Assembly (NCBI RefSeq): GCF_030734285.1
Contig: NZ_CP132294.1
Location: 1,488,001-1,552,000, forward strand
Direction of reading: 5' to 3'
Length of the DNA: 64,000 nt
Origin: Natronococcus sp. AD-5
GTDB taxonomy: Archaea > Halobacteriota > Halobacteria > Halobacteriales > Natrialbaceae
Shown here piece by piece: positions 1 to 64,000 of this stretch (positions are counted from its first letter, which is position 1; each line of letters begins with the position of its first letter). A program made the translations under genes and the position numbers. The notes under the pieces are model-generated. The model did no database searches. It worked only from the letters and a program-made list of their open reading frames with translations, and was not told where the DNA came from.

Positions 1-203
1 CGCGAACGGTATCGAGAGCCGTCAAACGCTAGTTGTCTACCGACTGGTTCAGGGATATTCCGGGGAATAACTCGGAGTAGCACACCAAACCCACCCGCTG
101 TACTCAGTACGCCGTTCGTGACAGTACTTAGTCAGAGCCCTCAGCTATTGCCGAATAGATGGCGCGTTTCTCGCGAGGCCGTAATCGGATCTGAAAGTGG
201 TAT

Positions 204-404
204 TCACCGGAGACTCTTATACAGAATATATGCGATAAAAAATCCGATATATAGAACGGCGATTCCAACGGTTATCAAAGACCTTCCGGTGACAGCGATG
301 AGAAGGACGAGAAGCGGACCGATCGCTAGAAGTAAATCGAATACCCGATCGTCGGGCCCTGCCTCGGAGAGCCATCGGACAATCGAACTCTGCGGAAGGC
401 TCAT
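204..404 (-). CDS. Small two-helix membrane protein after trkH
   Basis: This 66-residue protein starts at the ATG that overlaps the trkH stop codon (ATGA), so it is very probably the last gene of the trkA-trkH unit and translationally coupled to trkH. The first 20 residues are polar. Two hydrophobic stretches follow, roughly residues 22-40 and 43-62, ending in a short basic tail (YKSLR). No enzymatic motif is visible. From position I infer an accessory role to the potassium channel subunit, but I do not recognise the family. The longer open frame that runs back into trkH is a shadow and was not used. Confidence 0.6.
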   Translation of the reverse strand: MSLPQSSIVRWLSEAGPDDRVFDLLLAIGPLLVLLIAVTGRSLITVGIAVLYIGFFIAYILYKSLR

Positions 405-1951
405 TCGTAGAGTCCCCCGCGGCGGAACAATACCCGCAACGTGACCAAAACGGGGATGATTTCGAGCCGACCAATCCACATATTGAATAGAAACATGATT
501 TTCCCAAGGGCCGGTAGCGAGTCGGGGCCGGTAATCCCTGTCGAAAGACCCACATTCCCTTGTGCACTCGCCACCTCGAAAACGACATTTTCCAGCGTGT
601 ATTCCCCTGAGGGAAGCACGGTGAGCAGAACAAACACGCCAAGCACGAGGAAAATACCCCAAAGGAACGTGATGATCGCAGCCTCTTCGACCTCGCGGCT
701 CGCCTCCTCTTCATCAAGGCGGCGTCCATCAATCTTCAACCGACGGACGGCGGTCGTCGGGTAGAACACCTCCGTGACCCGGTATCGGATACCTTTGAGG
801 AGGGTGAGAGCCCGAATCAGCTTGATCCCTCCGACCGTTGATCCGGCAGCTGCACCGATCACCATTCCGAACGTGACCGTGAGCTGCGCCTGGGTCGGCC
901 ACCGCCCGAGTGCAACGTTGGTTTCATCGACGGCGGTCTGAAAGCCGGTGCACGTCGCTGCGGAGACGAACTGAAAGAGGCCGTATCGAAACGCTGCGAA
1001 CGGTGAATCGTACGTGCCAGTACTGTAGACGATCGCCCAGAGGACGAGCGATCCCAGCGACATATAGATGAATATCCACCGCGTCTGGAGGTCGGTGTAG
1101 AGATTTTTTAGGTCTCCTTGAAGGATGAGATAGTGGACCGGGAACGCGATACTCCCCAGGAGCATCACCGGGAGTAACACAAAGTCGATGATGACGCTAT
1201 CGTAGGTGGCGATCGAATCGTCCGTAATCGAGAAGCCGCCGGTGGACAGCCCCGTCATTCCGTGATTGATCGCATCCCAGAGCGGCATTCCGGCGATCCA
1301 CAGAAGAAGAATGGACAGAAACGTAAAAAGTATGAAGATCCACCAGATCGTCTGAACGGTTGAGACGATACTCGGATGAATCTTTTCTGATCGTGCTTCG
1401 CTCTTGTAGAGCGTCAACGACCCGCTTCCGGGGCGCGCGAGGATGGCTGTTGTGAGGACGATAACTCCCACTCCGCCCACCCATTCGGTAAACGATCGCC
1501 ACCACTGAAGGGTGCGTGGAAGCACTTCTTCGTTGTCGGTCATCGTCAATCCGGTCCCGGTGAACCCGCTCATACTCTCAAAAAGCGCGTTGAGGGGGCT
1601 GGTAAAGGCTGCAAGAGTTGCGGTCTGCGGAGGGGTGGTGAGTACTGACGGTGCGAGTTCGACCGTCCACGCGATCAAGAAGAACGGGAGCGATCCGAAG
1701 GTGGCGACGAAAAACCAACCGAGGGCGGCGATGAGCATCCCGTGCAGTTTTCCGGGATCAGTGGCTTTTCGGAACGTAGTCGTGAGCACTCGCCCCGCAG
1801 TGAACGGAATCAAGCTAGACACAACCATCGCTGGCACGGCATAATATTCGCCCCAGACGAGCGAAAGAAGAATTGAGACGAATAGCAGACCAGCCAAGGC
1901 CTGAAGAATCCGGCCGACGTCTCGCGCGATCGTTTTCCTTGTCTCTTTCAT
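401..1951 (-). CDS. trkH: TrkH-type potassium uptake channel subunit
   Basis: The 516-residue protein is the pore-forming subunit of a Trk/Ktr K+ uptake system in the cytoplasmic membrane. It has the usual family length and about ten hydrophobic segments with the repeated P-loop pattern. Selectivity-filter-like turns can be seen, for example SGFTGTGL, TGLSTGGFS, SAATCTGFQ and GNVGLSTG. The last basic stretch (RLEIIPVLVTLRVLFRRG) is typical of TrkH C-termini. trkA lies 122 bp upstream on the same strand and supplies the regulatory subunit. K+ accumulation fits the salt-in strategy of haloarchaea. Codon use is less G+C-biased than in genes after 3.3 kb. Confidence 0.93.
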   Translation of the reverse strand: MKETRKTIARDVGRILQALAGLLFVSILLSLVWGEYYAVPAMVVSSLIPFTAGRVLTTTFRKATDPGKLHGMLIAALGWFFVATFGSLPFFLIAWTVELAPSVLTTPPQTATLAAFTSPLNALFESMSGFTGTGLTMTDNEEVLPRTLQWWRSFTEWVGGVGVIVLTTAILARPGSGSLTLYKSEARSEKIHPSIVSTVQTIWWIFILFTFLSILLLWIAGMPLWDAINHGMTGLSTGGFSITDDSIATYDSVIIDFVLLPVMLLGSIAFPVHYLILQGDLKNLYTDLQTRWIFIYMSLGSLVLWAIVYSTGTYDSPFAAFRYGLFQFVSAATCTGFQTAVDETNVALGRWPTQAQLTVTFGMVIGAAAGSTVGGIKLIRALTLLKGIRYRVTEVFYPTTAVRRLKIDGRRLDEEEASREVEEAAIITFLWGIFLVLGVFVLLTVLPSGEYTLENVVFEVASAQGNVGLSTGITGPDSLPALGKIMFLFNMWIGRLEIIPVLVTLRVLFRRGGLYE

Positions 1952-2073
1952 GTGTCTGTGCGGTGGTCTGGCGCTATATCCACGCCGGAATACAAGTGTG
2001 CTTCTTTGGAGAGTTGGCTATCGCTGCGTTTCGATCAATGGTTCCAGAACGACGCCCACGTCCACACCGTTCG

Positions 2074-2754
2074 TTATCGTTCACTGGTATGGCTAAATAT
2101 TTCCGTAAGCCGGGGATCAGCACCGAACGCTGAATAGACAGTAAGAAGGTCCCCAGGATGGATTGTTACGTCCCCTTGAGGGGTGATCGGCGGATCTTCT
2201 CCTTCGCGTTCGATAGCCACGATCAAAACATCATCAGGAATGATATCCTCCGTAGCTGAGTCATTGATCGTCTTATTCGCAATAGGCGCACCTTCAGAAA
2301 CGGTGATCTCGAATACCTCCGCCTCCTCGCCAATGCGCATATAGTCAACGATCGCTGGCCGATCCACCGTTCGGTACAGATGCTCTGCAATCACTTGCTG
2401 CGGGTTTTTCATGAGGTTCACATCTATATGTTTGTAAAGAGTCATGTGCTCGGGGTTGTGAACGACTGAGACGATTGTTGGAATGTCAAATTCCTTGGCG
2501 AGCAGACAAACCATGATATTTGTTGCGTCCTTATCCGTGGTTGAGATAATAGCGTCAGCCCGATCAGCACCGGCATCCTCGAGCGTTTTCTTAATCGTAG
2601 CATCTGTGTGAAGCACCAAACAGTCGTACTCGTCAGCGATCCGGTCTGCCTTGACCTCATCCCGTTCGATGACCACTACTCCGTGTCCCGACCGCGTCGC
2701 AATATCGATGAGTGGTGTGCCGATATCACCCGCGCCCACGATGATAAGGTACAT
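2074..2754 (-). CDS. trkA: TrkA-type NAD-binding regulator of potassium uptake
   Basis: The 226-residue protein has one RCK/TrkA-N Rossmann domain (residues 1 to about 120) starting with IIVGAGDIG, a nucleotide-binding GxGxxG-type loop. A TrkA-C domain follows (about 140-215), ending with the typical 'HPGDLLTVYSAFG' strand. Such proteins sit on the cytoplasmic face of TrkH and gate it in response to NAD(H) or ATP. It is a single-unit TrkA of about 220 residues, not the double-length enterobacterial form. trkH follows on the same strand. A second small ORF within it in another frame is a shadow. Confidence 0.92.
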   Translation of the reverse strand: MYLIIVGAGDIGTPLIDIATRSGHGVVVIERDEVKADRIADEYDCLVLHTDATIKKTLEDAGADRADAIISTTDKDATNIMVCLLAKEFDIPTIVSVVHNPEHMTLYKHIDVNLMKNPQQVIAEHLYRTVDRPAIVDYMRIGEEAEVFEITVSEGAPIANKTINDSATEDIIPDDVLIVAIEREGEDPPITPQGDVTIHPGDLLTVYSAFGADPRLTEIFSHTSER

Positions 2755-2848
2755 TCGGATTAGATTCGGTCGTCACAATCGAAAAACATATCGCCGGCGC
2801 TTCGAGCAGACGATTATTACGGTTACGCTGGTTGGCTGATCCTTCTAA

Positions 2849-3238
2849 AATAGAAGCGAGAACTATGGCACTAGCCTGCATATCATTCCCCTGGATGAAG
2901 ATACTGAGGTACCAGTAGCATCGAATGTACTCTCCGCTGCTGTTATCGAAACTCTTGACCAGTTAGGTGAGGCTGAATTGCGTGCGGCGATCGACCATAC
3001 ACAAGATCGTTTGCGGTACGTTCATCCGACGATAACGGAGCAAATCGAACCGGAACCGAATGAAGAAATCGTGCGGGTAATAGAGCACCCTGGCTATGCG
3101 GATGTTATCAGGAAAGAACCTCTCGGAGAAGACGGCGAATCTCAGCACAGATTATTTCACTACCGAGTATACGAAGAGCAACGTCCGGAGGGAGGCACGC
3201 ATCTTCATTGGGTATATCTTGGACAAATACACAACTGA
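2849..3238 (+). CDS. Conserved-looking hypothetical ORF without a canonical start
   Basis: The frame is open from just after a stop at 2846-2848 to 3238. Throughout it reads like real protein (for example SLHIIPLDEDTEVPVASN, then acidic and polar sequence up to THLHWVYLGQIHN). There is no in-frame ATG or GTG in the open frame; the first usable start would be TTG at 2978, which would cut off about 40 plausible residues. An ATG at 2865 is in a different frame and stops after 16 codons. The gene may have lost its start by mutation, or use an unusual start. I do not recognise the family. It is convergent with the neighbouring glycosyltransferase. Confidence 0.45.
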   Translation, partial: NRSENYGTSLHIIPLDEDTEVPVASNVLSAAVIETLDQLGEAELRAAIDHTQDRLRYVHPTITEQIEPEPNEEIVRVIEHPGYADVIRKEPLGEDGESQHRLFHYRVYEEQRPEGGTHLHWVYLGQIHN

Positions 3239-3342
3239 ACCAGTATTTGGAAAGATAGTACTATCATTATTCGTACCGTCTCCACCTGTTCGGATCACGA
3301 ATAGCTACTACTTCTGAGGAATAGTTAATTTAAGCAAAACGC

Positions 3343-4305
3343 TCACTTCTGAGAAACGGCTGCCCGCTCGCGCTTCGATACCGTCTTTCCGGTCACGCGC
3401 TCGTAAATGTCGAGCATCCGGTCCGCGGTTCGCTCGATACTCACCTCGCAGACGGCCTCCCGGCCGTTGGACCGCTCGCTGCGCTCGAGGACCTCGATCA
3501 GTCCGTCGATCAGCTCCTCGTCGCTCGTCGCGACGACTGAGGGGTCGACGCCGGCCAGCCGCTCCGCCACGTCCCCGACGTCGAGCGCGACGACGGGGAC
3601 GTTGCAGGCCAGCGCCTCCTTCACCGAGTTCGGCGATCCTTCGCTGTCGGAGGTCAACAGCAGCGCGTCGGCCGCGTTCACGTACTTCGAGACGACGCCG
3701 TGGTCGACCCCGTACACCGTCTGAAGTTCCACCGGCCGGTCGACCAGACCGCGTACGGCGTTGACGACGCGTCGCGCCCGAGGATAGTTTTTCACTTCGC
3801 GCGCGGGCGAGTAGGGAAAGAGGACGTGATACTCGTCGTCGGGCCAGCCGACGGCGTCTCGAGCGCGGGACTTCGGTTCGGGCTGGAACCGTTCTAGGTC
3901 GACGCCGTCGGGGATGACCTCGCAGTCCCGGCCGAGCACCGATCGCATCTCCTCGGACATGACGACGACCTCGTCGCAAAACGGCGCGCAGGCCTTGCTT
4001 ACGGGTGCAGTCGGCCCGTGGACGTCGGACCCCCACAGCGAGAGGACGACCGGCTTCCGCACCTGGGCGAGCGCCATCGGCGCCGTCAGGCCGTAGTGCG
4101 CGTGAACCAGGTCGTAGCCGTTGCCTGCCTCCCGGATTACCCGCGGGACGGTCCGGAGGTAGTCGAACGGACTGCGATCGGTGTCGGCGCTGACCTCCCC
4201 GGCGACCGACAGCGTGGAAAACGAGACGCCGCGGCGCTCGAGCGCGGCCACCTGCTGGGTCATAAACGGCGCGTCGGCGTTCGCCGTCAGGATGAGGACG
4301 TGCAT
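3343..4305 (-). CDS. Glycosyltransferase family 4 (GT-B fold)
   Basis: The 320-residue protein transfers a sugar from a nucleotide sugar, probably onto a lipid- or protein-linked glycan at the cytoplasmic side of the membrane. Seen: an N-terminal GT-B half beginning MHVLILTANADAP with 'DLVHAHYG' (about residues 64-71), and a C-terminal half with VIPDGVDLERF and the nucleotide-sugar signature SDSEGSPNSVKEALACNVPVV (first E of an EX7E pattern). It is somewhat short for the family (usually 340-400 residues) because the linker is compact. It is transcribed away from the DUF354 gene at 4533. The acceptor cannot be told from sequence. Confidence 0.85.
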   Translation of the reverse strand: MHVLILTANADAPFMTQQVAALERRGVSFSTLSVAGEVSADTDRSPFDYLRTVPRVIREAGNGYDLVHAHYGLTAPMALAQVRKPVVLSLWGSDVHGPTAPVSKACAPFCDEVVVMSEEMRSVLGRDCEVIPDGVDLERFQPEPKSRARDAVGWPDDEYHVLFPYSPAREVKNYPRARRVVNAVRGLVDRPVELQTVYGVDHGVVSKYVNAADALLLTSDSEGSPNSVKEALACNVPVVALDVGDVAERLAGVDPSVVATSDEELIDGLIEVLERSERSNGREAVCEVSIERTADRMLDIYERVTGKTVSKRERAAVSQK

Positions 4306-4491
4306 CGCCGGTTACGAACCCTCTCCCGACGGATTGTTATTCGCGCGAAAATCCTGTCCCTACGGCCTTTACGGGGAGAGTACGGGCCGTTACGGGACCG
4401 AAACGCCCGAATCGAAGCGACTCGAGCGCGCGAGCGCGCTCGGCCCGAATCGCGGGACCGCACCGCGTACCGGAGCGTCTTCCATCGGTAG

Positions 4492-4504
4492 TTGTACTAT
4501 TACA
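4492..4504 (+). promoter_or_regulatory. TATA-like box of the DUF354 gene
   Basis: The AT-rich run 'tgtactattacaa' lies about 30-40 bp before the ATG at 4533 in otherwise G+C-rich DNA, where an archaeal TATA box would give a short or absent leader. Assigned by eye only. Confidence 0.4.
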
Positions 4505-4532
4505 AAGGGTCGCCGTCGGATACGAGGAACCG

Positions 4533-5633
4533 ATGCGGATTCTCGTCTTCGCGAATACGCCTGCGCACGTTCACTTGTACCGCCACGCCGTCGACCGACT
4601 CGAGCGGGCGGGTCACGACGTCCTCGTCCTGACCCGCGAGTACGCCTGTACGACGGACCTACTCGACTTCTTCGAGATGCCCTACCGGGCGTACGGCGAC
4701 CACGGAACCGACGCGTACTCGCGGCTCCGGTTCGCACGCGAGCTCGGCGGCCAGTTCGGAACGATCGTGCGAGAATCGGTACGGTTCCGACCGGACGTCG
4801 TCTTCGGCCGCGGTCCGTACGCCGCCCTCGCGGGAACGGTCACGCGCAGGCCGGTCGTGCTCGTCCTGGACGACGAGCCCGGCGATTTCAACCACGCCGT
4901 CTCCCGCCCGTTCGCCGACTGCATCCTCTCGCCCGAGGTCACCCGCCGCGATCTCGGCGACGATCACTACACGTTCGAGGGCTTCAAGGAGTGCGCGTAT
5001 CTCCACCCCGACGTGTTCGAGCCCGGCGAGGACGTCCGCGAGTACCTCGGCGTCGATCCGGACGAGCCGTACGTCCTCGTCCGGTTCAACGCCCTCGACG
5101 CGCTCCACGACACCGATCTCGAGGGGTTCACCCGAACGCAGCGCCGCGACCTGATCGAGCACCTGAGCGAACGGGCGACGGTCTTCGTCTCCGACGAAGG
5201 CGGGAACATGGACCTGTACGACTACCCGGCCCGATCGTACGACCTGCACCCCGCGTTGATCCACGACGCGATGGCCGAAGCCTCCCTCCTGGTCGCCGAT
5301 ACGGGGACGATGGTCAACGAGGCCGCACTGCTGGGAACGCCCGCGTTCCGCTACCAGGGCAACGACGAGCACGAGTACGGCGAATTCGAGGAACTCGAGC
5401 GCGCCGGCCTCGCCGAACAGTTCGACGCGTACGAGGCCGTTCGCGATCGGACGCTCGAGATCCTCGAGGACGACGGCGCCTCGGCCCGCTGGCAGGAGCG
5501 CCGACGGGAGTACGCCAGCGACCTGGTGAACCTGACGGACCTGCTCGTCGAGGTCGCGACCTCTCGCGGCGCGGTCGATCGACTCAGCTCCTCGACCAGA
5601 CGGTCGATTCGGCCGCGGTCGCAGTCGATGTGA
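4533..5633 (+). CDS. DUF354 family protein (GT-B glycosyltransferase-like)
   Basis: The 366-residue protein begins MRILVFANTPAHVHLYRHAV, the typical DUF354 start, where a His-containing loop replaces the glycine loop of ordinary GT-B enzymes. Later motifs also fit: RPDVVFGRGPYAAL, LDDEPGDFNHAV, and near residue 245 'ASLLVADTGTMVNEAALLGTPAFR', which resembles the donor-binding segment of UDP-GlcNAc 2-epimerases and GT-B enzymes. DUF354 genes are often found in archaeal surface-polysaccharide clusters, as here. The reaction of the family is not established to my knowledge. It may be a glycosyltransferase or a nucleotide-sugar epimerase-like enzyme. Confidence 0.85.
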   Translation: MRILVFANTPAHVHLYRHAVDRLERAGHDVLVLTREYACTTDLLDFFEMPYRAYGDHGTDAYSRLRFARELGGQFGTIVRESVRFRPDVVFGRGPYAALAGTVTRRPVVLVLDDEPGDFNHAVSRPFADCILSPEVTRRDLGDDHYTFEGFKECAYLHPDVFEPGEDVREYLGVDPDEPYVLVRFNALDALHDTDLEGFTRTQRRDLIEHLSERATVFVSDEGGNMDLYDYPARSYDLHPALIHDAMAEASLLVADTGTMVNEAALLGTPAFRYQGNDEHEYGEFEELERAGLAEQFDAYEAVRDRTLEILEDDGASARWQERRREYASDLVNLTDLLVEVATSRGAVDRLSSSTRRSIRPRSQSM

Positions 5634-5722
5634 GGATCGCCACGGTCACGAAAACTGTCGAACTTCTCGAGCGAGGCGACGCCGCTCCAGACCGGCGGCT
5701 CTCGGCAGCGATCCGTCGAGTC

Positions 5723-6205
5723 TCAACAGTGGTGAGCCCGGTACGTCTCCACCGCGTACGTCACGCCCTCGTACGCCACGTACCCCACGGATCCGCCGAG
5801 TTCGTCGAACAGTTCCCCTTCGTCCTGGCCGTCCGCGAGCCAGACGTGCCCGTCGTTGTTTTCCATCTCTTCGCTGTACGCGTCGCTGGCCTCGGCGAGG
5901 GCCGCCGCGACGGCGTCGATCTCCGTGAGCCCCTCCGCTTCGGCGCCGATGACGGTGGCGTCGTCCGGCACCTCGGGCGGTAGGCTGACGGTGATATCGT
6001 GCTCGACGTCGGCACACGCATCGTCTTCCTCCTCTCGCAACGCGGCTTCCCGCTCCTCGCCAGATAGCTGTCCGTTCTCCTCGCTCGACGACTGGTCCCC
6101 GTCGCCGCTCGCTGATCGTCGTTCCCCTTCGTCGTCGCCGAGACATCCCGCGAGAGCGACGCCGCTGATACCTCCGATAACACCGAAAAACGACCGACGT
6201 TTCAT
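5723..6205 (-). CDS. Secreted lipoprotein of unknown function (Tat-type signal)
   Basis: I chose the ATG at 6205 because it gives a classic haloarchaeal lipoprotein signal: MKRRSFFGVIGGISGVALAGC, with twin arginines and an LAGC lipobox. The mature protein would be about 138 residues. It starts with an acidic, Ser-rich linker (roughly residues 25-65), then a small globular part ending VAYEGVTYAVETYRAHHC. Two cysteines (one in DDACADVEH, one at the C-terminal end) could form a disulfide. No family recognised. It lies at the end of the glycan cluster, between the GT2 gene and the DUF354 gene, both of which could relate to the cell surface. Confidence 0.75.
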   Translation of the reverse strand: MKRRSFFGVIGGISGVALAGCLGDDEGERRSASGDGDQSSSEENGQLSGEEREAALREEEDDACADVEHDITVSLPPEVPDDATVIGAEAEGLTEIDAVAAALAEASDAYSEEMENNDGHVWLADGQDEGELFDELGGSVGYVAYEGVTYAVETYRAHHC

Positions 6206-6257
6206 TGAGTGAGTTGACGCAGAGAACGAACGGGTAAATCCTTTCTGTAGCAAGGAG

Positions 6258-7343
6258 CTAGTCGACCGACTGAGGAGCCGGCTCTTCGAACTGGCCGGCC
6301 GGCCGCTCGCTCGTCCGTTCGTCCGCCGCGTCGTGCTCGTAGCGGGTTACCTCCAGGTGGGCGTTCTCCTCGGCGTCGAGCCAGATCGCGACTCCGAGCG
6401 CGACCGTTCCGACCAGGAACGCGACGAACGACGCGACAGCGGGGGTGAAACTCTCGACGCCGCGAACGCGGCGAGCGAGCGAGCCGACCAGCCCGAGGGC
6501 GCCGCCGAGCAGCCCGGCCGTCCCGGCCCCGTAGAAGACCACGGCCGGATGGAACGTCCGCACGACGTACCGGGTTTTCAGCCGCCAGAGGAAGCTCCGG
6601 AGCAAGAGCAGCGAGACGAACTTGACGAACGACGGGTAGCCGATGCTGCTCGTCTCGTCGCCGTACACCGCCGTCATCGGGACGTCGACCACCCGGAACT
6701 CGTTGACGTTGAGGTGGGTCAGGACGTGATTGAGGAAGCCGTAGTTGTCCGTGATCGACTCGAGGTCGAGCTCATCGATCGCCTCCCGAGAGATGGCGGT
6801 GTAGCCGTTCTGCGGATCGGACATCGTCCAGTAGCCGGTGGCGAACTTCGAGAGCCCGGTGAGCATGGCGTTCCCGACGAACCGGAACGTCGACATCGAC
6901 GCTCGATCCTCGGGCGTGAGGAGTCGGTTCCCCTTCGCGTAGTCCGCCTCGCCGTCGACGACGGGGTCGACGATCCGGTCGAGGATCGCCGGATCCATCT
7001 GGCCGTCGCCGTTCATCACGGCGACCACGTCGATCCCGTCGTCGACGGCGCGTTCGTACCCCGTCTTGACCGCGCCGCCGTAGCCCCGGTTCTCGTCGTG
7101 GCGGATCGGCACGACTCGCCGGCCGTCGCCGCCGTCGGCCACCGCCCGTTCCGGCTCGGCGGATTCGCCTTCGTTGATCCGGGCGGCGACGCGCTCGATG
7201 ACGTCCCAGCAGTCGTCCGGGGACGCGTCGTCGACGACGTAGATGCGATCGACGAACGCGGGGACCGTCTCGATGACCCGACCGACGAACGCGTCCTCGT
7301 CGTAGGCGGTGACGACCACGCCGATCGATTTCCCCTTATACAT
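6258..7343 (-). CDS. Family 2 glycosyltransferase with C-terminal membrane anchor
   Basis: Start chosen at ATG 7343 (MYKGKSIGVVVTAYDE); a GTG at 7352 is in frame but adds only three residues. The catalytic GT-A domain (1 to about 240) has VVDDASPDDCW, a DxD-like NGDGQM motif and 'DPQNGYTAISREAI', as in polyprenyl-phosphate sugar transferases of the DPM1/AglJ-type. Two hydrophobic segments near the C-terminus (roughly residues 265-290 and 300-325) probably anchor it to the inner leaflet, followed by an acidic tail. It overlaps the end of the UDP-sugar dehydrogenase gene by 8 bp, so it is the last gene of the diacetamido-uronate operon. It probably moves a sugar to dolichyl phosphate. Confidence 0.88.
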   Translation of the reverse strand: MYKGKSIGVVVTAYDEDAFVGRVIETVPAFVDRIYVVDDASPDDCWDVIERVAARINEGESAEPERAVADGGDGRRVVPIRHDENRGYGGAVKTGYERAVDDGIDVVAVMNGDGQMDPAILDRIVDPVVDGEADYAKGNRLLTPEDRASMSTFRFVGNAMLTGLSKFATGYWTMSDPQNGYTAISREAIDELDLESITDNYGFLNHVLTHLNVNEFRVVDVPMTAVYGDETSSIGYPSFVKFVSLLLLRSFLWRLKTRYVVRTFHPAVVFYGAGTAGLLGGALGLVGSLARRVRGVESFTPAVASFVAFLVGTVALGVAIWLDAEENAHLEVTRYEHDAADERTSERPAGQFEEPAPQSVD

Positions 7344-8823
7344 CGGTCCCACCGCCCGTTCTCCCGGCTTCGGCCTCGAGTCCCTCCGTTCGCGTCGAGC
7401 CCGATTCTCCGTCCGGATCGTCGCCTCTGTCCGGATCGCCGCCTCGAGCGTCGGCCGTCGGGACCGAGCCGTCGTGCGACCCCGCGAACGTGTACTGGCG
7501 GTGCGCCGTCCCCGAGAGATCGAGCTCGTCCCGGCCGTCGACGACGACCATCGGCTCGAGGTCGTCCCACGGGATCTCGTCGAACTCCTCGTGGGGCGTG
7601 ACGACGATCGCGCCGTCGAACGACTCGTTCGGTAGTTCCTCGAGGGAGACGGGCCGGACGCCGTAGTCGGCCGGGTCGATCAGCGGATCGACGCCGGCGA
7701 CGTCCGCGCCGGCCGCCGAAAGCGCGTCGATGACGCCGAGGGCCGGCGACGCGCGGGTCTCCTCGACGCCGGGTCGGTACGTAATCCCGAAGACTGCGAC
7801 CGACGCGTCCGCGAGGTCGGTGCCGGTCGCCGCGAGTTCGTCCGCGAGCCTGTCGACGACGACCGACGGCATCCCGTCGTTGAGTTCCCGCGCGGTCCGC
7901 ATCACGGGCATCGGTTCGCTCATCCGCGACAGCAGAAAGTGCGGATAGTACGGGATGCAGTGGCCGCCGACGCCGGGGCCGGGCTCGTGGAGCTGGCACG
8001 CCGGGAGCTCGTTCGCGACGTCGATGGCCTCCCGGACGGAGATCCCGAGTTCGTCCGCGAGCCGCCCCAGTTCGTTCGCCAGCGCGATGTTGACGTCGCG
8101 GTAGACGCCCTCGAACACCTTCACTGCCTCCGCGGTCGTTGCGTCCGAGACGGCGTGTACCTCGTTGCTCGAGAGTTCGTCGTAGACGATCGCCGCAGCA
8201 CGGGTGCTCTCGTCGTCGACGCCGCCGACTACCTTCGGGTACGCGCCGCGGATGTCCCGCAGCGCTCTCCCGGACTTGGTTCGCTCCGGACAGAACGCGA
8301 GGCCGAACGCGCCGCGCTCGAGCCCGCTCTCCTGGCACAGGTGCGGGAGCAGGACGTCCCTGCAGGAGCCCGGCGGCAGCGTCGACTCGGCGACGACCAG
8401 ATCGCCCGGCGAGAGCCCCGCGGCGATGTCCTCGACGACGGCCTCGACCGTCGTCAGGTCGGGGTCGTTCTCCTCGGAGAGCAGCGTCGGCACGATGATG
8501 GCGTGGATCCGAGCGTCCTCGGCGGCCGCCGACCCGTCGGTCGTCGCCTGGAGCCGGCCGCGTGCGACCTGATCGGCGACGAGGTCGTCGAGTCCGGGCT
8601 CGCCGGCGACGTGGCTCTCGCCGTCGTTGACCGTCTCGACCACGGTCGGGTCGATGTCCACGCCGATCACGTTACCGGTCGTCTCGGCGTAGACGCCCGC
8701 CAGCGGCAATCCCATCTTCCCGAGCCCGTAGACGGCGACCGGGATCTCGCCCCCGGTCAGGCGCTCCCGGAGCCGGTCTTCGGAGCGCGTCGAGTCGTAC
8801 GGGCCGGACGACTGCGCGGTCAT
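7336..8823 (-). CDS. UDP-N-acetyl-hexosamine 6-dehydrogenase (WbpA/WecC-like)
   Basis: The 495-residue NAD-dependent nucleotide-sugar dehydrogenase oxidises C6 of a UDP-sugar to the uronic acid. Seen: Rossmann start VAVYGLGKMGLPLAGVYAE (about residues 28-46), 'AFCPERTKSG', and the catalytic-cysteine loop GPGVGGHCIPYYP. A C-terminal domain containing VFGITYRPGVEETRASP follows, then a 60-residue acidic and Gly-rich tail that looks disordered. I chose the ATG at 8823, which overlaps the stop of the Gfo/Idh gene (ATGA). A long open frame further upstream is only a shadow of that gene. Given its three upstream neighbours, UDP-GlcNAc is the likely substrate. A plain UDP-glucose dehydrogenase role is the alternative. 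Confidence 0.88.
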   Translation of the reverse strand: MTAQSSGPYDSTRSEDRLRERLTGGEIPVAVYGLGKMGLPLAGVYAETTGNVIGVDIDPTVVETVNDGESHVAGEPGLDDLVADQVARGRLQATTDGSAAAEDARIHAIIVPTLLSEENDPDLTTVEAVVEDIAAGLSPGDLVVAESTLPPGSCRDVLLPHLCQESGLERGAFGLAFCPERTKSGRALRDIRGAYPKVVGGVDDESTRAAAIVYDELSSNEVHAVSDATTAEAVKVFEGVYRDVNIALANELGRLADELGISVREAIDVANELPACQLHEPGPGVGGHCIPYYPHFLLSRMSEPMPVMRTARELNDGMPSVVVDRLADELAATGTDLADASVAVFGITYRPGVEETRASPALGVIDALSAAGADVAGVDPLIDPADYGVRPVSLEELPNESFDGAIVVTPHEEFDEIPWDDLEPMVVVDGRDELDLSGTAHRQYTFAGSHDGSVPTADARGGDPDRGDDPDGESGSTRTEGLEAEAGRTGGGTDV

Positions 8824-9800
8824 CGGACGTTCACCTCCCGTTCCCGCGGCGCAATCCCCAGCCGCGAGTCGATCGCCTGGACCGTCTCGAGCGCCTCGAT
8901 CCCGTCCTCGGCGGTCACCTCCGGTTCGGTTCCCGTCCGGACGGCCTCGACGAACGACTCGAGTTCGCGCCGCAGCGGTTCGCTGGTGGCGATCCGCGGT
9001 CGTTCGACGACGCTCTCGTGCCGGTAGCGGTTCTGCCCGTCGTCCGTGAGGTACTCGGGGTAGGAGTCGCGGTGGATCAACACGGACTGCTCGAGGTAGT
9101 CGACCTCGACGAGACACTCGCGGGCGGTGACGGTGAGCTTGCGGACCTTCTTCTGGGTCACCCGGCTCGCGGTCAGCGTCGCCACCACGTCGTCGTACTG
9201 CATCGTCGCCGTCGCGTACCGGCCGTCCGCCGCGCCGATCGCGGAGATCGACGACGGGCGCTCGTCGAGCAGCGAGCCGACGATGTCGACGTCGTGTATC
9301 ATCAGGTCGAAGACGACGTTGCCGGGCGCCGTTCGCTTGACCGGCGGTCCGAGCCGCTCCGCCTCGATGCCGATGACGTCGAGGTCGTCGATCAGGTCGT
9401 GCACCATCCCGACCGCCGGATTGAAGCGCTCGATGTGGCCGACCTGCAGGACGAGATCCGACTCCCGCGCCCGATCGGCGAGCGCACGTCCCTCCTCGAG
9501 GGTTTGTGCGATCGGTTTCTCGACCAGGACGTGGGCGCCGGCCTCGAGACACGTCGAGACGACGTCGGCGTGTGCGTGCGTCGGTACCGCGACGGTGACG
9601 ACGTCGCACCGCTCGAGGAGTCGCTCGAGGGTGACGGCCTCGCTACCGAACTCGCCGGCGACCCGCCGTGCGACCTCGTCGTCGCGGTCGGTGACCCCGA
9701 CGAAGTCGACGTTCTGTAGTTCACTGTACACCCGCGCGTGGTTCTCGCCCATCGAACCGGCGCCGACGACGCCGGCCCGAACGGTAGATTGATCTGTCAT
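8820..9800 (-). CDS. Gfo/Idh/MocA oxidoreductase (WbpB/WlbA-like)
   Basis: The 326-residue protein has an N-terminal NAD-binding fold (RAGVVGAGSMGENHARVY), the family motif LVEKPIAQTL with its catalytic Lys, and 'HIERFNPAVG' in the substrate domain followed by DLMIHDVDIVGSLL. This matches the WlbA/WbpB group, which oxidises C3 of UDP-GlcNAc-uronate to the 3-keto sugar. It overlaps both neighbours by four bases (ATGA on each side), so the operon is translationally coupled. The neighbouring aminotransferase and acetyltransferase are the expected partners for the 3-keto product. Substrate is inferred from family and context. Confidence 0.85.
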   Translation of the reverse strand: MTDQSTVRAGVVGAGSMGENHARVYSELQNVDFVGVTDRDDEVARRVAGEFGSEAVTLERLLERCDVVTVAVPTHAHADVVSTCLEAGAHVLVEKPIAQTLEEGRALADRARESDLVLQVGHIERFNPAVGMVHDLIDDLDVIGIEAERLGPPVKRTAPGNVVFDLMIHDVDIVGSLLDERPSSISAIGAADGRYATATMQYDDVVATLTASRVTQKKVRKLTVTARECLVEVDYLEQSVLIHRDSYPEYLTDDGQNRYRHESVVERPRIATSEPLRRELESFVEAVRTGTEPEVTAEDGIEALETVQAIDSRLGIAPREREVNVR

Positions 9801-10990
9801 TCCTGGTCGTAGTGATCTCGCACTGCCTCGATGACGGTTCGCCGATCGCTCTCCGAGACGTTCGGGTGGACGGGGATCGAGAGCACGCGGTCGGCGGCTC
9901 GCTCCGCCTCCGGGAGCGTCGCCGCGGCCGCGCTAACGGTTTCGTAGGCCGGCTGGCGGTGGATCGGAGTCTCGTAGTAAGTTCCCGTTCCGACGTTTCG
10001 CTCCTCGAGCGACGCCGCCAGCGCGTCCCGATCCTCGGTTCGGACCGTGTACTGGTGGTAGACGTGGCGATACCGCGACGGTTCCGTCGGCGTCTCGAGC
10101 GGCAACTCGGCGAACGCCTCGTCGTAGGCGGCCGCGTGCTCCCGGCGCGCCTCGTTGAACGTCGAGAGCCGCCCGAGCTGGGCGCGGCCGAGGGCGGCCT
10201 CGACGCTCGTCATCCGGTGGTTGTGCCCGAGTTCGACGTGATCGTAACTTCCGGTCCCGCTCTCGCCCCGGCCGTGGTTGACGTACTGTGACGCCCGTTC
10301 GGCGACGTCGTCGCGATCGGTCGTGATGACGCCGCCCTCGCCCGTGGTCATGTTCTTCGTCGGGTAGAACGAGAAGCAGGCGGCGTCGCCGAACGTGCCG
10401 ACCCGCTTCCCGTTGCACTTCGCGCCGTGGGCTTGGCAGGCGTCCTCGAGGACGAAGAGGTCGTGTTCGTCCGCGAGGTCGCACAGCGCCGGCGCGTCGG
10501 CGGGGAGTCCGTAGAGGTGAACCGGCAGCAGACCGACGACGTCGTCTCGCTCGCGGACGACGCGCTCGACGTCCGCGGGATCGAGCGTGTACGTCTCCGG
10601 ATCGATGTCCGCGAAGACGGGCGTCCCGCCGGCGAGTCGGATCGCGTTCGCGCTCGCGATAAACGAGAACGGGGAAGTGACCACGGCGTCACCCCCCTCG
10701 AGACCCAGCGCCTCGAGTGCGGTCACGAGCGCGGTCGTCCCGTTCGAGGTCGCGACGGCGCGTTCGGTGCCACAGAAGGTGGCGAACTCCGCTTCGAACG
10801 CCCTGACTTCGGGCCCGTCGGCGAGGACGCCGCTCTCGAGTACCGACCGGACCCGCCGGACGGCGTCCGCACCGAGGTCGGGATCGGCGATCGGTACGCG
10901 ACCGCCGCTCGAGTCGTCGACCGCGGCGTCGGTCTCGGTTTCGATACCGCTCTCGGCGTCGATCTTGGAGTTCGTTTCGGCGTCGGTCAT
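9797..10990 (-). CDS. DegT/DnrJ/EryC1 sugar aminotransferase (WbpE-like)
   Basis: The 397-residue PLP enzyme has 'TSNGTTALVTALEALG' (PLP phosphate site), LPVHLYGLPAD, LEDACQAHGA, and the Schiff-base Lys at about residue 212 in FYPTKNMTTGEGG. The first 30 residues are an acidic extension with no counterpart in the core fold. Enzymes of this group put an amino group on a keto-sugar nucleotide using glutamate. With the upstream oxidoreductase it would make the 3-amino sugar, as WbpE does in bacterial O-antigen synthesis. It overlaps the acetyltransferase stop by 4 bp on one side and the Gfo/Idh start by 4 bp on the other. Confidence 0.88.
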   Translation of the reverse strand: MTDAETNSKIDAESGIETETDAAVDDSSGGRVPIADPDLGADAVRRVRSVLESGVLADGPEVRAFEAEFATFCGTERAVATSNGTTALVTALEALGLEGGDAVVTSPFSFIASANAIRLAGGTPVFADIDPETYTLDPADVERVVRERDDVVGLLPVHLYGLPADAPALCDLADEHDLFVLEDACQAHGAKCNGKRVGTFGDAACFSFYPTKNMTTGEGGVITTDRDDVAERASQYVNHGRGESGTGSYDHVELGHNHRMTSVEAALGRAQLGRLSTFNEARREHAAAYDEAFAELPLETPTEPSRYRHVYHQYTVRTEDRDALAASLEERNVGTGTYYETPIHRQPAYETVSAAAATLPEAERAADRVLSIPVHPNVSESDRRTVIEAVRDHYDQE

Positions 10991-11565
10991 GCGAGCTGGT
11001 TCGGTCCCTCGAGGTGTTCGGGCAGCGGCCGTACGCCGGCCGGCGCTCCGACGGCGAGGCTATCGGCCGGTACGTTCTCGGTGACGACGGCGCCGGCGGC
11101 GACGAACGCGTTTTCGCCGATCGTAACGCCCGGCAGCAGCGTCGCGTTCGCCCCGACGGACGCGCCGTCTTCGATCGTCGGTCCCTCGAGGTCGGCGTCG
11201 GTACGGATCGGATACTCGTCGTTCGTCAGGACGGCGCCGGGGCCGACGAAGACGTTGTCCCCGATCGTCGTCTCGGTCGGGACGTAGACGTTCGTCTGGA
11301 GGCTGACGTGCGAGCCGATCGTCGTCCGGCCGTCGATGACCGTCTTCGTACCGACGAGCACGTCGTCGCCGATCGTCGTTTCCTCGCGGATCAGAACGTC
11401 GTGGCCGGTCGTGAACCCGTCTCCGATGGTCACGTTACCGTAGACGATCGAGCCGGCTCGGATCGTCGCGTCGGCGCCGACTCGGGTCGGTTCGTCGAAC
11501 TCGCCGTGATCGAGCGTCGCGTCGTCGTCGATCGTACAGCCGTCGCCGGAGACGACTCGACTCAC
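10987..11565 (-). CDS. Hexapeptide-repeat N-acetyltransferase (WbpD-like)
   Basis: The left-handed beta-helix is plain: repeated [IV]GxxxxI-type hexapeptides from about residue 25 to 150 (TIGDGF, TIGDDV, TIGSHV, TIGDNV, TIGENA). Then comes the acetyl-CoA site segment FVAAGAVVTENVPADSL and 'AVGAPAGVRP'. The insertion around 'NDEYPIRTD' is typical of the WbpD/WlbB group that acetylates the 3-amino group of UDP-GlcNAc3NA. I chose GTG at 11565, because it makes a 192-residue protein of the normal family length and overlaps the stop of a 26-codon ORF (GTGA). Longer open frames upstream are not protein-like. It is the first enzyme gene of the operon. Confidence 0.85.
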   Translation of the reverse strand: MSRVVSGDGCTIDDDATLDHGEFDEPTRVGADATIRAGSIVYGNVTIGDGFTTGHDVLIREETTIGDDVLVGTKTVIDGRTTIGSHVSLQTNVYVPTETTIGDNVFVGPGAVLTNDEYPIRTDADLEGPTIEDGASVGANATLLPGVTIGENAFVAAGAVVTENVPADSLAVGAPAGVRPLPEHLEGPNQLA

Positions 11566-11642
11566 GAGGACGCACCTCCGGCCAGGGGATCGGTCGGAAG
11601 ACGTCCCGAAATTCGTCCGCTGTGTTCGTGTTGCTGTGTCAT
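11562..11642 (-). CDS. Possible 26-residue leader ORF of the glycan operon
   Basis: An ATG at 11642 opens a 26-codon ORF (beginning MTQQHEHSGRISG) whose TGA overlaps the GTG of the acetyltransferase gene. The overlap suggests that a ribosome finishing this ORF could restart on the GTG. It may be a true mini-gene, a leader, or chance. The alternative that the acetyltransferase uses another start is less likely because nothing upstream in its frame resembles the family. Confidence 0.3.
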   Translation of the reverse strand: MTQQHEHSGRISGRLPTDPLAGGASS

Positions 11643-11981
11643 AGATACTCGATACCCGCGTGGGCAATCGTCCAGACACAGCCGGTAACGAGGCTTTGTT
11701 ATCCCCGCCTTGACGGATCCGTAGCCCCGAACTACACCGACGCCGAGAGCGCCGGCGCGCTCCGGTGCCGACTCGACCTGTCGAGTTCGAACACCTCCCT
11801 CAGGCCGGCCAGATGCCCGAAAACGTCGAGTTAGACGTCAGTCACGAGTCCCAACCGGTACAAATCGATTTCGAGAGGGTAGCCGCGAGATAGTAAAGGG
11901 ACACAGCGTGGCACTCGGCGATGTGAGGTATCCGACTATACCCGGTTCACGGGCACGGGATTCCGGATCGCGAGGGCAGCT
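11643..11981. other. Divergent intergenic region, 339 bp
   Basis: This lies between the divergently transcribed sugar operon and the DUF7344 gene and must hold both promoters. A possible TATA element for the minus strand is at about 11695-11705 (reading GGATAACAAAG on that strand). I see no convincing ORF, RNA gene or repeat. Confidence 0.4.
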
Positions 11982-12518
11982 ATGAGCGAACGAGAACTAA
12001 GCCAGGCCGAACTGTTCGACGTTTTCAGCAACGCGCGGCGGCGACAGGCGGTCAGGTACCTGAAACGCCAGGGCGGCGAGTGCGATCTCGCGCCGCTCGT
12101 CGAACAGGTCGCCGCCTGGGAGAACGACATCAGAACCGACGAGGTAACGCGTACCCAACGGCGTCGGGTCTACATCTCGCTGTACCAGACCCACCTGCCG
12201 ATGCTCGAGGATCACGGCATCGTCGACTGGGATCCGGACGCGCACACGATCGAACTCCTCCCGAGCAACGAGGTGTTCGAGCCGTACCTCGACCGCCGGT
12301 TGGATCACCAGCGTCCCTGGCATCAGTTCTACGCGGCGGCCACGGCGCTCGGCGTGATCGGATTCGTCGTCTCGTGGCTCTCCGTCGGACCGGTGACGGC
12401 CGGCACCGCACCGTTCGTCGCACTGGTGCTCTGTCTCGCCGTTCTCGCGGTCTCGATCGCCCAGCACGTCTCGCGGCGGCCCGATCTGAACCCGCCGTTC
12501 GGAACCGCGAGCCGATAA
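11982..12518 (+). CDS. DUF7344 winged-helix protein with two membrane helices
   Basis: The 178-residue protein has an N-terminal winged-helix part (about residues 8-110) with the family pattern 'LFDVFSNARRRQAVRYL', RRVYISLYQTHLPMLEDHGIVDWD and a short wing. Two hydrophobic helices follow (about 115-135 and 142-160). DUF7344 proteins are very common in haloarchaea. They look like membrane-anchored DNA-binding regulators, but I know of no established target. A second member is at 15748. It faces away from the diacetamido-uronate operon and could regulate nearby surface genes, which is inference from position only. Confidence 0.85.
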   Translation: MSERELSQAELFDVFSNARRRQAVRYLKRQGGECDLAPLVEQVAAWENDIRTDEVTRTQRRRVYISLYQTHLPMLEDHGIVDWDPDAHTIELLPSNEVFEPYLDRRLDHQRPWHQFYAAATALGVIGFVVSWLSVGPVTAGTAPFVALVLCLAVLAVSIAQHVSRRPDLNPPFGTASR

Positions 12519-12741
12519 CCTGCCCGCCCTTCGGAGCAGCACCCCGTTTGGCCGGCGACCTCGCCGACGAATCAGTTCTCCCGTCGTCGATCGTAATCGA
12601 TCGGCGATCGGCGTCTACGCTAAGAGCCAGTTACGGTGATCGACCGCTTACGGTGACCAACGTTTGCGGAAACTAACAGCTACAGTACCCGACGCCTATG
12701 CGGCGCCTCTCTACGACGAAAAGCGGTTCGATCCGCTCGCG

Positions 12742-13752
12742 CTATTCGGCCGATTCCGGGTCCGAGTCGTCGGTGACGGTTACCCAGAAGTAGGTGTCCT
12801 CGTCGGCGTTCTCGTTCGTCGGTTCGGTCGGCGGTTCGCCCTCGAAGAGCAGCACGCTGATCCGGACGGTCTCCCCGCTCTCGGCCGCCGGGGTGATTTC
12901 CTGGTCGCCGGTCCCGGTCGATCCCGCCGAGATGCTCGCGTCGATCTCTCCCAGCTCCGTGCGCTCGACGACCTCCCCGTTCTCGACGACCTGTTCCTGG
13001 ATGACGATCGTGTACTCGCGATCGGCGTCGTCGCCGTTCTCGATCGCGATCGTTACGGGAACCGACTCGCCCGGTGAGACCTCGTCCGGAAACTCGCCGG
13101 CGACGAGTTCGCCGTCCTCGTTTTCGGAGTAGATCGACAGCTGGTCGTACCCGCCGGTCGACGCCGGCATCAGAAACGCGAACAGTAAGGCGCCGACCGC
13201 CAGTCCGATCGCCAGCGTAAGCACGACCGACGACAGAACCGCAGCGCGGCTCTCGGTCCCGCGCAGTCGCTCGAGCGGCGATCGCAGCGAGACGGAGAAC
13301 CGCTCCCGTTCCGGCGTCTGCAGCCGGCGGACGACGCCGAGCTGCGCCAGGACGACGGCCACGACTGCGAGACCGCCCGCAATCGTGGCCGTCTCGAGTC
13401 CCCAACCGGCGAGCGGGAGCGCGATCACGAGGACCGGACCGATCGCGAGCGAGAGCGCGAACGCGAGACCGAGCCGTTCCGTGCCGTCGACCCCGCGCGG
13501 TCGGCGGTCGGTTGCCACCGGGGCCGTCTGCCGGGCGGGCCGCTCGCCGGCCGGAAACAGCACCGAAACGAAGGCGTAGCCCGGCAGAAACAGCGCGAGC
13601 GGGAACATCACGAGTAGACGGGGAAGCGTTCCCGCGTCGAACGAAACGGCGACGAGGTACGAGAGGACCGCGGCGAGCGAAACGACCGCGAGATCGAACG
13701 GATACCGCCGAAGGAATCCGAGTCGGGTCTCCGTGTTCGTTCGGTGGCTCAT
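12742..13752 (-). CDS. DUF1616 membrane protein
   Basis: The 336-residue protein starts with a short polar segment, then four hydrophobic helices in the first 150 residues (including LLVMFPLALFLPGYAFVSVLF, the usual DUF1616 landmark). A further helix is near 190-210, and then an extracellular beta-rich domain with many Asp and Glu. DUF1616 genes commonly lie in archaeal surface-glycan or S-layer regions, but the function is unknown. A TATA-like element on the minus strand lies at about 13827-13838 (GAATTAAACC), about 75-85 bp before the start. The protein ends with an acidic tail (DDSDPESAE). Confidence 0.85.
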   Translation of the reverse strand: MSHRTNTETRLGFLRRYPFDLAVVSLAAVLSYLVAVSFDAGTLPRLLVMFPLALFLPGYAFVSVLFPAGERPARQTAPVATDRRPRGVDGTERLGLAFALSLAIGPVLVIALPLAGWGLETATIAGGLAVVAVVLAQLGVVRRLQTPERERFSVSLRSPLERLRGTESRAAVLSSVVLTLAIGLAVGALLFAFLMPASTGGYDQLSIYSENEDGELVAGEFPDEVSPGESVPVTIAIENGDDADREYTIVIQEQVVENGEVVERTELGEIDASISAGSTGTGDQEITPAAESGETVRISVLLFEGEPPTEPTNENADEDTYFWVTVTDDSDPESAE

Positions 13753-14017
13753 TGTCGACGCACCACGGTTGACTGAACGCTACTCGAATCGACGACGGAC
13801 GATACCGGTACCATTCTCGAATCGTTGGTTTAATTCGCCCTCTATTGCTTTGTTATGCCCGTATTACCGGATTCAGGCCCGGTGTTCGCCGTCGACGGGA
13901 AGAAGCGTGGTTTCGGAAGGGGCGCTTCCCGACCCGCGTCGATTCGCGCGCCCCCTCTCGACTGAGCGCAGCTGCTATACCGGCGGGGTCGATCTGATGG
14001 CCCCGGCCGAACGGGAA

Positions 14018-14293
14018 TTAAAATTCGACGTACTGTTCTTCCCACTCGCGACGTTCGTCGATCTGCTGACGGCCAGCATCGGTGATCGCGTAGTAATTCG
14101 TTCGCCTGTCGAGCTGTCCTTTCTCGACGAGCTCTTTATTGACGAGCGTGTCGAGGTTCGGATACAGCCGGCCGTGGTTGATTTCGGAGCTGTAGTACGT
14201 CTCGACCTCGTCCTTGACGGTTTGTCCGGACGGCTGGTCGGCGCCTGCGATCACGTACAGGAGGTCGCGCTGGAAGCCGGTCAGATCGTGCAT
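14018..14293 (-). CDS. PadR-family transcription regulator
   Basis: This compact 91-residue winged-helix protein has the PadR hallmarks: DLTGFQRDLLYVIAGADQPSG at the start, 'INHGRLYPNLDTLVNKELVEKG' for the recognition helix and wing, and YYAITDAGRQQI after it. It lacks the long C-terminal dimerisation helix of bacterial PadR, as is normal for haloarchaeal members. No obvious partner gene: the neighbours are other single-domain regulators. Target unknown. Confidence 0.88.
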   Translation of the reverse strand: MHDLTGFQRDLLYVIAGADQPSGQTVKDEVETYYSSEINHGRLYPNLDTLVNKELVEKGQLDRRTNYYAITDAGRQQIDERREWEEQYVEF

Positions 14294-14498
14294 TGCTCAA
14301 TCACAGTGACCGTTCCACTGAGCGGATATTTGTTATCCGTATCATACAGCTGTGTTAGTACTTCTTTCAAATTTGTTGCCCCGAACTAAAATGATCGTTT
14401 CCGTGAATATCGTCGGTTCTGGGGCGTCGCCGCCACCGGTCGTCGAGCACACGACCCATCCGAGTCGACCGACAGCCGACGTAATCCGGTCCGTCCTA

Positions 14499-14831
14499 TT
14501 ACTCGTCAACCCGCGTGAGCGAGACGTCGATCCCGTTCGCGTCGATCTGCACGCAAAGCTCGTCTACCGTCGCTTCGTAGGCGGTCGTGTGTGACCCGTC
14601 TTCTTCGAACCGTACGCACTCCGCGAGGAGCTCGCTCTCGAGGAGGTTGTTGATCCGCCGATAGACGGTCGCCGAGGAGCTTTCCGTCCGATTCGTCAGT
14701 TCCTTCGCCGTTTTCGGTCCGTCGCTCGTCGCGACGAGGATCGTGCGTGCACAGTCGTCGCCGAGGACGTCGAGCTGCGTCAGAGGGTTGGAAGTCGATT
14801 CCGATCGTGTGTTGCTCGCTTGCGTTGACAT
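14499..14831 (-). CDS. Winged-helix transcription regulator (ArsR/TrmB-like)
   Basis: The protein of about 110 residues contains one winged helix: DVLGDDCARTILVATSDGPK, then 'TAKELTNRTESSSATVYRRI' as the recognition helix, and NNLLESELLAECVRFEEDGSHT for the wing. Its C-terminal 25 residues look like an additional strand-helix unit. ATG 14831 was chosen; a GTG at 14843 is in frame four codons upstream. It belongs to a family of small haloarchaeal regulators with unknown ligands. It is one of five small regulators between 11.9 and 17.9 kb. Confidence 0.78.
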   Translation of the reverse strand: MSTQASNTRSESTSNPLTQLDVLGDDCARTILVATSDGPKTAKELTNRTESSSATVYRRINNLLESELLAECVRFEEDGSHTTAYEATVDELCVQIDANGIDVSLTRVDE

Positions 14832-14843
14832 AGTCGTGTTCAC

Positions 14844-15357
14844 CCATCTTCGCCGGGTCGCGTTCGTGTACTGACGAGGGGGGACGATCCCGGCAGGTAG
14901 ACCCGTGGCGTACCGTTATCGCGGGAATTTCCGCCACGTTCCGGCGATAGGATCGGTAAGCGATAACGGTATTTTATAACGCTGGACCTTACACTGAGTT
15001 GCAAAATCTGTCTTCGAGGAAATTTCTGGTTTCTACCGGGAAACGGCTGCTTTCAACGCTCTCGAAACGCGATAATTCGCGACGAGCGGCGGCGAATGCA
15101 GGGCAAGACGAGTGAACTCACGTTGATATCGACGCTGTTCCGTATCGCGAAACGGCCCTCGTACGCCTCCTATCGGCAGTATTCGGCAGGAAACAACAGA
15201 TTTCCCGGATTGGAGACCCGGTTCCGGAGTGAACAGTCAACGTCCTTTATTCACATCTGTCCCCCTGCACCGAAGTGAGGTCGGACGAGCGGCGTGGCGG
15301 CGGACACGGCAGTGGTCGTATCGCTACTCGTCCGCGTACACACCCCCCTACCGATCC
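14844..15357. other. Intergenic region of about 510 bp
   Basis: I see no supported gene here. An AT-rich run at about 14966-14980 contains a TATA-like 'tattttataa' and could serve as a promoter for either direction. The open frame at 15096-15278 has no protein-like features and starts with no good signal. Confidence 0.4.
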
Positions 15358-15549
15358 ATGAAACCCACACAACACGACTGGAAACCGATGGAATCGTCGA
15401 CGGCAGGTGCACGCTGTCGAAACTGTGGGACACACGTTACTCAGCAGTTCGCTCGTGTGTTCGGAGACAACGGTGACGTCGTCCACGGCTGTCCCGCCTG
15501 CACGACGTATCGGGAAATGCAATCCGGCGGTCATCTTCCCGGTGACTGA
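15358..15549 (+). CDS. Small zinc-ribbon protein (DUF7563-like)
   Basis: The 63-residue protein carries two CxxC pairs, 'CRNCGTHV' near residue 20 and CPACTTYRE near residue 45, separated by QFARVFGDNGDVVHG. This spacing makes a four-cysteine zinc ribbon. Small proteins with the same FARVFGDN core are common in haloarchaea. The ATG at 15358 gives the family length; the open frame upstream of it is not protein-like. A role in protein-nucleic-acid or protein-protein contact is likely from the fold, but nothing specific is known. Confidence 0.72.
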   Translation: MKPTQHDWKPMESSTAGARCRNCGTHVTQQFARVFGDNGDVVHGCPACTTYREMQSGGHLPGD

Positions 15550-15747
15550 ACGGTTGCCATCACCGTCTCTCGTTCGTTTCGATAATTCGTTTCTGCATCT
15601 GTACCGTTCGATGGAAGACAACCTTTCCTATCTGACACTCCCGGAATTAATACCGCAGGTTAAAGTTAGTGGTCAGCGAAAAGGTGCGGTATGGTAGAGG
15701 GTGGTGGACCGGTTGATGATAGCGCGTTTCCGAGTTCTTCTTGATCA

Positions 15748-16251
15748 ATGTCCGTCCAGACGAATCGAACTGATTCACTCGAGGAAAGCGAGGTGTTTCA
15801 CATACTCGGCAACGACCGGCGACGAGCGATCGTCCAGTTGCTCGCCGAGGAGGCCGGTCAAGTCGACGTTTCGGACGTCGCGACCGAGATCGCGGCGACG
15901 GAGTCCGACTCGACGCCCGTCCCGAACAACCTCTATAAGAGCGTCTACGTCTCCCTGCAACAGACGCACCTGCCACAGCTACAGGAAGACGCCGTGATCG
16001 AGTACGACTCGGACGCGAAGACGATCCGACCCGGTCCGAACTTCAGCGACGTCCTCACGTACGTCGACGGAAACACGACCAGTCGCTCGCCCGTCCTGCA
16101 ACTCCACCTCGGGCTCTGTTTGTTCGGACTGTTCCTGATTGCCCTCGCCGGAGTCGACGCACTGCCGTTTTCCAGCGTGGATCCGGTCCTCTCGAGCGTG
16201 CTCGTTCTGCTCGCCGTCGCCGCGAGCAGCCTCTACCGGCTGCTGAGTTGA
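15748..16251 (+). CDS. DUF7344 winged-helix protein with membrane helices
   Basis: The 167-residue protein is a second member of the family seen at 11982. 'EVFHILGNDRRRAIVQLL' and NNLYKSVYVSLQQTHLPQLQEDAVIEYDS mark the winged helix (about residues 15-100). Two hydrophobic helices end the protein (about 115-135 and 142-163). The architecture suggests a regulator tethered to the membrane. It is followed by a convergent DUF7282 gene. Function unknown. Confidence 0.85.
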   Translation: MSVQTNRTDSLEESEVFHILGNDRRRAIVQLLAEEAGQVDVSDVATEIAATESDSTPVPNNLYKSVYVSLQQTHLPQLQEDAVIEYDSDAKTIRPGPNFSDVLTYVDGNTTSRSPVLQLHLGLCLFGLFLIALAGVDALPFSSVDPVLSSVLVLLAVAASSLYRLLS

Positions 16252-16398
16252 GCGAGCGGCGCGACGGGGCGAGGAATCGTCCCGTCACTCGGATCGGGTT
16301 TTCGAAGCGCTCTCGAGTTGCGTTCGCGAGTCGTGACGAGATCCGACCCTCCGCCGGCGTCGCGCAAAAAGGGTCGGTCGTCGAGCGATGCACGCGGC

Positions 16399-17262
16399 TT
16401 AGACCGCGCCGGCGAATCCGAGCGCGGTTTCGGCGTCGTCTTCGGTGCCGTTCTCCTCGAGGTCGTCGGCTATCTCACCGTTCATCTCGTCGTCGCTCGG
16501 GGCGACGAAGACGGTGGCCCGTTCGATGACGATGGTGATCGCGTCCTTGTCGACGGCTTCCGTCTCCTCGCCGACGGGCTCGTCGTCGATCGGTTCGTCC
16601 TCGACGGGTTCTTCCGGCTCTTCCTCAGCGGAGTCTTCGTCCAGCTCTTCCGCAGCCGATTCGTTGTCGGAATCTTCTTCGGGGGCCTCCTCGAGGGTGA
16701 CGACCGCCTCGTCGGTGACGGGTTCGTCGTCGGCCGTGAGATACGGCACGTCTTCCTCACTCTCGGTCTCGACGAAGTCGTACTCCTGGTCGTCGTTCGT
16801 GTCGCGATGGGGCATCGCGATCAGGGTCTCGTCCTCCTCGAGCGGCTCGTCGAGCGTGATCTCGACGTCCTCGTGAGTGCCCTCCTCGAGGAACGCCGAA
16901 ACGCCGACGACGCTTCCGAGGGCGTCACCGGCGAGCAGGTTGCTGTCGTGGATCGTCACGAAGCCGCCGTCGACCATCGAGATCCCGTCGACGACGACGG
17001 CCTCATCGTCGCTTTCCTGATCTTCGAATGTTACGTGTGCGGGTTGCTGTTCGTCGTCCGCCTCGTCGGCTTCCCCGTCTTCGGCCGTTTCGTCTTGCTC
17101 GTCGTCCGGTTCTTCGTCCGGAGCGTCGGCATCGTCCTCGCTGGCGTTGGTGTCGTGTTCGTCGACGGTAGTCGCGGCTGTCGCGCCGACGACCATCGCC
17201 ACGCTCGAGCACACTAACATAAGAACAGCGAGTAGTACGAGTAACTGATCGCGCGCGCTCAT
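16399..17262 (-). CDS. Secreted acidic protein with DUF7282 domain
   Basis: The 287-residue protein has a Sec-type signal or anchor (about residues 7-30, LLVLLAVLMLVCSSVAMVVGATAA), then a very acidic linker. A beta-sandwich domain follows (about 70-175) with 'VTFEDQESDDEAVVVDGISM' and FVTIHDSNL, the DUF7282 pattern of haloarchaeal secreted proteins. The next 80 residues are almost only Asp, Glu, Ser and Pro, and a second, shorter strand-rich segment (ITIVIERATVFVAP) closes the protein. No C-terminal PGF anchor is visible. It probably stays at the cell surface. Role unknown. Confidence 0.75.
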   Translation of the reverse strand: MSARDQLLVLLAVLMLVCSSVAMVVGATAATTVDEHDTNASEDDADAPDEEPDDEQDETAEDGEADEADDEQQPAHVTFEDQESDDEAVVVDGISMVDGGFVTIHDSNLLAGDALGSVVGVSAFLEEGTHEDVEITLDEPLEEDETLIAMPHRDTNDDQEYDFVETESEEDVPYLTADDEPVTDEAVVTLEEAPEEDSDNESAAEELDEDSAEEEPEEPVEDEPIDDEPVGEETEAVDKDAITIVIERATVFVAPSDDEMNGEIADDLEENGTEDDAETALGFAGAV

Positions 17263-17409
17263 ATTATGCCATATTGGCGTTCGGAGGGCCGGCGCTCGAC
17301 CGCATAAACTGACGTAACCTTTGCGTCGAGAAACCGAACACTGCCCTAGAGCGACGTTGTGCGGTGTCGCTGCCGCAACTGGAAAGCCGCGGTTGCGGAC
17401 AGAAGCGTT

Positions 17410-17901
17410 CTACTCGTTTTTCGGCTGTTCGGGGGACTTCGACGCCGTCGGTTCGTGTCCCGGTAAACAGACCAGGTTCTCCCGCCCGAGACGCAACTTC
17501 GTGATCTGTTCGTCCTCCTCGAGTTCCGCGAGGAGGCGGCTGACTTTCGCTTTCGACCAATCGACGGAGTCGACGATCTTCGATTGCTTCATCCGCCCGT
17601 CGTTTTCGTCGAGGAGTTGGCGGACCTTCTCCCGATCCGTCATGAAGTCCTCGTGTCGCTGGGGGTCGGAATCGCTCGCGATAGAACTGTTCTCCGCGAG
17701 TCGATTTCGGACGACGAGGACCCCGCCGAGTAACACGAGCGCCACGATGCCGACGACGGCTGCGAAGTGCGGATTCCAGGAAAGTTGAAGAACCGTCGAG
17801 AGCACGGCGTCGTCTGAAACGGGCACGGATACCGTGCTAATTGACCCACTGGTCGACGGGACGTGCGTAATGGGGACGGGTTCAGGGGGATGGGTGTTCA
17901 T
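17410..17901 (-). CDS. Membrane-anchored winged-helix regulator (DUF7343-like)
   Basis: The 163-residue protein has an N-terminal polar segment, one hydrophobic helix (about residues 47-66, FAAVVGIVALVLLGGVLVV), and a cytoplasmic winged helix with 'MTDREKVRQLLDENDGRMKQ', SKIVDSVDWSKAKVSRLLAELEE and ITKLRLGREN. The layout, extracellular stub plus helix plus winged helix, is that of haloarchaeal DUF7343 proteins, which resemble regulators that sense something outside. An AT-rich box on the minus strand at 17985-17997 (TTATAAAAAATA) is a good TATA candidate. Confidence 0.8.
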   Translation of the reverse strand: MNTHPPEPVPITHVPSTSGSISTVSVPVSDDAVLSTVLQLSWNPHFAAVVGIVALVLLGGVLVVRNRLAENSSIASDSDPQRHEDFMTDREKVRQLLDENDGRMKQSKIVDSVDWSKAKVSRLLAELEEDEQITKLRLGRENLVCLPGHEPTASKSPEQPKNE

Positions 17902-18328
17902 GATATCTGGAGAGATCGCTTGTCGTTCGCTGTCCGTCGCGAAGTGATCGTCTTAGGATGAACCGTCGAGAGCACCGCACAAAGTATTTTTTATAATTCA
18001 TGTATTGTTATTGTTTCATCGTTATGTCATAGAAAACGTAGTCTCAGCGGATCCGACCGAACATGAGAGGCGACCGAAACGAAACACAACCGTTTCGGAG
18101 CGGCGTCCTTTTGACGGCATTGAACGCCGCTGCTACGGCCTAGGTCCGATGACAGTACTCGCGATGGAATTGTCGTCATTTATCCATTTTTTCGGTATGT
18201 GTCTTCGTCCGTTCCGCAAGGAGCACGATCACTCAGTCGGCATCAATGATCGGATCCACCTTCTCGAGCGTCGACCGAGACGGGTTCGATTCGACGGTGC
18301 GACACGAGCGAGGCGAGGGCGGGTCGAG
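17902..18328. other. Intergenic region, 427 bp, with promoter
   Basis: The only clear element is the AT-rich run at about 17982-18000, fitting a promoter for the regulator at 17901. An ORF from 18148 on the plus strand has no family resemblance and runs into the antisense of the next gene, so I do not annotate it. Confidence 0.4.
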
Positions 18329-18727
18329 TTAGGAACCCGGTACGCCAGCGGCCTCGAAGCCGGTCACGCCGAGGAACGCGAGCACGTAGAGGACGACCAG
18401 CACGGACAACCAGGCGACGATAGTGATCGCAGCGGCGTCCACCCAGCCGCCGGGGTAGCGGGCGTTGATCACCGCGAGGTACGCGACGAAGACCAGAAGC
18501 GGACCCAACAGCGGGATCCACCCGAGTAAGAGGCCGACGACGGCCCAGACGATCGCACCGATGAGGGCGGTGATCAGCGCGTACGTGTAGTCTTCGGTGT
18601 CGACGACGACCTTCGCGCCGAGGAAGATGCCGAACGCGCCGATCAGGAGGCTCACGATGAATACGATGATGTTCTCGATCCCGAACGCGCCGATCTGGAG
18701 GATGAATCCGGTCGTGTTCTCGATCAT
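18329..18727 (-). CDS. Small four-helix membrane protein
   Basis: The 132-residue protein is almost entirely hydrophobic, with four predicted helices (about residues 15-37, 45-72, 76-88 and 95-120) separated by short loops (VDTEDYTY, INARYPGGW). Each helix is Gly- and Ala-rich, which fits a compact bundle. I do not recognise a named family. It stands alone between a convergent regulator gene region and the sugar epimerase. The strong hydrophobic pattern makes it a real gene. Confidence 0.7.
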   Translation of the reverse strand: MIENTTGFILQIGAFGIENIIVFIVSLLIGAFGIFLGAKVVVDTEDYTYALITALIGAIVWAVVGLLLGWIPLLGPLLVFVAYLAVINARYPGGWVDAAAITIVAWLSVLVVLYVLAFLGVTGFEAAGVPGS

Positions 18728-19017
18728 GAGCGGACGAAGGGCGTCGGAACCGTTAGTTATCTCTCACCTACGCGAATGTGAACCGACGTTGAACCGCTTG
18801 CCGTCCGCCGATTCCTGGCGACCTCGGTCGCCGCTGAGCACAATCACCTAATACCCCCGTAAAGTAGCTCTTACAGACACGACGCGCAGATAGTCGGTGG
18901 AGCGAATAGATCGATCGGACGGGGGGCGTCGATCGCCCGGAAACGGTCGGTTCGGGTAATCGACATCTCACTCGGTAAGCGAGAAATCGTCGCCGGCGTG
19001 ACGAGCACTTCGGTCGA

Positions 19018-19989
19018 TTACTCCGGGTCGGCGACGGTGTCGTCGCCGATCGGGCTCGCGAGGGGGGCGGGTTCGTCGTCGACGAGCGACCGAATGCCCG
19101 ACTCGAGTCCGACCCGCGCCTCGAAGCCGAGCGCGCGGTCCGCCTTGCTGATATCGGCACCGCTGTGTCTGATATCGCCGGGACGCGGCTCGCGGTGGAC
19201 GATCGGCGACGACGAGTCCGTCGCATCCCGGATCGTCTCCGCGAGTTCACCGATCGAGATCCGCTCACCCGTCCCGACGTTGTACGCCTCGCCGGTCTCC
19301 CCGGTCGTCGCCGCCCGCAGGTTCGCCCGGACGACGTCGCTCACGTGGACGAAGTCCCGCGTCTGCTCGCCGTCGCCGTCGATCGTGATCGGTTCGCCGG
19401 CGCGCGCTTGCTCGAGGAACGTCGAGATGACGCCGCTGTAGGGTCCCCGCTGGCGCGGTCCGTAGACGTTGAAGTATCGCAGCGCGACGGTCGGCAGGTC
19501 GTACAGCTCCGCGTAGAGGCGAGTGTACTGGTCGAGCGCGAGCTTCTGGACGCCGTACGGCGAAGTCGGCTCCGTCGGCGCGGTTTCCGAGACCGGGAGT
19601 TCCACAGGATGGCCGTACACAGCCGCACTCGAGGCCGCGACGACCCGGGCGTCCTCCTGGCGGGCCTGCTCGAGCACCAGGAGGCTCGCGTCGACGTTCG
19701 TCCGGTTGCTCTGCCGGGGAGCGTCCACGCTCTGCGAGACGCTGACGACCGCGGCGTGGTGGAAGATCACGTCGACGCCGCGGGCGGCCCGCTGGAGGGC
19801 GATCGGGTCGCGAACGTCACCCTCGATGACCGTCACGTCCTCGGGCAGGTACGCTCGCTCCCCCGTCGAAAAGTCGTCGAGCACCCGGACCTCGGTGTGG
19901 GGTGCCAGCGCCTCGACGAGGTGGCTGCCGATGAACCCTGCACCGCCGGTCACGAGCACGGTTTTGTCGCGGATCGCTGACGAATCCAT
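19018..19989 (-). CDS. NAD-dependent nucleotide-sugar epimerase
   Basis: The 323-residue extended SDR enzyme starts TVLVTGGAGFIGSHLVEAL, has 'SSAAVYGHP' and the catalytic YGVQK (Tyr-x3-Lys) near residue 145. 'RYFNVYGPRQRGPYSGVIS' and GDGEQTRDFVHVSDVV further on are typical of UDP-glucose or UDP-GlcNAc 4-epimerases of the WbpP/GalE group. It interconverts C4 epimers of a UDP-sugar through a 4-keto intermediate. With the upstream glycan cluster it probably supplies a UDP-hexose for surface glycans. The C-terminal 15 residues are variable. Confidence 0.87.
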   Translation of the reverse strand: MDSSAIRDKTVLVTGGAGFIGSHLVEALAPHTEVRVLDDFSTGERAYLPEDVTVIEGDVRDPIALQRAARGVDVIFHHAAVVSVSQSVDAPRQSNRTNVDASLLVLEQARQEDARVVAASSAAVYGHPVELPVSETAPTEPTSPYGVQKLALDQYTRLYAELYDLPTVALRYFNVYGPRQRGPYSGVISTFLEQARAGEPITIDGDGEQTRDFVHVSDVVRANLRAATTGETGEAYNVGTGERISIGELAETIRDATDSSSPIVHREPRPGDIRHSGADISKADRALGFEARVGLESGIRSLVDDEPAPLASPIGDDTVADPE

Positions 19990-20164
19990 CTATCCGGTCG
20001 ACGCGCTCCGAGCCGTTTAGTATAACAGTCGTACCGGTTCGCCGTCGATCCTACGCCCGTCCTACGGACCGTGTAGCGCCATCCTATAGGTCGGTTCCGC
20101 TCTCGAGTGCGGGTGTAGCGGCCCAACAGAAGCTATATCCGACCCTGCTGGATAGGTGCTGGCA

Positions 20165-21532
20165 ATGACCGTGGATCTGGTCGTGCGCAACTGTACCGTC
20201 GTGACGCCCGCCGGTCGGACCTCCGACGCGGGCGTCGCGGTCGAGGACGGGACGATCGTCGCCGTCGGTCGAAGCGACCGGCTTCCCGAGGGCGATCGAG
20301 TCGTCGACGCCGACGGAGACGTGCTCGTCCCCGGGATCGTCGACTGTCACATCCACAACCGCGAACCCGGCCTCGAGTACAAGGAAGACTGGGAGTCCGC
20401 CACGCGGGCGGCCGCTGCGGGCGGCGTGACGACCGTCGTCGGGATGCCCAACACGGATCCGGTCATCGACCGGCCGGAGCACCTCGAGTTGAAGTACGAG
20501 CGCGGCGAGGCGTCGGCCCACGTCGACTTCCAGAGCTACGCCGTCGTCACGAGCGAGAACCTCGACCTGATCCCGGCCCTCGACGAGACCGGCGTCCTGG
20601 GCTACAAGGTTTTCCTCGGCTCGACGGTCGGCGACGTGCCGCCGCCGAGCGACGGCGAGATCCTCGAGGCGATGGAGCGGATCCGCGAGACCGGGAAGCG
20701 ACTCGGCTTCCACGAGGAGAACGGCGAGATCATCGACCACTACACGGAACGGTTCAAAGCCGCCGGGAAGAACGACCCGATCCACCACTCGCACTCCCGG
20801 CCCGTCATCGCCGAGCGGGAGGCCGTCGAGCGGATGATCACCTTCGCCGACGAGACCGGTGCGAAGGTCCACATGTTCCACGTCTCGTCGGGATCGGCCG
20901 CCGAAGCCGTGGCTCGCGGAAAGGATCGAGACGTCGACGTCACCGCGGAGACGACGCCGCACTACCTCTGGTTCACCGAGGACGTCGTGCGGGAGAAGGG
21001 CAACGTCGCCAGGATCCAGCCCCCGATCCGCGACGCCGCGGAGCGGGCGAAACTCTGGGAAACCGGCATCGAGGGCGGGGCGATCGACTGCATCGCGACC
21101 GACCACGCGCCCCACACCCCCGAGGAGAAGAAGGTCGACGACCCGTTCGGGAACACCTGGGACGCGATCTCCGGCTTCGTCGGCCTCGAGACCGAGGTCC
21201 CCGTCATGCTGACGTTCGTCGACCGGGATCGGCTCACGCTCGAGGAGTGGGTCCGCCGCCACTCGACCCGACCCGCCCAGATCTGGGGAATGTACCCGCA
21301 GAAGGGGTCCCTGCAGGTCGGCACCGACGCCGACTTCACGATCGTCGACCCCGAGGCGGAGTGGACGCTCGAGAACGCCGACGAACTCCACTCGAAGAAC
21401 TGCGTCACGCCGTTCGAGGGCGAGACCTTCACCGGAAAGACGGTCGCCACCGTCGTCCGCGGCGAGGTCGTTTACGAGGGCGGCGAGGTCGTCGGCGAGT
21501 CGGGGTACGGCACTCGAGTCGACGTCGACTGA
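20165..21532 (+). CDS. pyrC: Dihydroorotase / allantoinase-type cyclic amidohydrolase
   Basis: The 455-residue metal-dependent amidohydrolase has DCHIHNREPG (metal-binding His pair plus substrate Arg), 'GYKVFLGST' (Lys likely carbamylated, bridging the two metals), later His residues in HSHSRPV and HMFHVSS, and the metal Asp in DCIATDHAPHT. ATG 20165 was chosen over GTG 20156. Dihydroorotase makes dihydroorotate for pyrimidine synthesis. pyrD, the next pathway enzyme, lies 7 bp away and is convergent, which favours dihydroorotase. Sequence alone cannot exclude allantoinase or another hydantoinase. Confidence 0.83.
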   Translation: MTVDLVVRNCTVVTPAGRTSDAGVAVEDGTIVAVGRSDRLPEGDRVVDADGDVLVPGIVDCHIHNREPGLEYKEDWESATRAAAAGGVTTVVGMPNTDPVIDRPEHLELKYERGEASAHVDFQSYAVVTSENLDLIPALDETGVLGYKVFLGSTVGDVPPPSDGEILEAMERIRETGKRLGFHEENGEIIDHYTERFKAAGKNDPIHHSHSRPVIAEREAVERMITFADETGAKVHMFHVSSGSAAEAVARGKDRDVDVTAETTPHYLWFTEDVVREKGNVARIQPPIRDAAERAKLWETGIEGGAIDCIATDHAPHTPEEKKVDDPFGNTWDAISGFVGLETEVPVMLTFVDRDRLTLEEWVRRHSTRPAQIWGMYPQKGSLQVGTDADFTIVDPEAEWTLENADELHSKNCVTPFEGETFTGKTVATVVRGEVVYEGGEVVGESGYGTRVDVD

Positions 21533-21539
21533 ACCGAAC

Positions 21540-22610
21540 TCAGTCGAGGTCCGCGCCGACCGCGTCCTCGACCGACGAGAAGCCGTCGCGCTCGAGCAAC
21601 TCTACCAGCCCCCGATTGATCCGCTTCGCCGTCGCGGGTCCTTCGTAGACGAATCCGGTGTACAACTGCACGAGCGACGCGCCCGCGCGAATCTTCTCGT
21701 AGGCGCTTTCGGCCGAGTCCACGCCGCCGACGCCGATGATCGGTAGGTCGCCGTCGGTGTACTCGGCCAGCGTTCGGATGACGTCGGTCGACCGCGTCTC
21801 GAGCGGCTTGCCGCTGAGTCCGCCCCACTCCTCCCGGTTCGGAGAGTCGAGGCCCTCGCGGCTCGTCGACGTGTTCGTCGCGACGATCCCGTCCAGATCG
21901 AACTCCCGAACGATGTCGACGAGGTCGAGGATCGATTCCTCGGGCGAGTCGGGACCGATCTTGACGAGGATCGGAACGTTCGTATCGTTCCCGGCCTCGA
22001 GCGTCTCGAAGATCGTCCGCAGGTGTTCGGGCGAGCCCTCGTCGAACTCCTCGGGCGTGTTCGGACAGGAGACGTTGACCACGACGTAGTCGGCGAACGG
22101 CGAGAGCCGATCGAAGACGCGGCGGTAGTCCTCGATCGCCTCGGCCTCGCTCGAGGAGTTCATCTTGCCGACGTTCACGCCCAGCGGAACGCCTGGCGCG
22201 CCGTCGCGCTCGAGTCGCTCTTTCACGCGCTCCATGCCCTGTCCGTTGAAGCCCATGCGGTTGACCATCGCCCCGTCCTCCCGCAGGCGGAACAGCCGCG
22301 GCCGGTCGTTTCCCGGTTGCGGGTAGGGCGTGACGGTGCCGATCTCCACGAAGCCGAAGCCGAGCGCCTCGAGTGCACGTGTGACTTCGGCGTTCTTGTC
22401 GAACCCCGCTGCCACGCCGACCGGGTTCGGGAACGCGGCGTCGAACAGGTCGACCTCGAGCGCGGGGTGTTCGTACCGGTAGGCGGCCGCCAGCGCCGTC
22501 CGCGTCGGCCGCGTCGATTGCGCCGCCCGAAGCGTCCGTTTGCCGAGGTCGTGCGCGGTCTCGGCGGGGAGTTTGAACGCGAGCGGGCGTACCCGCGAGT
22601 ACAGCGTCAT
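21540..22610 (-). CDS. pyrD: Quinone-linked dihydroorotate dehydrogenase (class 2 type)
   Basis: The 356-residue flavoprotein oxidises dihydroorotate to orotate and passes electrons to the membrane quinone. The class-2 layout is clear: an N-terminal amphipathic extension of about 50 residues, then VGVAAGFDKNAEV, 'GTVTPYPQPGN', NRMGFNGQG, VNVSCPNTP, KIGPDSPEE and the FMN-phosphate motifs GVGGVDS and LYTGFVYEG. One oddity: the catalytic base position reads Cys (SCPN), as in class 1 enzymes, where bacterial class 2 enzymes have Ser. It is convergent with the amidohydrolase gene. Confidence 0.93.
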   Translation of the reverse strand: MTLYSRVRPLAFKLPAETAHDLGKRTLRAAQSTRPTRTALAAAYRYEHPALEVDLFDAAFPNPVGVAAGFDKNAEVTRALEALGFGFVEIGTVTPYPQPGNDRPRLFRLREDGAMVNRMGFNGQGMERVKERLERDGAPGVPLGVNVGKMNSSSEAEAIEDYRRVFDRLSPFADYVVVNVSCPNTPEEFDEGSPEHLRTIFETLEAGNDTNVPILVKIGPDSPEESILDLVDIVREFDLDGIVATNTSTSREGLDSPNREEWGGLSGKPLETRSTDVIRTLAEYTDGDLPIIGVGGVDSAESAYEKIRAGASLVQLYTGFVYEGPATAKRINRGLVELLERDGFSSVEDAVGADLD

Positions 22611-22769
22611 TTGCGGGTACGTCGGGACGGCGTGCAGGTAAACCTCCCGGAGCGAGTCGTCGCCGTCGCGAAAGACCGACGCCGGTTCGCGCGAGGACGA
22701 CGACAGTCCCGTTCGGGTGAACGACCGGTACGGGTTTTTGCTCCTGTGGGCCGTTCGAGTAGCGAGACC

Positions 22770-23000
22770 ATGGTCGAGGCCTACCTGCTTATCACGACCC
22801 CTGCGGGGACGGCGCGCTCGGTGCTAGCGGATCTCCGCGAACTCGATGCGATCGTCCGGGCGAACGTCATCGCCGGCGAGTTCGACATCGTCGCCACCGT
22901 CGAAGCGGAAAACACGCACGAGCTGCTCGTGCTGGTCACGGACGAGATTCAGTCGCTCGAGAACGTCGCGCAGACCCGAACCTGTATCGTCCTCGAGTAA
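22770..23000 (+). CDS. Stand-alone RAM domain protein (Lrp/AsnC ligand-binding)
   Basis: The 76-residue protein consists only of the RAM (ACT-like) domain of Lrp/AsnC regulators: MVEAYLLITTPAGTARSVL, 'VRANVIAGEFDIVATVEAEN' and a last strand RTCIVLE. There is no DNA-binding helix-turn-helix. Such proteins form oligomers and bind amino acids or partner with full Lrp proteins. It is divergent from pyrD and convergent with the thiolase. Confidence 0.83.
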   Translation: MVEAYLLITTPAGTARSVLADLRELDAIVRANVIAGEFDIVATVEAENTHELLVLVTDEIQSLENVAQTRTCIVLE

Positions 23001-23011
23001 CGGGGAGCGCG

Positions 23012-24193
23012 CTACTCGGGCGCTTCCAGCAGCGCCATGATCGCCCCGCCACCGCCGACGCTCATGCCGACGAGTCCGCGTTCGACGTCCGGATCGTCCC
23101 GGATCTGGTATGCTAGACTGGCCGCGAGCATCCCGCCGGAGGCGCCGATCGGGTGGCCGAACGCGACCGCGCCGCCCGAAGGATTCATCTTCTCGCGCGG
23201 GATGTCGAGTCGGTCCATCACGTAGACCGACTGGGCCGCGAACGCCTCGTTGATCCAGAACGCGTCGACGTCGTCGACCGCGAGATCGTTGCGCTCGAGG
23301 AGGCTCGCGACGACGTCGCCGACGGCCTCGTTGAACTCGTCCGGGTCGCGGTAGGCGACGTCGTAGTCGACGAGCGTCGCCATCGGCTCGAGGCCGCGCT
23401 CGGCGGCCGCGTCCGCGTCGGCGAGCAGCACCACCCCTGCGCCGTCGCTGAGCTTCGAGGCGTTCCCGGGGGTGATCGTCCCGTCGTCGCGGAAGGACGT
23501 GGGGAGGTCGGCCAGATCCGAGAGCGTCGAGTCGGGACGCGGACCCTCGTCGGTGTCGACCGTCTCCTCGCCCGCTTCGACGGGGACGATCTCGTCGTCG
23601 AACGCGCCCGACTCGATCGCGTCGGCCGCCCGCCGGTGGCTCTCGAGGGCGTACTCGTCCTGTGCCTCCCGAGAGACGTCCTCGCGGTCGACGAGCCGCT
23701 CGGTGATCTCGCCCATGTGGACGTCGAGGTTGACGTCCCACAGCGAGTCCATGATCATCGAGTCCTTGATCGTCGCGTCGCCGTAGCGACGACCCGTGCG
23801 GTAGTCCGGCAGGATCCACGGCGCGTTCGTCATCGACTCGAAGCCGCCGGCGACCGCGAGGTCGGCGCGGCCCGCGTCGATCCGGTCGACCGCCAGCGCG
23901 ATCGCCCGCAGCCCGGATCCCGAGGCCTCGTTCACGGTCGTCACCCGCGTCTCGTTCGGGAGCGACGACTCGACGACGGCCTGCCGGCCCGGCACCTGTC
24001 CGATGCCGGCCTGGATGGCGTTTCCGAGGGCGACCCAGTCGACGTCGCTTCCCGAGACGTCGATCCGCTCGAGCAATCCGTCGATCGCCGTTCGGCCCAG
24101 CTCGACCGGTTCGACGTCGGCGAGCGTCCCGAGCAGGGTTCCGTGCGGCGTTCGCGCCCCGTCGACGACGACCGCGCTGGCGGTATCGGTCAT
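23012..24193 (-). CDS. Thiolase family acyltransferase with Ser in place of Cys
   Basis: The protein of about 393 residues has thiolase landmarks: RTPHGTLLGTLADVE, 'GIGQVPGRQAV', NEAFAAQS, 'GGAVAFGHPIGASGG', and a last GGGGAIMALLE. ATG 24193 was chosen; the open frame adds ten residues. The usual nucleophile motif NxxCGSG reads 'NEASGSG', and the C-terminal CIGGG-like motif reads SVGGG, so both thiolase cysteines are Ser. As I recall, haloarchaeal beta-ketothiolases with a Ser-based triad have been described. Acetoacetyl-CoA metabolism or acyl-CoA chain building is likely. No beta-subunit (DUF35-type) gene is next to it. Confidence 0.85.
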   Translation of the reverse strand: MTDTASAVVVDGARTPHGTLLGTLADVEPVELGRTAIDGLLERIDVSGSDVDWVALGNAIQAGIGQVPGRQAVVESSLPNETRVTTVNEASGSGLRAIALAVDRIDAGRADLAVAGGFESMTNAPWILPDYRTGRRYGDATIKDSMIMDSLWDVNLDVHMGEITERLVDREDVSREAQDEYALESHRRAADAIESGAFDDEIVPVEAGEETVDTDEGPRPDSTLSDLADLPTSFRDDGTITPGNASKLSDGAGVVLLADADAAAERGLEPMATLVDYDVAYRDPDEFNEAVGDVVASLLERNDLAVDDVDAFWINEAFAAQSVYVMDRLDIPREKMNPSGGAVAFGHPIGASGGMLAASLAYQIRDDPDVERGLVGMSVGGGGAIMALLEAPE

Positions 24194-24257
24194 ACCCGTG
24201 AGGACAGTCCCGTCCCCGATCAATTTTTATGATCGTTACTGACGTTACTGACCCGTC

Positions 24258-24605
24258 TTACTCGCTCGCGTCGACCGCCCGCCGGTCGATCGACTCGGCG
24301 TCCGGGCCGAACTCCCGCTCGAGCAAGTCGGGTACGTCCCCCGGGGTCACGTCGGCGTACCACTCGTCGCGCGGTTGGATCGCGACCGCCGCGCCGTCCT
24401 CGCTGCAGAGGCCCAGACAGCCGGTCGTCGCGACGCCGATCGGCGACCAGAACGCGCCCCGCTCGCGGAGCCACGATTTGACCGCCTCGAGCGTCTCGTC
24501 GGCGCCGGCGTCGCCGCAGCAGGCGTACTCCGAGTCGCGGTCGTTCGTGCAGACGAGGACGCACGCCTCGAGTCGCGCTCGCTGTCGTTCGGTTTCCCTT
24601 CTCAT
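24258..24605 (-). CDS. Thioredoxin-like [2Fe-2S] ferredoxin
   Basis: The 115-residue protein has 'CVLVCTNDRDSEYACCGDAG' near the N-terminus and 'TTGCLGLCSEDGAAVAI' near residue 60, giving the cysteine pattern of the thioredoxin-fold [2Fe-2S] ferredoxins. Two extra cysteines are present in the first motif. Start ATG overlaps the cbtA stop codon (ATGA), so it is the third gene of the cbtB-cbtA operon. Ferredoxins of this type often accompany cobalamin genes in haloarchaea, which fits the cobalt transporter beside it. Specific partner unknown. Confidence 0.82.
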   Translation of the reverse strand: MRRETERQRARLEACVLVCTNDRDSEYACCGDAGADETLEAVKSWLRERGAFWSPIGVATTGCLGLCSEDGAAVAIQPRDEWYADVTPGDVPDLLEREFGPDAESIDRRAVDASE

Positions 24606-25327
24606 CGGTGCGGGCTCGCCGCGAATCGCTCGTTCGATTCGGCAGTGTCCGGCGCTCGATCACGGCGCTGGAGCCAGCCGACCGCCGCCGCGAGCGTCGC
24701 CCAGATCGCCGCCTGGCTCAGCACGACCATCCCGCGGTACGCCGAGACGAGTTCGCCGGGCAGTCCGGGATGCGTCACGATCGTCGGCGTGAGCCACGGC
24801 AAAACGATCGCGACGGTGACGATCGGGACGCCGCCGGCGACGACCCCGAGAGCTGGATGACGCGGTGCCGCGTACGCGTACGTGACGATCGCCACGGCCG
24901 AGACGACCGCGCCGAGCGCGACGAGGCCGGCGTAGATCGCCAGTCGGGTTTCGACGCCGTACAGCTGTTCGGCGCCGGGGGCCGCGGGCGGGAGCACGAG
25001 CCACGGGGTCACCGAGACGGTCAGGAACCCTGCGCCGGCGAGGACGAACGCGCTCGCGGTTCCGCGGCCCGGAAGCGCCGGCTCGAGGACGTACAGCGCG
25101 AGCGCGAAGACGCCGCCGAGGAAGATCGCCCAGAGGACCCCGCTTCCGACGCTCACGACGGCCGCCGTCGTCTCGGAGACGCCGCGGGCGTGTTCGTGGA
25201 CGTGATCGTGCCGGGCGTGCCGGAGGTACTCGCCGAACGGGTTCGCGACGAACGCCACGAACGATCCGTACGCGAGGCCGGCGACGACGCCCGCGAGCAC
25301 GCCCCGGCGAAGGTACTCGTACGGCAT
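24602..25327 (-). CDS. cbtA: CbtA-family cobalt transporter subunit
   Basis: The 241-residue membrane protein has about six hydrophobic helices and the CbtA start YLRRGVLAGVVAGLAYGSFV. 'HARHDHVHEH' in the first loop is a His-rich metal-binding candidate. PLPGRG and WLVLPPAAPGAEQLYGVETRL are family landmarks. CbtA works with CbtB, encoded 4 bp upstream on the same strand, and is predicted (mainly from its regulation by B12 riboswitches in bacteria) to import cobalt. I see no riboswitch here. Confidence 0.86.
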   Translation of the reverse strand: MPYEYLRRGVLAGVVAGLAYGSFVAFVANPFGEYLRHARHDHVHEHARGVSETTAAVVSVGSGVLWAIFLGGVFALALYVLEPALPGRGTASAFVLAGAGFLTVSVTPWLVLPPAAPGAEQLYGVETRLAIYAGLVALGAVVSAVAIVTYAYAAPRHPALGVVAGGVPIVTVAIVLPWLTPTIVTHPGLPGELVSAYRGMVVLSQAAIWATLAAAVGWLQRRDRAPDTAESNERFAASPHR

Positions 25328-25331
25328 CGAT

Positions 25332-25517
25332 CTAGTGGCAGACGATCCCGGCGCCGTGCCGGAAGTTGTGCATCGCGTCGTGCGCGAGGGGATCCTGCAG
25401 GAAGACCAACGTAAACGCGATTCCCGCCGCGAACGCGAGGCCGGTCGCGATCTGCAGCGGCGTTAGTTCGGCGTGTGCGGTTTCGATACGGTCTGAAACG
25501 GTATCGCTCGTCGTCAT
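25332..25517 (-). CDS. cbtB: CbtB-family cobalt transporter small subunit
   Basis: The 61-residue protein has one transmembrane helix (about residues 22-42, LQIATGLAFAAGIAFTLVFL). The C-terminal metal-binding motif is typical of CbtB: DPLAHDAMHNFRHGAGIVCH, with four His and one Cys. It is the first gene of cbtB-cbtA-ferredoxin. The combination of one helix plus a His tail suggests that it collects or hands over Co2+ to CbtA. Confidence 0.88.
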   Translation of the reverse strand: MTTSDTVSDRIETAHAELTPLQIATGLAFAAGIAFTLVFLQDPLAHDAMHNFRHGAGIVCH

Positions 25518-25799
25518 GAAACTCGATTTTACCTACTGAAAATTAGGTTGTAAAGGTTGTGGTCCGGTACCGAACGTCCGCACCGGCCGCGGGAAAGCGT
25601 CGGACCGCGCCGCTGGAAGCGCAATATCGGACAAGCGGTCGAAATACTGCCGGCTGGGAGATAATACGAGGCGTCGTCGGACGAATTTCTGGATTTATCG
25701 AACGTTCTGTCCGTTTGGCGAATAACGAAATCGTTTTCCTACGGCTACCGCTTGAATCGACTAACGACGAGAGACATGAGTGTACAACGACGGTCACTC

Positions 25800-25805
25800 G
25801 GAGGG
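25800..25805 (+). promoter_or_regulatory. Shine-Dalgarno site deciding the mnhE start
   Basis: GGAGGG is seven bases before the GTG at 25813. Many haloarchaeal genes lack such a site, so it supports this start over the upstream alternatives. Confidence 0.5.
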
Positions 25806-25812
25806 AGACGCC

Positions 25813-26847
25813 GTGGCGGCTGAACGGATACTCGTCCCGCTGTCGGAGACGGTGACCGTCCGGCAGACAGTCGGCTACGCGGTCCGATCCGGCCTCGAGC
25901 GCGCCGACTCGCTCGAGTGTCATCTGGTCGTCGCGCTGCCCTACGACGTCGACGCACCCGAGAGCGGGCTACACGAGAGAGACGCTCGGGAGTTACTCTC
26001 GCGGGCTCGAAACTGGGTCGAGGAGGACGCCGGCGGCGCCAACGTGACGGTCGAGACCGCGATTCTCGGTTCCAACGAGTACCTCTTCGGACCCCGTGAC
26101 TACGCCGAGTCCTTCGAGTCCTACGCCGACGATCGCGGTATCGACCGTCTCGTCATCGATCCTGAGTACCAGCCCGGCGTCACCGCACAGCTGCTCCAGC
26201 CGCTGGAGCGCGAACTCGAACGCATCGGCCTCGCCTACGACGAGGCGCCCGTCGAACGCCCCGCCCGGCACGGACGACTCGTCACGACTCGAGAGGGGTT
26301 TAACCGGCTGTTTACGACGTTCTGGATCTCCTTCGGCTTCTACCTCGTGCTCGGGGATCCGTTCTACTGGTTCGATCTCCTCACCGGTGCGGCCGTCGCC
26401 GCCATCGTCGCCGTCTCGCTCGGCCGCGTGACGTTTGCGCAGGCGCTCGATCCCGTCGAGTCGCCGCTGCGGACCGTGCGGTTCGTCCTCTACATCCCGT
26501 ACCTGCTCTGGGAGATTCTCAAGGCCAACATCGCCGTCTCGGCCGTGATCCTGCGGCCGTCGATGCCCATCGAACCCACGCTGACGCGCGTCAACGCGCG
26601 CGTCCGGGGCGGACTGCCGCTGACGGCGCTGGCCAACAGCATCACGCTCACGCCGGGGACGCTGACGGTCCGTGCTACCGACCAGCAGCTGATCGTCCAC
26701 ACGCTGATTCCCGCCGCGCGCGAGGACCTCTTCGACGGCGGGCTCGAGCGCGCGATTCGCTTCGTCTTCTACGGTCGCGACGCGGCGGCGATCGAGTCAC
26801 CGCGCGAGCGCGACGACGCCGAGATCGTCGGGGGTGACGAGCTGTGA
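25813..26847 (+). CDS. mnhE: Mrp antiporter subunit E with Usp-like N-terminal domain
   Basis: The protein of 344 residues combines two parts. Residues 1 to about 150 resemble a universal-stress-protein fold (AERILVPLSETVTVRQTVGYA, then GIDRLVIDPEY). Residues about 165-330 are MrpE proper (FNRLFTTFWISFGFYLVLGD, RFVLYIPYLLWEILKANIAV, 'ANSITLTPGTLTVRA'). GTG 25813 was chosen, because a strong GGAGGG lies 7 bp before it; ATG or GTG starts at 25776-25780 are possible but poorer. First gene of a nine-gene Mrp Na+/H+ antiporter operon in the cytoplasmic membrane. It overlaps mnhF by four bases. Confidence 0.87.
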   Translation: MAAERILVPLSETVTVRQTVGYAVRSGLERADSLECHLVVALPYDVDAPESGLHERDARELLSRARNWVEEDAGGANVTVETAILGSNEYLFGPRDYAESFESYADDRGIDRLVIDPEYQPGVTAQLLQPLERELERIGLAYDEAPVERPARHGRLVTTREGFNRLFTTFWISFGFYLVLGDPFYWFDLLTGAAVAAIVAVSLGRVTFAQALDPVESPLRTVRFVLYIPYLLWEILKANIAVSAVILRPSMPIEPTLTRVNARVRGGLPLTALANSITLTPGTLTVRATDQQLIVHTLIPAAREDLFDGGLERAIRFVFYGRDAAAIESPRERDDAEIVGGDEL

Positions 26848-27122
26848 CGCCGCCGATCCCGGACGTCTTCCTGACGGCGGCAGCGGCGTTCGTGGTCCTC
26901 GCGCTCGTGGTGTTCTACCGCGCCGTCGTCGGGCCGACGACCCACGACCGGCTGCTCGCGGTCAACGTCCTCGGAACGAACACGGTCGTCATCCTCGCCC
27001 TGCTGGCCGTGGCGCTCGAGCAGCGGTGGTTCCTCGACGTGGCGCTGATCTACGCCCTGCTCAACTTCCTGATGTCGGTCGCGATATCGAAGTTCACGGT
27101 CGAGCGGGGTGGCGTGCTGTGA
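26844..27122 (+). CDS. mnhF: Mrp antiporter subunit F
   Basis: The 92-residue protein has three membrane helices and the MrpF signature VVFYRAVVGPTTHDRLLAVN, followed by 'GTNTVVILALLAVALEQRWFLDVALIYALLNF'-type sequence (helices two and three) and IAKF-like 'ISKFTVERG'. Start GTG overlaps the mnhE stop (GTGA) and its own stop overlaps the mnhG start in the same way. Role: structural subunit of the antiporter. Confidence 0.93.
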   Translation: MTPPIPDVFLTAAAAFVVLALVVFYRAVVGPTTHDRLLAVNVLGTNTVVILALLAVALEQRWFLDVALIYALLNFLMSVAISKFTVERGGVL

Positions 27123-27481
27123 TCGAGACGATCCGCGCTTGGACGATCGTCGCCCTCGTCGGCCTGGGCGTGTTCTTCACGTTCGTCTCCGCGGTCGGCG
27201 TCATCCGCCTGCCGGACATCTACGCGCGAGCCCACACCGCCTCCCAGACGGACACGCTCGGAGCGGGCTTCGCCCTCGCCGGCGTCGCGCTGGCGCTGGG
27301 TTGGCAGCACGCGGCGGTGTACACCGTCTTGCTGCTGTTTTTCATCTTCGTGACGAATCCGACGGCGGCCCACGCGATCGCCCGCTCGGCCGCCGAGACG
27401 GGCGTCGAGCCGCAGCTCGAGGAGGACGTCGACGACGATTCCGGCGCCGACGAGCCCGACGCCGGAGGTGAGCCGCGATGA
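27119..27481 (+). CDS. mnhG: Mrp antiporter subunit G
   Basis: The 120-residue protein has three helices and the MrpG core VSAVGVIRLPDIYARAHTAS, 'TDTLGAGFALAGVALAL' and 'FFIFVTNPTAAHAIARSA'. The C-terminal 25 residues form an acidic tail typical for haloarchaea. GTG 27119 was chosen because it overlaps the mnhF stop codon (GTGA) and matches the family start; a longer open frame upstream is an antisense-phase shadow of mnhF. Confidence 0.93.
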   Translation: MIETIRAWTIVALVGLGVFFTFVSAVGVIRLPDIYARAHTASQTDTLGAGFALAGVALALGWQHAAVYTVLLLFFIFVTNPTAAHAIARSAAETGVEPQLEEDVDDDSGADEPDAGGEPR

Positions 27482-28017
27482 ACGCGTTCGTCTACTCGCT
27501 GGCGATCTTCATCCTCGCGTCCGCGGTCGCGACGGCGCTGTTTCGCGACGTGCTGTCGGCGATCATCGTCTTCGGCGCCTACAGCCTCGGGATGGCGATC
27601 CTCTACACGTTCTTACTGGCGCCCGACGTGGCGATGACCGAGGCCGCGATCGGCGCCGGCGTGACGACGCTCCTGCTGTTGCTGACGATCGCACGGACTG
27701 CCCGGCCGCCGACCGATCGGCTGCTCGAGCAGATCCACCTGCCGGCGGTCGTCGTCGTAGGCGCGTTCGTGCTCCTGCTGTGCGTCGCGGTCCTCCCCGA
27801 GATGTACGCGGTCGGGGGGACGGAGACGCCGGTCTGGTCGAACTCCGACGTGACCCAACACTACCTCCAGGAAACCTACGAGCAGACGGGTGTCCAGAAC
27901 GCGGTGACGTCGGTACTGGCCGCCTACCGCGGGTTCGACACCTTCGGCGAGGCGGTCGTCGTCTTCGCCGCCGGCGTCGCGACGCTGCTCGTGTTGAAAC
28001 GCGAGGTGTTCGCCTAA
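27478..28017 (+). CDS. DUF4040 / MbhD-like subunit of the Mrp antiporter
   Basis: The 179-residue protein has five or six hydrophobic segments. The N-terminal part (ATALFRDVLSAIIVFGAYSLG, 'APDVAMTEAAIGAGVTT') matches the DUF4040/MbhD domain, which in bacteria is the C-terminal part of the large MrpA subunit. The second half (VQNAVTSVLAAYRGFDTFGEA, VVFAAGVATLLVLKRE) corresponds to the MbhE/MrpB N-terminal unit. So the bacterial MrpA C-terminus is a separate gene here. ATG overlaps the mnhG stop (ATGA). Role: part of the antiporter membrane arm. Confidence 0.88.
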   Translation: MNAFVYSLAIFILASAVATALFRDVLSAIIVFGAYSLGMAILYTFLLAPDVAMTEAAIGAGVTTLLLLLTIARTARPPTDRLLEQIHLPAVVVVGAFVLLLCVAVLPEMYAVGGTETPVWSNSDVTQHYLQETYEQTGVQNAVTSVLAAYRGFDTFGEAVVVFAAGVATLLVLKREVFA

Positions 28018-28545
28018 ATGCCCGAATCCTTCGACGATACCTACACCGAGAGTCAGGTGATCATGACCGCCGTACAGATCATCGCACCGTTTACGCTCAC
28101 CTACGGGCTGTTCATGACGTTCCACGGGGGCGACGCTCCCGGCGGCGGCTTCCAGGGCGGGACGATCGTCGGCGTCACGATCCTCATGCTGGCCTTCGCT
28201 TTCGGGATCGAGCCGACCCGCCAGTGGCTTCGAAACTCCTTCCTCGTCGGCCTCGTCACCGGCGGCGTCGTCGTCTTCGGCGCCGTCGGCCTCGGGATGA
28301 TCGCCCTCGGCGGAAACTTCCTCGAGTTCGAGCGCCTCTACGACGTCTTCCACGTCAAACCGAAGTGGGGGCTCGAGGCGATCGAGATCGGCGGCATCGC
28401 GCTAATCGTCTCGGGGGTCATCATCACCCTCTTTTTCGCGATGGCGGCGGGGTTCACCCCCGAGCGCTACGCCGGCCGCGGCGGACCGACTCCGCCGGAC
28501 GAGACGCCCGAATCCGCCGACGTGGAGGTGAGCGACGATGATTGA
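28018..28545 (+). CDS. mnhB: Mrp antiporter subunit B
   Basis: The 175-residue protein has four membrane helices and the MrpB landmark FHGGDAPGGGFQGGTIVG. The end of the hydrophobic core ('GFTPERYAGRGG') is followed by an acidic tail. The ATG directly follows the TAA of the preceding gene. The 3' end overlaps mnhC by eight bases, consistent with coupled translation. Confidence 0.93.
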   Translation: MPESFDDTYTESQVIMTAVQIIAPFTLTYGLFMTFHGGDAPGGGFQGGTIVGVTILMLAFAFGIEPTRQWLRNSFLVGLVTGGVVVFGAVGLGMIALGGNFLEFERLYDVFHVKPKWGLEAIEIGGIALIVSGVIITLFFAMAAGFTPERYAGRGGPTPPDETPESADVEVSDDD

Positions 28546-28909
28546 GCTACTCGCGAGCCGCTCGCTCTACGTCCTGCTGTTCGCGTTGCTCGGAATCGGC
28601 CTCTACATGGTCATCGCGAACCAGAACCTCGTCAAGAAGCTGATCGGCGTCAGTCTCTTCCAGACGTCGATCTTCCTGTTCTTCGTCGCGATGGCCTACG
28701 TCGAGGGCGGCTCGTCGCCGGTCGTCCCCGCCGAGGAAAACCCGGGGGAGCTGCTGATCGCGAGCCCGCTGCCCCACGTGATCGTGCTGACGGCCATCGT
28801 CGTCGGCATCGCGCTGACGGCGGTCGGCCTGGCGCTGGTCATCCGGATCTACTCGGAGTACGGAACGCTCCGCGAGGACACCCTCCGGGAGGTGCGTGCC
28901 GATGAGTAG
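28538..28909 (+). CDS. mnhC: Mrp antiporter subunit C (NuoK-like)
   Basis: The 123-residue protein resembles NuoK/MrpC, with three helices: 'YVLLFALLGIGLYMVIANQN', LIGVSLFQTSIFLFFVAMAY and LTAIVVGIALTAVGLALVIR. The 'PLPHVIVLTAIVVG' segment is the usual family landmark. It carries the conserved membrane Glu-poor short form of archaeal MrpC. It overlaps the next gene by eight bases. Confidence 0.93.
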   Translation: MIELLASRSLYVLLFALLGIGLYMVIANQNLVKKLIGVSLFQTSIFLFFVAMAYVEGGSSPVVPAEENPGELLIASPLPHVIVLTAIVVGIALTAVGLALVIRIYSEYGTLREDTLREVRADE

Positions 28910-30449
28910 CGTCGACCTGCTGCCGCCGCTGCTGGTCGTCGTCCCGATCATCGCCGCGGCGCTTCCGATCGCGCTGGGGCTGTGGGTCGACCGGGCGGGC
29001 TGGCCCGTCGCCGCGCTCACGACGATCGGCCTGTTCGCCGGCGCCGTCGCCCTCTCGAGCGTCGTCTACGGCGACGGAAGGGTGATCCACGAGCTGGGCG
29101 GCTACCCCCGCGCGTACGGGATCGAACTCGTCGCCGACCAGTTCTCGACGCTGATCGTCCTGCTCGTGACCGGGGTCGCCGCCGGCGTCCTCGCGTACAC
29201 GCGACGCGGGGGCCCGCGCGGGAACACGTTCTACACCGCGTACCTGCTGCTGACCGGCGGGCTGCTCGGCATCTCGCTGACCGGCGACGTGTTCAACCTG
29301 TTCGTCTTCCTCGAGATCACGAGCATCGCGACCTACGCGCTCGTCGCGAGCGGCGACGGCCCCGAGGCGGCGGTCGCCGCGCTGAAGTACCTGATCCTGG
29401 GCACCGTCGCCGCGTCGATGTACCTGATCGGCGTCGCCTTCGTGTTCATGGCGACGGGAACGCTCAACATGATCGAACTCGCCGACGCGATTCCGGCGGC
29501 GGAACGACCGATTCTGATCCGGGCCGGCCTCGGCTTCATGATCGTCGGCTTCACCGTCAAGATCGCCCAGTGGCCGCTGCACACCTGGCAGCCCAGCGCC
29601 TACAACCGGGCGCCCGACGGCGTGACGCCGCTGATCGCGGCGCTGGTCTCGACCGCCTCCGCGTACGCGTTCGGCCGACTGATCGTCACCGTCTTCGAGG
29701 TCGAAACCCTCGCGTCGACGCCGCGGGCGGCCGGAATCGTCGTCACGATCGGCTGCGTGAGCGTCCTCGCCGGCACGGTGCTAGCCGTGATCCAGTCCGA
29801 GATCAAGCGGATGCTCGCCTACTCGTCGGTCTCGCAGTTCGGCCTGGTGATCGCCGCCTACGGGGTCGTCGTCGCCGGCAATTCCGAGACCGCGTTTATC
29901 GGCGCCGCGGTCCACCTTGTCGGCCACGGCCTGCTGAAGGCCGGGCTCTTCCTCGCGGCCGGTCTGATCGCGGTCAGCTACGACGCCCGCACCGTCGACG
30001 AGTACGCTGGCCTCGCGAAGGACCGGCCGATCGCCGCCGGCGCGATGGCCGTTCTCCTGCTGGCGCTGGTCGGCGTCCCGCCGGGCGTCGGCTTCGTCGG
30101 CAAGTGGTACATCGCCGTCGGCGCCGTTCAGTCCGAGCTGTGGCCCGTCGCCGCCGTGATCATCCTCAGTACCATGCTCACGCTCGCCTACGCCGCTCGA
30201 CTGCTCGAGAAGATGTACTTCACCCCGCCCGCGCCGGTCGAGCGGCCCCGCCCGCCCGGAGCGACCGCGACTGACGGCGGATCCGGCGTCATCACCGCCG
30301 CGTTCCGCGGTCGGGGTTCCCCCGAGGACGTCTCGGCCGGGATGCTCGCGGTCGTGGTCGTCGCCGCGATCGGCGCCGTCGCGCTCGGCTTCGCGGGCGG
30401 GCAGTTCGCCGAACTGCTCGATCCGTTCCTGACGGAGGTGTTTAACTGA
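28902..30449 (+). CDS. mnhD: Mrp antiporter subunit D (NuoN/NuoM-like)
   Basis: The 515-residue protein belongs to the proton-translocating family shared with complex I. It has about 14 helices, 'ITSIATYALVASGDGPEA' (with the conserved membrane Glu just before, in FVFLEIT), the lysine helix 'FTVKIAQWPLHTWQPSAYNRAP' and QSEIKRMLAYSSVSQFGLV. These charged residues line the ion path. ATG 28902 was chosen (overlap with the mnhC stop). The C-terminal end has a cytoplasmic loop and one more helix. Confidence 0.92.
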   Translation: MSSVDLLPPLLVVVPIIAAALPIALGLWVDRAGWPVAALTTIGLFAGAVALSSVVYGDGRVIHELGGYPRAYGIELVADQFSTLIVLLVTGVAAGVLAYTRRGGPRGNTFYTAYLLLTGGLLGISLTGDVFNLFVFLEITSIATYALVASGDGPEAAVAALKYLILGTVAASMYLIGVAFVFMATGTLNMIELADAIPAAERPILIRAGLGFMIVGFTVKIAQWPLHTWQPSAYNRAPDGVTPLIAALVSTASAYAFGRLIVTVFEVETLASTPRAAGIVVTIGCVSVLAGTVLAVIQSEIKRMLAYSSVSQFGLVIAAYGVVVAGNSETAFIGAAVHLVGHGLLKAGLFLAAGLIAVSYDARTVDEYAGLAKDRPIAAGAMAVLLLALVGVPPGVGFVGKWYIAVGAVQSELWPVAAVIILSTMLTLAYAARLLEKMYFTPPAPVERPRPPGATATDGGSGVITAAFRGRGSPEDVSAGMLAVVVVAAIGAVALGFAGGQFAELLDPFLTEVFN

Positions 30450-32359
30450 TGGTTGCAGATCCTCGACCGCTGGCCGCCGTGTTAGTCTCGGCGGCCGCGA
30501 TCGCCCTGATAGTCGCGTCGCATCGCCGGCCGAACCTCCGCGAGAGCTGGTCCGTCCTGGCCGCCCTCGCGAAGTTCGGCCTCGTCGCCAGCATGCTCCC
30601 CGGCGTCATGTCCGGCACCGTCTACACGTGGAGCCTCTACGAGAGCACGGGCATCCGGTTCCTCGAGGGGATCGACTTCGCCCTGCGCGCGGATCCGCTG
30701 GGGATCTTCTTCGCCCTGCTCGCGAGCTTCCTCTGGATCTTCACGTCGTTCTACGCCACCGGCTACATGCGCGGGCTGGACGAGCACGCCCAGACCCGCT
30801 TCTTCGCCGCCTTCGCGGCCAGCCTCTCGACGGCCGTCGGGATCGCCTTCGCGGCGAACCTGGTGACGATCTTCGTCTTCTACGAACTGCTGTCGCTGGT
30901 CACCTACCCGTTGGTCGCCCACAACGAGGACGGCGAGGCCCGCATCGCCGGCCGGAAGTATCTCGCGTACACGTTCTTCGGCGGCGGGGTCTTCCTGCTC
31001 GCCGGCACCGTCATGGTCTACTGGCTAACGGGACTGGTCGGAGAGCCGACGCTGGCCTTCGAGGCCGGCGGAATGGAGGCGCTGGCCGCGGCCGCCGGAG
31101 CCGAACCGGTCTACGCGCAGGCCGCCTTCTTCCTGCTGATCGCCGGCTTCGGCGTCAAGGCCGCGCTGATGCCCTTACACTCCTGGCTCGCCGACGCGAT
31201 GGTCGCGCCGACGCCCGTCTCCGGACTGCTCCACGCGGTGGCGGTCGTCAAGTCCGGCGCGTTCGGTATCGCACGGGTCATCCTCGAGGTCTACGGTCCC
31301 GGGCTGATCCACGACCTGCCGCTTTCCGTGCCGGGAATCGGCGAGGTCGGACTGAACATTCCGGTGGCGCTCGTCGCCGCGTTCACGCTGACCGCGGCGA
31401 GCATCATCGCGATGCGCAAGGACCACCTCAAGCGCCGACTCGCGTACTCGACGACGGCGCAGCTGTCCTACATCGTGCTCGGGCTGTCGATGCTCCATCC
31501 ATACGCCGTCGTCGGGGCGCTGTTCCACATTCCCGCGCACGCGTTCGCGAAGCTCGCGCTGTTCTTCTGTGCGGGAGCGATCCACGTCGAGACCCACACC
31601 GACTACATCAGCGAGATGGCCGGCATCGGTAAACGGATGCCGCTGACGATGGCGGCGTTTACCGTCGGCGCGGCCGGGATGGCCGGGTTGCCGCCGCTGG
31701 CCGGCTTCGTCAGCAAGTTCTACATGCTGCTCGGCGCCGGCGACGTCGCCGGGAGCTACTGGCTGTTCGCCGGCGCCTTATTGCTCTCGGCCGTGCTCAA
31801 CATCGGCTACCTCTGGCCGGTCGTCTACACGGCCTTCTTCGAGAGCGAGGACCGCCACGACGCCAAACCGCTGCTCGAGTTCCCGCGGGGCGGCCTGATC
31901 CAGTCGTACGCCGGCGAGGAGGGCGTCGCCGCCGACGGCGGTGAGCGGCCCGACGGCGGCGAACCGACCGATCGTGCCGACGGGGACGCGGACCGCGCGG
32001 ACGACGAGGCGTACGAGTACGCCGTCGACCGGTACCCCAGCGACGCCGACGTGCCCGGACGGTCCGGGGGCGAACGGGTCAGCAGCGTCGACCACCACGG
32101 CGATCACGACGACCACCTCACCGGCGGCCCGCCCGCCGACGCCTGGCCGCGACGCTCGCCGCTGTCCGAGAGCACGTGGCTCATGCTCGCGCCCATCGTC
32201 GTCATCGCGACGGGCGCGATCGTCCTCGGGGTGATCCCCGACTACGCGGTCTTCCTCGAGCTGGCGACCAGGATCGTCGAGGGCGTCTTCGGGATGCCCT
32301 TCGAGGAACTGACCGACGTGCCGTTCGACGAACTCCTGACGGAGGTGAACGAACGATGA
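30449..32359 (+). CDS. Second Mrp D/A-type antiporter subunit with acidic insert
   Basis: The 636-residue NuoL/M/N-like protein has the family helices FFAAFAASLSTAVGIAFAAN, 'FYELLSLVTYPLVAHNED' (conserved membrane Glu), 'GVKAALMPLHSWLADAMVAP' and RKDHLKRRLAYSTTAQLSY. Residues about 485-560 form a long hydrophilic insert rich in Asp, Glu and His (VDHHGDHDDHL), followed by a last helix. The insert is unusual and could bind metal or interact with another subunit. ATG shares its A with the TGA of the preceding gene. Probably fills the role of the MrpA N-terminal part or a second MrpD. Confidence 0.88.
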   Translation: MVADPRPLAAVLVSAAAIALIVASHRRPNLRESWSVLAALAKFGLVASMLPGVMSGTVYTWSLYESTGIRFLEGIDFALRADPLGIFFALLASFLWIFTSFYATGYMRGLDEHAQTRFFAAFAASLSTAVGIAFAANLVTIFVFYELLSLVTYPLVAHNEDGEARIAGRKYLAYTFFGGGVFLLAGTVMVYWLTGLVGEPTLAFEAGGMEALAAAAGAEPVYAQAAFFLLIAGFGVKAALMPLHSWLADAMVAPTPVSGLLHAVAVVKSGAFGIARVILEVYGPGLIHDLPLSVPGIGEVGLNIPVALVAAFTLTAASIIAMRKDHLKRRLAYSTTAQLSYIVLGLSMLHPYAVVGALFHIPAHAFAKLALFFCAGAIHVETHTDYISEMAGIGKRMPLTMAAFTVGAAGMAGLPPLAGFVSKFYMLLGAGDVAGSYWLFAGALLLSAVLNIGYLWPVVYTAFFESEDRHDAKPLLEFPRGGLIQSYAGEEGVAADGGERPDGGEPTDRADGDADRADDEAYEYAVDRYPSDADVPGRSGGERVSSVDHHGDHDDHLTGGPPADAWPRRSPLSESTWLMLAPIVVIATGAIVLGVIPDYAVFLELATRIVEGVFGMPFEELTDVPFDELLTEVNER

Positions 32360-34206
32360 ACGTCGATCTGCTCGCGGTGGCCTACCCGCCGCTGCTGGTC
32401 TTCGCGGCGGCGCTGCTCGTGCTCGTCCTGCCCCGGATCGCCGGCTTCGCAGTCGGCGCGCTCAGCCTCGCGGCCGTCCTGGCGATCTCGCTGGTCGCAC
32501 CGGAGGGCCAGCACCTGGCCGGAACCTTCCTCGGCTTCGAGGTCGTTCCGTTCTACGTCGACGAGTTCTCCCGGATGATCGGGATCGGACTCGGCTTCCT
32601 CGGAATCTGTAGCGTCATCTACGCCTCCTCGAGCGAGGCCAGCGAGACGCTGGTCGCGTTCGCCCTGGCGTACGTCGCCTCGTCGCTCGGGGCGGCCTTC
32701 GCGGGCGACTGGCTCGTGCTCCTGTTCATGTGGGAGCTGATGGCCGTCACGAGTACGCTGGTGGTCTGGCAGTACGGCGGCGAGGCGGTCCGGGCCGGCT
32801 TCCGGTACGCCCTCTTCCACGGCACCGGCGGCGTGCTCGTGATGTTGGCGGTCGCCGTCCACTTCGTCCAGACCGGCACGTTCGTCTACGACGGGAGCGG
32901 CATCGCCGACGGGATCCCGGCGCTGCTCGCGGTGCTCGGGATGGGCGTCAACGTCGCCTTCATCGGCTTCCACACCTGGCTGCCCGACACGTACCCGCGG
33001 CCCCACTTCGCGGCCTCGGTGTTCCTCTCCGTGTACACCACGAAGACGAGCGCGTTCGTCCTCTACCGGGCGTTCCCCGTCGACGCCCAGAGCGACCTGG
33101 CCATCTACCTCGCGTACATGGGCGGCCTGATGGCCGTCTACGGCGCCAGCTTCGCCCTGCTGCAACACGACATGCGGGCCCTCCTCTCGTATCACATTCA
33201 GGCCCAGCTCGGGTACATCGTCGCCGGGATCGGGATGGGTGCGGGGGCGGTGACCTCCGAGATCGCCGTCGCCGGCGCGCTGACCCACCTGTTCAACAAC
33301 GTGCTCTTCAAGAGCCTGCTGTTCATGGCCGTCGGCGTCGTCATCTACCGCACCGGCGAGGAGGACCTCTACGAGCTGGGCGGGCTCTGGCGCGAGATGC
33401 CCCTGACCGCGATCGGGTTCGGACTCGGCGCCTTCTCGATCACCGCGATCCCGGGCTTCAACGGCTACGTCAGCAAGGGGATGCTCTTCGACGCGGCCGA
33501 TCCCCACTACTACGGGACGCCGGAGTACCAGGCGCTGTACTACCTCCTGTGGCTTGGCGCGATCGGAACCCTGCTGTCCTTCATCAAGCTCGGCTACTAC
33601 GTCTTCTTCCACGGCGAGAGCGACCTCGAGGTCGCCGACGCCAAACCGGGCCAGACGGTCGCGATGCTCGGCCTCGGCGGGGCCTGTCTCCTGTTCGGCG
33701 TCTGGTGGCAGGGGCTGGCCGACCTCGCGCCGACGATCCACGGCAGCGAATTCGCGTTCGCCTATCCCGGCGGCGAGAGTCACCTCCACCCATACAGCGC
33801 GAGCCACCTCGAGAGCGCGGGTGTCCTCACCGCGATCGCGGCCGTCGCGTTCGTCGTCGTTCGGAAGCCGCTCTCGAAGCTCGACCTCGGCGACCCCGCG
33901 ATGGTCGTCTACCCCGCGACCTACTACGCGAGTCGCTGGACGATGCTGGCGGTAACGGGGGTATACGCCGCCGTCGACGCCGCCGTCGTCGGCGCGGTCA
34001 AGCGCTGCTACTGGATCGGAAACAACCCCGTGCTCGCGGTCGAAGCGGCCGCGCGCGAGCTTCCCGGCTGGATGGTCGACGTCGACGAGCGCCAGCCGGC
34101 GGACGGCGGCCGCCCGTCGACGATCCACCTCCGGACGAGCATCGGAACCACCGTCTTGCTGTTGACCATCGTCCTGACGGCGATCCTGTGGCTGCTGGTC
34201 GTCTGA
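32356..34206 (+). CDS. Third Mrp D/A-type antiporter subunit
   Basis: The 616-residue NuoL-like protein has 'LLFMWELMAVTSTLVVWQ' (membrane Glu), NVAFIGFHTWLPDTYPRPHF, 'QHDMRALLSYHIQAQLGYI' and HLFNNVLFKSLLFMAVG. Three D/A-type subunits in one operon suggest that bacterial MrpA and MrpD are here spread over three half-modules plus the DUF4040 gene. The C-terminus has an extra hydrophobic helix (TVLLLTIVLTAILWLLVV). ATG 32356 overlaps the preceding stop codon (ATGA). Last gene of the operon. Confidence 0.88.
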   Translation: MNVDLLAVAYPPLLVFAAALLVLVLPRIAGFAVGALSLAAVLAISLVAPEGQHLAGTFLGFEVVPFYVDEFSRMIGIGLGFLGICSVIYASSSEASETLVAFALAYVASSLGAAFAGDWLVLLFMWELMAVTSTLVVWQYGGEAVRAGFRYALFHGTGGVLVMLAVAVHFVQTGTFVYDGSGIADGIPALLAVLGMGVNVAFIGFHTWLPDTYPRPHFAASVFLSVYTTKTSAFVLYRAFPVDAQSDLAIYLAYMGGLMAVYGASFALLQHDMRALLSYHIQAQLGYIVAGIGMGAGAVTSEIAVAGALTHLFNNVLFKSLLFMAVGVVIYRTGEEDLYELGGLWREMPLTAIGFGLGAFSITAIPGFNGYVSKGMLFDAADPHYYGTPEYQALYYLLWLGAIGTLLSFIKLGYYVFFHGESDLEVADAKPGQTVAMLGLGGACLLFGVWWQGLADLAPTIHGSEFAFAYPGGESHLHPYSASHLESAGVLTAIAAVAFVVVRKPLSKLDLGDPAMVVYPATYYASRWTMLAVTGVYAAVDAAVVGAVKRCYWIGNNPVLAVEAAARELPGWMVDVDERQPADGGRPSTIHLRTSIGTTVLLLTIVLTAILWLLVV

Positions 34207-34235
34207 ACGAGTACCCGAGCGACCACTCTGAACTC

Positions 34236-35375
34236 TCAGTCTCGTTCCGCCGACTCCTCCCGCCGGCCGACGCCGGGATCGACGATCGGCGGCTGCTCCT
34301 CCGGAACGGCGATCGACTGCTCGAGCACCGCCGCTCGCAGCGTCGTCTTCGACGCCGTCGCCTCGCGACGATACGGCTCCTCGTCGCGGTCCCGGCGGAC
34401 GCTCCGCGGAGTCAGGTAGTCGCCGTCGACGTCGACGGCGGCCGCCTCGCAGAGTCGTTTCAGCACCGACCGCGCCCCTTCGGTAGTGATCGCCGGCGGT
34501 GCGATCGATCGCTCGCGCGCCAGCTCCATCGCCGTCGCGTCGTCGAACAGCGACTCGATCTCGGCCTCGCCGTGGCCCCGCTCTCGCAGGACAGTCCTGA
34601 CGCGGCGGGCGATCGACGGCGCGTGGCGGGTCGGGAACAGCGGCCAGTCGTTCGACGGCGGATCGAGAACGACCCGGTACCGGCGCAGCGGCGTCCGGGC
34701 CGGCGCCCCGAGCGGCACGTCCTCGAGTCGCTGGGTCCTGCCGAGGACGCGGATCGTCCCCGTGTAGAAGTCGACGTCGTCCCAGATCGCGCCCGTCCGG
34801 CGGTCGTCCTCGGGGACCCGAAACAGCTCGGCGCCGCGGACGTCCGAGTGCGCCAGCAACGCGACCAGGGCGTACTCCCGCAGCCGGGTGCGTCGTTCGT
34901 CCCGATCGACCGTCTCGCCCGAGGCCTCGAGCGCCCGTTCGCGGACGTATCGCTCGAGCGTACGGCGTCCGTCGGCGGTCCACCCGTCGCGGTCGTCGCA
35001 TCCCCCCTGGTCGGTCGCCGTCGGCAGCGCGCCTTCGGCCGCGTCGGCCGCCGCCGGGTTCGCCTCGAGAATGCCGCCTCGAACGCACCACGAGAGAAAC
35101 GCCCGGACGACGGCGTAGTAGGTGCCGACCGTCGAGGCGGCGTACGCTCCTCGATCGGCCCGTTCGCGAAGCTCTTCGGCGTAGGACCGCATGTGGCCGG
35201 TCTCGAGCGCGAACAGCGACCGGATTTCGTGTTCGTCCTCGAGCCACTCGGCCCACCGGCGGAGGATCGACTCGGCGTTCGCCGCGTAGGTCCCCGCTCC
35301 GGGACCGTCGGGGTCGCCGACGGCTTTTCGCTGGAGGTAGGCGTCGATCGCGTCCGCGATCGCGACCTCGGTCAC
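34236..35375 (-). CDS. Integrase-like protein with degenerate catalytic site
   Basis: The 379-residue protein has the layout of tyrosine recombinases: an N-terminal SAM-like DNA-binding domain (about residues 8-110, with AANAESILRRWAEWLEDEHE and TYYAVVRAFLSWCVRGG), and a C-terminal catalytic-like part with the first Arg in 'ALLAHSDVRGAELFRVPE'. Where the His-x-x-Arg and the Tyr nucleophile should be, I read 'LTPRSVRRDRDE' and EEQPPIVDPG, so the His and the Tyr appear absent. It is probably a retired or regulatory recombinase. GTG 35375 overlaps the stop of a 43-codon ORF. It sits convergent to the Mrp operon, more than 9 kb from the repeat array. Confidence 0.72.
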   Translation of the reverse strand: MTEVAIADAIDAYLQRKAVGDPDGPGAGTYAANAESILRRWAEWLEDEHEIRSLFALETGHMRSYAEELRERADRGAYAASTVGTYYAVVRAFLSWCVRGGILEANPAAADAAEGALPTATDQGGCDDRDGWTADGRRTLERYVRERALEASGETVDRDERRTRLREYALVALLAHSDVRGAELFRVPEDDRRTGAIWDDVDFYTGTIRVLGRTQRLEDVPLGAPARTPLRRYRVVLDPPSNDWPLFPTRHAPSIARRVRTVLRERGHGEAEIESLFDDATAMELARERSIAPPAITTEGARSVLKRLCEAAAVDVDGDYLTPRSVRRDRDEEPYRREATASKTTLRAAVLEQSIAVPEEQPPIVDPGVGRREESAERD

Positions 35376-35503
35376 GACGCGACCACCCCCGTGCTCGATT
35401 CCGGCGGGAGCGCGGTCGGTCGCCGACTCGAGCAGAGGAAGCGGGCGCGTCGTCGCTCGAGGCCGTCGGTCGAACTGCTCGTGCGATCGTCGCCGGAGCT
35501 CAT
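35372..35503 (-). CDS. Possible 43-residue ORF coupled to the integrase-like gene
   Basis: An ATG at 35503 opens a 43-codon ORF (start MSSGDDRTSSSTDG), rich in Ser and Arg, whose TGA overlaps the GTG of the integrase-like gene. The same GTGA arrangement occurs before the acetyltransferase at 11565. Composition gives no family. It may be a leader or a chance frame. Confidence 0.25.
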   Translation of the reverse strand: MSSGDDRTSSSTDGLERRRARFLCSSRRPTALPPESSTGVVAS

Positions 35504-35590
35504 CTCGTCTGAATGCTACCGCCGTATCACCCTAAATCTGGCTACCGTCGGCGTCGATCGCCCGATCGAACGGCCGACCCGACGGCGCCA

Positions 35591-35965
35591 TCACCGCTCG
35601 AGTGAGAGGTCGTCCGTCTCGACGTCCGCGCGTTCGGCCCGTTCGTTGGCATTGATCAAGCGCTCGAGTTTCGACTCGAACTCCGCCTCCGAGAGGTCGC
35701 CGGCGGCGTACCGGTCCTGAAGCGTCGTGACGGGATCGACCGTCTCGCGTTCGACGGGAGTCTCGTCGGCGTCGTCGCTCGATTCGACTCGCTGCGTGAG
35801 ATACCACACGAGAAAGACGCTGGCCACGAGCAAGGCGGTGATCGCGACCGCGTAAATCGGTCCGGCGAAGAGCAGCGCCGCGATGATGACGATGTCGGCG
35901 AGGACGAACTTGATGGCGAAGATCTCCGTGAGGCTGTACCCCCCGCCCGACCCGTCAGTTCCCAT
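35591..35965 (-). CDS. SHOCT-domain membrane protein
   Basis: The 124-residue protein has two hydrophobic helices (about residues 18-35 and 37-56), an acidic linker, and a C-terminal SHOCT motif, 'LQDRYAAGDLSEAEFESKLE', near residues 82-101. SHOCT is a short helical module for oligomerisation, usually at the end of bacterial and archaeal membrane proteins. A TATA-like element on the minus strand at about 35983-35992 suggests a leaderless transcript. Function unknown. Confidence 0.83.
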   Translation of the reverse strand: MGTDGSGGGYSLTEIFAIKFVLADIVIIAALLFAGPIYAVAITALLVASVFLVWYLTQRVESSDDADETPVERETVDPVTTLQDRYAAGDLSEAEFESKLERLINANERAERADVETDDLSLER

Positions 35966-36192
35966 ACTCGACGTACACCCCTATCGGAAATAATTGTGTG
36001 GGGGGAGCCGATCGAGGTTCCAGGGCCCGTCAAATCGTCGTTGGTTCGAAACGACACGTCCGGTATCGAAACTACTTGCATTACGTATGTCCATATGTGG
36101 TTTATACAGATGGAATTCTCGGTCGAGAGGCTCGCCACCGGTAGAACGGTCGTCGACGGATACCGCTTTTCGTACGCGTCGGCCGGTTGTCG

Positions 36193-36969
36193 TTACGCGT
36201 CGATGCGGACGTCGAACTGCGTCGTGACCAGTTCTCCCTTGGGCTTGGTCTGGAAGAACAACCGATACCGTCCCGGCGTCGGAAACCGCGCGCTAAATTC
36301 GACGCGCCCGCTCTCGGGTGCCGTCTCTTCGGGATGGACGTGGAGATACGCCAGGTCACCCTCGCGAAGCGCGACGAGGTGGCCGAGCGACCCCAGATAC
36401 CGATCGAGATGCGGTACCGACTCGTCGTCGCGTCGAACCTCGAACGTCAACCGGGTGGTCCCGCCGGCGGTGATCTCGTCCGTGACGAGTTCGACCTCGT
36501 ACTCGCCCGCGACGTCACGGCGGGACGAATCGGGCCGCGCCTCGATACCGCCGGTGCCGGACGCGAACAGGTCGAATCCGAGCGTCGTCGGGTGGCCGTC
36601 GACGACGACGTCCACGAAGGCGCGATACACCCCCGGATCCGGAAGCACGAGATCCTCGACCCGCCAGACTCCGTCCGGTCCCAGTTCGGGGTGGCGGTGC
36701 TGAAATCGGGTCAGATCCCGTCGGACGACGATGAGGTGGCCGCGTTCGCCGTGGGCGACCCCGAAGTCGGTTACGACCTCGTCGCCATCGACGATACGAA
36801 ACGTCCAGTCGGTGCGTTCGCCCGGCTCGAGCCGGGGCTTCGACGGCTCGAAGCGGAGGCCGTTCGCAGCGAGCGACAATCCACCCGGCAAGGCCCGCCC
36901 TTCCGGTTCGTACCCTCGATCGGGCTCGCGGGACTCGTCGTGATCGTCGTGGTTCGAGTGGCTGTCCAT
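36193..36969 (-). CDS. His-rich beta-sandwich protein, possible metal binding
   Basis: The 258-residue protein has no signal peptide. The first 25 residues are rich in His and Asp (DSHSNHDDHDE). Two similar beta-rich halves follow. Each has a histidine motif: 'DLTRFQHRHPELGPDGVW' in the first and DLAYLHVHPEETAPESG in the second. Both halves also share a LEPGERTDWTFRIVD / ITAGGTTRLTFEVRR strand pair and an end of type PxPGxYRxF. The pattern resembles YtkA/FixH-like and copper-trafficking beta-sandwich domains. I infer metal (copper) binding. No transporter gene is next to it. Confidence 0.72.
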   Translation of the reverse strand: MDSHSNHDDHDESREPDRGYEPEGRALPGGLSLAANGLRFEPSKPRLEPGERTDWTFRIVDGDEVVTDFGVAHGERGHLIVVRRDLTRFQHRHPELGPDGVWRVEDLVLPDPGVYRAFVDVVVDGHPTTLGFDLFASGTGGIEARPDSSRRDVAGEYEVELVTDEITAGGTTRLTFEVRRDDESVPHLDRYLGSLGHLVALREGDLAYLHVHPEETAPESGRVEFSARFPTPGRYRLFFQTKPKGELVTTQFDVRIDA

Positions 36970-37320
36970 ATCTGAGGGACGGTACCGAACGCCAAATCGC
37001 TGTGCGTGCGGTTCTCCGCAGCGGGTGGTTTCGCGACTCGAGCGGTCCGTTCGTCCGTTACCGAACGCCCGTCAGTCCATCCAGTAAATACCGGGAAGGG
37101 TTCGCCGACGGTCCAACGATCAGTCTCGGACGAGGTGTGAATCGAATACCGCTATACAGAAAGCCGTACTCGTACCTGTCGGACACGGAGGTCCCGATAC
37201 TCGAAAGTACGGATATTCGGCCTCGATACACGGGTTCGTCCGGTGAAAGCGCAGCCATCGATCGGCGTCGACGGTGCACTCGCCGGACTGCACACCGGCC
37301 GGCTCCGTTCGCAGCGGCCC
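36970..37320. other. Intergenic region, 351 bp
   Basis: No gene is supported here. The region lies upstream of the His-rich gene and downstream of the aEF1A gene, both on the minus strand. I see no clear RNA structure or repeat. Confidence 0.4.
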
Positions 37321-38586
37321 CTACTTCTCGTTGACCTCGAGGACCTTGCCGGCCGCGACGGTCTGGCCCATGTCGCGGATGGCGAAGCTCCCGAGTTCGG
37401 GGATTTCGTCCGACGGCTCGATGCTGAGCGGTTTCTGCGGACGGACGGTTACGACGGCCGCGTCCCCGGCCTGGATGTAGTCGGGGTCCTCGTCGGCGAC
37501 CTCGCCGCTCGCCGGATCCAACTTCCTGTCGATAGACTCGATCGTCCCGGCGACCTGTGCGGTGTGGGCGTGGAACACCGGGGTGTAGCCGGCGGTGATG
37601 ACCGAGGGGTGCTGCATGACGACGATCTGGGCCTGGAACGTCTCGGCGACCTTCGGCGGGTCGTCGGCCGGTCCGCAGATGTCGCCGCGGCGAATGTCGT
37701 CCTTGCCGATGCCGCGGACGTTGAATCCGACGTTGTCGCCCGGGTCGGCCTTCGGGACCTCCTCGTGGTGCATCTCGATCGTCTTCACTTCGCCGCCCAC
37801 GTCGCTGGGCTGGAACGAGACGCTGTCGCCGGTCCGAAGCTGGCCCGTCTCGACGCGGCCGACGGGAACGGTGCCGATGCCGGAGATCGTGTAGACGTCC
37901 TGGATCGGAAGGCGAAGCGGCGCGTCCGTCGGCGGTTCCGGCTCCGGCAGGTCGTTCAGCGCCTCGAGGATCGTCCGGCCCTCGAACCACGGCATCTCGT
38001 CGCTGTGCTCGGAAACGTTGTCACCCTCGAACGCCGAGATCGAAATGAAACTGGCGTCGTCGCTGCTGAACCGCACCTGTTTCAACAGATTGCGCACCTC
38101 CTCGACGACCTCGCGGAACCGATCTTCGTCGTAATCGACGACGTCCATCTTGTTGACGGCGACGATGAGTTCGTCGATCCCCAGCGTGCGGGCCAGGAAG
38201 ACGTGCTCCTGGGTCTGGGGTGCGACGCCGTCGTCGGCGGCGACGACGAGGACGGCGTTGTCGGCCTGGCTCGCGCCGGTGATCATGTTCTTCACGAAGT
38301 CGCGGTGACCGGGCGTATCCACGATCGTGAAGTCGTACGTGTCGGTGTCGAAGCGCTGGTGAGCGATGTCGATCGTCAGCCCGCGCTCTCGCTCCTCGGC
38401 GAGGTTGTCCATCACGTAGGCGAACTCGAATCCGCCTTTACCCTTCTCCGTGGCTTCTTCGCGGTGCTGCTCGATGATGTGCTCCGGGACGCTCCCCGTC
38501 TCGTAGAGGAGTCGACCCACCAGCGTACTCTTCCCGTGGTCGACGTGGCCGATGATCGCCAGGTTCTGGTGGGGTTTGTCTGCCAT
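37321..38586 (-). CDS. tuf: Translation elongation factor aEF1A
   Basis: The 421-residue GTPase delivers aminoacyl-tRNA to the ribosome. G1 is GHVDHGKST (about residues 13-21), G2 lies in [12 protein letters not shown]3 is '[20 protein letters not shown]', G4 is NKMD. Domains 2 and 3 follow with '[19 protein letters not shown]' and [17 protein letters not shown] 38586 gives the family start ([13 protein letters not shown]); the longer frame is leader. The gene stands alone, with no rpsJ or fusA beside it as is usual. G3 reads DTPG, whereas archaeal aEF1A usually has DCPG. It could be the main gene or a diverged second copy. Confidence 0.9.
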
Positions 38587-38769
38587 AGTGTATCCCTCGT
38601 AACTAGTCGTCCACGCAGCGTAAATGTTTGTCAACAGCTAGCATAACCAGTGAGTTTCCGGACGAGACCATTCGGAGCCCGCGAACGGAAGACCGCACGG
38701 TTACACCGGGATGGGCGTACGTGATCCGAGTTCCGCGGCTTCTTTGGAACGGCCTTCCCAGGAACTAAT

Positions 38770-39156
38770 ATGCACGTTCTCGTCGGCACCGACTCCGTCC
38801 ACGCGACCGCGGCGATCTGTGACTACCTCGAGGAGCGAGCGACGAGCGACGACGGCGTCACCGCGGTCGCCGCGTTTTCGCCGGGCGACGAGACCGCGCG
38901 TCGGGACGGACGGGAAGCACTGAACGTCGCGTCGGTCCGACTCGCGGCCCTCGGTACCGTCGAAACCGAACTTCGAGACGGGGATCCCGCGCCGACGCTC
39001 CTCGAGGTCGCCGCCGAGGTCGACGCGGACGAAATCGTCGTCGGCGCTCGCGGCGGGGACCCGGACTCGGAACGATCGGTCGGGTCGACGACGCGGGCGC
39101 TCCTCGAGGACGCGTCACGGCCCGTGGTCGTCCTCCCGATGCCGGAACTCGAGTGA
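38770..39156 (+). CDS. Universal stress protein family
   Basis: The 128-residue alpha/beta protein starts MHVLVGTDSVHATAAICDYL and contains 'DADEIVVGARGGDPDSERSVGSTTRALL', a match to the Usp C-terminal nucleotide-binding loop (Gly-2x-Gly-9x-Gly-Ser/Thr in relaxed form). It ends with the usual strand RPVVVLPM. The middle is shorter than in typical Usp proteins of about 140 residues. It is divergent from aEF1A. Confidence 0.83.
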   Translation: MHVLVGTDSVHATAAICDYLEERATSDDGVTAVAAFSPGDETARRDGREALNVASVRLAALGTVETELRDGDPAPTLLEVAAEVDADEIVVGARGGDPDSERSVGSTTRALLEDASRPVVVLPMPELE

Positions 39157-39184
39157 GCGGTCCGGCGACGGCCGGCCGTCACTA

Positions 39185-40696
39185 TCAGTCGTCGCTGGGT
39201 GCCGCACTCGGACGGTACCCGCGACTGATCACCTTCCACCGGCCGGTCGAGAACCGGTAGTAGTTGATCACGGCCGGCGCGGCGGTTTCGGCGACGAAGG
39301 CGAGGTACAGGCCCGTCAGGCCGAACGCAGGAACGGAGACGCCGGAGACGGTTACGCCGAGCGCCGGGACCGACAGCGACGGGATCGTGAGCCCCGCGGC
39401 GCCGAGGTACGCGAGCGGGACCGCGAGTCCGAACATTCCGACGAGTTGGCTGTAAAACGGCCAGCGCGTGTCGCCGCTGGCCTTGAGCGCCCCGTCGGCG
39501 CCGGTTGAGACGCCTTTCAGAACCACGGCGAGACAGGCCGCGTAGATGAGCGAGACCGCGATCGGGACCGAGAGCTCGGCCGGGTCGTCGGTGAACGTGA
39601 GGACGATCGGCTCCGCGAAGGCGAAGACGATCACGGCCGCGACGGCGTAGATCGCGACGCCGAACCGGATGATCTCCCGACCGTAGCGCTCCGCCCGGCC
39701 CTCGTCGCCGCCGCCGAGTTCCTGGCCGACGAGGCTCGAGGCGGCGAGTCCGAACCCCCAGCCAGGGGTGTTCATCAGGCCCCAGATACGCCGGGCGATG
39801 ACGTACGCGGCGACGGTCTGGTGCCCGAAGAGCGCGACGATCGCGAGCATCGGGAACTCGGCCATCGTCCAGACCGATTTCGTCCCCAGCACGGGGAGAC
39901 CGATCGTGGTTAGATCCCGGACGGTATCGGCGTGGAGGTAGCTGCCGAAGGGGTCGATACTGACCGGGAACGTGCCCACGCCGGGCAGCCAGCCCGCGAC
40001 GAGCCCCAGGGTGAACGCCGTCGTGACGACGACGTTCGCGAGGACGGTTCCAAGCGCCGCACCTTCGACGCCGAGTCCGAGACCGAAGATGAGGACGGCG
40101 TTGAGCGCGATGTTGGCGACGGCTCCGCCGGCGCGGACGACCATCGGGGTCCAGGCGTCGTCCATCCCTACGAACGTGCGGCTCCCGATGAGATTGAGGC
40201 CGGCGAACGGGATGCCGAGACCGACGATCTGCAGGTACGCCGCACCGAGTTCGATCTGTTCGGAATCGTTTCCGATGAGCGAGATCAGTTCGGACGGATA
40301 GGTCCAGAACAGCGCCGTGACCGGCAGCGTGAGAAAGAGAACCAGGACGACGCTCGAGCGAACGGCCTGGCCGAGCGAGTCGAACGCCTCGGCGCCGTAG
40401 CGCTGTGAAACGAGCGCGATCGTCCCGCCGGCGACGCCGCCGCCGATGGCGAACGCGAGCCCCCAGAACGGCGAGGCGAAGCCGACGCCGGCGATCGCCG
40501 TGGAGCCGACGGCGATGCCGACCATCGCGACGTCGACGGCGTTCTTCGACATCCGCGCGAGCCCGGTGACGACGCGGGGCCACGCGAGGTCCGTCGTACG
40601 CCGCGCTCGCTCGGCCTCGATCAGGCCGAGACGGGCGAGCGCGAGCCCGATCCAGAGGATGACAAGCCGAACCGGGTTGGGGAGACGACGATCCAC
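39185..40696 (-). CDS. MATE family multidrug/sodium antiporter
   Basis: The 503-residue protein has twelve membrane helices in two similar halves, as in MatE-domain exporters. Landmarks are 'VDVAMVGIAVGSTAIAGVGFASPFW' as the first substrate-path helix, GGGVAGGTIALVSQRYGAE, NIALNAVLIFGLGLGVEGAALGT-type helix 6, and FGLAASSLVGQELGGGDE in the second half. It uses a Na+ or H+ gradient to expel toxic compounds. GTG 40696 start. An N-terminal extension of about 40 residues contains an extra hydrophobic stretch. Confidence 0.9.
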   Translation of the reverse strand: MDRRLPNPVRLVILWIGLALARLGLIEAERARRTTDLAWPRVVTGLARMSKNAVDVAMVGIAVGSTAIAGVGFASPFWGLAFAIGGGVAGGTIALVSQRYGAEAFDSLGQAVRSSVVLVLFLTLPVTALFWTYPSELISLIGNDSEQIELGAAYLQIVGLGIPFAGLNLIGSRTFVGMDDAWTPMVVRAGGAVANIALNAVLIFGLGLGVEGAALGTVLANVVVTTAFTLGLVAGWLPGVGTFPVSIDPFGSYLHADTVRDLTTIGLPVLGTKSVWTMAEFPMLAIVALFGHQTVAAYVIARRIWGLMNTPGWGFGLAASSLVGQELGGGDEGRAERYGREIIRFGVAIYAVAAVIVFAFAEPIVLTFTDDPAELSVPIAVSLIYAACLAVVLKGVSTGADGALKASGDTRWPFYSQLVGMFGLAVPLAYLGAAGLTIPSLSVPALGVTVSGVSVPAFGLTGLYLAFVAETAAPAVINYYRFSTGRWKVISRGYRPSAAPSDD

Positions 40697-40796
40697 GAGA
40701 ATCGGGTGTGCGTAACCAACGGCGACAAAAAGACCTTCTCGAGCCGGCAGAGGCGACCGGTTTCGAATCGATACATGCTACCGACTCCCGCGGCGG

Positions 40797-41198
40797 TCAC
40801 TCGACGACGAGTACGGGTCGCGAAGACTCCGTCGCAACCCGGCTGGAGACGCTCTTGCGAAGGAATCGCTCGAGTCCGCGGTTCCGTCCCATGACGATGA
40901 GGTCGACGTCGTGTTCGTCGGCGTAGTCGAGGATCGCCCGGTGGCGGAGCCCGTGAGTGACCGTGGTCTCGACGTCGTCGACGCCGACCTCCCTCGCCCG
41001 AGAGGCGACGTACAACACCGCTTCTTCACCCGCCGGCTCGAGGTCGTCGAAGTCCATCCCGGGCGCGATCTCGGCGGAGTTGATGACGTACAGCGCGTGC
41101 AGCGTCGCGTCGTGGACGCTGGCGAGTTCGATCGCCTCCTCGATCGCTCGCTCGGTGTTCTCGCGACCGTCCGTGGGGATCAGGATCGAGTCGTACAT
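40797..41198 (-). CDS. Universal stress protein UspA family
   Basis: The 133-residue protein is a typical UspA: MYDSILIPTDGRENTERAI, 'ASVHDATLHALYVIN', then 'DLIVMGRNRGLERFLRKSVSSRV' with the ATP-binding loop, ending RPVLVVE. Haloarchaea carry many copies. It lies upstream of the MATE gene on the same strand, 101 bp apart. Its role is probably in stress signalling or nucleotide binding; ligand not deducible. Confidence 0.9.
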   Translation of the reverse strand: MYDSILIPTDGRENTERAIEEAIELASVHDATLHALYVINSAEIAPGMDFDDLEPAGEEAVLYVASRAREVGVDDVETTVTHGLRHRAILDYADEHDVDLIVMGRNRGLERFLRKSVSSRVATESSRPVLVVE

Positions 41199-41359
41199 GC
41201 GACGACGTTCGACGGGAACGGGTAAAAGCGTCCCAGCAAGTTAGCGTCCGTCTGCGGACGCGAAACGATCGGTAGGCGGCGTACTCCCGGGCGAATACGG
41301 CGGTTTCGATCGGGTAGCGAACGGCTACTTAATTCGCGAATGCGTGAACGTTCGCTTCG

Positions 41360-42565
41360 ATGAGCGACGCAATTCCGCTGTTCGAAATCCCCTGGGACGA
41401 ACGCGACGTGAGAAACGCCGTCGACTCGATCACGCGCGGCTCGTTCTGGGCCAACGGTCCGTACGTCGAGGAGTTCGAGTCCGGCCTCGAGGCCTACCTC
41501 GGCGTCGAGCACGCGGTGACGGTCAACTCGGGGACGACCGCGCTGGTCGCGGCGCTCGAGGCCCAGGGCATCGGCGAGGGCGACGAGGTCATCGTTCCCG
41601 CGTTCACCTTCATCGCGACGGCGAACGCCGTTCGACTCGCCGGCGCGCGACCGGTGTTCGCCGACATCGAGTCGGAGACGTACGGACTCGACCCGGCGTC
41701 CGTCGCCGAGAACGTCACCGACGAGACGGCCGCGATCATGCCGATTCACCCGTACGGTGCACCCTGTCGGATCGGCGCCATCGCCGACGTCGCTGCAGAG
41801 ACGAACGTCCCGCTGATCGAGGACGCGGCCGAAGCGTTCGGGAGCGATTACCGCGGGCGCGCGCTCGGGACGATCGGCGACGCGGCGGCGCTGAGTTTCT
41901 GTCAGAACAAGGTCCTTCCGACCGGAGAGGGCGGCGCCGTCGTCACCGACGAGGACGACCTCGCGCGACGACTCGAGCGGTTTCGTTCGCACGGACGCGC
42001 CTCCGAGGACTACTTCAGTTCCGCCGGGAGCGGCGACTACGTTGATCTCGGGACGAACGTCCGGATGTCCGATCTCGTGGCCTCGGTCGGCTGTGCGCAA
42101 CTCGAGAGGGTCGACGACCTCATCGCGGGTCGGCGACGGGCCGCGGGGCGACTCGCCGCGGGGCTGGCGGACGTTCCCGGCGTCGAACCGCACGCGGCCG
42201 CCGAACGCGATCGGCACGTTTACCAGCTCTTCACCGTGACGCTCGGCGCGGACGTGGATCGTGACGTCGTTATCGACACGTTAGCCGAACGGAAGATCTC
42301 CTCGAAAGTCTACTGGGACCCGCCGGTCCACCTCACGCACGCGTACCGGGAACGGTACGGCTACGAGCCGGGCCTCCTTCCGGTGACGGAAGCCGTTAGC
42401 GAGCGCGTTCTCTCGCTGCCGATCCATCCGGTGCTCCGGGACGACCAGATCGATCGCATCGTCGCCGGCGTCCGCGACGGCGTCGAGCGCGGACGGTCGG
42501 AGCCGACGAATGCTCGAGCCGAGAGCCCGACGATCGAAGCGAACCGTTCCCGTCGGGGACAGTAG
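41360..42565 (+). CDS. DegT/DnrJ/EryC1 sugar aminotransferase
   Basis: The 401-residue PLP enzyme has VNSGTTALVAALEAQG, 'MPIHPYGAPCRIGAIADVA', LIEDAAEAFGSDY and the PLP Lys at about residue 184 in FCQNKVLPTGEGG. It differs from the DegT enzyme at 9797 in its active-site surroundings, so the keto-sugar substrate is likely different. The last 30 residues are an unconserved tail. It is followed at 117 bp by the CBS-epimerase fusion, on the same strand, so the two probably form a sugar-nucleotide unit. Confidence 0.86.
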   Translation: MSDAIPLFEIPWDERDVRNAVDSITRGSFWANGPYVEEFESGLEAYLGVEHAVTVNSGTTALVAALEAQGIGEGDEVIVPAFTFIATANAVRLAGARPVFADIESETYGLDPASVAENVTDETAAIMPIHPYGAPCRIGAIADVAAETNVPLIEDAAEAFGSDYRGRALGTIGDAAALSFCQNKVLPTGEGGAVVTDEDDLARRLERFRSHGRASEDYFSSAGSGDYVDLGTNVRMSDLVASVGCAQLERVDDLIAGRRRAAGRLAAGLADVPGVEPHAAAERDRHVYQLFTVTLGADVDRDVVIDTLAERKISSKVYWDPPVHLTHAYRERYGYEPGLLPVTEAVSERVLSLPIHPVLRDDQIDRIVAGVRDGVERGRSEPTNARAESPTIEANRSRRGQ

Positions 42566-42681
42566 TGTCCGACTGACTCTCACACCAGCCGACGCATAAC
42601 AAAGGGTACTCGTCGAGGTGGTCAGCCTATGCCGCGCTCACGTCGGGTGGCCGACGAACCGGCGGCACCGAATCCAGAACT

Positions 42682-44091
42682 ATGAGATGGCCAGTGATCA
42701 CCGCCGAGGGAGCGTCGATCCGCGACGCGATCGCTCGGATCGATCGGTCAGAGGGGAGGGAAATCGTCGTCGTCGACGACCAGCGTCGACTCGTCGGAAC
42801 CGCGACGAGCGAACGACTCCGACGGGAACTGATCGACGGCGCGACGCCGACGACGCCGGTCTCGTCCGTCGTCGACGAGCCGACCCCCGAGCGAGCTGTG
42901 GATAACGGCCCGCCCGGGGACGCAACGACTGCGCTCGAGCACGAGGCACCCGACGACGCCGATTCGGAGTCGAACGGCGTCGAAACGGTGCTCGTGGTCG
43001 GCGGCGCCGGCTACGTCGGATCGGTGCTCTGCCGAACGTTGCTCGAGTCCGGGTTCGCGGTTCGCGTCCTCGACCCGCTCATGTACGGCGACGCCGGCGT
43101 CGCGGGTCTCGCCGATCGCGAGCGGTTCACGCTTCACCGGGGGGACGCCCGCTCGATCGAGACGGTGCTGGACGCGATCGAGGGGGTCGACGCCGTCGTC
43201 CACCTCGGCGGGATCGTCGGCGACCCCGCCACTGAACTCGATCCGCGAAAGACCCTCGAGTACAACCTCCACTCGACGCGGGTGCTCGCGTCCGTCTGCA
43301 AGTACCACCAACTCAACCGCTTCGTGTTCGCGTCGTCGTGCAGCGTTTACGGAAAAAGCGAGGACGGGGCCGGACGGCTGACCGAAGACGACGCGCTCAA
43401 CCCGGTCTCGCTGTACGCGCGGCTGAAGATCCAGTCCGAGCGCGTCCTTCGGGACCTCGCGGACGAGAGGTTCTCGCCGACGATCCTCCGCAAGGCGACG
43501 GTCTACGGCTACTCGCCGCGAATGCGGTTCGATCTCGTCGGCAACGTTCTCCCCGCCAAGGCCTACGAGCAGGGCGTCATCCCGGTCTTCGGCGGCGACC
43601 AGTACCGCCCGAACGTCCACGTCGAGGACGCCGCGCGGGCGTACGTCGACTGCCTGACCGCGCCGCTCGAGGACGTCGCCGGCGAGGTGTTCAACGTCGG
43701 TTCGAACCAGCAAAACTATCGAATCGACGAACTCGCGACCGTCGTCGCGGACGCCTTCCCCGCCGCCGAGATCGAGTATCACGACGAGCGAACCGACGAG
43801 CGAAGCTACCGCGTCGAGTTCGAGAAGATCCGATCGACGCTCGGCTTCGAGCCCGAACGGTCCGTCCGCGATCACTGCCTCGAGCTGAAAGCGGCGTTCG
43901 AGAGCGGCGCGTTTCCGGCGTACACCGCGACCCGGTTCAACAACCGCGCGACCCTCGAGAGCGCGCCCTCCTTCGCGGAGACGGCCGCGGTGATCGGCGA
44001 GCACGAACCGCTCGCGTTCGACGGCCCGGAGGGACGGGCGCTCGCCTCCGACGTACGGAGTGACGGCCGGCAATCGACCGGCACGCACTGA
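42682..44091 (+). CDS. CBS-like domain fused to NAD-dependent sugar epimerase
   Basis: The 469-residue protein is a fusion. Residues 1-65 ('GREIVVVDDQRRLVGTATSE' and neighbours) match the CBS-like domain usually found at the N-terminus of sugar-phosphate nucleotidyltransferases. Residues 66-100 are an acidic linker. From residue 101 on it is an extended SDR epimerase or dehydratase: VVGGAGYVGSVL (about 105-116), 'ASSCSVYGKS', catalytic YARLK (245-249) and GDQYRPNVHVEDAARAY. It ends with an unconserved tail. The substrate is probably a nucleotide sugar made with the adjacent aminotransferase. CBS domains often sense adenosine nucleotides, suggesting feedback control. Confidence 0.86.
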   Translation: MRWPVITAEGASIRDAIARIDRSEGREIVVVDDQRRLVGTATSERLRRELIDGATPTTPVSSVVDEPTPERAVDNGPPGDATTALEHEAPDDADSESNGVETVLVVGGAGYVGSVLCRTLLESGFAVRVLDPLMYGDAGVAGLADRERFTLHRGDARSIETVLDAIEGVDAVVHLGGIVGDPATELDPRKTLEYNLHSTRVLASVCKYHQLNRFVFASSCSVYGKSEDGAGRLTEDDALNPVSLYARLKIQSERVLRDLADERFSPTILRKATVYGYSPRMRFDLVGNVLPAKAYEQGVIPVFGGDQYRPNVHVEDAARAYVDCLTAPLEDVAGEVFNVGSNQQNYRIDELATVVADAFPAAEIEYHDERTDERSYRVEFEKIRSTLGFEPERSVRDHCLELKAAFESGAFPAYTATRFNNRATLESAPSFAETAAVIGEHEPLAFDGPEGRALASDVRSDGRQSTGTH

Positions 44092-44280
44092 AGCGGCTGG
44101 GACGAGCGATACCCGACGACCTCGGAGGACTCGACAACGCTCGACGATCGTCGCGACGGCCCCTCCGAATTCGATACAGATCGTACAGAGCCCGTAGCGA
44201 TTGCCGCGGCGCTCGAGTTCGGTTTCGACGGGAGCGATCTCCGCGAGGCGACGAGTGCCCGCCGGGCGAACGAATCAGTG

Positions 44281-44290
44281 CACTTAAATC
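44281..44290 (+). promoter_or_regulatory. Possible promoter of the 5S rRNA gene
   Basis: 'cacttaaatc' about 90 bp before the 5S gene resembles the TATA-type element of haloarchaeal rRNA promoters and would start a precursor with about 65 nt of leader. By eye only. Confidence 0.4.
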
Positions 44291-44377
44291 GAAGCCGACA
44301 CAACGATCATTCGAACGATCACGTCGCACCCGTAACCGACGCTGGTGCTCGCGGCGGTTCGATTCCGTCGGTCGGCG

Positions 44378-44499
44378 TTACGGCGGCCACAGCGGCGGGG
44401 TTCCTCCCGTACCCATCCCGAACACGGAAGATAAGCCCGCCTGCGTGTCGGTCAGTACTGGAGTGCGCGAGCCTCTGGGAACTCCGATTCGCCGCCCCC
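44378..44499 (+). rRNA. rrf: 5S ribosomal RNA, without adjacent 16S or 23S gene
   Basis: The sequence matches haloarchaeal 5S rRNA along its full length of about 122 nt. The long invariant stretch around 'CCCATCCCGAACACGGAAG' is present, then GATAAGCCC, then 'GTCAGTACTGGAGTGCGCGA' and GCCTCTGGGAA. The closing stem pairs GGCGGC (44382-44387) with GCCGCC (44491-44496). No 16S, 23S or tRNA gene is in the window, so this is either an extra copy or a 5S gene separated from its operon. A short T-run (cattttc at about 44511) may end transcription. Confidence 0.92.
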
Positions 44500-44863
44500 A
44501 CTCATACTCACATTTTCACACCCATCGAGCGGTCGCGCCGTCCTCGAAGCGACACTAGCGGTTCAGCGCTCGGTTCGTACGCTCCGCGTACCGTCCGATA
44601 CCCGTCGAACAATTCGATCGGCGGATCAAAATCCAGAACGAGCGGCGCTCTTCTCTCACGGTCGAGGTGGCGCTCTCCGGTCTGAAACAATCGGTCTGTT
44701 GCTCGAACTCCCGCTGTTGAGCGTCGTTTCCCGACTTCTGTTGCAACTTTGAGAGCGAGATATTTGGGAGGCGGCGACACCTTCGGTGAGTGATTATTGA
44801 GTGAAATCGAAGAAACCGTACCCGATACTGGTACAAACTACTCACTCGACGCGAACCAACTGA
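44500..44863. other. Spacer between 5S gene and repeat array
   Basis: No convincing gene. Two overlapping minus-strand frames (44508-44780 and 44555-44845) lack family features. This could be the remnant of a former outermost cassette, since the stretch directly to its right (44864-44927) is shared with the copy-D arm. Confidence 0.4.
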
Positions 44864-44927
44864 ACAGCAATCGGAAGATTTCTGATCGCTGATCGGAAAG
44901 AATACGCGCTCGGAAACCCGCTTAATG
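44864..44927. repeat. Left arm shared with copy D (55943-56004)
   Basis: Both arms begin with 'cagcaatcggaagattt' and end directly at the repeat core with 'gctatctctt'. They have similar length (64 and 62 bp) but a diverged middle. They mark the same type of cassette end. Confidence 0.6.
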
Positions 44928-44972
44928 CTATCTCTTGCTCCTTTGCTCGACCGTGTTTAGGCGGCTGAAATC
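44928..44972 (-). repeat. aroQ-3'-end repeat, copy A
   Basis: On the plus strand the core is 'ttgctcctttgctcgacc' followed by gtgtttag. On the minus strand it translates as DFSRLNTVEQRSKR and a TAG stop, close to the end of chorismate mutase (LNKVEQRSNR, stop). Copies B to F and the real aroQ end (G) are in the same orientation. It marks the left edge of the array. Confidence 0.8.
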
Positions 44973-45149
44973 CAGCACGGGTTCTCCCGAAATTTGGGAG
45001 ATCAATACGAGTTAAACCCTTCTAACCCGGGAATAGTGGTCCTAAATACGCCACACATATAAAGGAACGACTGGGTAACTGCGCGATAAGAGTATAGTGC
45101 GGTAACCCGTAGCACGGGTATGAACGCGCCTCTCGACGAGATCGGGTTT
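44973..45149 (+). repeat. Right arm A with promoter, shared with arm F
   Basis: About 180 bp match the region after copy F (61401-61569). Examples of shared strings are 'acatataaa', 'gaacgactgggtaac', 'gcgataagagtatag' and 'cgcctctcgacgag'. The match includes the promoter and the first eight or so codons of the regulator gene, then stops. Confidence 0.8.
45054..45063 (+). promoter_or_regulatory. TATA box of the FilR1-type regulator
   Basis: 'acatataaag' lies 84 bp after repeat core A and about 60 bp before the ATG at 45120. Two direct GGTAAC repeats (45074-45079 and 45101-45106) follow it and could be an operator, since they surround the likely transcription start. Confidence 0.55.
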
Positions 45150-45944
45150 CTCGCACGCTCAGTCCATCGCGTCGAAGTGCTCGATGCACTAGTCGGACAG
45201 CCCTGTGATCGCAACGATCTACGCGACGCAACGGGTGCATCTTCGCCGACCATGGGACGAATCCTCGGCGCCTTCGAAGATCGACGCTGGGTCGTCCGAG
45301 ACGGACGAACATACGAACTGACCCCCTTGGGGGAGTTCGTCGCAGAGCGGTTCACGGATCTTCGCGAAGCGATGGAGATGGAACAAAAATTGCGCGACGT
45401 CTGGCAGTGGCTTCCGCGCGAAATGGACGAGTTTACCGTCGATCTGTTCGCCGATGCGGTGGTCTCCTATCCCGGGCCGGGGTATCCGTATGAACCCGTC
45501 GAACGACTCACGCAGCTCATCGAGGACACCGGTCGGTTGCGTGGGTTCGACAGTATCGTATTCAAGTCGATCAACAACGAGGCGGTCTGTCGAGCTGTCC
45601 TGGACGGCATGGAGCTCGAGTACGTGTACTCGCCGACCGCTCTGGAGGCCACCGTCGCCTGGAACCCCGAACGGGTCACGGAAGCCGCCGCCCGTGAGAA
45701 CTGTACCGTCTTCGTCCACGACGATCTCCCCGACGGGGACCGGTGCGGCCTCGGTATCGTGGACGACCGGGCCGGCATTTGCTGTCACGACGCTGAGACC
45801 GGGGCGCTAACTGCGGTCATCGATACGGGCGCTCCGAAGGCCCGTGAGTGGGCCGTCTCCGTCTTCGAGCGCTACCGTCGGGAAGCGAAGCCGATCGAGC
45901 CGGACACGTTAGACGCTCTCCTCTCCTCGGAACTCACCGCGTAA
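45120..45944 (+). CDS. Winged-helix regulator with FilR1-type domain
   Basis: The 274-residue protein has an N-terminal winged helix (about residues 5-75: FLARSVHRVEVLDALVGQ, 'TGASSPTMGRILGAFEDRRW') and a long C-terminal part (about 85-265) resembling the FilR1 middle domain of archaeal regulators. No membrane helix. Direct GGTAAC repeats just upstream may be its own operator. Its promoter and first codons recur at 61381-61569 in front of the oxidoreductase gene. Cassette 1, first gene. Confidence 0.78.
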   Translation: MNAPLDEIGFLARSVHRVEVLDALVGQPCDRNDLRDATGASSPTMGRILGAFEDRRWVVRDGRTYELTPLGEFVAERFTDLREAMEMEQKLRDVWQWLPREMDEFTVDLFADAVVSYPGPGYPYEPVERLTQLIEDTGRLRGFDSIVFKSINNEAVCRAVLDGMELEYVYSPTALEATVAWNPERVTEAAARENCTVFVHDDLPDGDRCGLGIVDDRAGICCHDAETGALTAVIDTGAPKAREWAVSVFERYRREAKPIEPDTLDALLSSELTA

Positions 45945-46145
45945 GGGACGCTGCCGAAGAAGGCCCGATATCTCCGCTCCCGGCCCCCAATTTTCGCCCT
46001 CCCCGTATCTGAGAATTCACTCACGGAAATCCGGCGGGTCAGTTCCGATACTTGGTGGCGTGGATTCGAAAACGGCTTTCACGCGGTGAAATATTTCACG
46101 AGACATCTACATCTCTTTGGCGGGCGTAGCACAATTCGAGGGAAA

Positions 46146-46976
46146 ATGACCACTCAGCGACGACAGCGAGCCCGGGAGGCGTGGGACGAAATCGCGGCGG
46201 GCTACGACGAGGTCGTCACCCCCACGCACGCGCACGTTTCGAAGGCGGCTCTAGACGCCGCAGGTATTCGACCGGGAATGCGGTTCCTAGACGTGGCGGC
46301 GGGTACCGGCGCCCTCAGTCTCCCCGCGGCGCGCCTCGGCGCGGAGGTGGTAGCGACGGACATCTCTCCCGCCATGGTTGAGCACCTCGCAGCGCGCGTG
46401 AAGGAGGAGGGGCTCTCCAACGTGGAGGCGCGGGCCATGGACGGCCATGCTCTCGAGCTGGCGGACGACGCGTTCGACGTCTCCGGTTCGCAGTACGGGA
46501 TCATGCTCTTCCCCGACCTTCCTCGAGCGCTCGGGGAAATGGTGCGCGTCACCAAGCCCTGCGGTCGCGTCTTCGTCGTCGTATACGGCAACCCGGAGGA
46601 GGTGGAGTTCCTCGGCTTCTTCACGCGCGCCATGCGCGCGGTCATCCCCGACTTCGAAGGGCTCCCGCTCGATCCCACACCACTCCCGTTTCAGGTGGCC
46701 GATCCCGCGAAGCTCCGCCAGCGGCTCGAGGAAGCGGGACTGGAGGACGTGCGCGTGGAAACGGTTGCCGAGGAACTCGAGTTCGGTTCCGGGCGACAGC
46801 TGTGGGAGTGGCTGATGAACAGCAATCCTATCCCGGGACTGCTGGTAGCCGACACCACCGAGGAGCAGCGTGCCGCGGCCCGCGAGGCGATGGACGAGTT
46901 GTTGCGCGAGCGCGCCGAAGATGCCGAGGTCGCCGTCCTCACCAACCCGGTGCACATCGGCATCGGAACGAAGTGA
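46146..46976 (+). CDS. SAM-dependent methyltransferase
   Basis: The 276-residue class I methyltransferase has an N-terminal helix, motif I LDVAAGTGALSLPAARLG (about residues 48-65), 'VVATDISPAMVEHLA' for motif II, and RAMDGHALELADDAFDVS with the acidic residue contacting SAM. The variable C-terminal half determines the substrate, which cannot be read. It resembles the UbiE/COQ5 group. ATG 46146 was chosen because the sequence upstream is not protein-like. An alpha/beta hydrolase fragment follows 13 bp later. Codon use is more G+C-rich than in the MFS/SDR genes of the same cassette. Confidence 0.85.
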   Translation: MTTQRRQRAREAWDEIAAGYDEVVTPTHAHVSKAALDAAGIRPGMRFLDVAAGTGALSLPAARLGAEVVATDISPAMVEHLAARVKEEGLSNVEARAMDGHALELADDAFDVSGSQYGIMLFPDLPRALGEMVRVTKPCGRVFVVVYGNPEEVEFLGFFTRAMRAVIPDFEGLPLDPTPLPFQVADPAKLRQRLEEAGLEDVRVETVAEELEFGSGRQLWEWLMNSNPIPGLLVADTTEEQRAAAREAMDELLRERAEDAEVAVLTNPVHIGIGTK

Positions 46977-46989
46977 TCCGCGACAGCCG

Positions 46990-47193
46990 ATGAAAACCAT
47001 AACCACTCAGGAACAACGACGGGCGCGAAACGATCGAGAGCGGTTGTTGGCCACGATCCCCGTCACGGAGCGGCGAACGGAGATTGCTGGCGTCTCCACC
47101 GCGGTGCTAGAGGGAGGCGACGGCCCGCCAATCGTCTTGCTACACGGCCCCGGAGAGTCCGCGCTCGAAACCACTGACGATCGCCGCTCCTAG
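46990..47193 (+). pseudogene. Alpha/beta hydrolase, 5' fragment
   Basis: The first 58 or so codons read like an alpha/beta hydrolase: 'TEIAGVSTAVLEGGDGPPIV' then LLHGPGESA, the strand and oxyanion-hole region. Then the frame ends in unrelated sequence near 47170, just where a transposase remnant begins on the other strand. The catalytic Ser, Asp and His are all missing. It was probably cut by a transposon insertion that was later itself deleted in part. Confidence 0.7.
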
Positions 47194-47220
47194 CCGGCTA
47201 CCAATTTCTGAACTTGTAGC

Positions 47221-47674
47221 TCACAGACGACAGATGGCTTGCAGTTCGTCATTGAACTCCTCGCGGAACATCTCCCAGAGTCGGGATTGTGCCGGTGGCT
47301 TGGGGTACCCTTTCTCCGTCGAATCATCAACGAACCCGTAGTCCACCGCCAGTTCCGGGTGCTCCTCGGAGTGTTCGGCAAGCTGTTTCTCGCCATTCCA
47401 GCCCATCGCCTGCTTGGAGGACGTGTGCTCTGACCCACGGGGTGAGCGGCGTGTAGTTGCGGTACCATGTAGCGCGTGTGTCGGGAAGGTCTGGATCGAC
47501 GGAGAGGCTGCCGATCAAATCCTCAACGGTCGGATCATCACTCGCCGTCCCAATATAGTGGAGCGAAAAATGATATCGACTATCGTGATTGCCGTTAGCA
47601 GCATACTCGAAACGTTCGTAGGACGAGTGCCATTGAAGATCGAACGGCCGGTCCAAGCCTTTCGCTAGCGTCAT
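47221..47674 (-). pseudogene. Transposase remnant, N-terminal part, frameshifted
   Basis: Two reading frames join into one protein. The first (from ATG 47674) has 'RYHFSLHYIGTASDDPTVED' and TWYRNYTPLTPWVRAHVLQA. The second has GWNGEKQLAEHSEEHPELAV and RLWEMFREEFNDELQAICR. The order matches the N-terminal segment of haloarchaeal IS5/IS1182-like transposases, where a 'GW/YS.EL..L..P.L...LGF' segment is typical. The catalytic DDE part is absent. I see no terminal inverted repeats. The frame changes near 47400. Confidence 0.65.
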
Positions 47675-47725
47675 GCCTGGGTCGTTTTATTCCCGGCCTG
47701 TATCGATCGACAATAGAGGGGATTA

Positions 47726-48279
47726 TCAGAGTTTGAACTGTTTCGCGTGTTCAATCACCTGTACCACGAATTCTTCGAACCTGTCATCGTATGTATCGTC
47801 GATGAGTGTGCCATCCTCCTCGAAGACATCGGTCACGTTCGAGATGGGAAGATCAGGACCAGGATGCGCGCTGAGTTCCAATGTGATATCGTGGAGATGG
47901 CTGAGCGCTCTGACACCGCGGAACCCCCCTCCTGAAACGGTGCCGTAGGAAAACGGTTTGTCCTTGTATTCGGGATACAGGTAGTCGAGTAGGTTTTTCA
48001 AGGCACCGGGGATCGAATGATTGTACTCCGGCGTCACGATAAAATCGCATCCGCCGCTTCGACTTTTTGTCCGAATATATCACCGCTCAGGTGCGGGTTT
48101 CCGGTCATGTCTCTCCGGTTTGTGAACAGTGGAATATCATAGTCCGTTATGCCATACGGTTCGGCATCGTGATCTTTCTCCTGAAACTGGGCAGTGACGT
48201 AGCGGGCGGGATAGATCGAATTTCGCCCGTCCCGAACGGTCCCTTCTACCACGAGAATCGTGCGCGATTGAACAGTCAT
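47726..48279 (-). pseudogene. NADPH-dependent FMN reductase, split by a frameshift
   Basis: The first frame (from ATG 48279) has the flavodoxin-like start 'TILVVEGTVRDGRNS'. It ends at a TGA within AADAILS, where the expected sequence is 'ADAI.IVTPEYNHSIPGALKN'; that continuation is present in the next frame (48037 onward), followed by 'PFSYGTVSGGGFRGVRAL'. One missing base explains the break. A GTG overlaps the stop (GTGA), so re-initiation making two chains is conceivable. The full protein would be about 184 residues and would reduce flavin or quinone. It is the last gene of the marR-SDR-MFS unit. Confidence 0.75.
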
Positions 48280-48285
48280 GAATTC

Positions 48286-49551
48286 TTAGTCACCTCCTGT
48301 ATTGGAGAGTCGCTCAGACGTCATTGGGGGTGAGCCATCTTTTGTCTGAGTTATCGTTTCAGGGAGGAATAGCCAGATCAAGATTCCTGTGAGGACTGTT
48401 GCGCCAGCAGCAATTATCGTCGTTCCCTCATAGCCAACGTTCGCGTAGGCAGCACCCGCGAGTCCACCACCGAGTCCAGAGCCGATTTGCCCCATCCCAA
48501 TAGTAAGATTGATGAACGCTCCTCGCTTGTCACTGGCGACTAGTTCTGCCAACAGTGTCTGGAACGGCGTCCCCCGGGCAGCGTACAACCCCATTATAAT
48601 GAAGAACAATCCATAGGCGACCCACATGCTGACAATGAACCGTGTTGTCACAAACATGAGGACAGCAATACCAAACGATCCGGCAATGATGAAGCGTTTC
48701 CGGCCGAAGTGATCCGACAACGTTCCAGCGGGTGGGCCGCCAAGTGTTGTTCCAAGACCACCGAAGAAGAACATCGTCGCAATGGCCCCGCCTCCGACCC
48801 CGAGTGTCGTCTGAAGCCACGTCGGGAGATACGTCATATACAGCGAACTGCCGCCAAACATAATAATAAAAATCACGACTGCCGCAAGGCCTTCGCGTCG
48901 CCGCAGTAATGTTGCGTATCCATCAAGCGCGCTTCGAATCGTGAGGTGATCCGCGCGTTGGACGTCGGGTTGCGGGACGTATCGCCAGAGGAATACGATA
49001 GTCACAGCGAGGAGCACTCCGAAGGCGAGGAACGGCCACCGAAAGCCGAACTGCTCCGCCACAATCGTGCCAATGGGGATTCCAGCAATCAGACCGGCAG
49101 ATGTTCCGCTCGTTATCCACCCGTTCGCCCATCCACGACGTTCACGGGGGAAATAATCGCCGACGTATGCGACAGACGCGCCGGTGAGAATCCCGCCAGC
49201 GACGCCTGCGAGCGCTCGTACCACGAAAAGCGAGACGAAGTCCCATGTAACCCAGTGGAGAAGGAGCGCGATAGCCATAATCGCGTTTCCGATGAGTAGA
49301 ATTCGACGCCTGCCGATTCTATCGGAAATTGGCCCTGCGACGAACGCGAAGACGCCGACGAACACCGCATATGCGGTGATGAGCGTCCCCAAGAGAGACT
49401 CCGAAACGGCTACTTGCTCGCTGATGTATGGCAGGAGGGGTGCCATAATGAGTACCTGACTTCCGGAGACGAAGGCGAGCAGCCATAGAATGATGATAAT
49501 TTGATAGGATCTCGCTGCTCGCTGAGTTATACCCTCACTTCGTGAATTCAC
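48286..49551 (-). CDS. Major facilitator superfamily exporter
   Basis: The 421-residue transporter has 12 helices. The loop 2-3 motif is GPISDRIGRRRILLIGNAIM. 'GILTGASVAYVGDYFPRERRG' follows and is the pattern of drug-exporting MFS proteins, then TLSDHFGRKRFIIAGSF in the second half. It probably expels a toxic compound by H+ antiport. It lies between the SDR gene and the FMN reductase remnant on the same strand, with MarR upstream. Base composition is lower in G+C than in genes outside the array, a sign of transfer. Confidence 0.9.
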   Translation of the reverse strand: MNSRSEGITQRAARSYQIIIILWLLAFVSGSQVLIMAPLLPYISEQVAVSESLLGTLITAYAVFVGVFAFVAGPISDRIGRRRILLIGNAIMAIALLLHWVTWDFVSLFVVRALAGVAGGILTGASVAYVGDYFPRERRGWANGWITSGTSAGLIAGIPIGTIVAEQFGFRWPFLAFGVLLAVTIVFLWRYVPQPDVQRADHLTIRSALDGYATLLRRREGLAAVVIFIIMFGGSSLYMTYLPTWLQTTLGVGGGAIATMFFFGGLGTTLGGPPAGTLSDHFGRKRFIIAGSFGIAVLMFVTTRFIVSMWVAYGLFFIIMGLYAARGTPFQTLLAELVASDKRGAFINLTIGMGQIGSGLGGGLAGAAYANVGYEGTTIIAAGATVLTGILIWLFLPETITQTKDGSPPMTSERLSNTGGD

Positions 49552-49628
49552 TTCGTCACCTCATTCACTGGCTCTTTCGCTAACCCGGTGTCTAGCTCGT
49601 GATTATTTGTATTCATATTGGGTAGCAG

Positions 49629-50399
49629 TTAGAGCGGGGTCCATTCGCCAGAGCCCACATTCCACCGGCGAACATCCGATTGGCTATAGACGCCAAGCGT
49701 TTTCCCATGATGGTCATGATCCATAGCGAGTGCAACTGCGACCGAGCCAAACTCTTCAGCGGGGAGCCACTCGGGATCGGTGTCCGTCTTAGAACGGGTT
49801 ATGACGGGTGTTAGCGGTACAAGTTCGTTGATTCGGACAGATTCACCGTGTTGCTCGGCGTTTTCCGCCAGCGCACGCATGAGCATGTGCTCTCCCGCTG
49901 ATGCAACAGCCATCAAACCGGCTGCGGGATCGGCAATTTCGCCCGTCGGTCCCGACAAACCGTTGATCAACGTGTAGGATCTGCCGTCCCGTTCAGTAAG
50001 AACGGGAAGAAATGTACGCGCCGCGACGAAGTGTGCGGTCATGAAATTATCGATGACGCGATCCCACATCTCAATTGGAACATCGGTCAGTCGTTCAACT
50101 GGTTGCGGACCGCCGAGGGATGCTATGACGGTATCAACACGACCGAACCGTTCGAGAACGGTATCTCGGAGTGCCTCTGACCCATCGATCTGACCGATAT
50201 TTCCAACGAGGGTGATGAGTCGGTCAGTCGTGATTCCGGTCGATTCAAGGTGTGTGTGAAGGTCGTCGAGGTGTTCCTGACTCCGTGATGGTACGATCAC
50301 TGTTGCATCTCCATTGAGAAACGCCCGAACGATCCCCGCACCGAGTTCGCCCGCACCACCAGGGACGAGCACAATTGTGTCTTTACGGTTAGTCATCAT
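49629..50399 (-). CDS. SDR-fold protein without the Tyr-x3-Lys motif
   Basis: The 256-residue Rossmann protein has the cofactor loop 'VLVPGGAGELGAGIVRAFL' and IASLGGPQPVERLTD after strand 4. Where YxxxK should stand, the aligned sequence reads MAVAS within 'AVASAGEHMLMRALAENA', so both catalytic residues are absent. It could be a non-enzymatic NAD(P) sensor or a modified reductase. It is preceded by three similar 13-bp operator-like elements, and is part of the unit under MarR. Starts with ATG 50399 or the ATG one codon later. Confidence 0.85.
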   Translation of the reverse strand: MMTNRKDTIVLVPGGAGELGAGIVRAFLNGDATVIVPSRSQEHLDDLHTHLESTGITTDRLITLVGNIGQIDGSEALRDTVLERFGRVDTVIASLGGPQPVERLTDVPIEMWDRVIDNFMTAHFVAARTFLPVLTERDGRSYTLINGLSGPTGEIADPAAGLMAVASAGEHMLMRALAENAEQHGESVRINELVPLTPVITRSKTDTDPEWLPAEEFGSVAVALAMDHDHHGKTLGVYSQSDVRRWNVGSGEWTPL

Positions 50400-50722
50400 T
50401 GGTCACCTGGCATCTCAACTGATACGGAGTTGGACTCCATATTTCGTCCCTCATTACTTAGCCAGTTAATCTTTAGTCGGTTAAATAATTTTCGCTGATT
50501 AAGCCAGTTGTCTCCTCTTTTGCAGCATCCTGCGAGTATGAGCAACTATCCTTCCAAGAGGAGCGGTACGCGCGGGAACTTCCGGAATTTCGAACTCACA
50601 ATGGAAACGAAGCGAAGAGATGGTCCACTAGCCTTGTAGTGCTGTTCTCTTCCGGTTAGAGAATTCTATCATCGTATTACGTGGATACCGCCCAAGAACG
50701 CTTAGCTGGTGAAATACCTACC
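50400..50722. other. Regulatory spacer between marR and the SDR gene
   Basis: The part next to the SDR gene holds the promoter and candidate MarR operators listed separately. The rest (about 50510-50722) shows no gene or repeat. Confidence 0.45.
50458..50508 (-). promoter_or_regulatory. SDR-gene promoter with candidate MarR operators
   Basis: Two direct 13-bp elements, TTAGCCAGTTAAT (50458-50470) and TTAGTCGGTTAAA (50473-50485), and a related inverted one around CTGATTAAGCCAG (50495-50507), surround a TATA-like AATTATTTA read on the minus strand at 50482-50490. A related TTATCCGGGTAAC lies before marR itself. Repeats overlapping the promoter fit repression by the neighbouring MarR. Confidence 0.55.
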
Positions 50723-51172
50723 TTAATGTGGCTTTTCGAACGGCATGTCGATATTCTCTTGGACTTGTATCAGCATCCGCCGTAACAGCAGCCGTTCTTC
50801 GGTCGTAAACCCGTCTAACATTACCTCCTCCCCTTGCTTCCAGCACTCTTCGATCGGTTCGATCGTCTCTTCCCCCGCTTGCGTCAGGAAAACCTGCTGT
50901 ACTCGCGCATCATCTGGATCCTGGTGACGCTCAACCAAGCCGGACTCTTCGAGTTTCCGTACTAATTTGGTGATTGTAGGAGGTTTCACAGAAAGAGCTT
51001 CAGCTAAATCGGACTGAGAACACCCATTTGTTTCTGCCAGTTGGACAAGGACGAATTCCTGCCCTCCTTGTAACCCTAGTTCGTCAAGCGCTTCGGTGAA
51101 GTAATTCCTGTGGTGTTTCGAAGCAGAAGCCAACTGATAGCCAACCGAGTCTCGGATCGTCGGGTTATCCAT
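50723..51172 (-). CDS. MarR-family transcription regulator
   Basis: The 149-residue protein has the MarR winged helix: 'FVLVQLAETNGCSQSDLAEA', LSVKPPTITKLVRKLEESG as recognition helix, and 'VERHQDPDDARVQQVFLTQ' as the wing with the usual Asp-x-Arg. N- and C-terminal helices dimerise. ATG 51172 was chosen; a GTG at 51184 is in frame. MarR proteins release DNA on binding phenolic compounds or on oxidation. The genes after it (SDR, MFS, FMN reductase) are a typical MarR regulon. Confidence 0.9.
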   Translation of the reverse strand: MDNPTIRDSVGYQLASASKHHRNYFTEALDELGLQGGQEFVLVQLAETNGCSQSDLAEALSVKPPTITKLVRKLEESGLVERHQDPDDARVQQVFLTQAGEETIEPIEECWKQGEEVMLDGFTTEERLLLRRMLIQVQENIDMPFEKPH

Positions 51173-51189
51173 ATAGTGTACCAATAATA

Positions 51190-51202
51190 GTTACCCGGAT
51201 AA
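51190..51202 (-). promoter_or_regulatory. Candidate autoregulatory MarR operator
   Basis: Read on the minus strand, TTATCCGGGTAAC with a TTTTTTTA run directly before it. It is near-palindromic and similar to the elements before the SDR gene, and lies 18-30 bp before the marR ATG. Confidence 0.4.
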
Positions 51203-51469
51203 AAAAATTGACGCTGTCCGAACGGATGCCATCCTGACTGCTATGAAGCTGTCGAAGAGTGCTCCACTCCCAACACGGGAGGAGAGATGATCATGTGCTG
51301 TCAACGTCAGAATCCAAGCGATTATTCTTGACCTGGTTGTCTACAGTCCACTGCGAAAATTAAATCAGTCTTTGTTATACGTTACCGACCCCCGCGTTTC
51401 TCGGCCTTATTCAGGTCTCAGACCGCCGTTACAGCGAACGGTTTTGCTTTTATAAAACGTAACTCCGTT

Positions 51470-51778
51470 ATGATCGGCCGGATATGGCACGGGAGAACGC
51501 CTGCGGAGAAAGCGGATGCGTACTTTGAATTCCTGAAAGAGCGGGCGATTCCTGATTACGAATCAACCGACGGTAATCTCGGTGCGTACGTGTTCCGCCG
51601 TATCGAAGGAGATGACGCGCACTTTCTAACAATCACGTTCTGGGAGTCGAGAGACGCAATCAGGAAATTCGCCGGCGAGGACATCGAATCAGCGAAGTAT
51701 TACCCTGAGGACGAGGACTTCTTGTTGGAGTTCGAGCCAACCGTCGCGCACTACGAGATGTATCCACGAAACGTCTGA
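51470..51778 (+). CDS. Antibiotic biosynthesis monooxygenase-like (ABM) protein
   Basis: The 102-residue protein has a single dimeric alpha/beta barrel domain: 'MIGRIWHGRTPAEKADAYFE', DGNLGAYVFRRIEGDDAHF and FLTITFWESRDAIRKFAGED. Proteins of this fold are cofactor-free monooxygenases, haem-degrading enzymes or dimeric binding proteins. No active residue can be read. It is the last gene of cassette 1. Confidence 0.8.
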   Translation: MIGRIWHGRTPAEKADAYFEFLKERAIPDYESTDGNLGAYVFRRIEGDDAHFLTITFWESRDAIRKFAGEDIESAKYYPEDEDFLLEFEPTVAHYEMYPRNV

Positions 51779-51799
51779 TTCGTGGAGTGGCGGTGTCTG

Positions 51800-51845
51800 C
51801 TATCGACTCTCTCGTTGCTCGACCGTGTTCAGGTAGCTGAAATCC
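51800..51845 (-). repeat. aroQ-3'-end repeat, copy B
   Basis: Plus strand 'ctctcgttgctcgaccgtgt' continuing tcaggtagctgaaatcc. The minus strand reads DFSYLNTVEQRESR and TAG. Both flanks are most similar to those of copy E. Confidence 0.8.
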
Positions 51846-52291
51846 GTAACACAAACGGGTGGAATAAATTCACTTTGAAGAATTCAGACTCTCGAAAACA
51901 AGCGATAGAGACGCTTTCACGAGCTCGCATATAAACGAACGTTTGCCCCCTGGCGGTGAAGCCTTATCGAAACTCACAGTCAGTGAGATATTGCCGTGGT
52001 GGTGCTGAATATACGGCGCATATCTTGCAGAAACAGGAGATTTCGATCGGAGCTATTGAATTGGCCGATACAGGGAGATACTCGTTGTCCGCTTGCGGAC
52101 TTCACTAATCAAACCGCTTTCCCTCGGAGCAGACAACGGTGAGCAACCAACGACTCGCTGACCCACGCCCAAGTCGGTTTGAGGTTCTGGCCACCCTCGC
52201 CGGGAACTTCACACCTATCCTTCGCAACTGAGAACATTCCTATGAACACCCCTCTAGATCGGGTCCGAGTGGGTCTCGTGGTGAGTATCCG
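51846..52291. other. Right arm B and spacer, 446 bp
   Basis: The first 95 bp are shared with the arm after copy E (56883-56975): 'gtaacac', a matching 'gaaaaca' segment, and a TATA-like box at 51927-51938 (cgcatataaacg), 85 bp after the core. Between it and the gene at 52292 I see a short hairpin (CTCAC-5 nt-GTGAG near 51975) but no supported gene. It may hold an RNA or the remains of one gene. Confidence 0.45.
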
Positions 52292-53476
52292 ATGACACGT
52301 CACAATAGCCAGTCCGACAGGAATCGATTCGCAACCATCGCAGTCGGCGCAGCTGAAACCGAAACGCATCTTCACAGAAATGGAACGAACGACGTCGTCC
52401 CGCCGATCCACCTTTCGACTACGTTCGAGTGGGCCAGCGGGGAGGACACCAATAAACACGACTATTCGCGCGAGAGCAATCCGACGCGGGCAGCCCTTGA
52501 AGAGCAGTTAGCCCGCCTCGAAGGCGGCGAGCATGGATTGGCGTTCGCCTCCGGAATGGCCGCCACATCGACGACGATGCTGTCGCTGGTCCCCCCGGGA
52601 GGCCACGTCGTCTCCTCGGACACCATCTATAGCGGAACCGAAAAGCTGCTCACGGAACACGTGGCCGGACATCTCGGCGTTGACATCGACTTCGTTGACG
52701 CCCGTGACTCCGACAACGTCGCCGGTGCAGTCAACGCGGACACTGACTTGATCTGGGCAGAAACACCGTCGAACCCCTTGATTAGGTTGTGCGATATCCA
52801 AACGATAGCCGACATCGCCGATGACCACGATGCCCTGTTCGGCGTGGACAGTACCTTTGCGAGTCCGTACTACCAAGCCCCACTCGAACTGGGTGCCGAC
52901 GTCGTCGTTCACAGCACCACCAAGTATCTCAACGGGCACTCCGACTCGATCGGCGGTGCCGTTATCACCGACGACGGTGGGGTTTTCGAGCAATTAGCGT
53001 TCGCGCAGCAGGTTGGCCTTGGGAATATGCTTTCGCCGTTCGACTGCTACCTCGTTGCGCGAGGAATCAAGACACTACCTGCGCGGATGGAACATCACGA
53101 GAAGAACGCGATGGCAGTTGCTCGGTTCCTCGAAAGCCACGATCGGGTCGCTCGTGTCTACTATCCTGGTCTTGAAAGCCACCCGCAACACGATCTTGCG
53201 AGTGAGCAGATGTCGGGGTACAGCGGGATGCTGTCCTTCGAGTTTGACGGCACGCTCATCGAACTTGAGGCGTTCATCGAGGGACTCGAGGTATTCACGC
53301 CGGGAGCTAGTCTCGGTGGGGTTAAGAGCCTTGTTGAGATACCGTCATTAATGATTCCCGACGAGTTCAGTCGTAGTGAGGATTCAGCGGAGATTCCCGA
53401 GACGTTGGTCCGGGTATCCGTTGGCCTCGAAGACGCCGATGACCTCTGCGAGGACCTCCGGAAGGCGCTACCGTAG
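52292..53476 (+). CDS. Cystathionine gamma-synthase/lyase family PLP enzyme
   Basis: The 394-residue enzyme belongs to the Cys/Met-metabolism PLP family. Landmarks: YSRESNPTRAALEEQLARLE, 'FASGMAATSTTMLSLVPPG', the PLP Lys at about residue 211 in HSTTKYLNGHSDSIGGAV, and the end 'LVRVSVGLEDADDLCEDL'. It may act as cystathionine gamma-lyase, cystathionine synthase or methionine gamma-lyase; family motifs do not separate these. First gene of cassette 2. An MOSC-domain protein is convergent to it, so a sulfur-related unit is possible. Confidence 0.88.
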   Translation: MTRHNSQSDRNRFATIAVGAAETETHLHRNGTNDVVPPIHLSTTFEWASGEDTNKHDYSRESNPTRAALEEQLARLEGGEHGLAFASGMAATSTTMLSLVPPGGHVVSSDTIYSGTEKLLTEHVAGHLGVDIDFVDARDSDNVAGAVNADTDLIWAETPSNPLIRLCDIQTIADIADDHDALFGVDSTFASPYYQAPLELGADVVVHSTTKYLNGHSDSIGGAVITDDGGVFEQLAFAQQVGLGNMLSPFDCYLVARGIKTLPARMEHHEKNAMAVARFLESHDRVARVYYPGLESHPQHDLASEQMSGYSGMLSFEFDGTLIELEAFIEGLEVFTPGASLGGVKSLVEIPSLMIPDEFSRSEDSAEIPETLVRVSVGLEDADDLCEDLRKALP

Positions 53477-53588
53477 GCGCACGATCCCCTTTCCTCCCGT
53501 CGTCCCAATCCACAAGCGGGTCGATTATCCACCAGATGTGATAGCCGCAAGCGGGAATACGAACTGTTTCTAAACGAGAGAGTGCAGA

Positions 53589-54080
53589 TTATTCGAGCGG
53601 TTCGATTACGTCTCCGGGACGAATCATCCCATCTTCGAGAATGTCCGCTCGGAGCCCACCTCGGTGGGTGAGTGCCCGCAATACGCCGTCCTGAGTGATG
53701 CGCTGAAGATGATTACACGGTTCACACAGTCGATCCCCTCGACAGATAGCGTCACCGACTCGGAATCGTTGTCCAACGAGATGATTGAGTGCGACATCAC
53801 GGGTTTCGATGTTTCGTCGGTGTTCTCCCGGTGAGAGTTCGATTCCTGCTTCACGTTCGATTGCTGTTACAGCCTCTTGCTCGATCAACGTGAGGTCGTA
53901 CCCATCGTGGCGTTCCTCATCTGGTTCCCACTCGACGAAGGTTCCCGTCTCGATCTCACTAAAGTAGCGATCACCTCGGAGTCCCTTTCCGGCAACTGCT
54001 TCAATGCCGGTCTGTTCTTCCATCTCCGCTTCGGCTTCAGGTGCGATAAAAATCCGTTCGACAGTACCACTCCCGGTCAT
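53589..54080 (-). CDS. MOSC domain protein
   Basis: The 163-residue protein is one MOSC domain: 'EAVAGKGLRGDRYFSE', TLIEQEAVTAIEREAG, 'HRRNIETRDVALNHLVGQRF' and a cysteine motif 'RLCEPCNHL'. MOSC domains carry or transfer sulfur, in molybdenum cofactor sulfuration or in reduction of N-hydroxylated compounds (YiiM/mARC groups). The length is that of stand-alone YiiM-like proteins. It is convergent with the trans-sulfuration gene of the same cassette, which could supply sulfur. Confidence 0.85.
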   Translation of the reverse strand: MTGSGTVERIFIAPEAEAEMEEQTGIEAVAGKGLRGDRYFSEIETGTFVEWEPDEERHDGYDLTLIEQEAVTAIEREAGIELSPGEHRRNIETRDVALNHLVGQRFRVGDAICRGDRLCEPCNHLQRITQDGVLRALTHRGGLRADILEDGMIRPGDVIEPLE

Positions 54081-54430
54081 GTGTGCTATGCGCGTTTAGC
54101 ACAGGATAAACACTCGGGTGTAGGTATTGTTGACAAGGTAACTCAGCGGTGTGTCCGCAAATCATACCGAGTGGCTGGTTCACTGGCTACCAAGTGAAAC
54201 AAACGAAGCCGCCGCACTGAACTCATCCTCTGTATGCAGCACGCGACAACTTTCAGCTGAAGGGCTCAAGGACGCTGACTCTTGTGACGCATCGACTGGG
54301 TAGCGATTCCCATAATAGACGGATTCGTGAGCGAATGTCCACGAATATTGCGTCAGTCGCCGCAAGGTCACTTTTCGATTCACTACCCGAGGTGTCCATA
54401 GAACTGCGATCTCGTTCACCAATCGAAGAA
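54081..54430. other. Spacer of about 350 bp in cassette 2
   Basis: No supported gene. Overlapping minus-strand frames (54180-54839, 54253-54441) lack protein-like features and extend into repeat sequence. Confidence 0.4.
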
Positions 54431-54500
54431 CGAAAGCGCAACTACCGGAAGAAGATTCGGTTACCCGACCAACAACAGAGGCCCCGAAATCGCCGAACTC
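54431..54500. repeat. Left arm C, shared with arms F and G
   Basis: 'cgaaagcgcaactaccggaa' with the following gaagatt recurs before copy F (61283-61352) and before the real aroQ end (63232-63305), each 70-74 bp before the core. This is the common right-hand end of three cassettes. Confidence 0.75.
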
Positions 54501-54547
54501 GACTACCTGCTCTCCCGCTGCTCGACCTTGTTCAGGTAGACAAAATC
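54501..54547 (-). repeat. aroQ-3'-end repeat, copy C
   Basis: Plus strand 'cccgctgctcgaccttgttc' continuing aggtag. The minus strand reads DFVYLNKVEQRESR and TAG. Its right flank differs from those of A, B, E and F, and reaches the next gene's stop after 30 bp. Confidence 0.8.
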
Positions 54548-54577
54548 CACCATAGATACAGATGGAACGATTTGACC

Positions 54578-55426
54578 TTAGAATAGACCACTGATAAATC
54601 CGACACCCATGATGATGAGGACGGCTGCGGAGAACGCCGGGAGGTACGGCGTGTACTGCTCGACTTTCTCCTCGGAGTGCTGATAGCCCGCAATCAACAG
54701 CATCGTCAGACCGACGATACCCACGATAACGGTGATGGCGTATGCACTCATCAGTTCGAGGCAGTAGTTCGACCCGGCACAGAGCGCGATGATCTCGAAC
54801 TCCTCCTCGTGGGCGAACCCGAGAACGAATGCGAACCACGCGATACCGAGGAGACCCCGGTCGGCGGCCTCGTCGTGGTCATCGTGGGAGTGAGAGTGCC
54901 CACCGACGAGTGGGACGAACCTCTTCAGCCGGGAAATCAGTCCACCGTTATCGTGGTCGTGGCCGTGACCGTGTGAACGGCCTTGTTCGTGCGAGCGGCT
55001 GTGATGCCCGTCCGAGTTGTGTTCGTGGTCATGCGAGTGTCCGTGGTCGGAGTCGTGGTTAGCATCGTGGTTGCCGTGAGAATATCCGCGAAAGTACTCA
55101 CGGATGCCGAGCGCGATGAGTAAGACACCGGCCACGAGACTAACTGGTCCACCGATTTGAATGCCACTGAGAATCGTAATCGGCTCGTTGACTTGTGTGA
55201 GATTGAAGTACTCCTTCGCGTAGAAGAACGCTCCGACCATCGCAATACTGCTGATGAGGTGGCCGACGCCGAGGATGAAACTCGCCGCGAACCCGTACGC
55301 CCACTTGTTCGTTTGGTCGAGCGCATAGGATGCGGCAACGGGCCAGCCGTGACCCGGTTCGATGCCGTGAACGGCACCGAGTGCGACCGCCCCGAGGAGA
55401 AGCCCGAGCGCGTCACCGTGTAACAT
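54578..55426 (-). CDS. RcnA/NiCoT-like nickel-cobalt transporter
   Basis: The 282-residue protein has six or seven hydrophobic helices. The first motif HGIEPGHGWPVAASYAL holds the His residues of the family. A very His-rich loop lies between helices 3 and 4 (about residues 115-185, with clusters such as HDSDHGHSHDHEHNS). 'WFAFVLGFAHEEEFEI' is the second metal motif. The length and loop fit Ni2+/Co2+ efflux proteins of the RcnA group rather than NixA uptake proteins. The nikR gene is divergent, 103 bp away, and probably controls it. Confidence 0.85.
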   Translation of the reverse strand: MLHGDALGLLLGAVALGAVHGIEPGHGWPVAASYALDQTNKWAYGFAASFILGVGHLISSIAMVGAFFYAKEYFNLTQVNEPITILSGIQIGGPVSLVAGVLLIALGIREYFRGYSHGNHDANHDSDHGHSHDHEHNSDGHHSRSHEQGRSHGHGHDHDNGGLISRLKRFVPLVGGHSHSHDDHDEAADRGLLGIAWFAFVLGFAHEEEFEIIALCAGSNYCLELMSAYAITVIVGIVGLTMLLIAGYQHSEEKVEQYTPYLPAFSAAVLIIMGVGFISGLF

Positions 55427-55529
55427 CTACGGAGAACTCCGCCGAAGACTCGAATAACGGTTGTTAATACCGAATCGGGGGAATCGTCATACGCGGACCC
55501 TCTTGTAGGAGAAGGACGAATCAGTAGCC

Positions 55530-55925
55530 GTGCGAACGAGTTTTAACATCCCAGACGAGGTAGTCGAGGAGTTCGACCGGGTGTGGCAGGAACAGGGGAT
55601 CGAAAATCGGTCGCGGGCCGTCCGAGAGGCGATGCTGGAGTATATCGAATCCCATACTCACCTCGAAGAGACAAGTGGAGAAGTCGTTGCCCTCGTCGCT
55701 TTCGATTATCGCCACCACGAGGTGATACAGGAACTCCACGCCGTCCAGCACGGGTATCAGGACGTGATTCTCAATACGAGTCATACTCACCAAGGCGAGT
55801 GGTGTCTCGAATCGCTATTCTGCCGAGGCTCTGCCGAGCGGGTCCGTGAACTAACGTACCGTCTCCGTGATTTCGATGGTGTGCGCCGCGCGAAGGTGAT
55901 GGTCATCCGTGATAGTGGATTGTAA
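55530..55925 (+). CDS. nikR: NikR-type nickel-responsive regulator
   Basis: The 131-residue protein has a ribbon-helix-helix domain (residues 1-45: 'RTSFNIPDEVVEEFDRVWQE', NRSRAVREAMLEYIE) and a C-terminal ACT-like nickel-binding domain. The likely ligands are visible: His in LHAVQHGYQD, then His-x-His and Cys in 'TSHTHQGEWCLE'. NikR binds Ni2+ as a tetramer and represses or activates nickel transport genes. GTG start at 55530. Divergent from the RcnA-like gene in cassette 3. Confidence 0.9.
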   Translation: MRTSFNIPDEVVEEFDRVWQEQGIENRSRAVREAMLEYIESHTHLEETSGEVVALVAFDYRHHEVIQELHAVQHGYQDVILNTSHTHQGEWCLESLFCRGSAERVRELTYRLRDFDGVRRAKVMVIRDSGL

Positions 55926-55942
55926 ATCTACGCACCAGCCAC

Positions 55943-56004
55943 ACAGCAATCGGAAGATTTCCAACCCATATCGTCCGGTAGAAGCGGTATTAACCCCAAT
56001 TAGT
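55943..56004. repeat. Left arm D, shared with arm A
   Basis: 'cagcaatcggaagattt' then a diverged part ending 'tagtgctatctctt', as in the arm before copy A. Confidence 0.6.
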
Positions 56005-56040
56005 GCTATCTCTTGTTCCTTTGCTCGACCTCGTTCAGGT
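56005..56040 (-). repeat. aroQ-3'-end repeat, copy D
   Basis: Plus strand 'gttcctttgctcgacctcgt' continuing tcagg. The minus strand reads DLNEVEQRNKR and TAG. Its right flank is unlike the others, but also leads to a promoter, 89 bp on. Confidence 0.75.
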
Positions 56041-56128
56041 CTATAACTCGCGTTGCCCTGATCTGTGCGCTTTGCCGCTTTTCGATCCGTTGTCCATCAT
56101 CTGTGGCAAGCGTGGCGCGTCTCTAGGG

Positions 56129-56160
56129 TTTTTAAGCGTGCATGTAGTACTGTGTACTAC
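56129..56160 (+). promoter_or_regulatory. vapBC promoter and perfect palindromic operator
   Basis: A TATA-like 'tttttaag' (56129-56136) is followed at 56144-56160 by a perfect inverted repeat, GTAGTAC-TGT-GTACTAC, which ends one base before the ATG. The palindrome would cover the transcription start and so is the expected operator for autorepression by VapB or the VapBC complex. Confidence 0.7.
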
Positions 56161-56161
56161 G

Positions 56162-56422
56162 ATGGCGACAAAAACGATTTCACTCGACGAAGAAGCCTAC
56201 GAGCGGCTGAAGGCTCAGAAAAAAGAAGGCGAAAGCTTCAGTGAAACCGTCAAACGTCTCGCGGGGGAACGGTCGTGGAACGAAGTCGTAGGTATCCTCT
56301 CCGAGGAGGAGGCTTCGGACCTCGAAAGCGCTATCGAGGAAGGGCGCACTCGGTCCAAAGAACGGAGTAACCGCCTCAGAGCAGAGCTAGACGAAGTCGT
56401 TGGCAACGAGAAGTCGGAATGA
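56162..56422 (+). CDS. vapB: VapB-type antitoxin
   Basis: The 86-residue protein starts with a ribbon-type DNA-binding segment ('TKTISLDEEAYERLKAQKKE', residues 3-22), with GESFSETVKRLAGERSW after it. The C-terminal half is charged and helical and would wrap the toxin. This is the DUF217 VapB group of archaea. The ATG directly follows the palindrome, so the mRNA is probably leaderless or nearly so. The stop overlaps the vapC start by four bases (ATGA). With vapC it is the whole of cassette 4. Confidence 0.88.
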   Translation: MATKTISLDEEAYERLKAQKKEGESFSETVKRLAGERSWNEVVGILSEEEASDLESAIEEGRTRSKERSNRLRAELDEVVGNEKSE

Positions 56423-56811
56423 TCCAGGATACGTCATTTATCATCGACCTGTTACGCGGGGACGAAGACGCAAAACGGCTTCTCGACATCGTCGAGAAGG
56501 AGTCACGACCACAGAAAGTATCCTCCGTAACGGTGCTCGAACTGTACGAGGGCGTCGTCCGTTCACAGACGCCAGAAACGAAACGAGAGCGCATCCTCGA
56601 CGTACTGGAAACGAAGCACGTCGTAAGTGCCGACCAGACCGTAATGCGAAAAGCCGGAAAACTCTCCGGTGAGCTGATCAACGACGGTGGACGAATCGAG
56701 CGGGAGGATTGCATTATCGCAGCAACTGCCCTCCTGAATGATGAGCCAATTCTCACGAGAAACACCAAACATTTCAACCGTGTCGATGACCTCGAAGCAC
56801 GGTCGTACTAG
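56419..56811 (+). CDS. vapC: VapC-type PIN-domain toxin
   Basis: The 130-residue PIN nuclease has the four acidic positions: Asp in 'MIQDTSFIIDLLRGDED', Glu in SSVTVLELYEG, Asp/Glu in 'RIEREDCIIAATALLND', and Asp near the end in FNRVDDLEA. VapC toxins cut tRNA or rRNA. It is co-translated with VapB. In an array, toxin-antitoxin cassettes can stabilise the region by killing cells that lose it; here that is inference. Confidence 0.9.
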   Translation: MIQDTSFIIDLLRGDEDAKRLLDIVEKESRPQKVSSVTVLELYEGVVRSQTPETKRERILDVLETKHVVSADQTVMRKAGKLSGELINDGGRIEREDCIIAATALLNDEPILTRNTKHFNRVDDLEARSY

Positions 56812-56837
56812 CGGGAATCTTCCGCTGGAGTAGCTGT

Positions 56838-56882
56838 TATCGACTCTCTCGCTGCTCCACTTTGTTCAGGTAGCTGAAATCC
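56838..56882 (-). repeat. aroQ-3'-end repeat, copy E
   Basis: Plus strand 'ctctcgctgctccactttgt' continuing tcaggtagctgaaatcc. The minus strand reads DFSYLNKVEQRESR and TAA. Both flanks resemble those of copy B. Confidence 0.8.
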
Positions 56883-57164
56883 GTAACACGTTTGTGTGAA
56901 ACAAATCCGTTTTGGAGAATCCAAACCTTTGAAAACAGCCAATACAGGCGCTCAATCGCGCTCGATTATAAATGGGTGATCTAGAGTGTGGATAAGGTCT
57001 CGTCGGAGGAATCGTTTCTAGACACCAGCACCCGGTTGACGACTGTGATGAAACGACGTGCGTCCTCAATAGGTGCTCACGACGATATTAGCCGCCTCAA
57101 CCGACTAGTATTTTGCTTCTCACCCAGGGTATCGGACCACTCAGAATCGCAATATTGGTATTAG
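56883..57164. other. Right arm E and spacer
   Basis: The first 93 bp match the arm after copy B, including a TATA-like 'gattataaatgg' at 56964-56975, 86 bp after the core. No gene is supported between this promoter and the end of the hxlR-type gene, so its product is unknown. Confidence 0.45.
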
Positions 57165-57527
57165 TTACAGGACGGCGTCTTCCGAAGATATTTTTCCCCA
57201 TGCGTCCATCGCTTCGATCACGGATTCTAATGAGGTCCCTTGTTCAGTCAACGAGTACTCGACACGGAACGGCTTCTCGCTCACGATTGCGCGATTCACA
57301 AGCCCGTTCTCTTCTAAATCCTCCAGACTATTCGAGAGGACGGCGCTGGAGACGGCGTCGATCTCGGCTTTGAGTGCGTTGAACCCGAGCGGGCCATGCT
57401 CGAGCAATCGGTGAACGATGACCGGATGCCATTTCTTCCCGATGAGATAGGCTGCACGCGTTACTGAACACCAGTCATCGTCAGCGCACCATGACGCGAC
57501 ACATTCTTGCTCGGTTGCGTTACTCAT
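57165..57527 (-). CDS. HxlR-family regulator
   Basis: The 120-residue winged-helix protein starts with a cysteine-rich segment (CVASWCADDDWCSVTRAAYL), then 'GKKWHPVIVHRLLEHGPLGF', NALKAEIDAVSSAVLSNSLE and the wing. HxlR proteins respond to aldehydes, quinones or disulfide stress, often through one N-terminal Cys; three Cys are available here. Divergent from the doxX gene, a common pairing. Confidence 0.88.
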   Translation of the reverse strand: MSNATEQECVASWCADDDWCSVTRAAYLIGKKWHPVIVHRLLEHGPLGFNALKAEIDAVSSAVLSNSLEDLEENGLVNRAIVSEKPFRVEYSLTEQGTSLESVIEAMDAWGKISSEDAVL

Positions 57528-57678
57528 TTTCTGTCTGCCGGTATCGGATGTAGAGCTATTATTACACTACTAAGTTGCTTATCCACAGCTGGTACTATAA
57601 CCTGGGTTGATTGGGAAACAGTACTACCTCAGCACGACCTTCGCTTACGCTTATTCGATTCCTCGGTCACCGATTACT

Positions 57679-58086
57679 ATGGAAAACGTACATGGAGATC
57701 GCGTTCGGTCGATTTGTCAATCGACTCCGGACTGGGTTACGGTAGGTCTTCGTCTCGTGGTCGCCGTCCTCGTCGCGAAACCAGCGCTGAGCAAGTTCCT
57801 CACCTACGGGAATTCCGTTGCCTTCTTCGACGCAATCGGGATGCCGGCTCCAACGTTGATGGTTGTCGTTGCTGGAGTCATCGAAGTGGGAGCGGTCGTA
57901 CTGCTACTCACCGGGGTTGGCGAGCGACTCGCAGCACTTTCGCTCATCCCGGTGATGCTCGTTGCAATACTGTACGTTGGACCGGACTGGAAGAACTTGA
58001 GCGTTCTAGTCGGCGCTCTCGCGATAACGGTGATTGGAACCGATTCTGATTCTTTCTCGTGGTCGACCAAGAAGCTCCTGGGTTAG
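57679..58086 (+). CDS. DoxX-family membrane protein
   Basis: The 135-residue protein has four hydrophobic helices and DoxX features: 'LRLVVAVLVAKPALSKFLTY', FFDAIGMPAPTLMVVVAGVI, 'EVGAVVLLLTGVGERLAALS'. DoxX proteins are linked to quinone or thiol redox systems. ATG 57679 was chosen. A common intergenic region of 151 bp with the divergent HxlR gene suggests direct control. Confidence 0.83.
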   Translation: MENVHGDRVRSICQSTPDWVTVGLRLVVAVLVAKPALSKFLTYGNSVAFFDAIGMPAPTLMVVVAGVIEVGAVVLLLTGVGERLAALSLIPVMLVAILYVGPDWKNLSVLVGALAITVIGTDSDSFSWSTKKLLG

Positions 58087-58127
58087 GTCACCCTCACCCG
58101 GTCTGGATTACTGAGTCCGTCAGTTCG

Positions 58128-58144
58128 CCCTTGTCTTAGCCTTA
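58128..58144 (+). promoter_or_regulatory. Repeated promoter-like element, first copy
   Basis: 'cccttgtcttagcctta' lies about 30-40 bp before the chosen GTG at 58171. Almost the same string, 'cccttgtcttagcttta', lies at 58677-58693 before the ATG at 58721. The equal distance suggests one shared promoter type. Confidence 0.5.
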
Positions 58145-58170
58145 TTGTGCCGCTCGTGGGCGCTTCGTAT

Positions 58171-58638
58171 GTGACACAACACAGACTCCGAGAGGGATTT
58201 GGCTACGGTGTTGTCGCGACAATCGCGATGTCCATCCTCATGCTGGTGGCACTGGTATCGGAGATGTCGCCGATGCCCCAACCAATTCCGAAGGCGATCG
58301 TTGCGCAGCTCTTCGGGAGCGGCATCCCGAAACCGCTGCTAATGGCGCTCGCGGTAGGCCTGCACCTCGGCTACGGTGGGCTGTTCGGCGCTGTCCTCGC
58401 AGGAGTCGCTCGCCCCGTGACGATTCGGAAGGGTCTCGCCCTCGGCATCGGTCTCTGGGCAGTGATGCAAGTCACGTTCCTCCCGTTTCTTGGGTGGGGC
58501 GTGTTCGGGACGGCAATCATACCGAAGATCGCGGCTGCCACGCTCATTCTGCACCTCGTCTACGGTGGTGTACTCGGGTGGACGATGGACCGCGACACAT
58601 CCTCCGCGGCTGGAGCGTCACCGACAACCACGGACTGA
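58171..58638 (+). CDS. DUF6789-like membrane protein
   Basis: The protein of about 155 residues has four hydrophobic helices: 'GYGVVATIAMSILMLVALVS', PLLMALAVGLHLGYGGLFGA, 'GLWAVMQVTFLPFLGWGVFG' and a last TLILHLVYGGVLGWTM. GTG 58171 was chosen by comparison with the next gene's promoter spacing; GTG 58147 is possible. The family is known mainly from haloarchaeal membrane proteins without function. It lies in the redox cluster of cassette 5. Confidence 0.7.
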   Translation: MTQHRLREGFGYGVVATIAMSILMLVALVSEMSPMPQPIPKAIVAQLFGSGIPKPLLMALAVGLHLGYGGLFGAVLAGVARPVTIRKGLALGIGLWAVMQVTFLPFLGWGVFGTAIIPKIAAATLILHLVYGGVLGWTMDRDTSSAAGASPTTTD

Positions 58639-58676
58639 TATAGAGAGGGTTAGGGTAGGCTAACCTGGTCAGGAAC

Positions 58677-58693
58677 CCCTTGTCTTAGCTTTA
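58677..58693 (+). promoter_or_regulatory. Repeated promoter-like element, second copy
   Basis: 'cccttgtcttagcttta' about 30-45 bp before the ATG at 58721; see the copy at 58128-58144. Confidence 0.5.
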
Positions 58694-58720
58694 CAGCGAT
58701 ATCACCCCCAAGAGTGTGGT

Positions 58721-58969
58721 ATGACCTCAATCGAAATCGAATACTGTGTGCCGTGTTGGCTGCTCGAACCGGCAGTCGAAACCCAGACCCGCCTCCTCAA
58801 CGAATTCGGCCAGGCGTTGGATGGTGTGACGCTCACTCCGGGCCACGGCGGGGTGTTCATCGTACGAGCCAATGGCGAGACGGTCTAGAATAAAGGCGTC
58901 CACGGAGCCGATCTTGACTTGGAACTGATCGTTGAGGCCGTCGACGACCGACTCCCCGCGGAAGCATAA
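58721..58969 (+). pseudogene. SelW/Rdx-family thioredoxin-like protein with in-frame TAG
   Basis: The frame reads 'MTSIEIEYCVPCWLLEPAVE', then TRLLNEFGQALDGVTLTPGHG and VFIVRANGETV, a TAG at 58886-58888, and NKGVHGADLDLELIVEAVDD to the TAA. The continuation is clearly the same protein. The family usually has Trp or a similar residue there, so TGG to TAG is the simplest change. The CxxC site is intact. The product is either truncated at 55 residues or made by readthrough. Neighbour: glutaredoxin 15 bp downstream. Confidence 0.75.
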
Positions 58970-58983
58970 CCCTCCTCACACTC

Positions 58984-59244
58984 GTGCTCGAACTCTACCA
59001 GGCAGAGGGCTGTGGATACTCGCAAAAGGTGCGCAAAACGCTGACCGGACTGGGTGTCTCGTACGTCGTTCACAACCCACGTTCAGCAGCAGGCGAAACA
59101 CGGAACAAACAGACCCACAATGAACTCCGTTTGCTTGGCGGGAAGGACCAAATACCGTTCCTTGTCGATCGTGACCGCGGTGTCACGATGTACAAGAACG
59201 ATGATATCGTCGACTATCTGAGAACGCACTATCGTCGGGGGTGA
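58984..59244 (+). CDS. Glutaredoxin-like protein (monothiol type)
   Basis: The 86-residue thioredoxin-fold protein has the active site CGYS (in YQAEGCGYSQKVRKTL), a single reactive Cys, then 'GKDQIPFLVDRDRGVTMYKN' with the cis-Pro, and DDIVDYLRTHY. GTG start at 58984. It is part of a run of redox genes in cassette 5 and may use gamma-glutamylcysteine, the haloarchaeal thiol, which is an inference. Confidence 0.85.
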   Translation: MLELYQAEGCGYSQKVRKTLTGLGVSYVVHNPRSAAGETRNKQTHNELRLLGGKDQIPFLVDRDRGVTMYKNDDIVDYLRTHYRRG

Positions 59245-59486
59245 CTCTCGAAACGGGGGAGTCTGTCTGTGCCGCCCTGAACGTGCGAGTCGGCGGCATC
59301 CTTCGGTTCCCGCCAGTTTCGATCCCGTGTCAACGTGCGCCGTACAGGTTGAGCGGAGATGCGGCTAGCGTCCCAAGTGTACTAGACGGCAGCGCCGTGG
59401 AGAATGATCGCCGAACCGTCGTGACCGCCACCGAGTGTTCCCAATGCGGCAGGGAATTAGAATACGAGCGACCAAATCACGCATGA
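59241..59486 (+). CDS. Small ORF ending in a CxxC motif
   Basis: The 81-codon frame overlaps the glutaredoxin stop (GTGA) and the start of the transporter pseudogene (ATGA). Only the end, 'TVVTATECSQCGRELEYER', looks protein-like (half of a zinc ribbon). The first 55 residues have no recognisable character. It may be a real small gene or a fragment of a zinc-ribbon protein. Confidence 0.3.
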   Translation: MTLETGESVCAALNVRVGGILRFPPVSIPCQRAPYRLSGDAASVPSVLDGSAVENDRRTVVTATECSQCGRELEYERPNHA

Positions 59487-60416
59487 ACGAATCCACCATA
59501 TTGATGTCGGAAAGCGTCGTGACTCGCGTTGCAGGCTTCGTCGACGACTATTTGCCCCTCTGGGTAATTCTTTCGGTCGGCGTCGGGTTGCTCTTCCCCT
59601 CGATTGCAGTTCTTACCCCGTTGTCGACGACGATTCTGGCGGTCATGGTCGGAGCAGTATCGCTGACACTTGCCCCTGAACGATTTCGGCGACTACGTGG
59701 CCGAACCGTACTCACCATCATCATCGTGCGGATGGGAATGCCCTTGCTTGCATCTGTCATCGCCCGGAGGCTTGGTCTCTCCCCTGCACTCACCGCAGGA
59801 TTTGTTCCTCGGTGCGGTGCCCCCGAACTCGTCACGCCCACGATGACCGAATTGAGCGGAGGCGATACCCCCTCGCGACCGTCGTCCTGGTCGGCCTCTG
59901 AACACTCGTGTTCGTCCCTGGAATCGTCACCGTCGTACTGGGCGCGTCAGTCGCGGTAAAGCCGCTGGTAATCGTCGAACAGTTGTTGCTCGCCGTGGTC
60001 ATCCCGATGAGCCTCGCGATCGGGGTGCGCTATCGATGGCCTGATCGCATCGGACAGTACTACGACCTCTATCCGTCGGTGTCGGGCTCATGGTGATCCT
60101 CGTCATCTACATCGTTGCGGCGGCCAACACGTCGCTCGTTCGGGATGGCGGTGCAGTCCTCCTCCTAGTTCTGATGGGCGCAGTCATCCTCAACGTCACC
60201 GGCTACGTCTCTGGGTGGCTTGTCAGTTGGACGTTCTCCCGTCCCAAGCGTATCGCGGCGACCCTTTCAATCGGAATGCGTGACTTCGCTGTTGCCGCTG
60301 CTCTGCTCGTCGGGGCCGGTTTCCCGACTGTAGCAACACCCCCTGCGGTCGTGTTCGGAATTGACGAAATGACGACGAGTGCAGGGCTTACGAAGTGGTT
60401 CAGCCAATCATCCTGA
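59483..60416 (+). pseudogene. Bile-acid:sodium symporter/ACR3-type transporter, disrupted
   Basis: Three frames join into one membrane protein of about 310 residues. Part 1: 'LPLWVILSVGVGLLFPSIAV' to GFVPRCGAPELVTPTMTELSGGD. Part 2: 'FVPGIVTVVLGASVAVKPL'. Part 3: VILVIYIVAAANTSLVRDGG to 'AAALLVGAGFPTVATPPAVV'. A one-base shift occurs near 59875, a TGA interrupts the corrected frame near 59900, and another one-base shift lies near 60085. The domain order fits the BASS/ACR3 superfamily. It was probably an exporter or symporter, now inactive. Confidence 0.75.
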
Positions 60417-60419
60417 ACG

Positions 60420-60785
60420 TTATCCTCGGTTCTCCTGTTCGTCCACCCATTCGAGGAGCGGATCGAGTTTCTCCCTGAGTTCGTCTCCCTTCTCGGTGAG
60501 ACTGTACTCGACGCGAGGTGGGATTTCCGCGTATTGCTCTCGAGACAGGTACCCTGCTTTAACGAGGTCATTGAGGCGGGTTGACAGCGTCGAACTGCTC
60601 ACCTCGCCGAAGGTGTCTTCAATGTCACCATATCTGGCAGGTCCAATTGCGCCGACGACACAGATCACCTGCATGGCGTAGCGGCGACTCAGCAGGTCCA
60701 TCACCCCACCCAAGGGGCAATAGCAGTTTATTTCGGCATTCTTCGATCTGGGGGCGTCAGGTGATGAGTCGGGTATCTCTGCCAT
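60420..60785 (-). CDS. HxlR-family regulator
   Basis: The 121-residue protein has 'CYCPLGGVMDLLSRRYAMQV', GAIGPARYGDIEDTFGEVSSS as first part of the DNA-binding helix pair, STLSTRLNDLVKAGYLSREQ, and wing residues 'PPRVEYSLTEKGDELREKL'. Two cysteines (CYC) precede the winged helix. ATG 60785 or 60794. It is a second HxlR member in the same cassette, divergent from the gene at 60865 and convergent with the transporter pseudogene. Confidence 0.88.
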   Translation of the reverse strand: MAEIPDSSPDAPRSKNAEINCYCPLGGVMDLLSRRYAMQVICVVGAIGPARYGDIEDTFGEVSSSTLSTRLNDLVKAGYLSREQYAEIPPRVEYSLTEKGDELREKLDPLLEWVDEQENRG

Positions 60786-60864
60786 AGCTTTCATTCACCG
60801 CAGTTCATTCAATACTTCGGTCTTGGCAGTATAAGCATTCCCGGATTCGAAGTAATAGTGTAGC

Positions 60865-61203
60865 ATGAGTCAGAATGACTCGCCAACAGATATTGCGTGT
60901 ACGCTGACTGAAGAACAGGAGAAGGAACGGAGTGAGGAGGTCCGCTCGCTTCTCATCACCAGTTACGTCGGGTTTGACGAGTTTGAAAATGGTCTAAAAC
61001 TTCGTTTCGATGGAACTGACGAGTCGCTCCGGGCGGTCGCTGAATTCACATCGTCGGAATTGAAGTGTTGTGCGTTCGCTGAGTACGCGATCTCGGTATC
61101 ACCGCCGTACGAGGAGACAATTCTGACTATCACCGGCCCCGAAGGGACGAGACAGATGTTCCGCGATGGTCTGGTTGACCGATTGGAGGCAGAGGCCTCG
61201 TAG
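60865..61203 (+). CDS. Hypothetical protein with CC motif
   Basis: The 112-residue soluble protein has an acidic N-terminal third, then 'YVGFDEFENGLKLRFDGTDE', TSSELKCCAFAEYAISVSPP with two adjacent Cys, and 'ETILTITGPEGTRQMFRDGL'. The pattern, a Cys-Cys pair inside an alpha/beta unit followed by TGPEG, is one I associate with small proteins near metal-resistance genes, but I cannot name a family. It is divergent from the HxlR gene, so it may be its target. Confidence 0.65.
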   Translation: MSQNDSPTDIACTLTEEQEKERSEEVRSLLITSYVGFDEFENGLKLRFDGTDESLRAVAEFTSSELKCCAFAEYAISVSPPYEETILTITGPEGTRQMFRDGLVDRLEAEAS

Positions 61204-61282
61204 ACGCAGTACCGAAAAACGGTTTAGCACGGTAGAAGCCGACACAATGACCCTATTCTGTGTTTCGTTAAGATAGCGATGA

Positions 61283-61352
61283 CCGAAAGAGCAATTGCCG
61301 GAAGAAGAATTAGCTACCCCTCCAACAATAGAAGGCTTGAAACGCCTAAATT
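61283..61352. repeat. Left arm F, shared with arms C and G
   Basis: 'ccgaaagagcaattgccgga' and the following agaagaat match the arm before copy C and the stretch before the aroQ end. Confidence 0.7.
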
Positions 61353-61400
61353 CGACTATTGGTTGCTTCTTTGTTCCACCTTGTTCAGATAGCTGAAATC
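61353..61400 (-). repeat. aroQ-3'-end repeat, copy F
   Basis: Plus strand 'ttgcttctttgttccacctt' continuing gttcagatagctgaaatcc. The minus strand reads DFSYLNKVEQRSNQ and TAG, the closest of the six to the real aroQ end. Confidence 0.85.
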
Positions 61401-61572
61401 CAGCACGGATTCTCCTGAAATTTGGGGGATCAGTCCAATTGAAACCTTTCTAATCCGGGGAGAGATCATAAATACATCACACATATAAAAGAACGACTGG
61501 GTAACCGCGCGATAAGAGTATAGCGTGGTAACTCGTAGCACAGGTATGGGCACGCCTCTCGACGAGAGGTAG
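61401..61572 (+). repeat. Right arm F: promoter and truncated regulator start
   Basis: This is the second copy of the block after repeat A. It has a TATA box (catataaaa, 61482-61490, 82 bp after the core), the spaced 'gataagagtatag' segment, and an ATG at 61546. Reading from there gives MGTPLDER and a TAG at 61570-61572, i.e. only the first codons of the regulator found at 45120. The oxidoreductase gene starts nine bases later. Confidence 0.8.
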
Positions 61573-61580
61573 TTTGTAGC

Positions 61581-62993
61581 ATGCCAGAACCACAAACCGA
61601 AATAGACGAAGAAACAGTCCAAGGGTTCGGCGCAGAGCTGCGAGGCGAAGTCCTTCGCCGAGGGGACGCGGGCTATGACGGAGCGCGCACAATTTGGAAC
61701 GGGATGATCGATAAACGGCCAGTCCTCATTGCCCGGTGTGCGGGCGCCGCGGACGTGATCACGGCAGTGAACTTCGCACGAGAGTACAACCTTGAAATCG
61801 CTGTGCGCGGCGGCGGCCACAACGTCGCCGGCACCGCCGTCTGCGACGACGGCATCGTTATCGACCTCTCAGCGATGCGGGCCGTGTGGGTCGACCCGCG
61901 CGCGCGGACCGCCCGGGTACAGGGCGGTGCCCTGTGGAGTGACGTCGACCACGAGACCCAGGTCCACGAACTTGTGACCACGGGCGGCATCGTCAGCCAC
62001 ACCGGCGTTGCCGGGCTCACCCTCGGCGGCGGAATCGGCTGGCTGATGCGCAAGCACGGCCTCACCGTCGACAACCTGCTCTCCGCCGATGTGGTTACCG
62101 CCGATGGCGAGTTCGTCCGAGCCTCGGAAGACGAGGACTCGGACCTGTTTTGGGCGTTGCGGGGAGGCGGTGGAAACTTCGGGATCGTAACCTCCTTCGA
62201 GTTCGCCCTCCACCCTGTCGGTCCCACTGTACTCGCCGGCCCCGTGTTCTGGCCAGCGGACGACACCGCCGACGTGCTGTGCTTCTACCGCGACTTCGTG
62301 CGGGATGCGCCCGACGAGTTGGGCACTGTCGTCAAGTTCGGGACCATCCCTCCTCTCCCGGTCGTCCCCGAGGAGCTTCACTGGCGACCCGCCGTGGCCA
62401 TCAACGCCTGCCACGCGGGCCCAGTTGAGGGGGGTGAAAGCGTGCTCCGACCGCTGCGCGAACACGGCACACCGCTTCTCGACCTGGTCTCTCCCAAGCC
62501 GTATGTGGCGCATCAGAGCGGGCTCGACAGCACCGTTCTCCATGGATGGCACTACTACTGGAAGTCGACCGACTTGCCCGAACTGTCCGACGACCTAATC
62601 GACGTGTTCGTCAACCACGCCTTCTCGGCGGAATCACCCCGTTCGTACTCGGTGCTGTTCCATCTCGGCGGAGCAGTGAGCCGGATCGATAATGACGCCA
62701 CCGCCTACACCGGTCGGCACGCGCCTCACAACATCAACATCAACGGCGTGTGGCGTCCCGACGAGGCGGAGGAGTTCGCCGAGTCGGAGATCGCGTGGGT
62801 CCGTCGATTTTTGGATGCACTCGAACCGTACCGAGAGGGCGTCTACGTGAATTTCCTCGATGCCGATGACGGCACCCAACGGGTCCGTGAAGCCTACGAT
62901 GAGCACACCTACCGACGGCTCGCCGAGATCAAGGCCGAATACGACCCCGACAACGTGTTTCACCTCAACCAGAACATCGAGCCGACAGGCTGA
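61581..62993 (+). CDS. FAD-linked oxidoreductase, berberine-bridge type
   Basis: The 470-residue enzyme has a PCMH-type FAD domain: 'AREYNLEIAVRGGGHNVAGT', in which the His is the usual covalent FAD attachment, then GGIVSHTGVAGLTLGGGIGW and MRKHGLTVDNLLSADVV. The C-terminal BBE segment holds 'VYVNFLDADDGTQRVREAYD' and YDPDNVFHLNQNI. The second covalent FAD Cys seen in some relatives is not obvious. Oxidises a sugar or secondary metabolite; substrate unknown. It is the only intact gene of cassette 6 and is led by a borrowed regulator promoter. Confidence 0.88.
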   Translation: MPEPQTEIDEETVQGFGAELRGEVLRRGDAGYDGARTIWNGMIDKRPVLIARCAGAADVITAVNFAREYNLEIAVRGGGHNVAGTAVCDDGIVIDLSAMRAVWVDPRARTARVQGGALWSDVDHETQVHELVTTGGIVSHTGVAGLTLGGGIGWLMRKHGLTVDNLLSADVVTADGEFVRASEDEDSDLFWALRGGGGNFGIVTSFEFALHPVGPTVLAGPVFWPADDTADVLCFYRDFVRDAPDELGTVVKFGTIPPLPVVPEELHWRPAVAINACHAGPVEGGESVLRPLREHGTPLLDLVSPKPYVAHQSGLDSTVLHGWHYYWKSTDLPELSDDLIDVFVNHAFSAESPRSYSVLFHLGGAVSRIDNDATAYTGRHAPHNININGVWRPDEAEEFAESEIAWVRRFLDALEPYREGVYVNFLDADDGTQRVREAYDEHTYRRLAEIKAEYDPDNVFHLNQNIEPTG

Positions 62994-63305
62994 AGGTTCT
63001 TGTCCGAGCTAGCTCACAGCCTTTCGCACCCCATACTGCATTCCTTCAAGTGGCCGTCACAGAAGGGTTTACACACTCCGACGCTGTCTCGCGGTCGATG
63101 TCCGCGTAATCGGCTTCTTTAAGGTAAAGGTGGAAATATTAATCGCCTGATTGGATGCAGAATACGCTAGTCGTTAACATGAATCGCGACAAGTATTCTG
63201 TGACGGGCTCATATCTGTCACCGACCCACCGACGAAGGAAAGCGCAACTACCGGAAGAAAATCGTCGTGCTATATTCTACGTGCAGGCCTTCAGAAGTCC
63301 GTTTT
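62994..63305. other. Spacer and left arm G, 312 bp
   Basis: The first 235 bp hold no supported gene. The last 74 bp (63232-63305) match arms C and F. An ORF at 63155 on the plus strand has no family features. Confidence 0.5.
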
Positions 63306-63341
63306 CGACTACCGGTTGCTCCTTTGCTCCACTTTGTTCAG
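63306..63341 (-). repeat. aroQ-3'-end repeat, copy G (the native gene end)
   Basis: Here the repeat is the true end of chorismate mutase: minus strand IELNKVEQRSNR and TAG (63309-63311). Up to 'gtagctga' in the other copies, the sequence to the right is replaced by aroQ coding sequence. This defines the probable attachment site. Confidence 0.85.
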
Positions 63342-63635
63342 TTCGATCAGCAGCCGGAAGATCGCTTTCACGAGATTCGCGTCGACGTCGAACTGCTCCG
63401 CGTTTCGCCCCGCACGCTCCATCACCTGTTCCTCCTGTTTCTCGTCGGTCGTCGGCAACCCCTTCTCGCCTTTGACCGCCGCGATCGTATCCGCGACGTA
63501 GGTGCGCTGGGCGATCAGTTCGACGATCTCGCGGTCGATCGTCTGAATCTCCTCGCGCAGTTCCTCGAGGTTCATCTCTTCGGGTACTCGGTCCGTCGTG
63601 TCGCTGCCGTCCGTCGTGTTCTCGTCTGCTGTCAT
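63309..63635 (-). CDS. aroQ: Chorismate mutase (AroQ type)
   Basis: The 108-residue protein converts chorismate to prephenate. Its all-helical AroQ fold is seen in 'MNLEELREEIQTIDREIVEL' (with the leading Arg), AQRTYVADTIAAVKGEKGLP and 'DVDANLVKAIFRLLIELNKV' (third helix). The first 20 residues are an acidic extension; ATG 63635 overlaps the shikimate kinase stop (ATGA). An inner ATG at MNLEE is possible. The last 11 codons are the sequence repeated six more times to the left. The stop is TAG. Confidence 0.92.
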   Translation of the reverse strand: MTADENTTDGSDTTDRVPEEMNLEELREEIQTIDREIVELIAQRTYVADTIAAVKGEKGLPTTDEKQEEQVMERAGRNAEQFDVDANLVKAIFRLLIELNKVEQRSNR

Positions 63636-64000
63636 GTCGTTCGTGTTCCGTCGGTTCGCGTCGTCAGTAATCGTGTCGTTCCGTCGCGGTCGTTCCACCG
63701 ATCCCGTACTCCCTCGAGCGTCGCCCGGTCGCCGACGGCGACGTAGCTCGGCCCCGTTCCCGAGAGCGAGACGCCGGTCACGTCGGGCAGGGCCTCGAGC
63801 ATCGGTCCCGTCGGGAACTCGAGCGCGCCGCAGAAGGCGAAGCCGTTGACCGTCATCGCCTCGCCGTAGCGCCCTTCGAGCGCGAGTTCCTCGACGAGTT
63901 CGGCCATCGGCGCGATCCGCTTGCAGGCGGCGACGTCGGCGTCGGCGCTGTAGGCCTGCTCCGGCGGCGTGTAGACGAGCGCATTCCACTCGATCGGTTC
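63632..64000 (-). CDS. aroK: Shikimate kinase, archaeal GHMP type (C-terminal part)
   Basis: The gene runs off the window; the 122 C-terminal residues are present. 'YSADADVAACKRIAPMAELV', then LEGRYGEAMTVNGFAFCGAL and 'DVTGVSLSGTGPSYVAVGDR' (GHMP motif 3) identify the archaeal shikimate kinase, which phosphorylates shikimate in aromatic amino-acid synthesis. It overlaps aroQ by four bases, forming a shikimate/chorismate operon. N-terminal ATP site is outside the window. Confidence 0.92.
   Translation of the reverse strand, partial: EPIEWNALVYTPPEQAYSADADVAACKRIAPMAELVEELALEGRYGEAMTVNGFAFCGALEFPTGPMLEALPDVTGVSLSGTGPSYVAVGDRATLEGVRDRWNDRDGTTRLLTTRTDGTRTT

Follow-up and report, generated by a model that had tools for sequence, protein, structure and literature searches.

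An extra 5S rRNA gene, probably functional, standing apart from the rRNA operons of Natronococcus sp. AD-5

The genome of Natronococcus sp. AD-5 (G000; 5,168,305 bases in two contigs) carries a full-length 5S rRNA gene outside any rRNA operon, and on the strength of sequence comparisons we consider it probable (at about 0.8) that this lone gene is a functional extra 5S rRNA gene forming a transcription unit of its own. It lies in the 64 kb stretch of DNA that we analysed (the window; positions 1488001-1552000 of a contig 4,145,149 bases long). Counting rRNA genes across the whole genome gave four 5S, three 16S and three 23S genes. The three 16S-23S-5S operons are complete and have one 5S each, and the fourth 5S is the lone one. 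The initial annotation had suggested an extra 5S gene and had proposed such a count as the way to check it, and the count agrees with that suggestion. The extra gene appears to be real and intact and is very probably active. The coordinates of the gene and associated features are collected in Table 1.

Table 1. Features of the lone 5S locus and its surroundings (positions are those of the window)
Feature	Position	Strand	Basis or description
Lone 5S rRNA gene, full-length	44379-44500	+	RF00001, 87.4 bits, model positions 1-120 of 120; 121 of 122 bases as in operon 5S
TATA-like element GTGCACTTAAA, likely promoter of the lone 5S	44278-44288	+	Invariant in G000, G008 and G004
Conserved unit: promoter-like element, leader, 5S and start of trailer	44273-44508	+	Cross-species identity
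tRNA-like leader	44336-44375	+	Acceptor stem plus T-arm immediately 5' of the 5S
Leader 5' stem and 3' acceptor strand	44336-44340; 44371-44375	+	CCGAC...GTCGG stem
Leader T-stem	44352-44357 / 44365-44370	+	Six pairs
Leader T-loop	44358-44364	+	TTCGATT
Chorismate mutase gene	63309-63647	-	PF01817

The gene was matched untruncated to the Rfam 5S_rRNA family by cmscan (E = 2.6e-17; gathering threshold 38 bits), and it scores higher than the operon 5S copies of the same genome (83.2 bits). It is the sole Rfam match across the window, in which cmscan found no 16S or 23S match and in which no tRNA genes were found; its original description as a 5S gene without 16S or 23S beside it thus holds. The one base by which it differs from the operon copies is at position 101. 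The gene had also been described as full-length, with paired ends, at 44378-44499. Full length is borne out, although the true coordinates are one base further on, and the ends do pair in helix I, although the outer three of the nine model pairs are non-standard.

Two of the eight congeners that we compared, G008 and G004, likewise have a 5S that no 23S precedes, at the same locus as in G000 (L015 and L020). All three species have in common the left flank (39183-44155, with aminotransferase and epimerase genes) and, on the right side, the chorismate mutase gene (63308-63997). The DNA between the lone 5S and the chorismate mutase gene differs across the three, so that the 5S borders on variable DNA. 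In three other congeners (G001, G005 and G007) the sugar and chorismate mutase genes are 1-2 kb apart on the stretches compared, with no 5S between them. The other congeners were uninformative: the neighbours are apart in G003 and on different contigs in G006, and G002 is fragmentary. The sole 5S match in this last assembly, of 50.8 bits (G002:C26:20144-20244, L018) and behind a 23S that aligns in pieces, probably reflects an assembly problem.

Intergenic conservation among the three species carrying the lone gene starts at the TATA-like element and continues through the leader and the 5S. Three-way identity is 0.05-0.22 in blocks that end no later than 44258 and 0.70-1.00 in blocks from 44279 to 44515, and pairwise identity is 91.5% to G004 over 44273-44508 and 91.8% to G008 over 44311-44551. 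The TATA-like element is likely to be the promoter of the lone 5S. A promoter-like element had been proposed in the initial annotation, and the conservation of this box in three species lends support to that proposal. A sigma-70 scan, which covers no archaeal promoters, returned no promoter, and the same scan, uninformative here as well, returned no terminator-like site 3' of the lone 5S on the + strand. RNA polymerase would be expected to start about 25 bases behind the TATA-like box.

The resulting transcript would fold into a tRNA-like leader directly before the 5S, as covariation in the T-stem supports. A T-arm with a TTCGANT loop is found upstream of all 53 of the 5S copies compared, which come from 30 genomes, with at least four of its six pairs formed in each, and a five-pair acceptor partner is found upstream of 50 of the 53 by a search that was free to choose its place. 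Across 18 distinct T-stems, 102 of 108 cells are paired, a value that none of 2000 shuffles equalled (mean 85.8, sd 2.9). In G000, the lone and operon leaders form their pairs from different bases. The fold of the leader displays the acceptor and T arms, yet its energy is no better than that of shuffles (z = 0.18). A leader start of ACCGAC is seen in 13 of the 22 extra copies, whether lone or second in a tandem, versus 2 of the 31 operon-proximal ones. According to passages in two papers, tRNase Z of Haloferax volcanii cuts at a tRNA-like structure to form the 5' end of the 5S (PMC3296008 and PMC7714728, citing Hoelzle et al. 2008), and that structure is described there as lying directly upstream of the 5S, as here. 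The leader of the lone 5S resembles this element, and by analogy tRNase Z would cut behind the leader and so give the 5' end of the 5S.

Comparison of lone with operon copies suggests that they evolve in concert. The lone copies of G000, G008 and G004 vary at five sites, at four of which (69, 74, 75 and 104) each matches the operon copies of its own species, a pattern that points to conversion between the lone gene and its operon counterparts. The two kinds of copy are unlike at site 101 in G000 and at site 119 in G008, which tells the other way, and are identical over 122 positions in G004. Gene conversion is most likely what keeps the lone 5S similar to the operon copies, and such homogenisation suggests that the lone 5S is still held to ribosomal function. 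Because its sequence is homogenised, the lone 5S would join the operon copies in a single ribosomal pool. As to its source, the gene may derive from a tandem second 5S behind one rrn operon, an arrangement seen in many relatives, which would have become lone in the ancestor of this Natronococcus subgroup. We infer this tandem origin less firmly, because conversion overwrites 5S bodies and because the leaders nearest to that of G000 outside the trio include operon-proximal ones (scores of 38 for G023_tan1, 38 for G045_lone and 35 for G004_op).

We counted rRNA genes across the family Natrialbaceae and beyond it. From a sample of 56 other genomes of the family (G001-G056), the 35 with few contigs were counted, making 36 with G000; those broken or collapsed at the rRNA genes (G011, G013, G025, G026, G029, G030, G036, G050, G052 and G055) were set aside, leaving 26, and G091 was added to give 27 clean genomes. 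G091 came from a second set of 59 genomes, 28 of which were counted (G091 and 27 of other families); G097 was set aside because one of its 5S genes is on a contig without a 23S end, leaving 26. One 5S more than 23S was found in 15 of the 27 clean Natrialbaceae genomes and no extra 5S in the other 12, versus none in the 26 clean genomes from eight other families of the order. The extra gene stands alone in five of the 27 (G000, G008, G031, G035 and G045) and in tandem behind an operon in ten (G003, G012, G021, G023, G033, G039, G042, G047, G048 and G049). Within the family, with relatedness ignored, an extra 5S is present in 13 of 14 genomes with at least three operons and in 2 of 13 with one or two. 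The Fisher tests used 0 of 27 other-family genomes (with G097 included), and their p-values are not to be read as chances, since the genomes are related. That the excess is exactly one 5S is true in the clean genomes counted but is no rule: plasmid unnamed4 of Natronorubrum bangense (NZ_CP031309) has two loci (L045 and L047), each with a 23S end followed by two 5S genes. This 115 kb plasmid thus carries rRNA operons with tandem 5S genes.

In other genera the lone 5S genes sit elsewhere. Those of G031, G052 and G045 have a neighbour gene in common, those of G035 and G055 share another locus, and that of G030 has no shared protein-coding neighbour except frames that overlap the 5S itself. Unlike the Natronococcus copies, the lone genes of these six genomes differ from their own operon 5S at about 11-18 of 122 positions, with alignment scores of 104-111 of 122. 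Several of these lone 5S genes (L060-L065, from G031, G035, G045, G055, G052 and G030) are closer to each other than to their own operon copies.

Other explanations of the lone gene have to be weighed against a functional extra gene. That it is an assembly artefact or a degenerate 5S-like sequence has next to no probability: we found no point that supports this, the match covers the full length of the model at a high score with one of 122 bases off the operon 5S, and the same layout occurs in three assemblies whose downstream DNA differs. A sequence gap hiding an rRNA operon, which the initial annotation had named beside degeneracy as a possible refutation, was likewise rejected, because the contig has three complete operons elsewhere and because the lone 5S is at the same place in the two further assemblies, G008 and G004. 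It is unlikely, too, that the gene is a passive leftover from a fourth rRNA operon, the functionless tail that stayed when the 16S and 23S were deleted. The numbers are suggestive of such a loss in that the congener G003 has four operons, one of which is followed by a second 5S, and G000 and G008 have three operons plus the lone 5S. Nevertheless, the tandem-5S region of G003 matches the window only at the 5S copies and their leaders, with its flanks unmatched, and deletion of an operon in place is therefore unsupported. Moreover, a relic would decay, but the lone copy retains all but one base of the operon 5S; the promoter-like block is conserved in three species; and the 64 kb around the gene hold no 16S or 23S match.

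The initial annotation also raised the question of whether the gene, at the edge of an array of repeats, marks a second integration-prone site, either because an element brought the 5S in or because the end of the 5S serves as an attachment site. We consider this very unlikely, and nothing marks the 5S as a target. The gene does lie near a G+C edge (about 0.65-0.71 over 19-44 kb versus about 0.50-0.60 over most of 47-62 kb), with G+C dropping across the boundary between the 5S and the array, and the downstream DNA is unlike among the three species. However, the left flank is syntenic in relatives, and neither a further copy nor a piece of the 5S occurs elsewhere in the window. None of the 13-mers of the 5S and leader (44335-44500) recurs elsewhere in the window, and the single recurrence for the larger segment 44335-44560 is that of 44534, downstream of the gene, at 24390; a duplicated target-gene end flanking an insert, as expected of an attachment site, was thus not found for the 5S in the window. 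The array repeats are instead similar to the chorismate mutase gene at its 3' end, and approximate copies of that end occur at 44928, 54503, 56006 and 61356 besides the gene itself at 63309, with related blocks near 51800 and 56850; the outermost copy starts 428 bases behind the 5S. In a phage collection, the segment 44260-44560 matched no haloarchaeal virus, its only match being one of 54 bases to a Paenibacillus phage. Given the lack of repeated 5S 13-mers, the likeness of the array repeats to the chorismate mutase 3' end and the fall in G+C, the 5S appears to be the neighbour of an insertion-rich stretch and not its target. The chorismate mutase 3'-end copies punctuate an 18 kb G+C-poorer stretch in the manner of serial attachment sites. 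Within it, two adjacent small ORFs at 56003-56811 look by eye like an antitoxin-toxin pair, and G005 and G006 have homologous frames close to that locus.

A functional extra 5S gene, which is the reading we prefer, is in itself ordinary ribosomal equipment. What the analysis adds is the comparative picture: an additional 5S, tandem or lone and preceded by a tRNA-like leader of its own, is common in Natrialbaceae, and its sequence is homogenised with the operon copies in one genus but has diverged from them elsewhere. The lone gene offers a natural case in which the dose and regulation of 5S are uncoupled from those of 16S and 23S, and its putative processing leader lends itself to immediate testing. 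The family comparison (15 of 27 genomes versus 0 of 26, with tandem and lone forms) gives a way to ask whether ribosome assembly is limited by the supply of 5S and whether some haloarchaea use two 5S types. Tentatively, and as a possibility that we would rate below even odds by a good deal, Natrialbaceae may have retained an extra 5S together with its own tRNA-like leader and several times shifted it out of the operon to serve as a 5S supply under separate control, with the Natronococcus copy kept near-identical by conversion and the copies of other genera diverging, perhaps to serve in two-5S ribosomes.

The lone 5S is a modest variation on an arrangement known in archaea. We found no published lone extra 5S in Natrialbaceae in the literature, as judged from titles and the openings of abstracts. 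An excerpt of one paper gives Thermococcus kodakarensis one 16S-23S operon and two 5S genes (PMC7137780); this euryarchaeon, like G000, would thus have more 5S genes than 16S-23S operons, although it belongs to another order and the likeness drawn here is one of gene numbers. For a Haloarcula strain, an extra 5S copy on a replicon is mentioned in part of another paper (PMC12650772). The tandem copies that we examined have the same kind of tRNA-like leader as the lone 5S. A further case is Natrinema sp. J7-2, which we take to belong to the same family as Natronococcus. A passage on this haloarchaeon describes a second 5S gene in one of its rrn operons (PMC3402447), and by that description it resembles G000 in having three operons and one extra 5S. 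The extra 5S of Natrinema sp. J7-2 is, however, described there as lying inside an operon, whereas the lone 5S of Natronococcus sp. AD-5 is separate and has a promoter-like element of its own.
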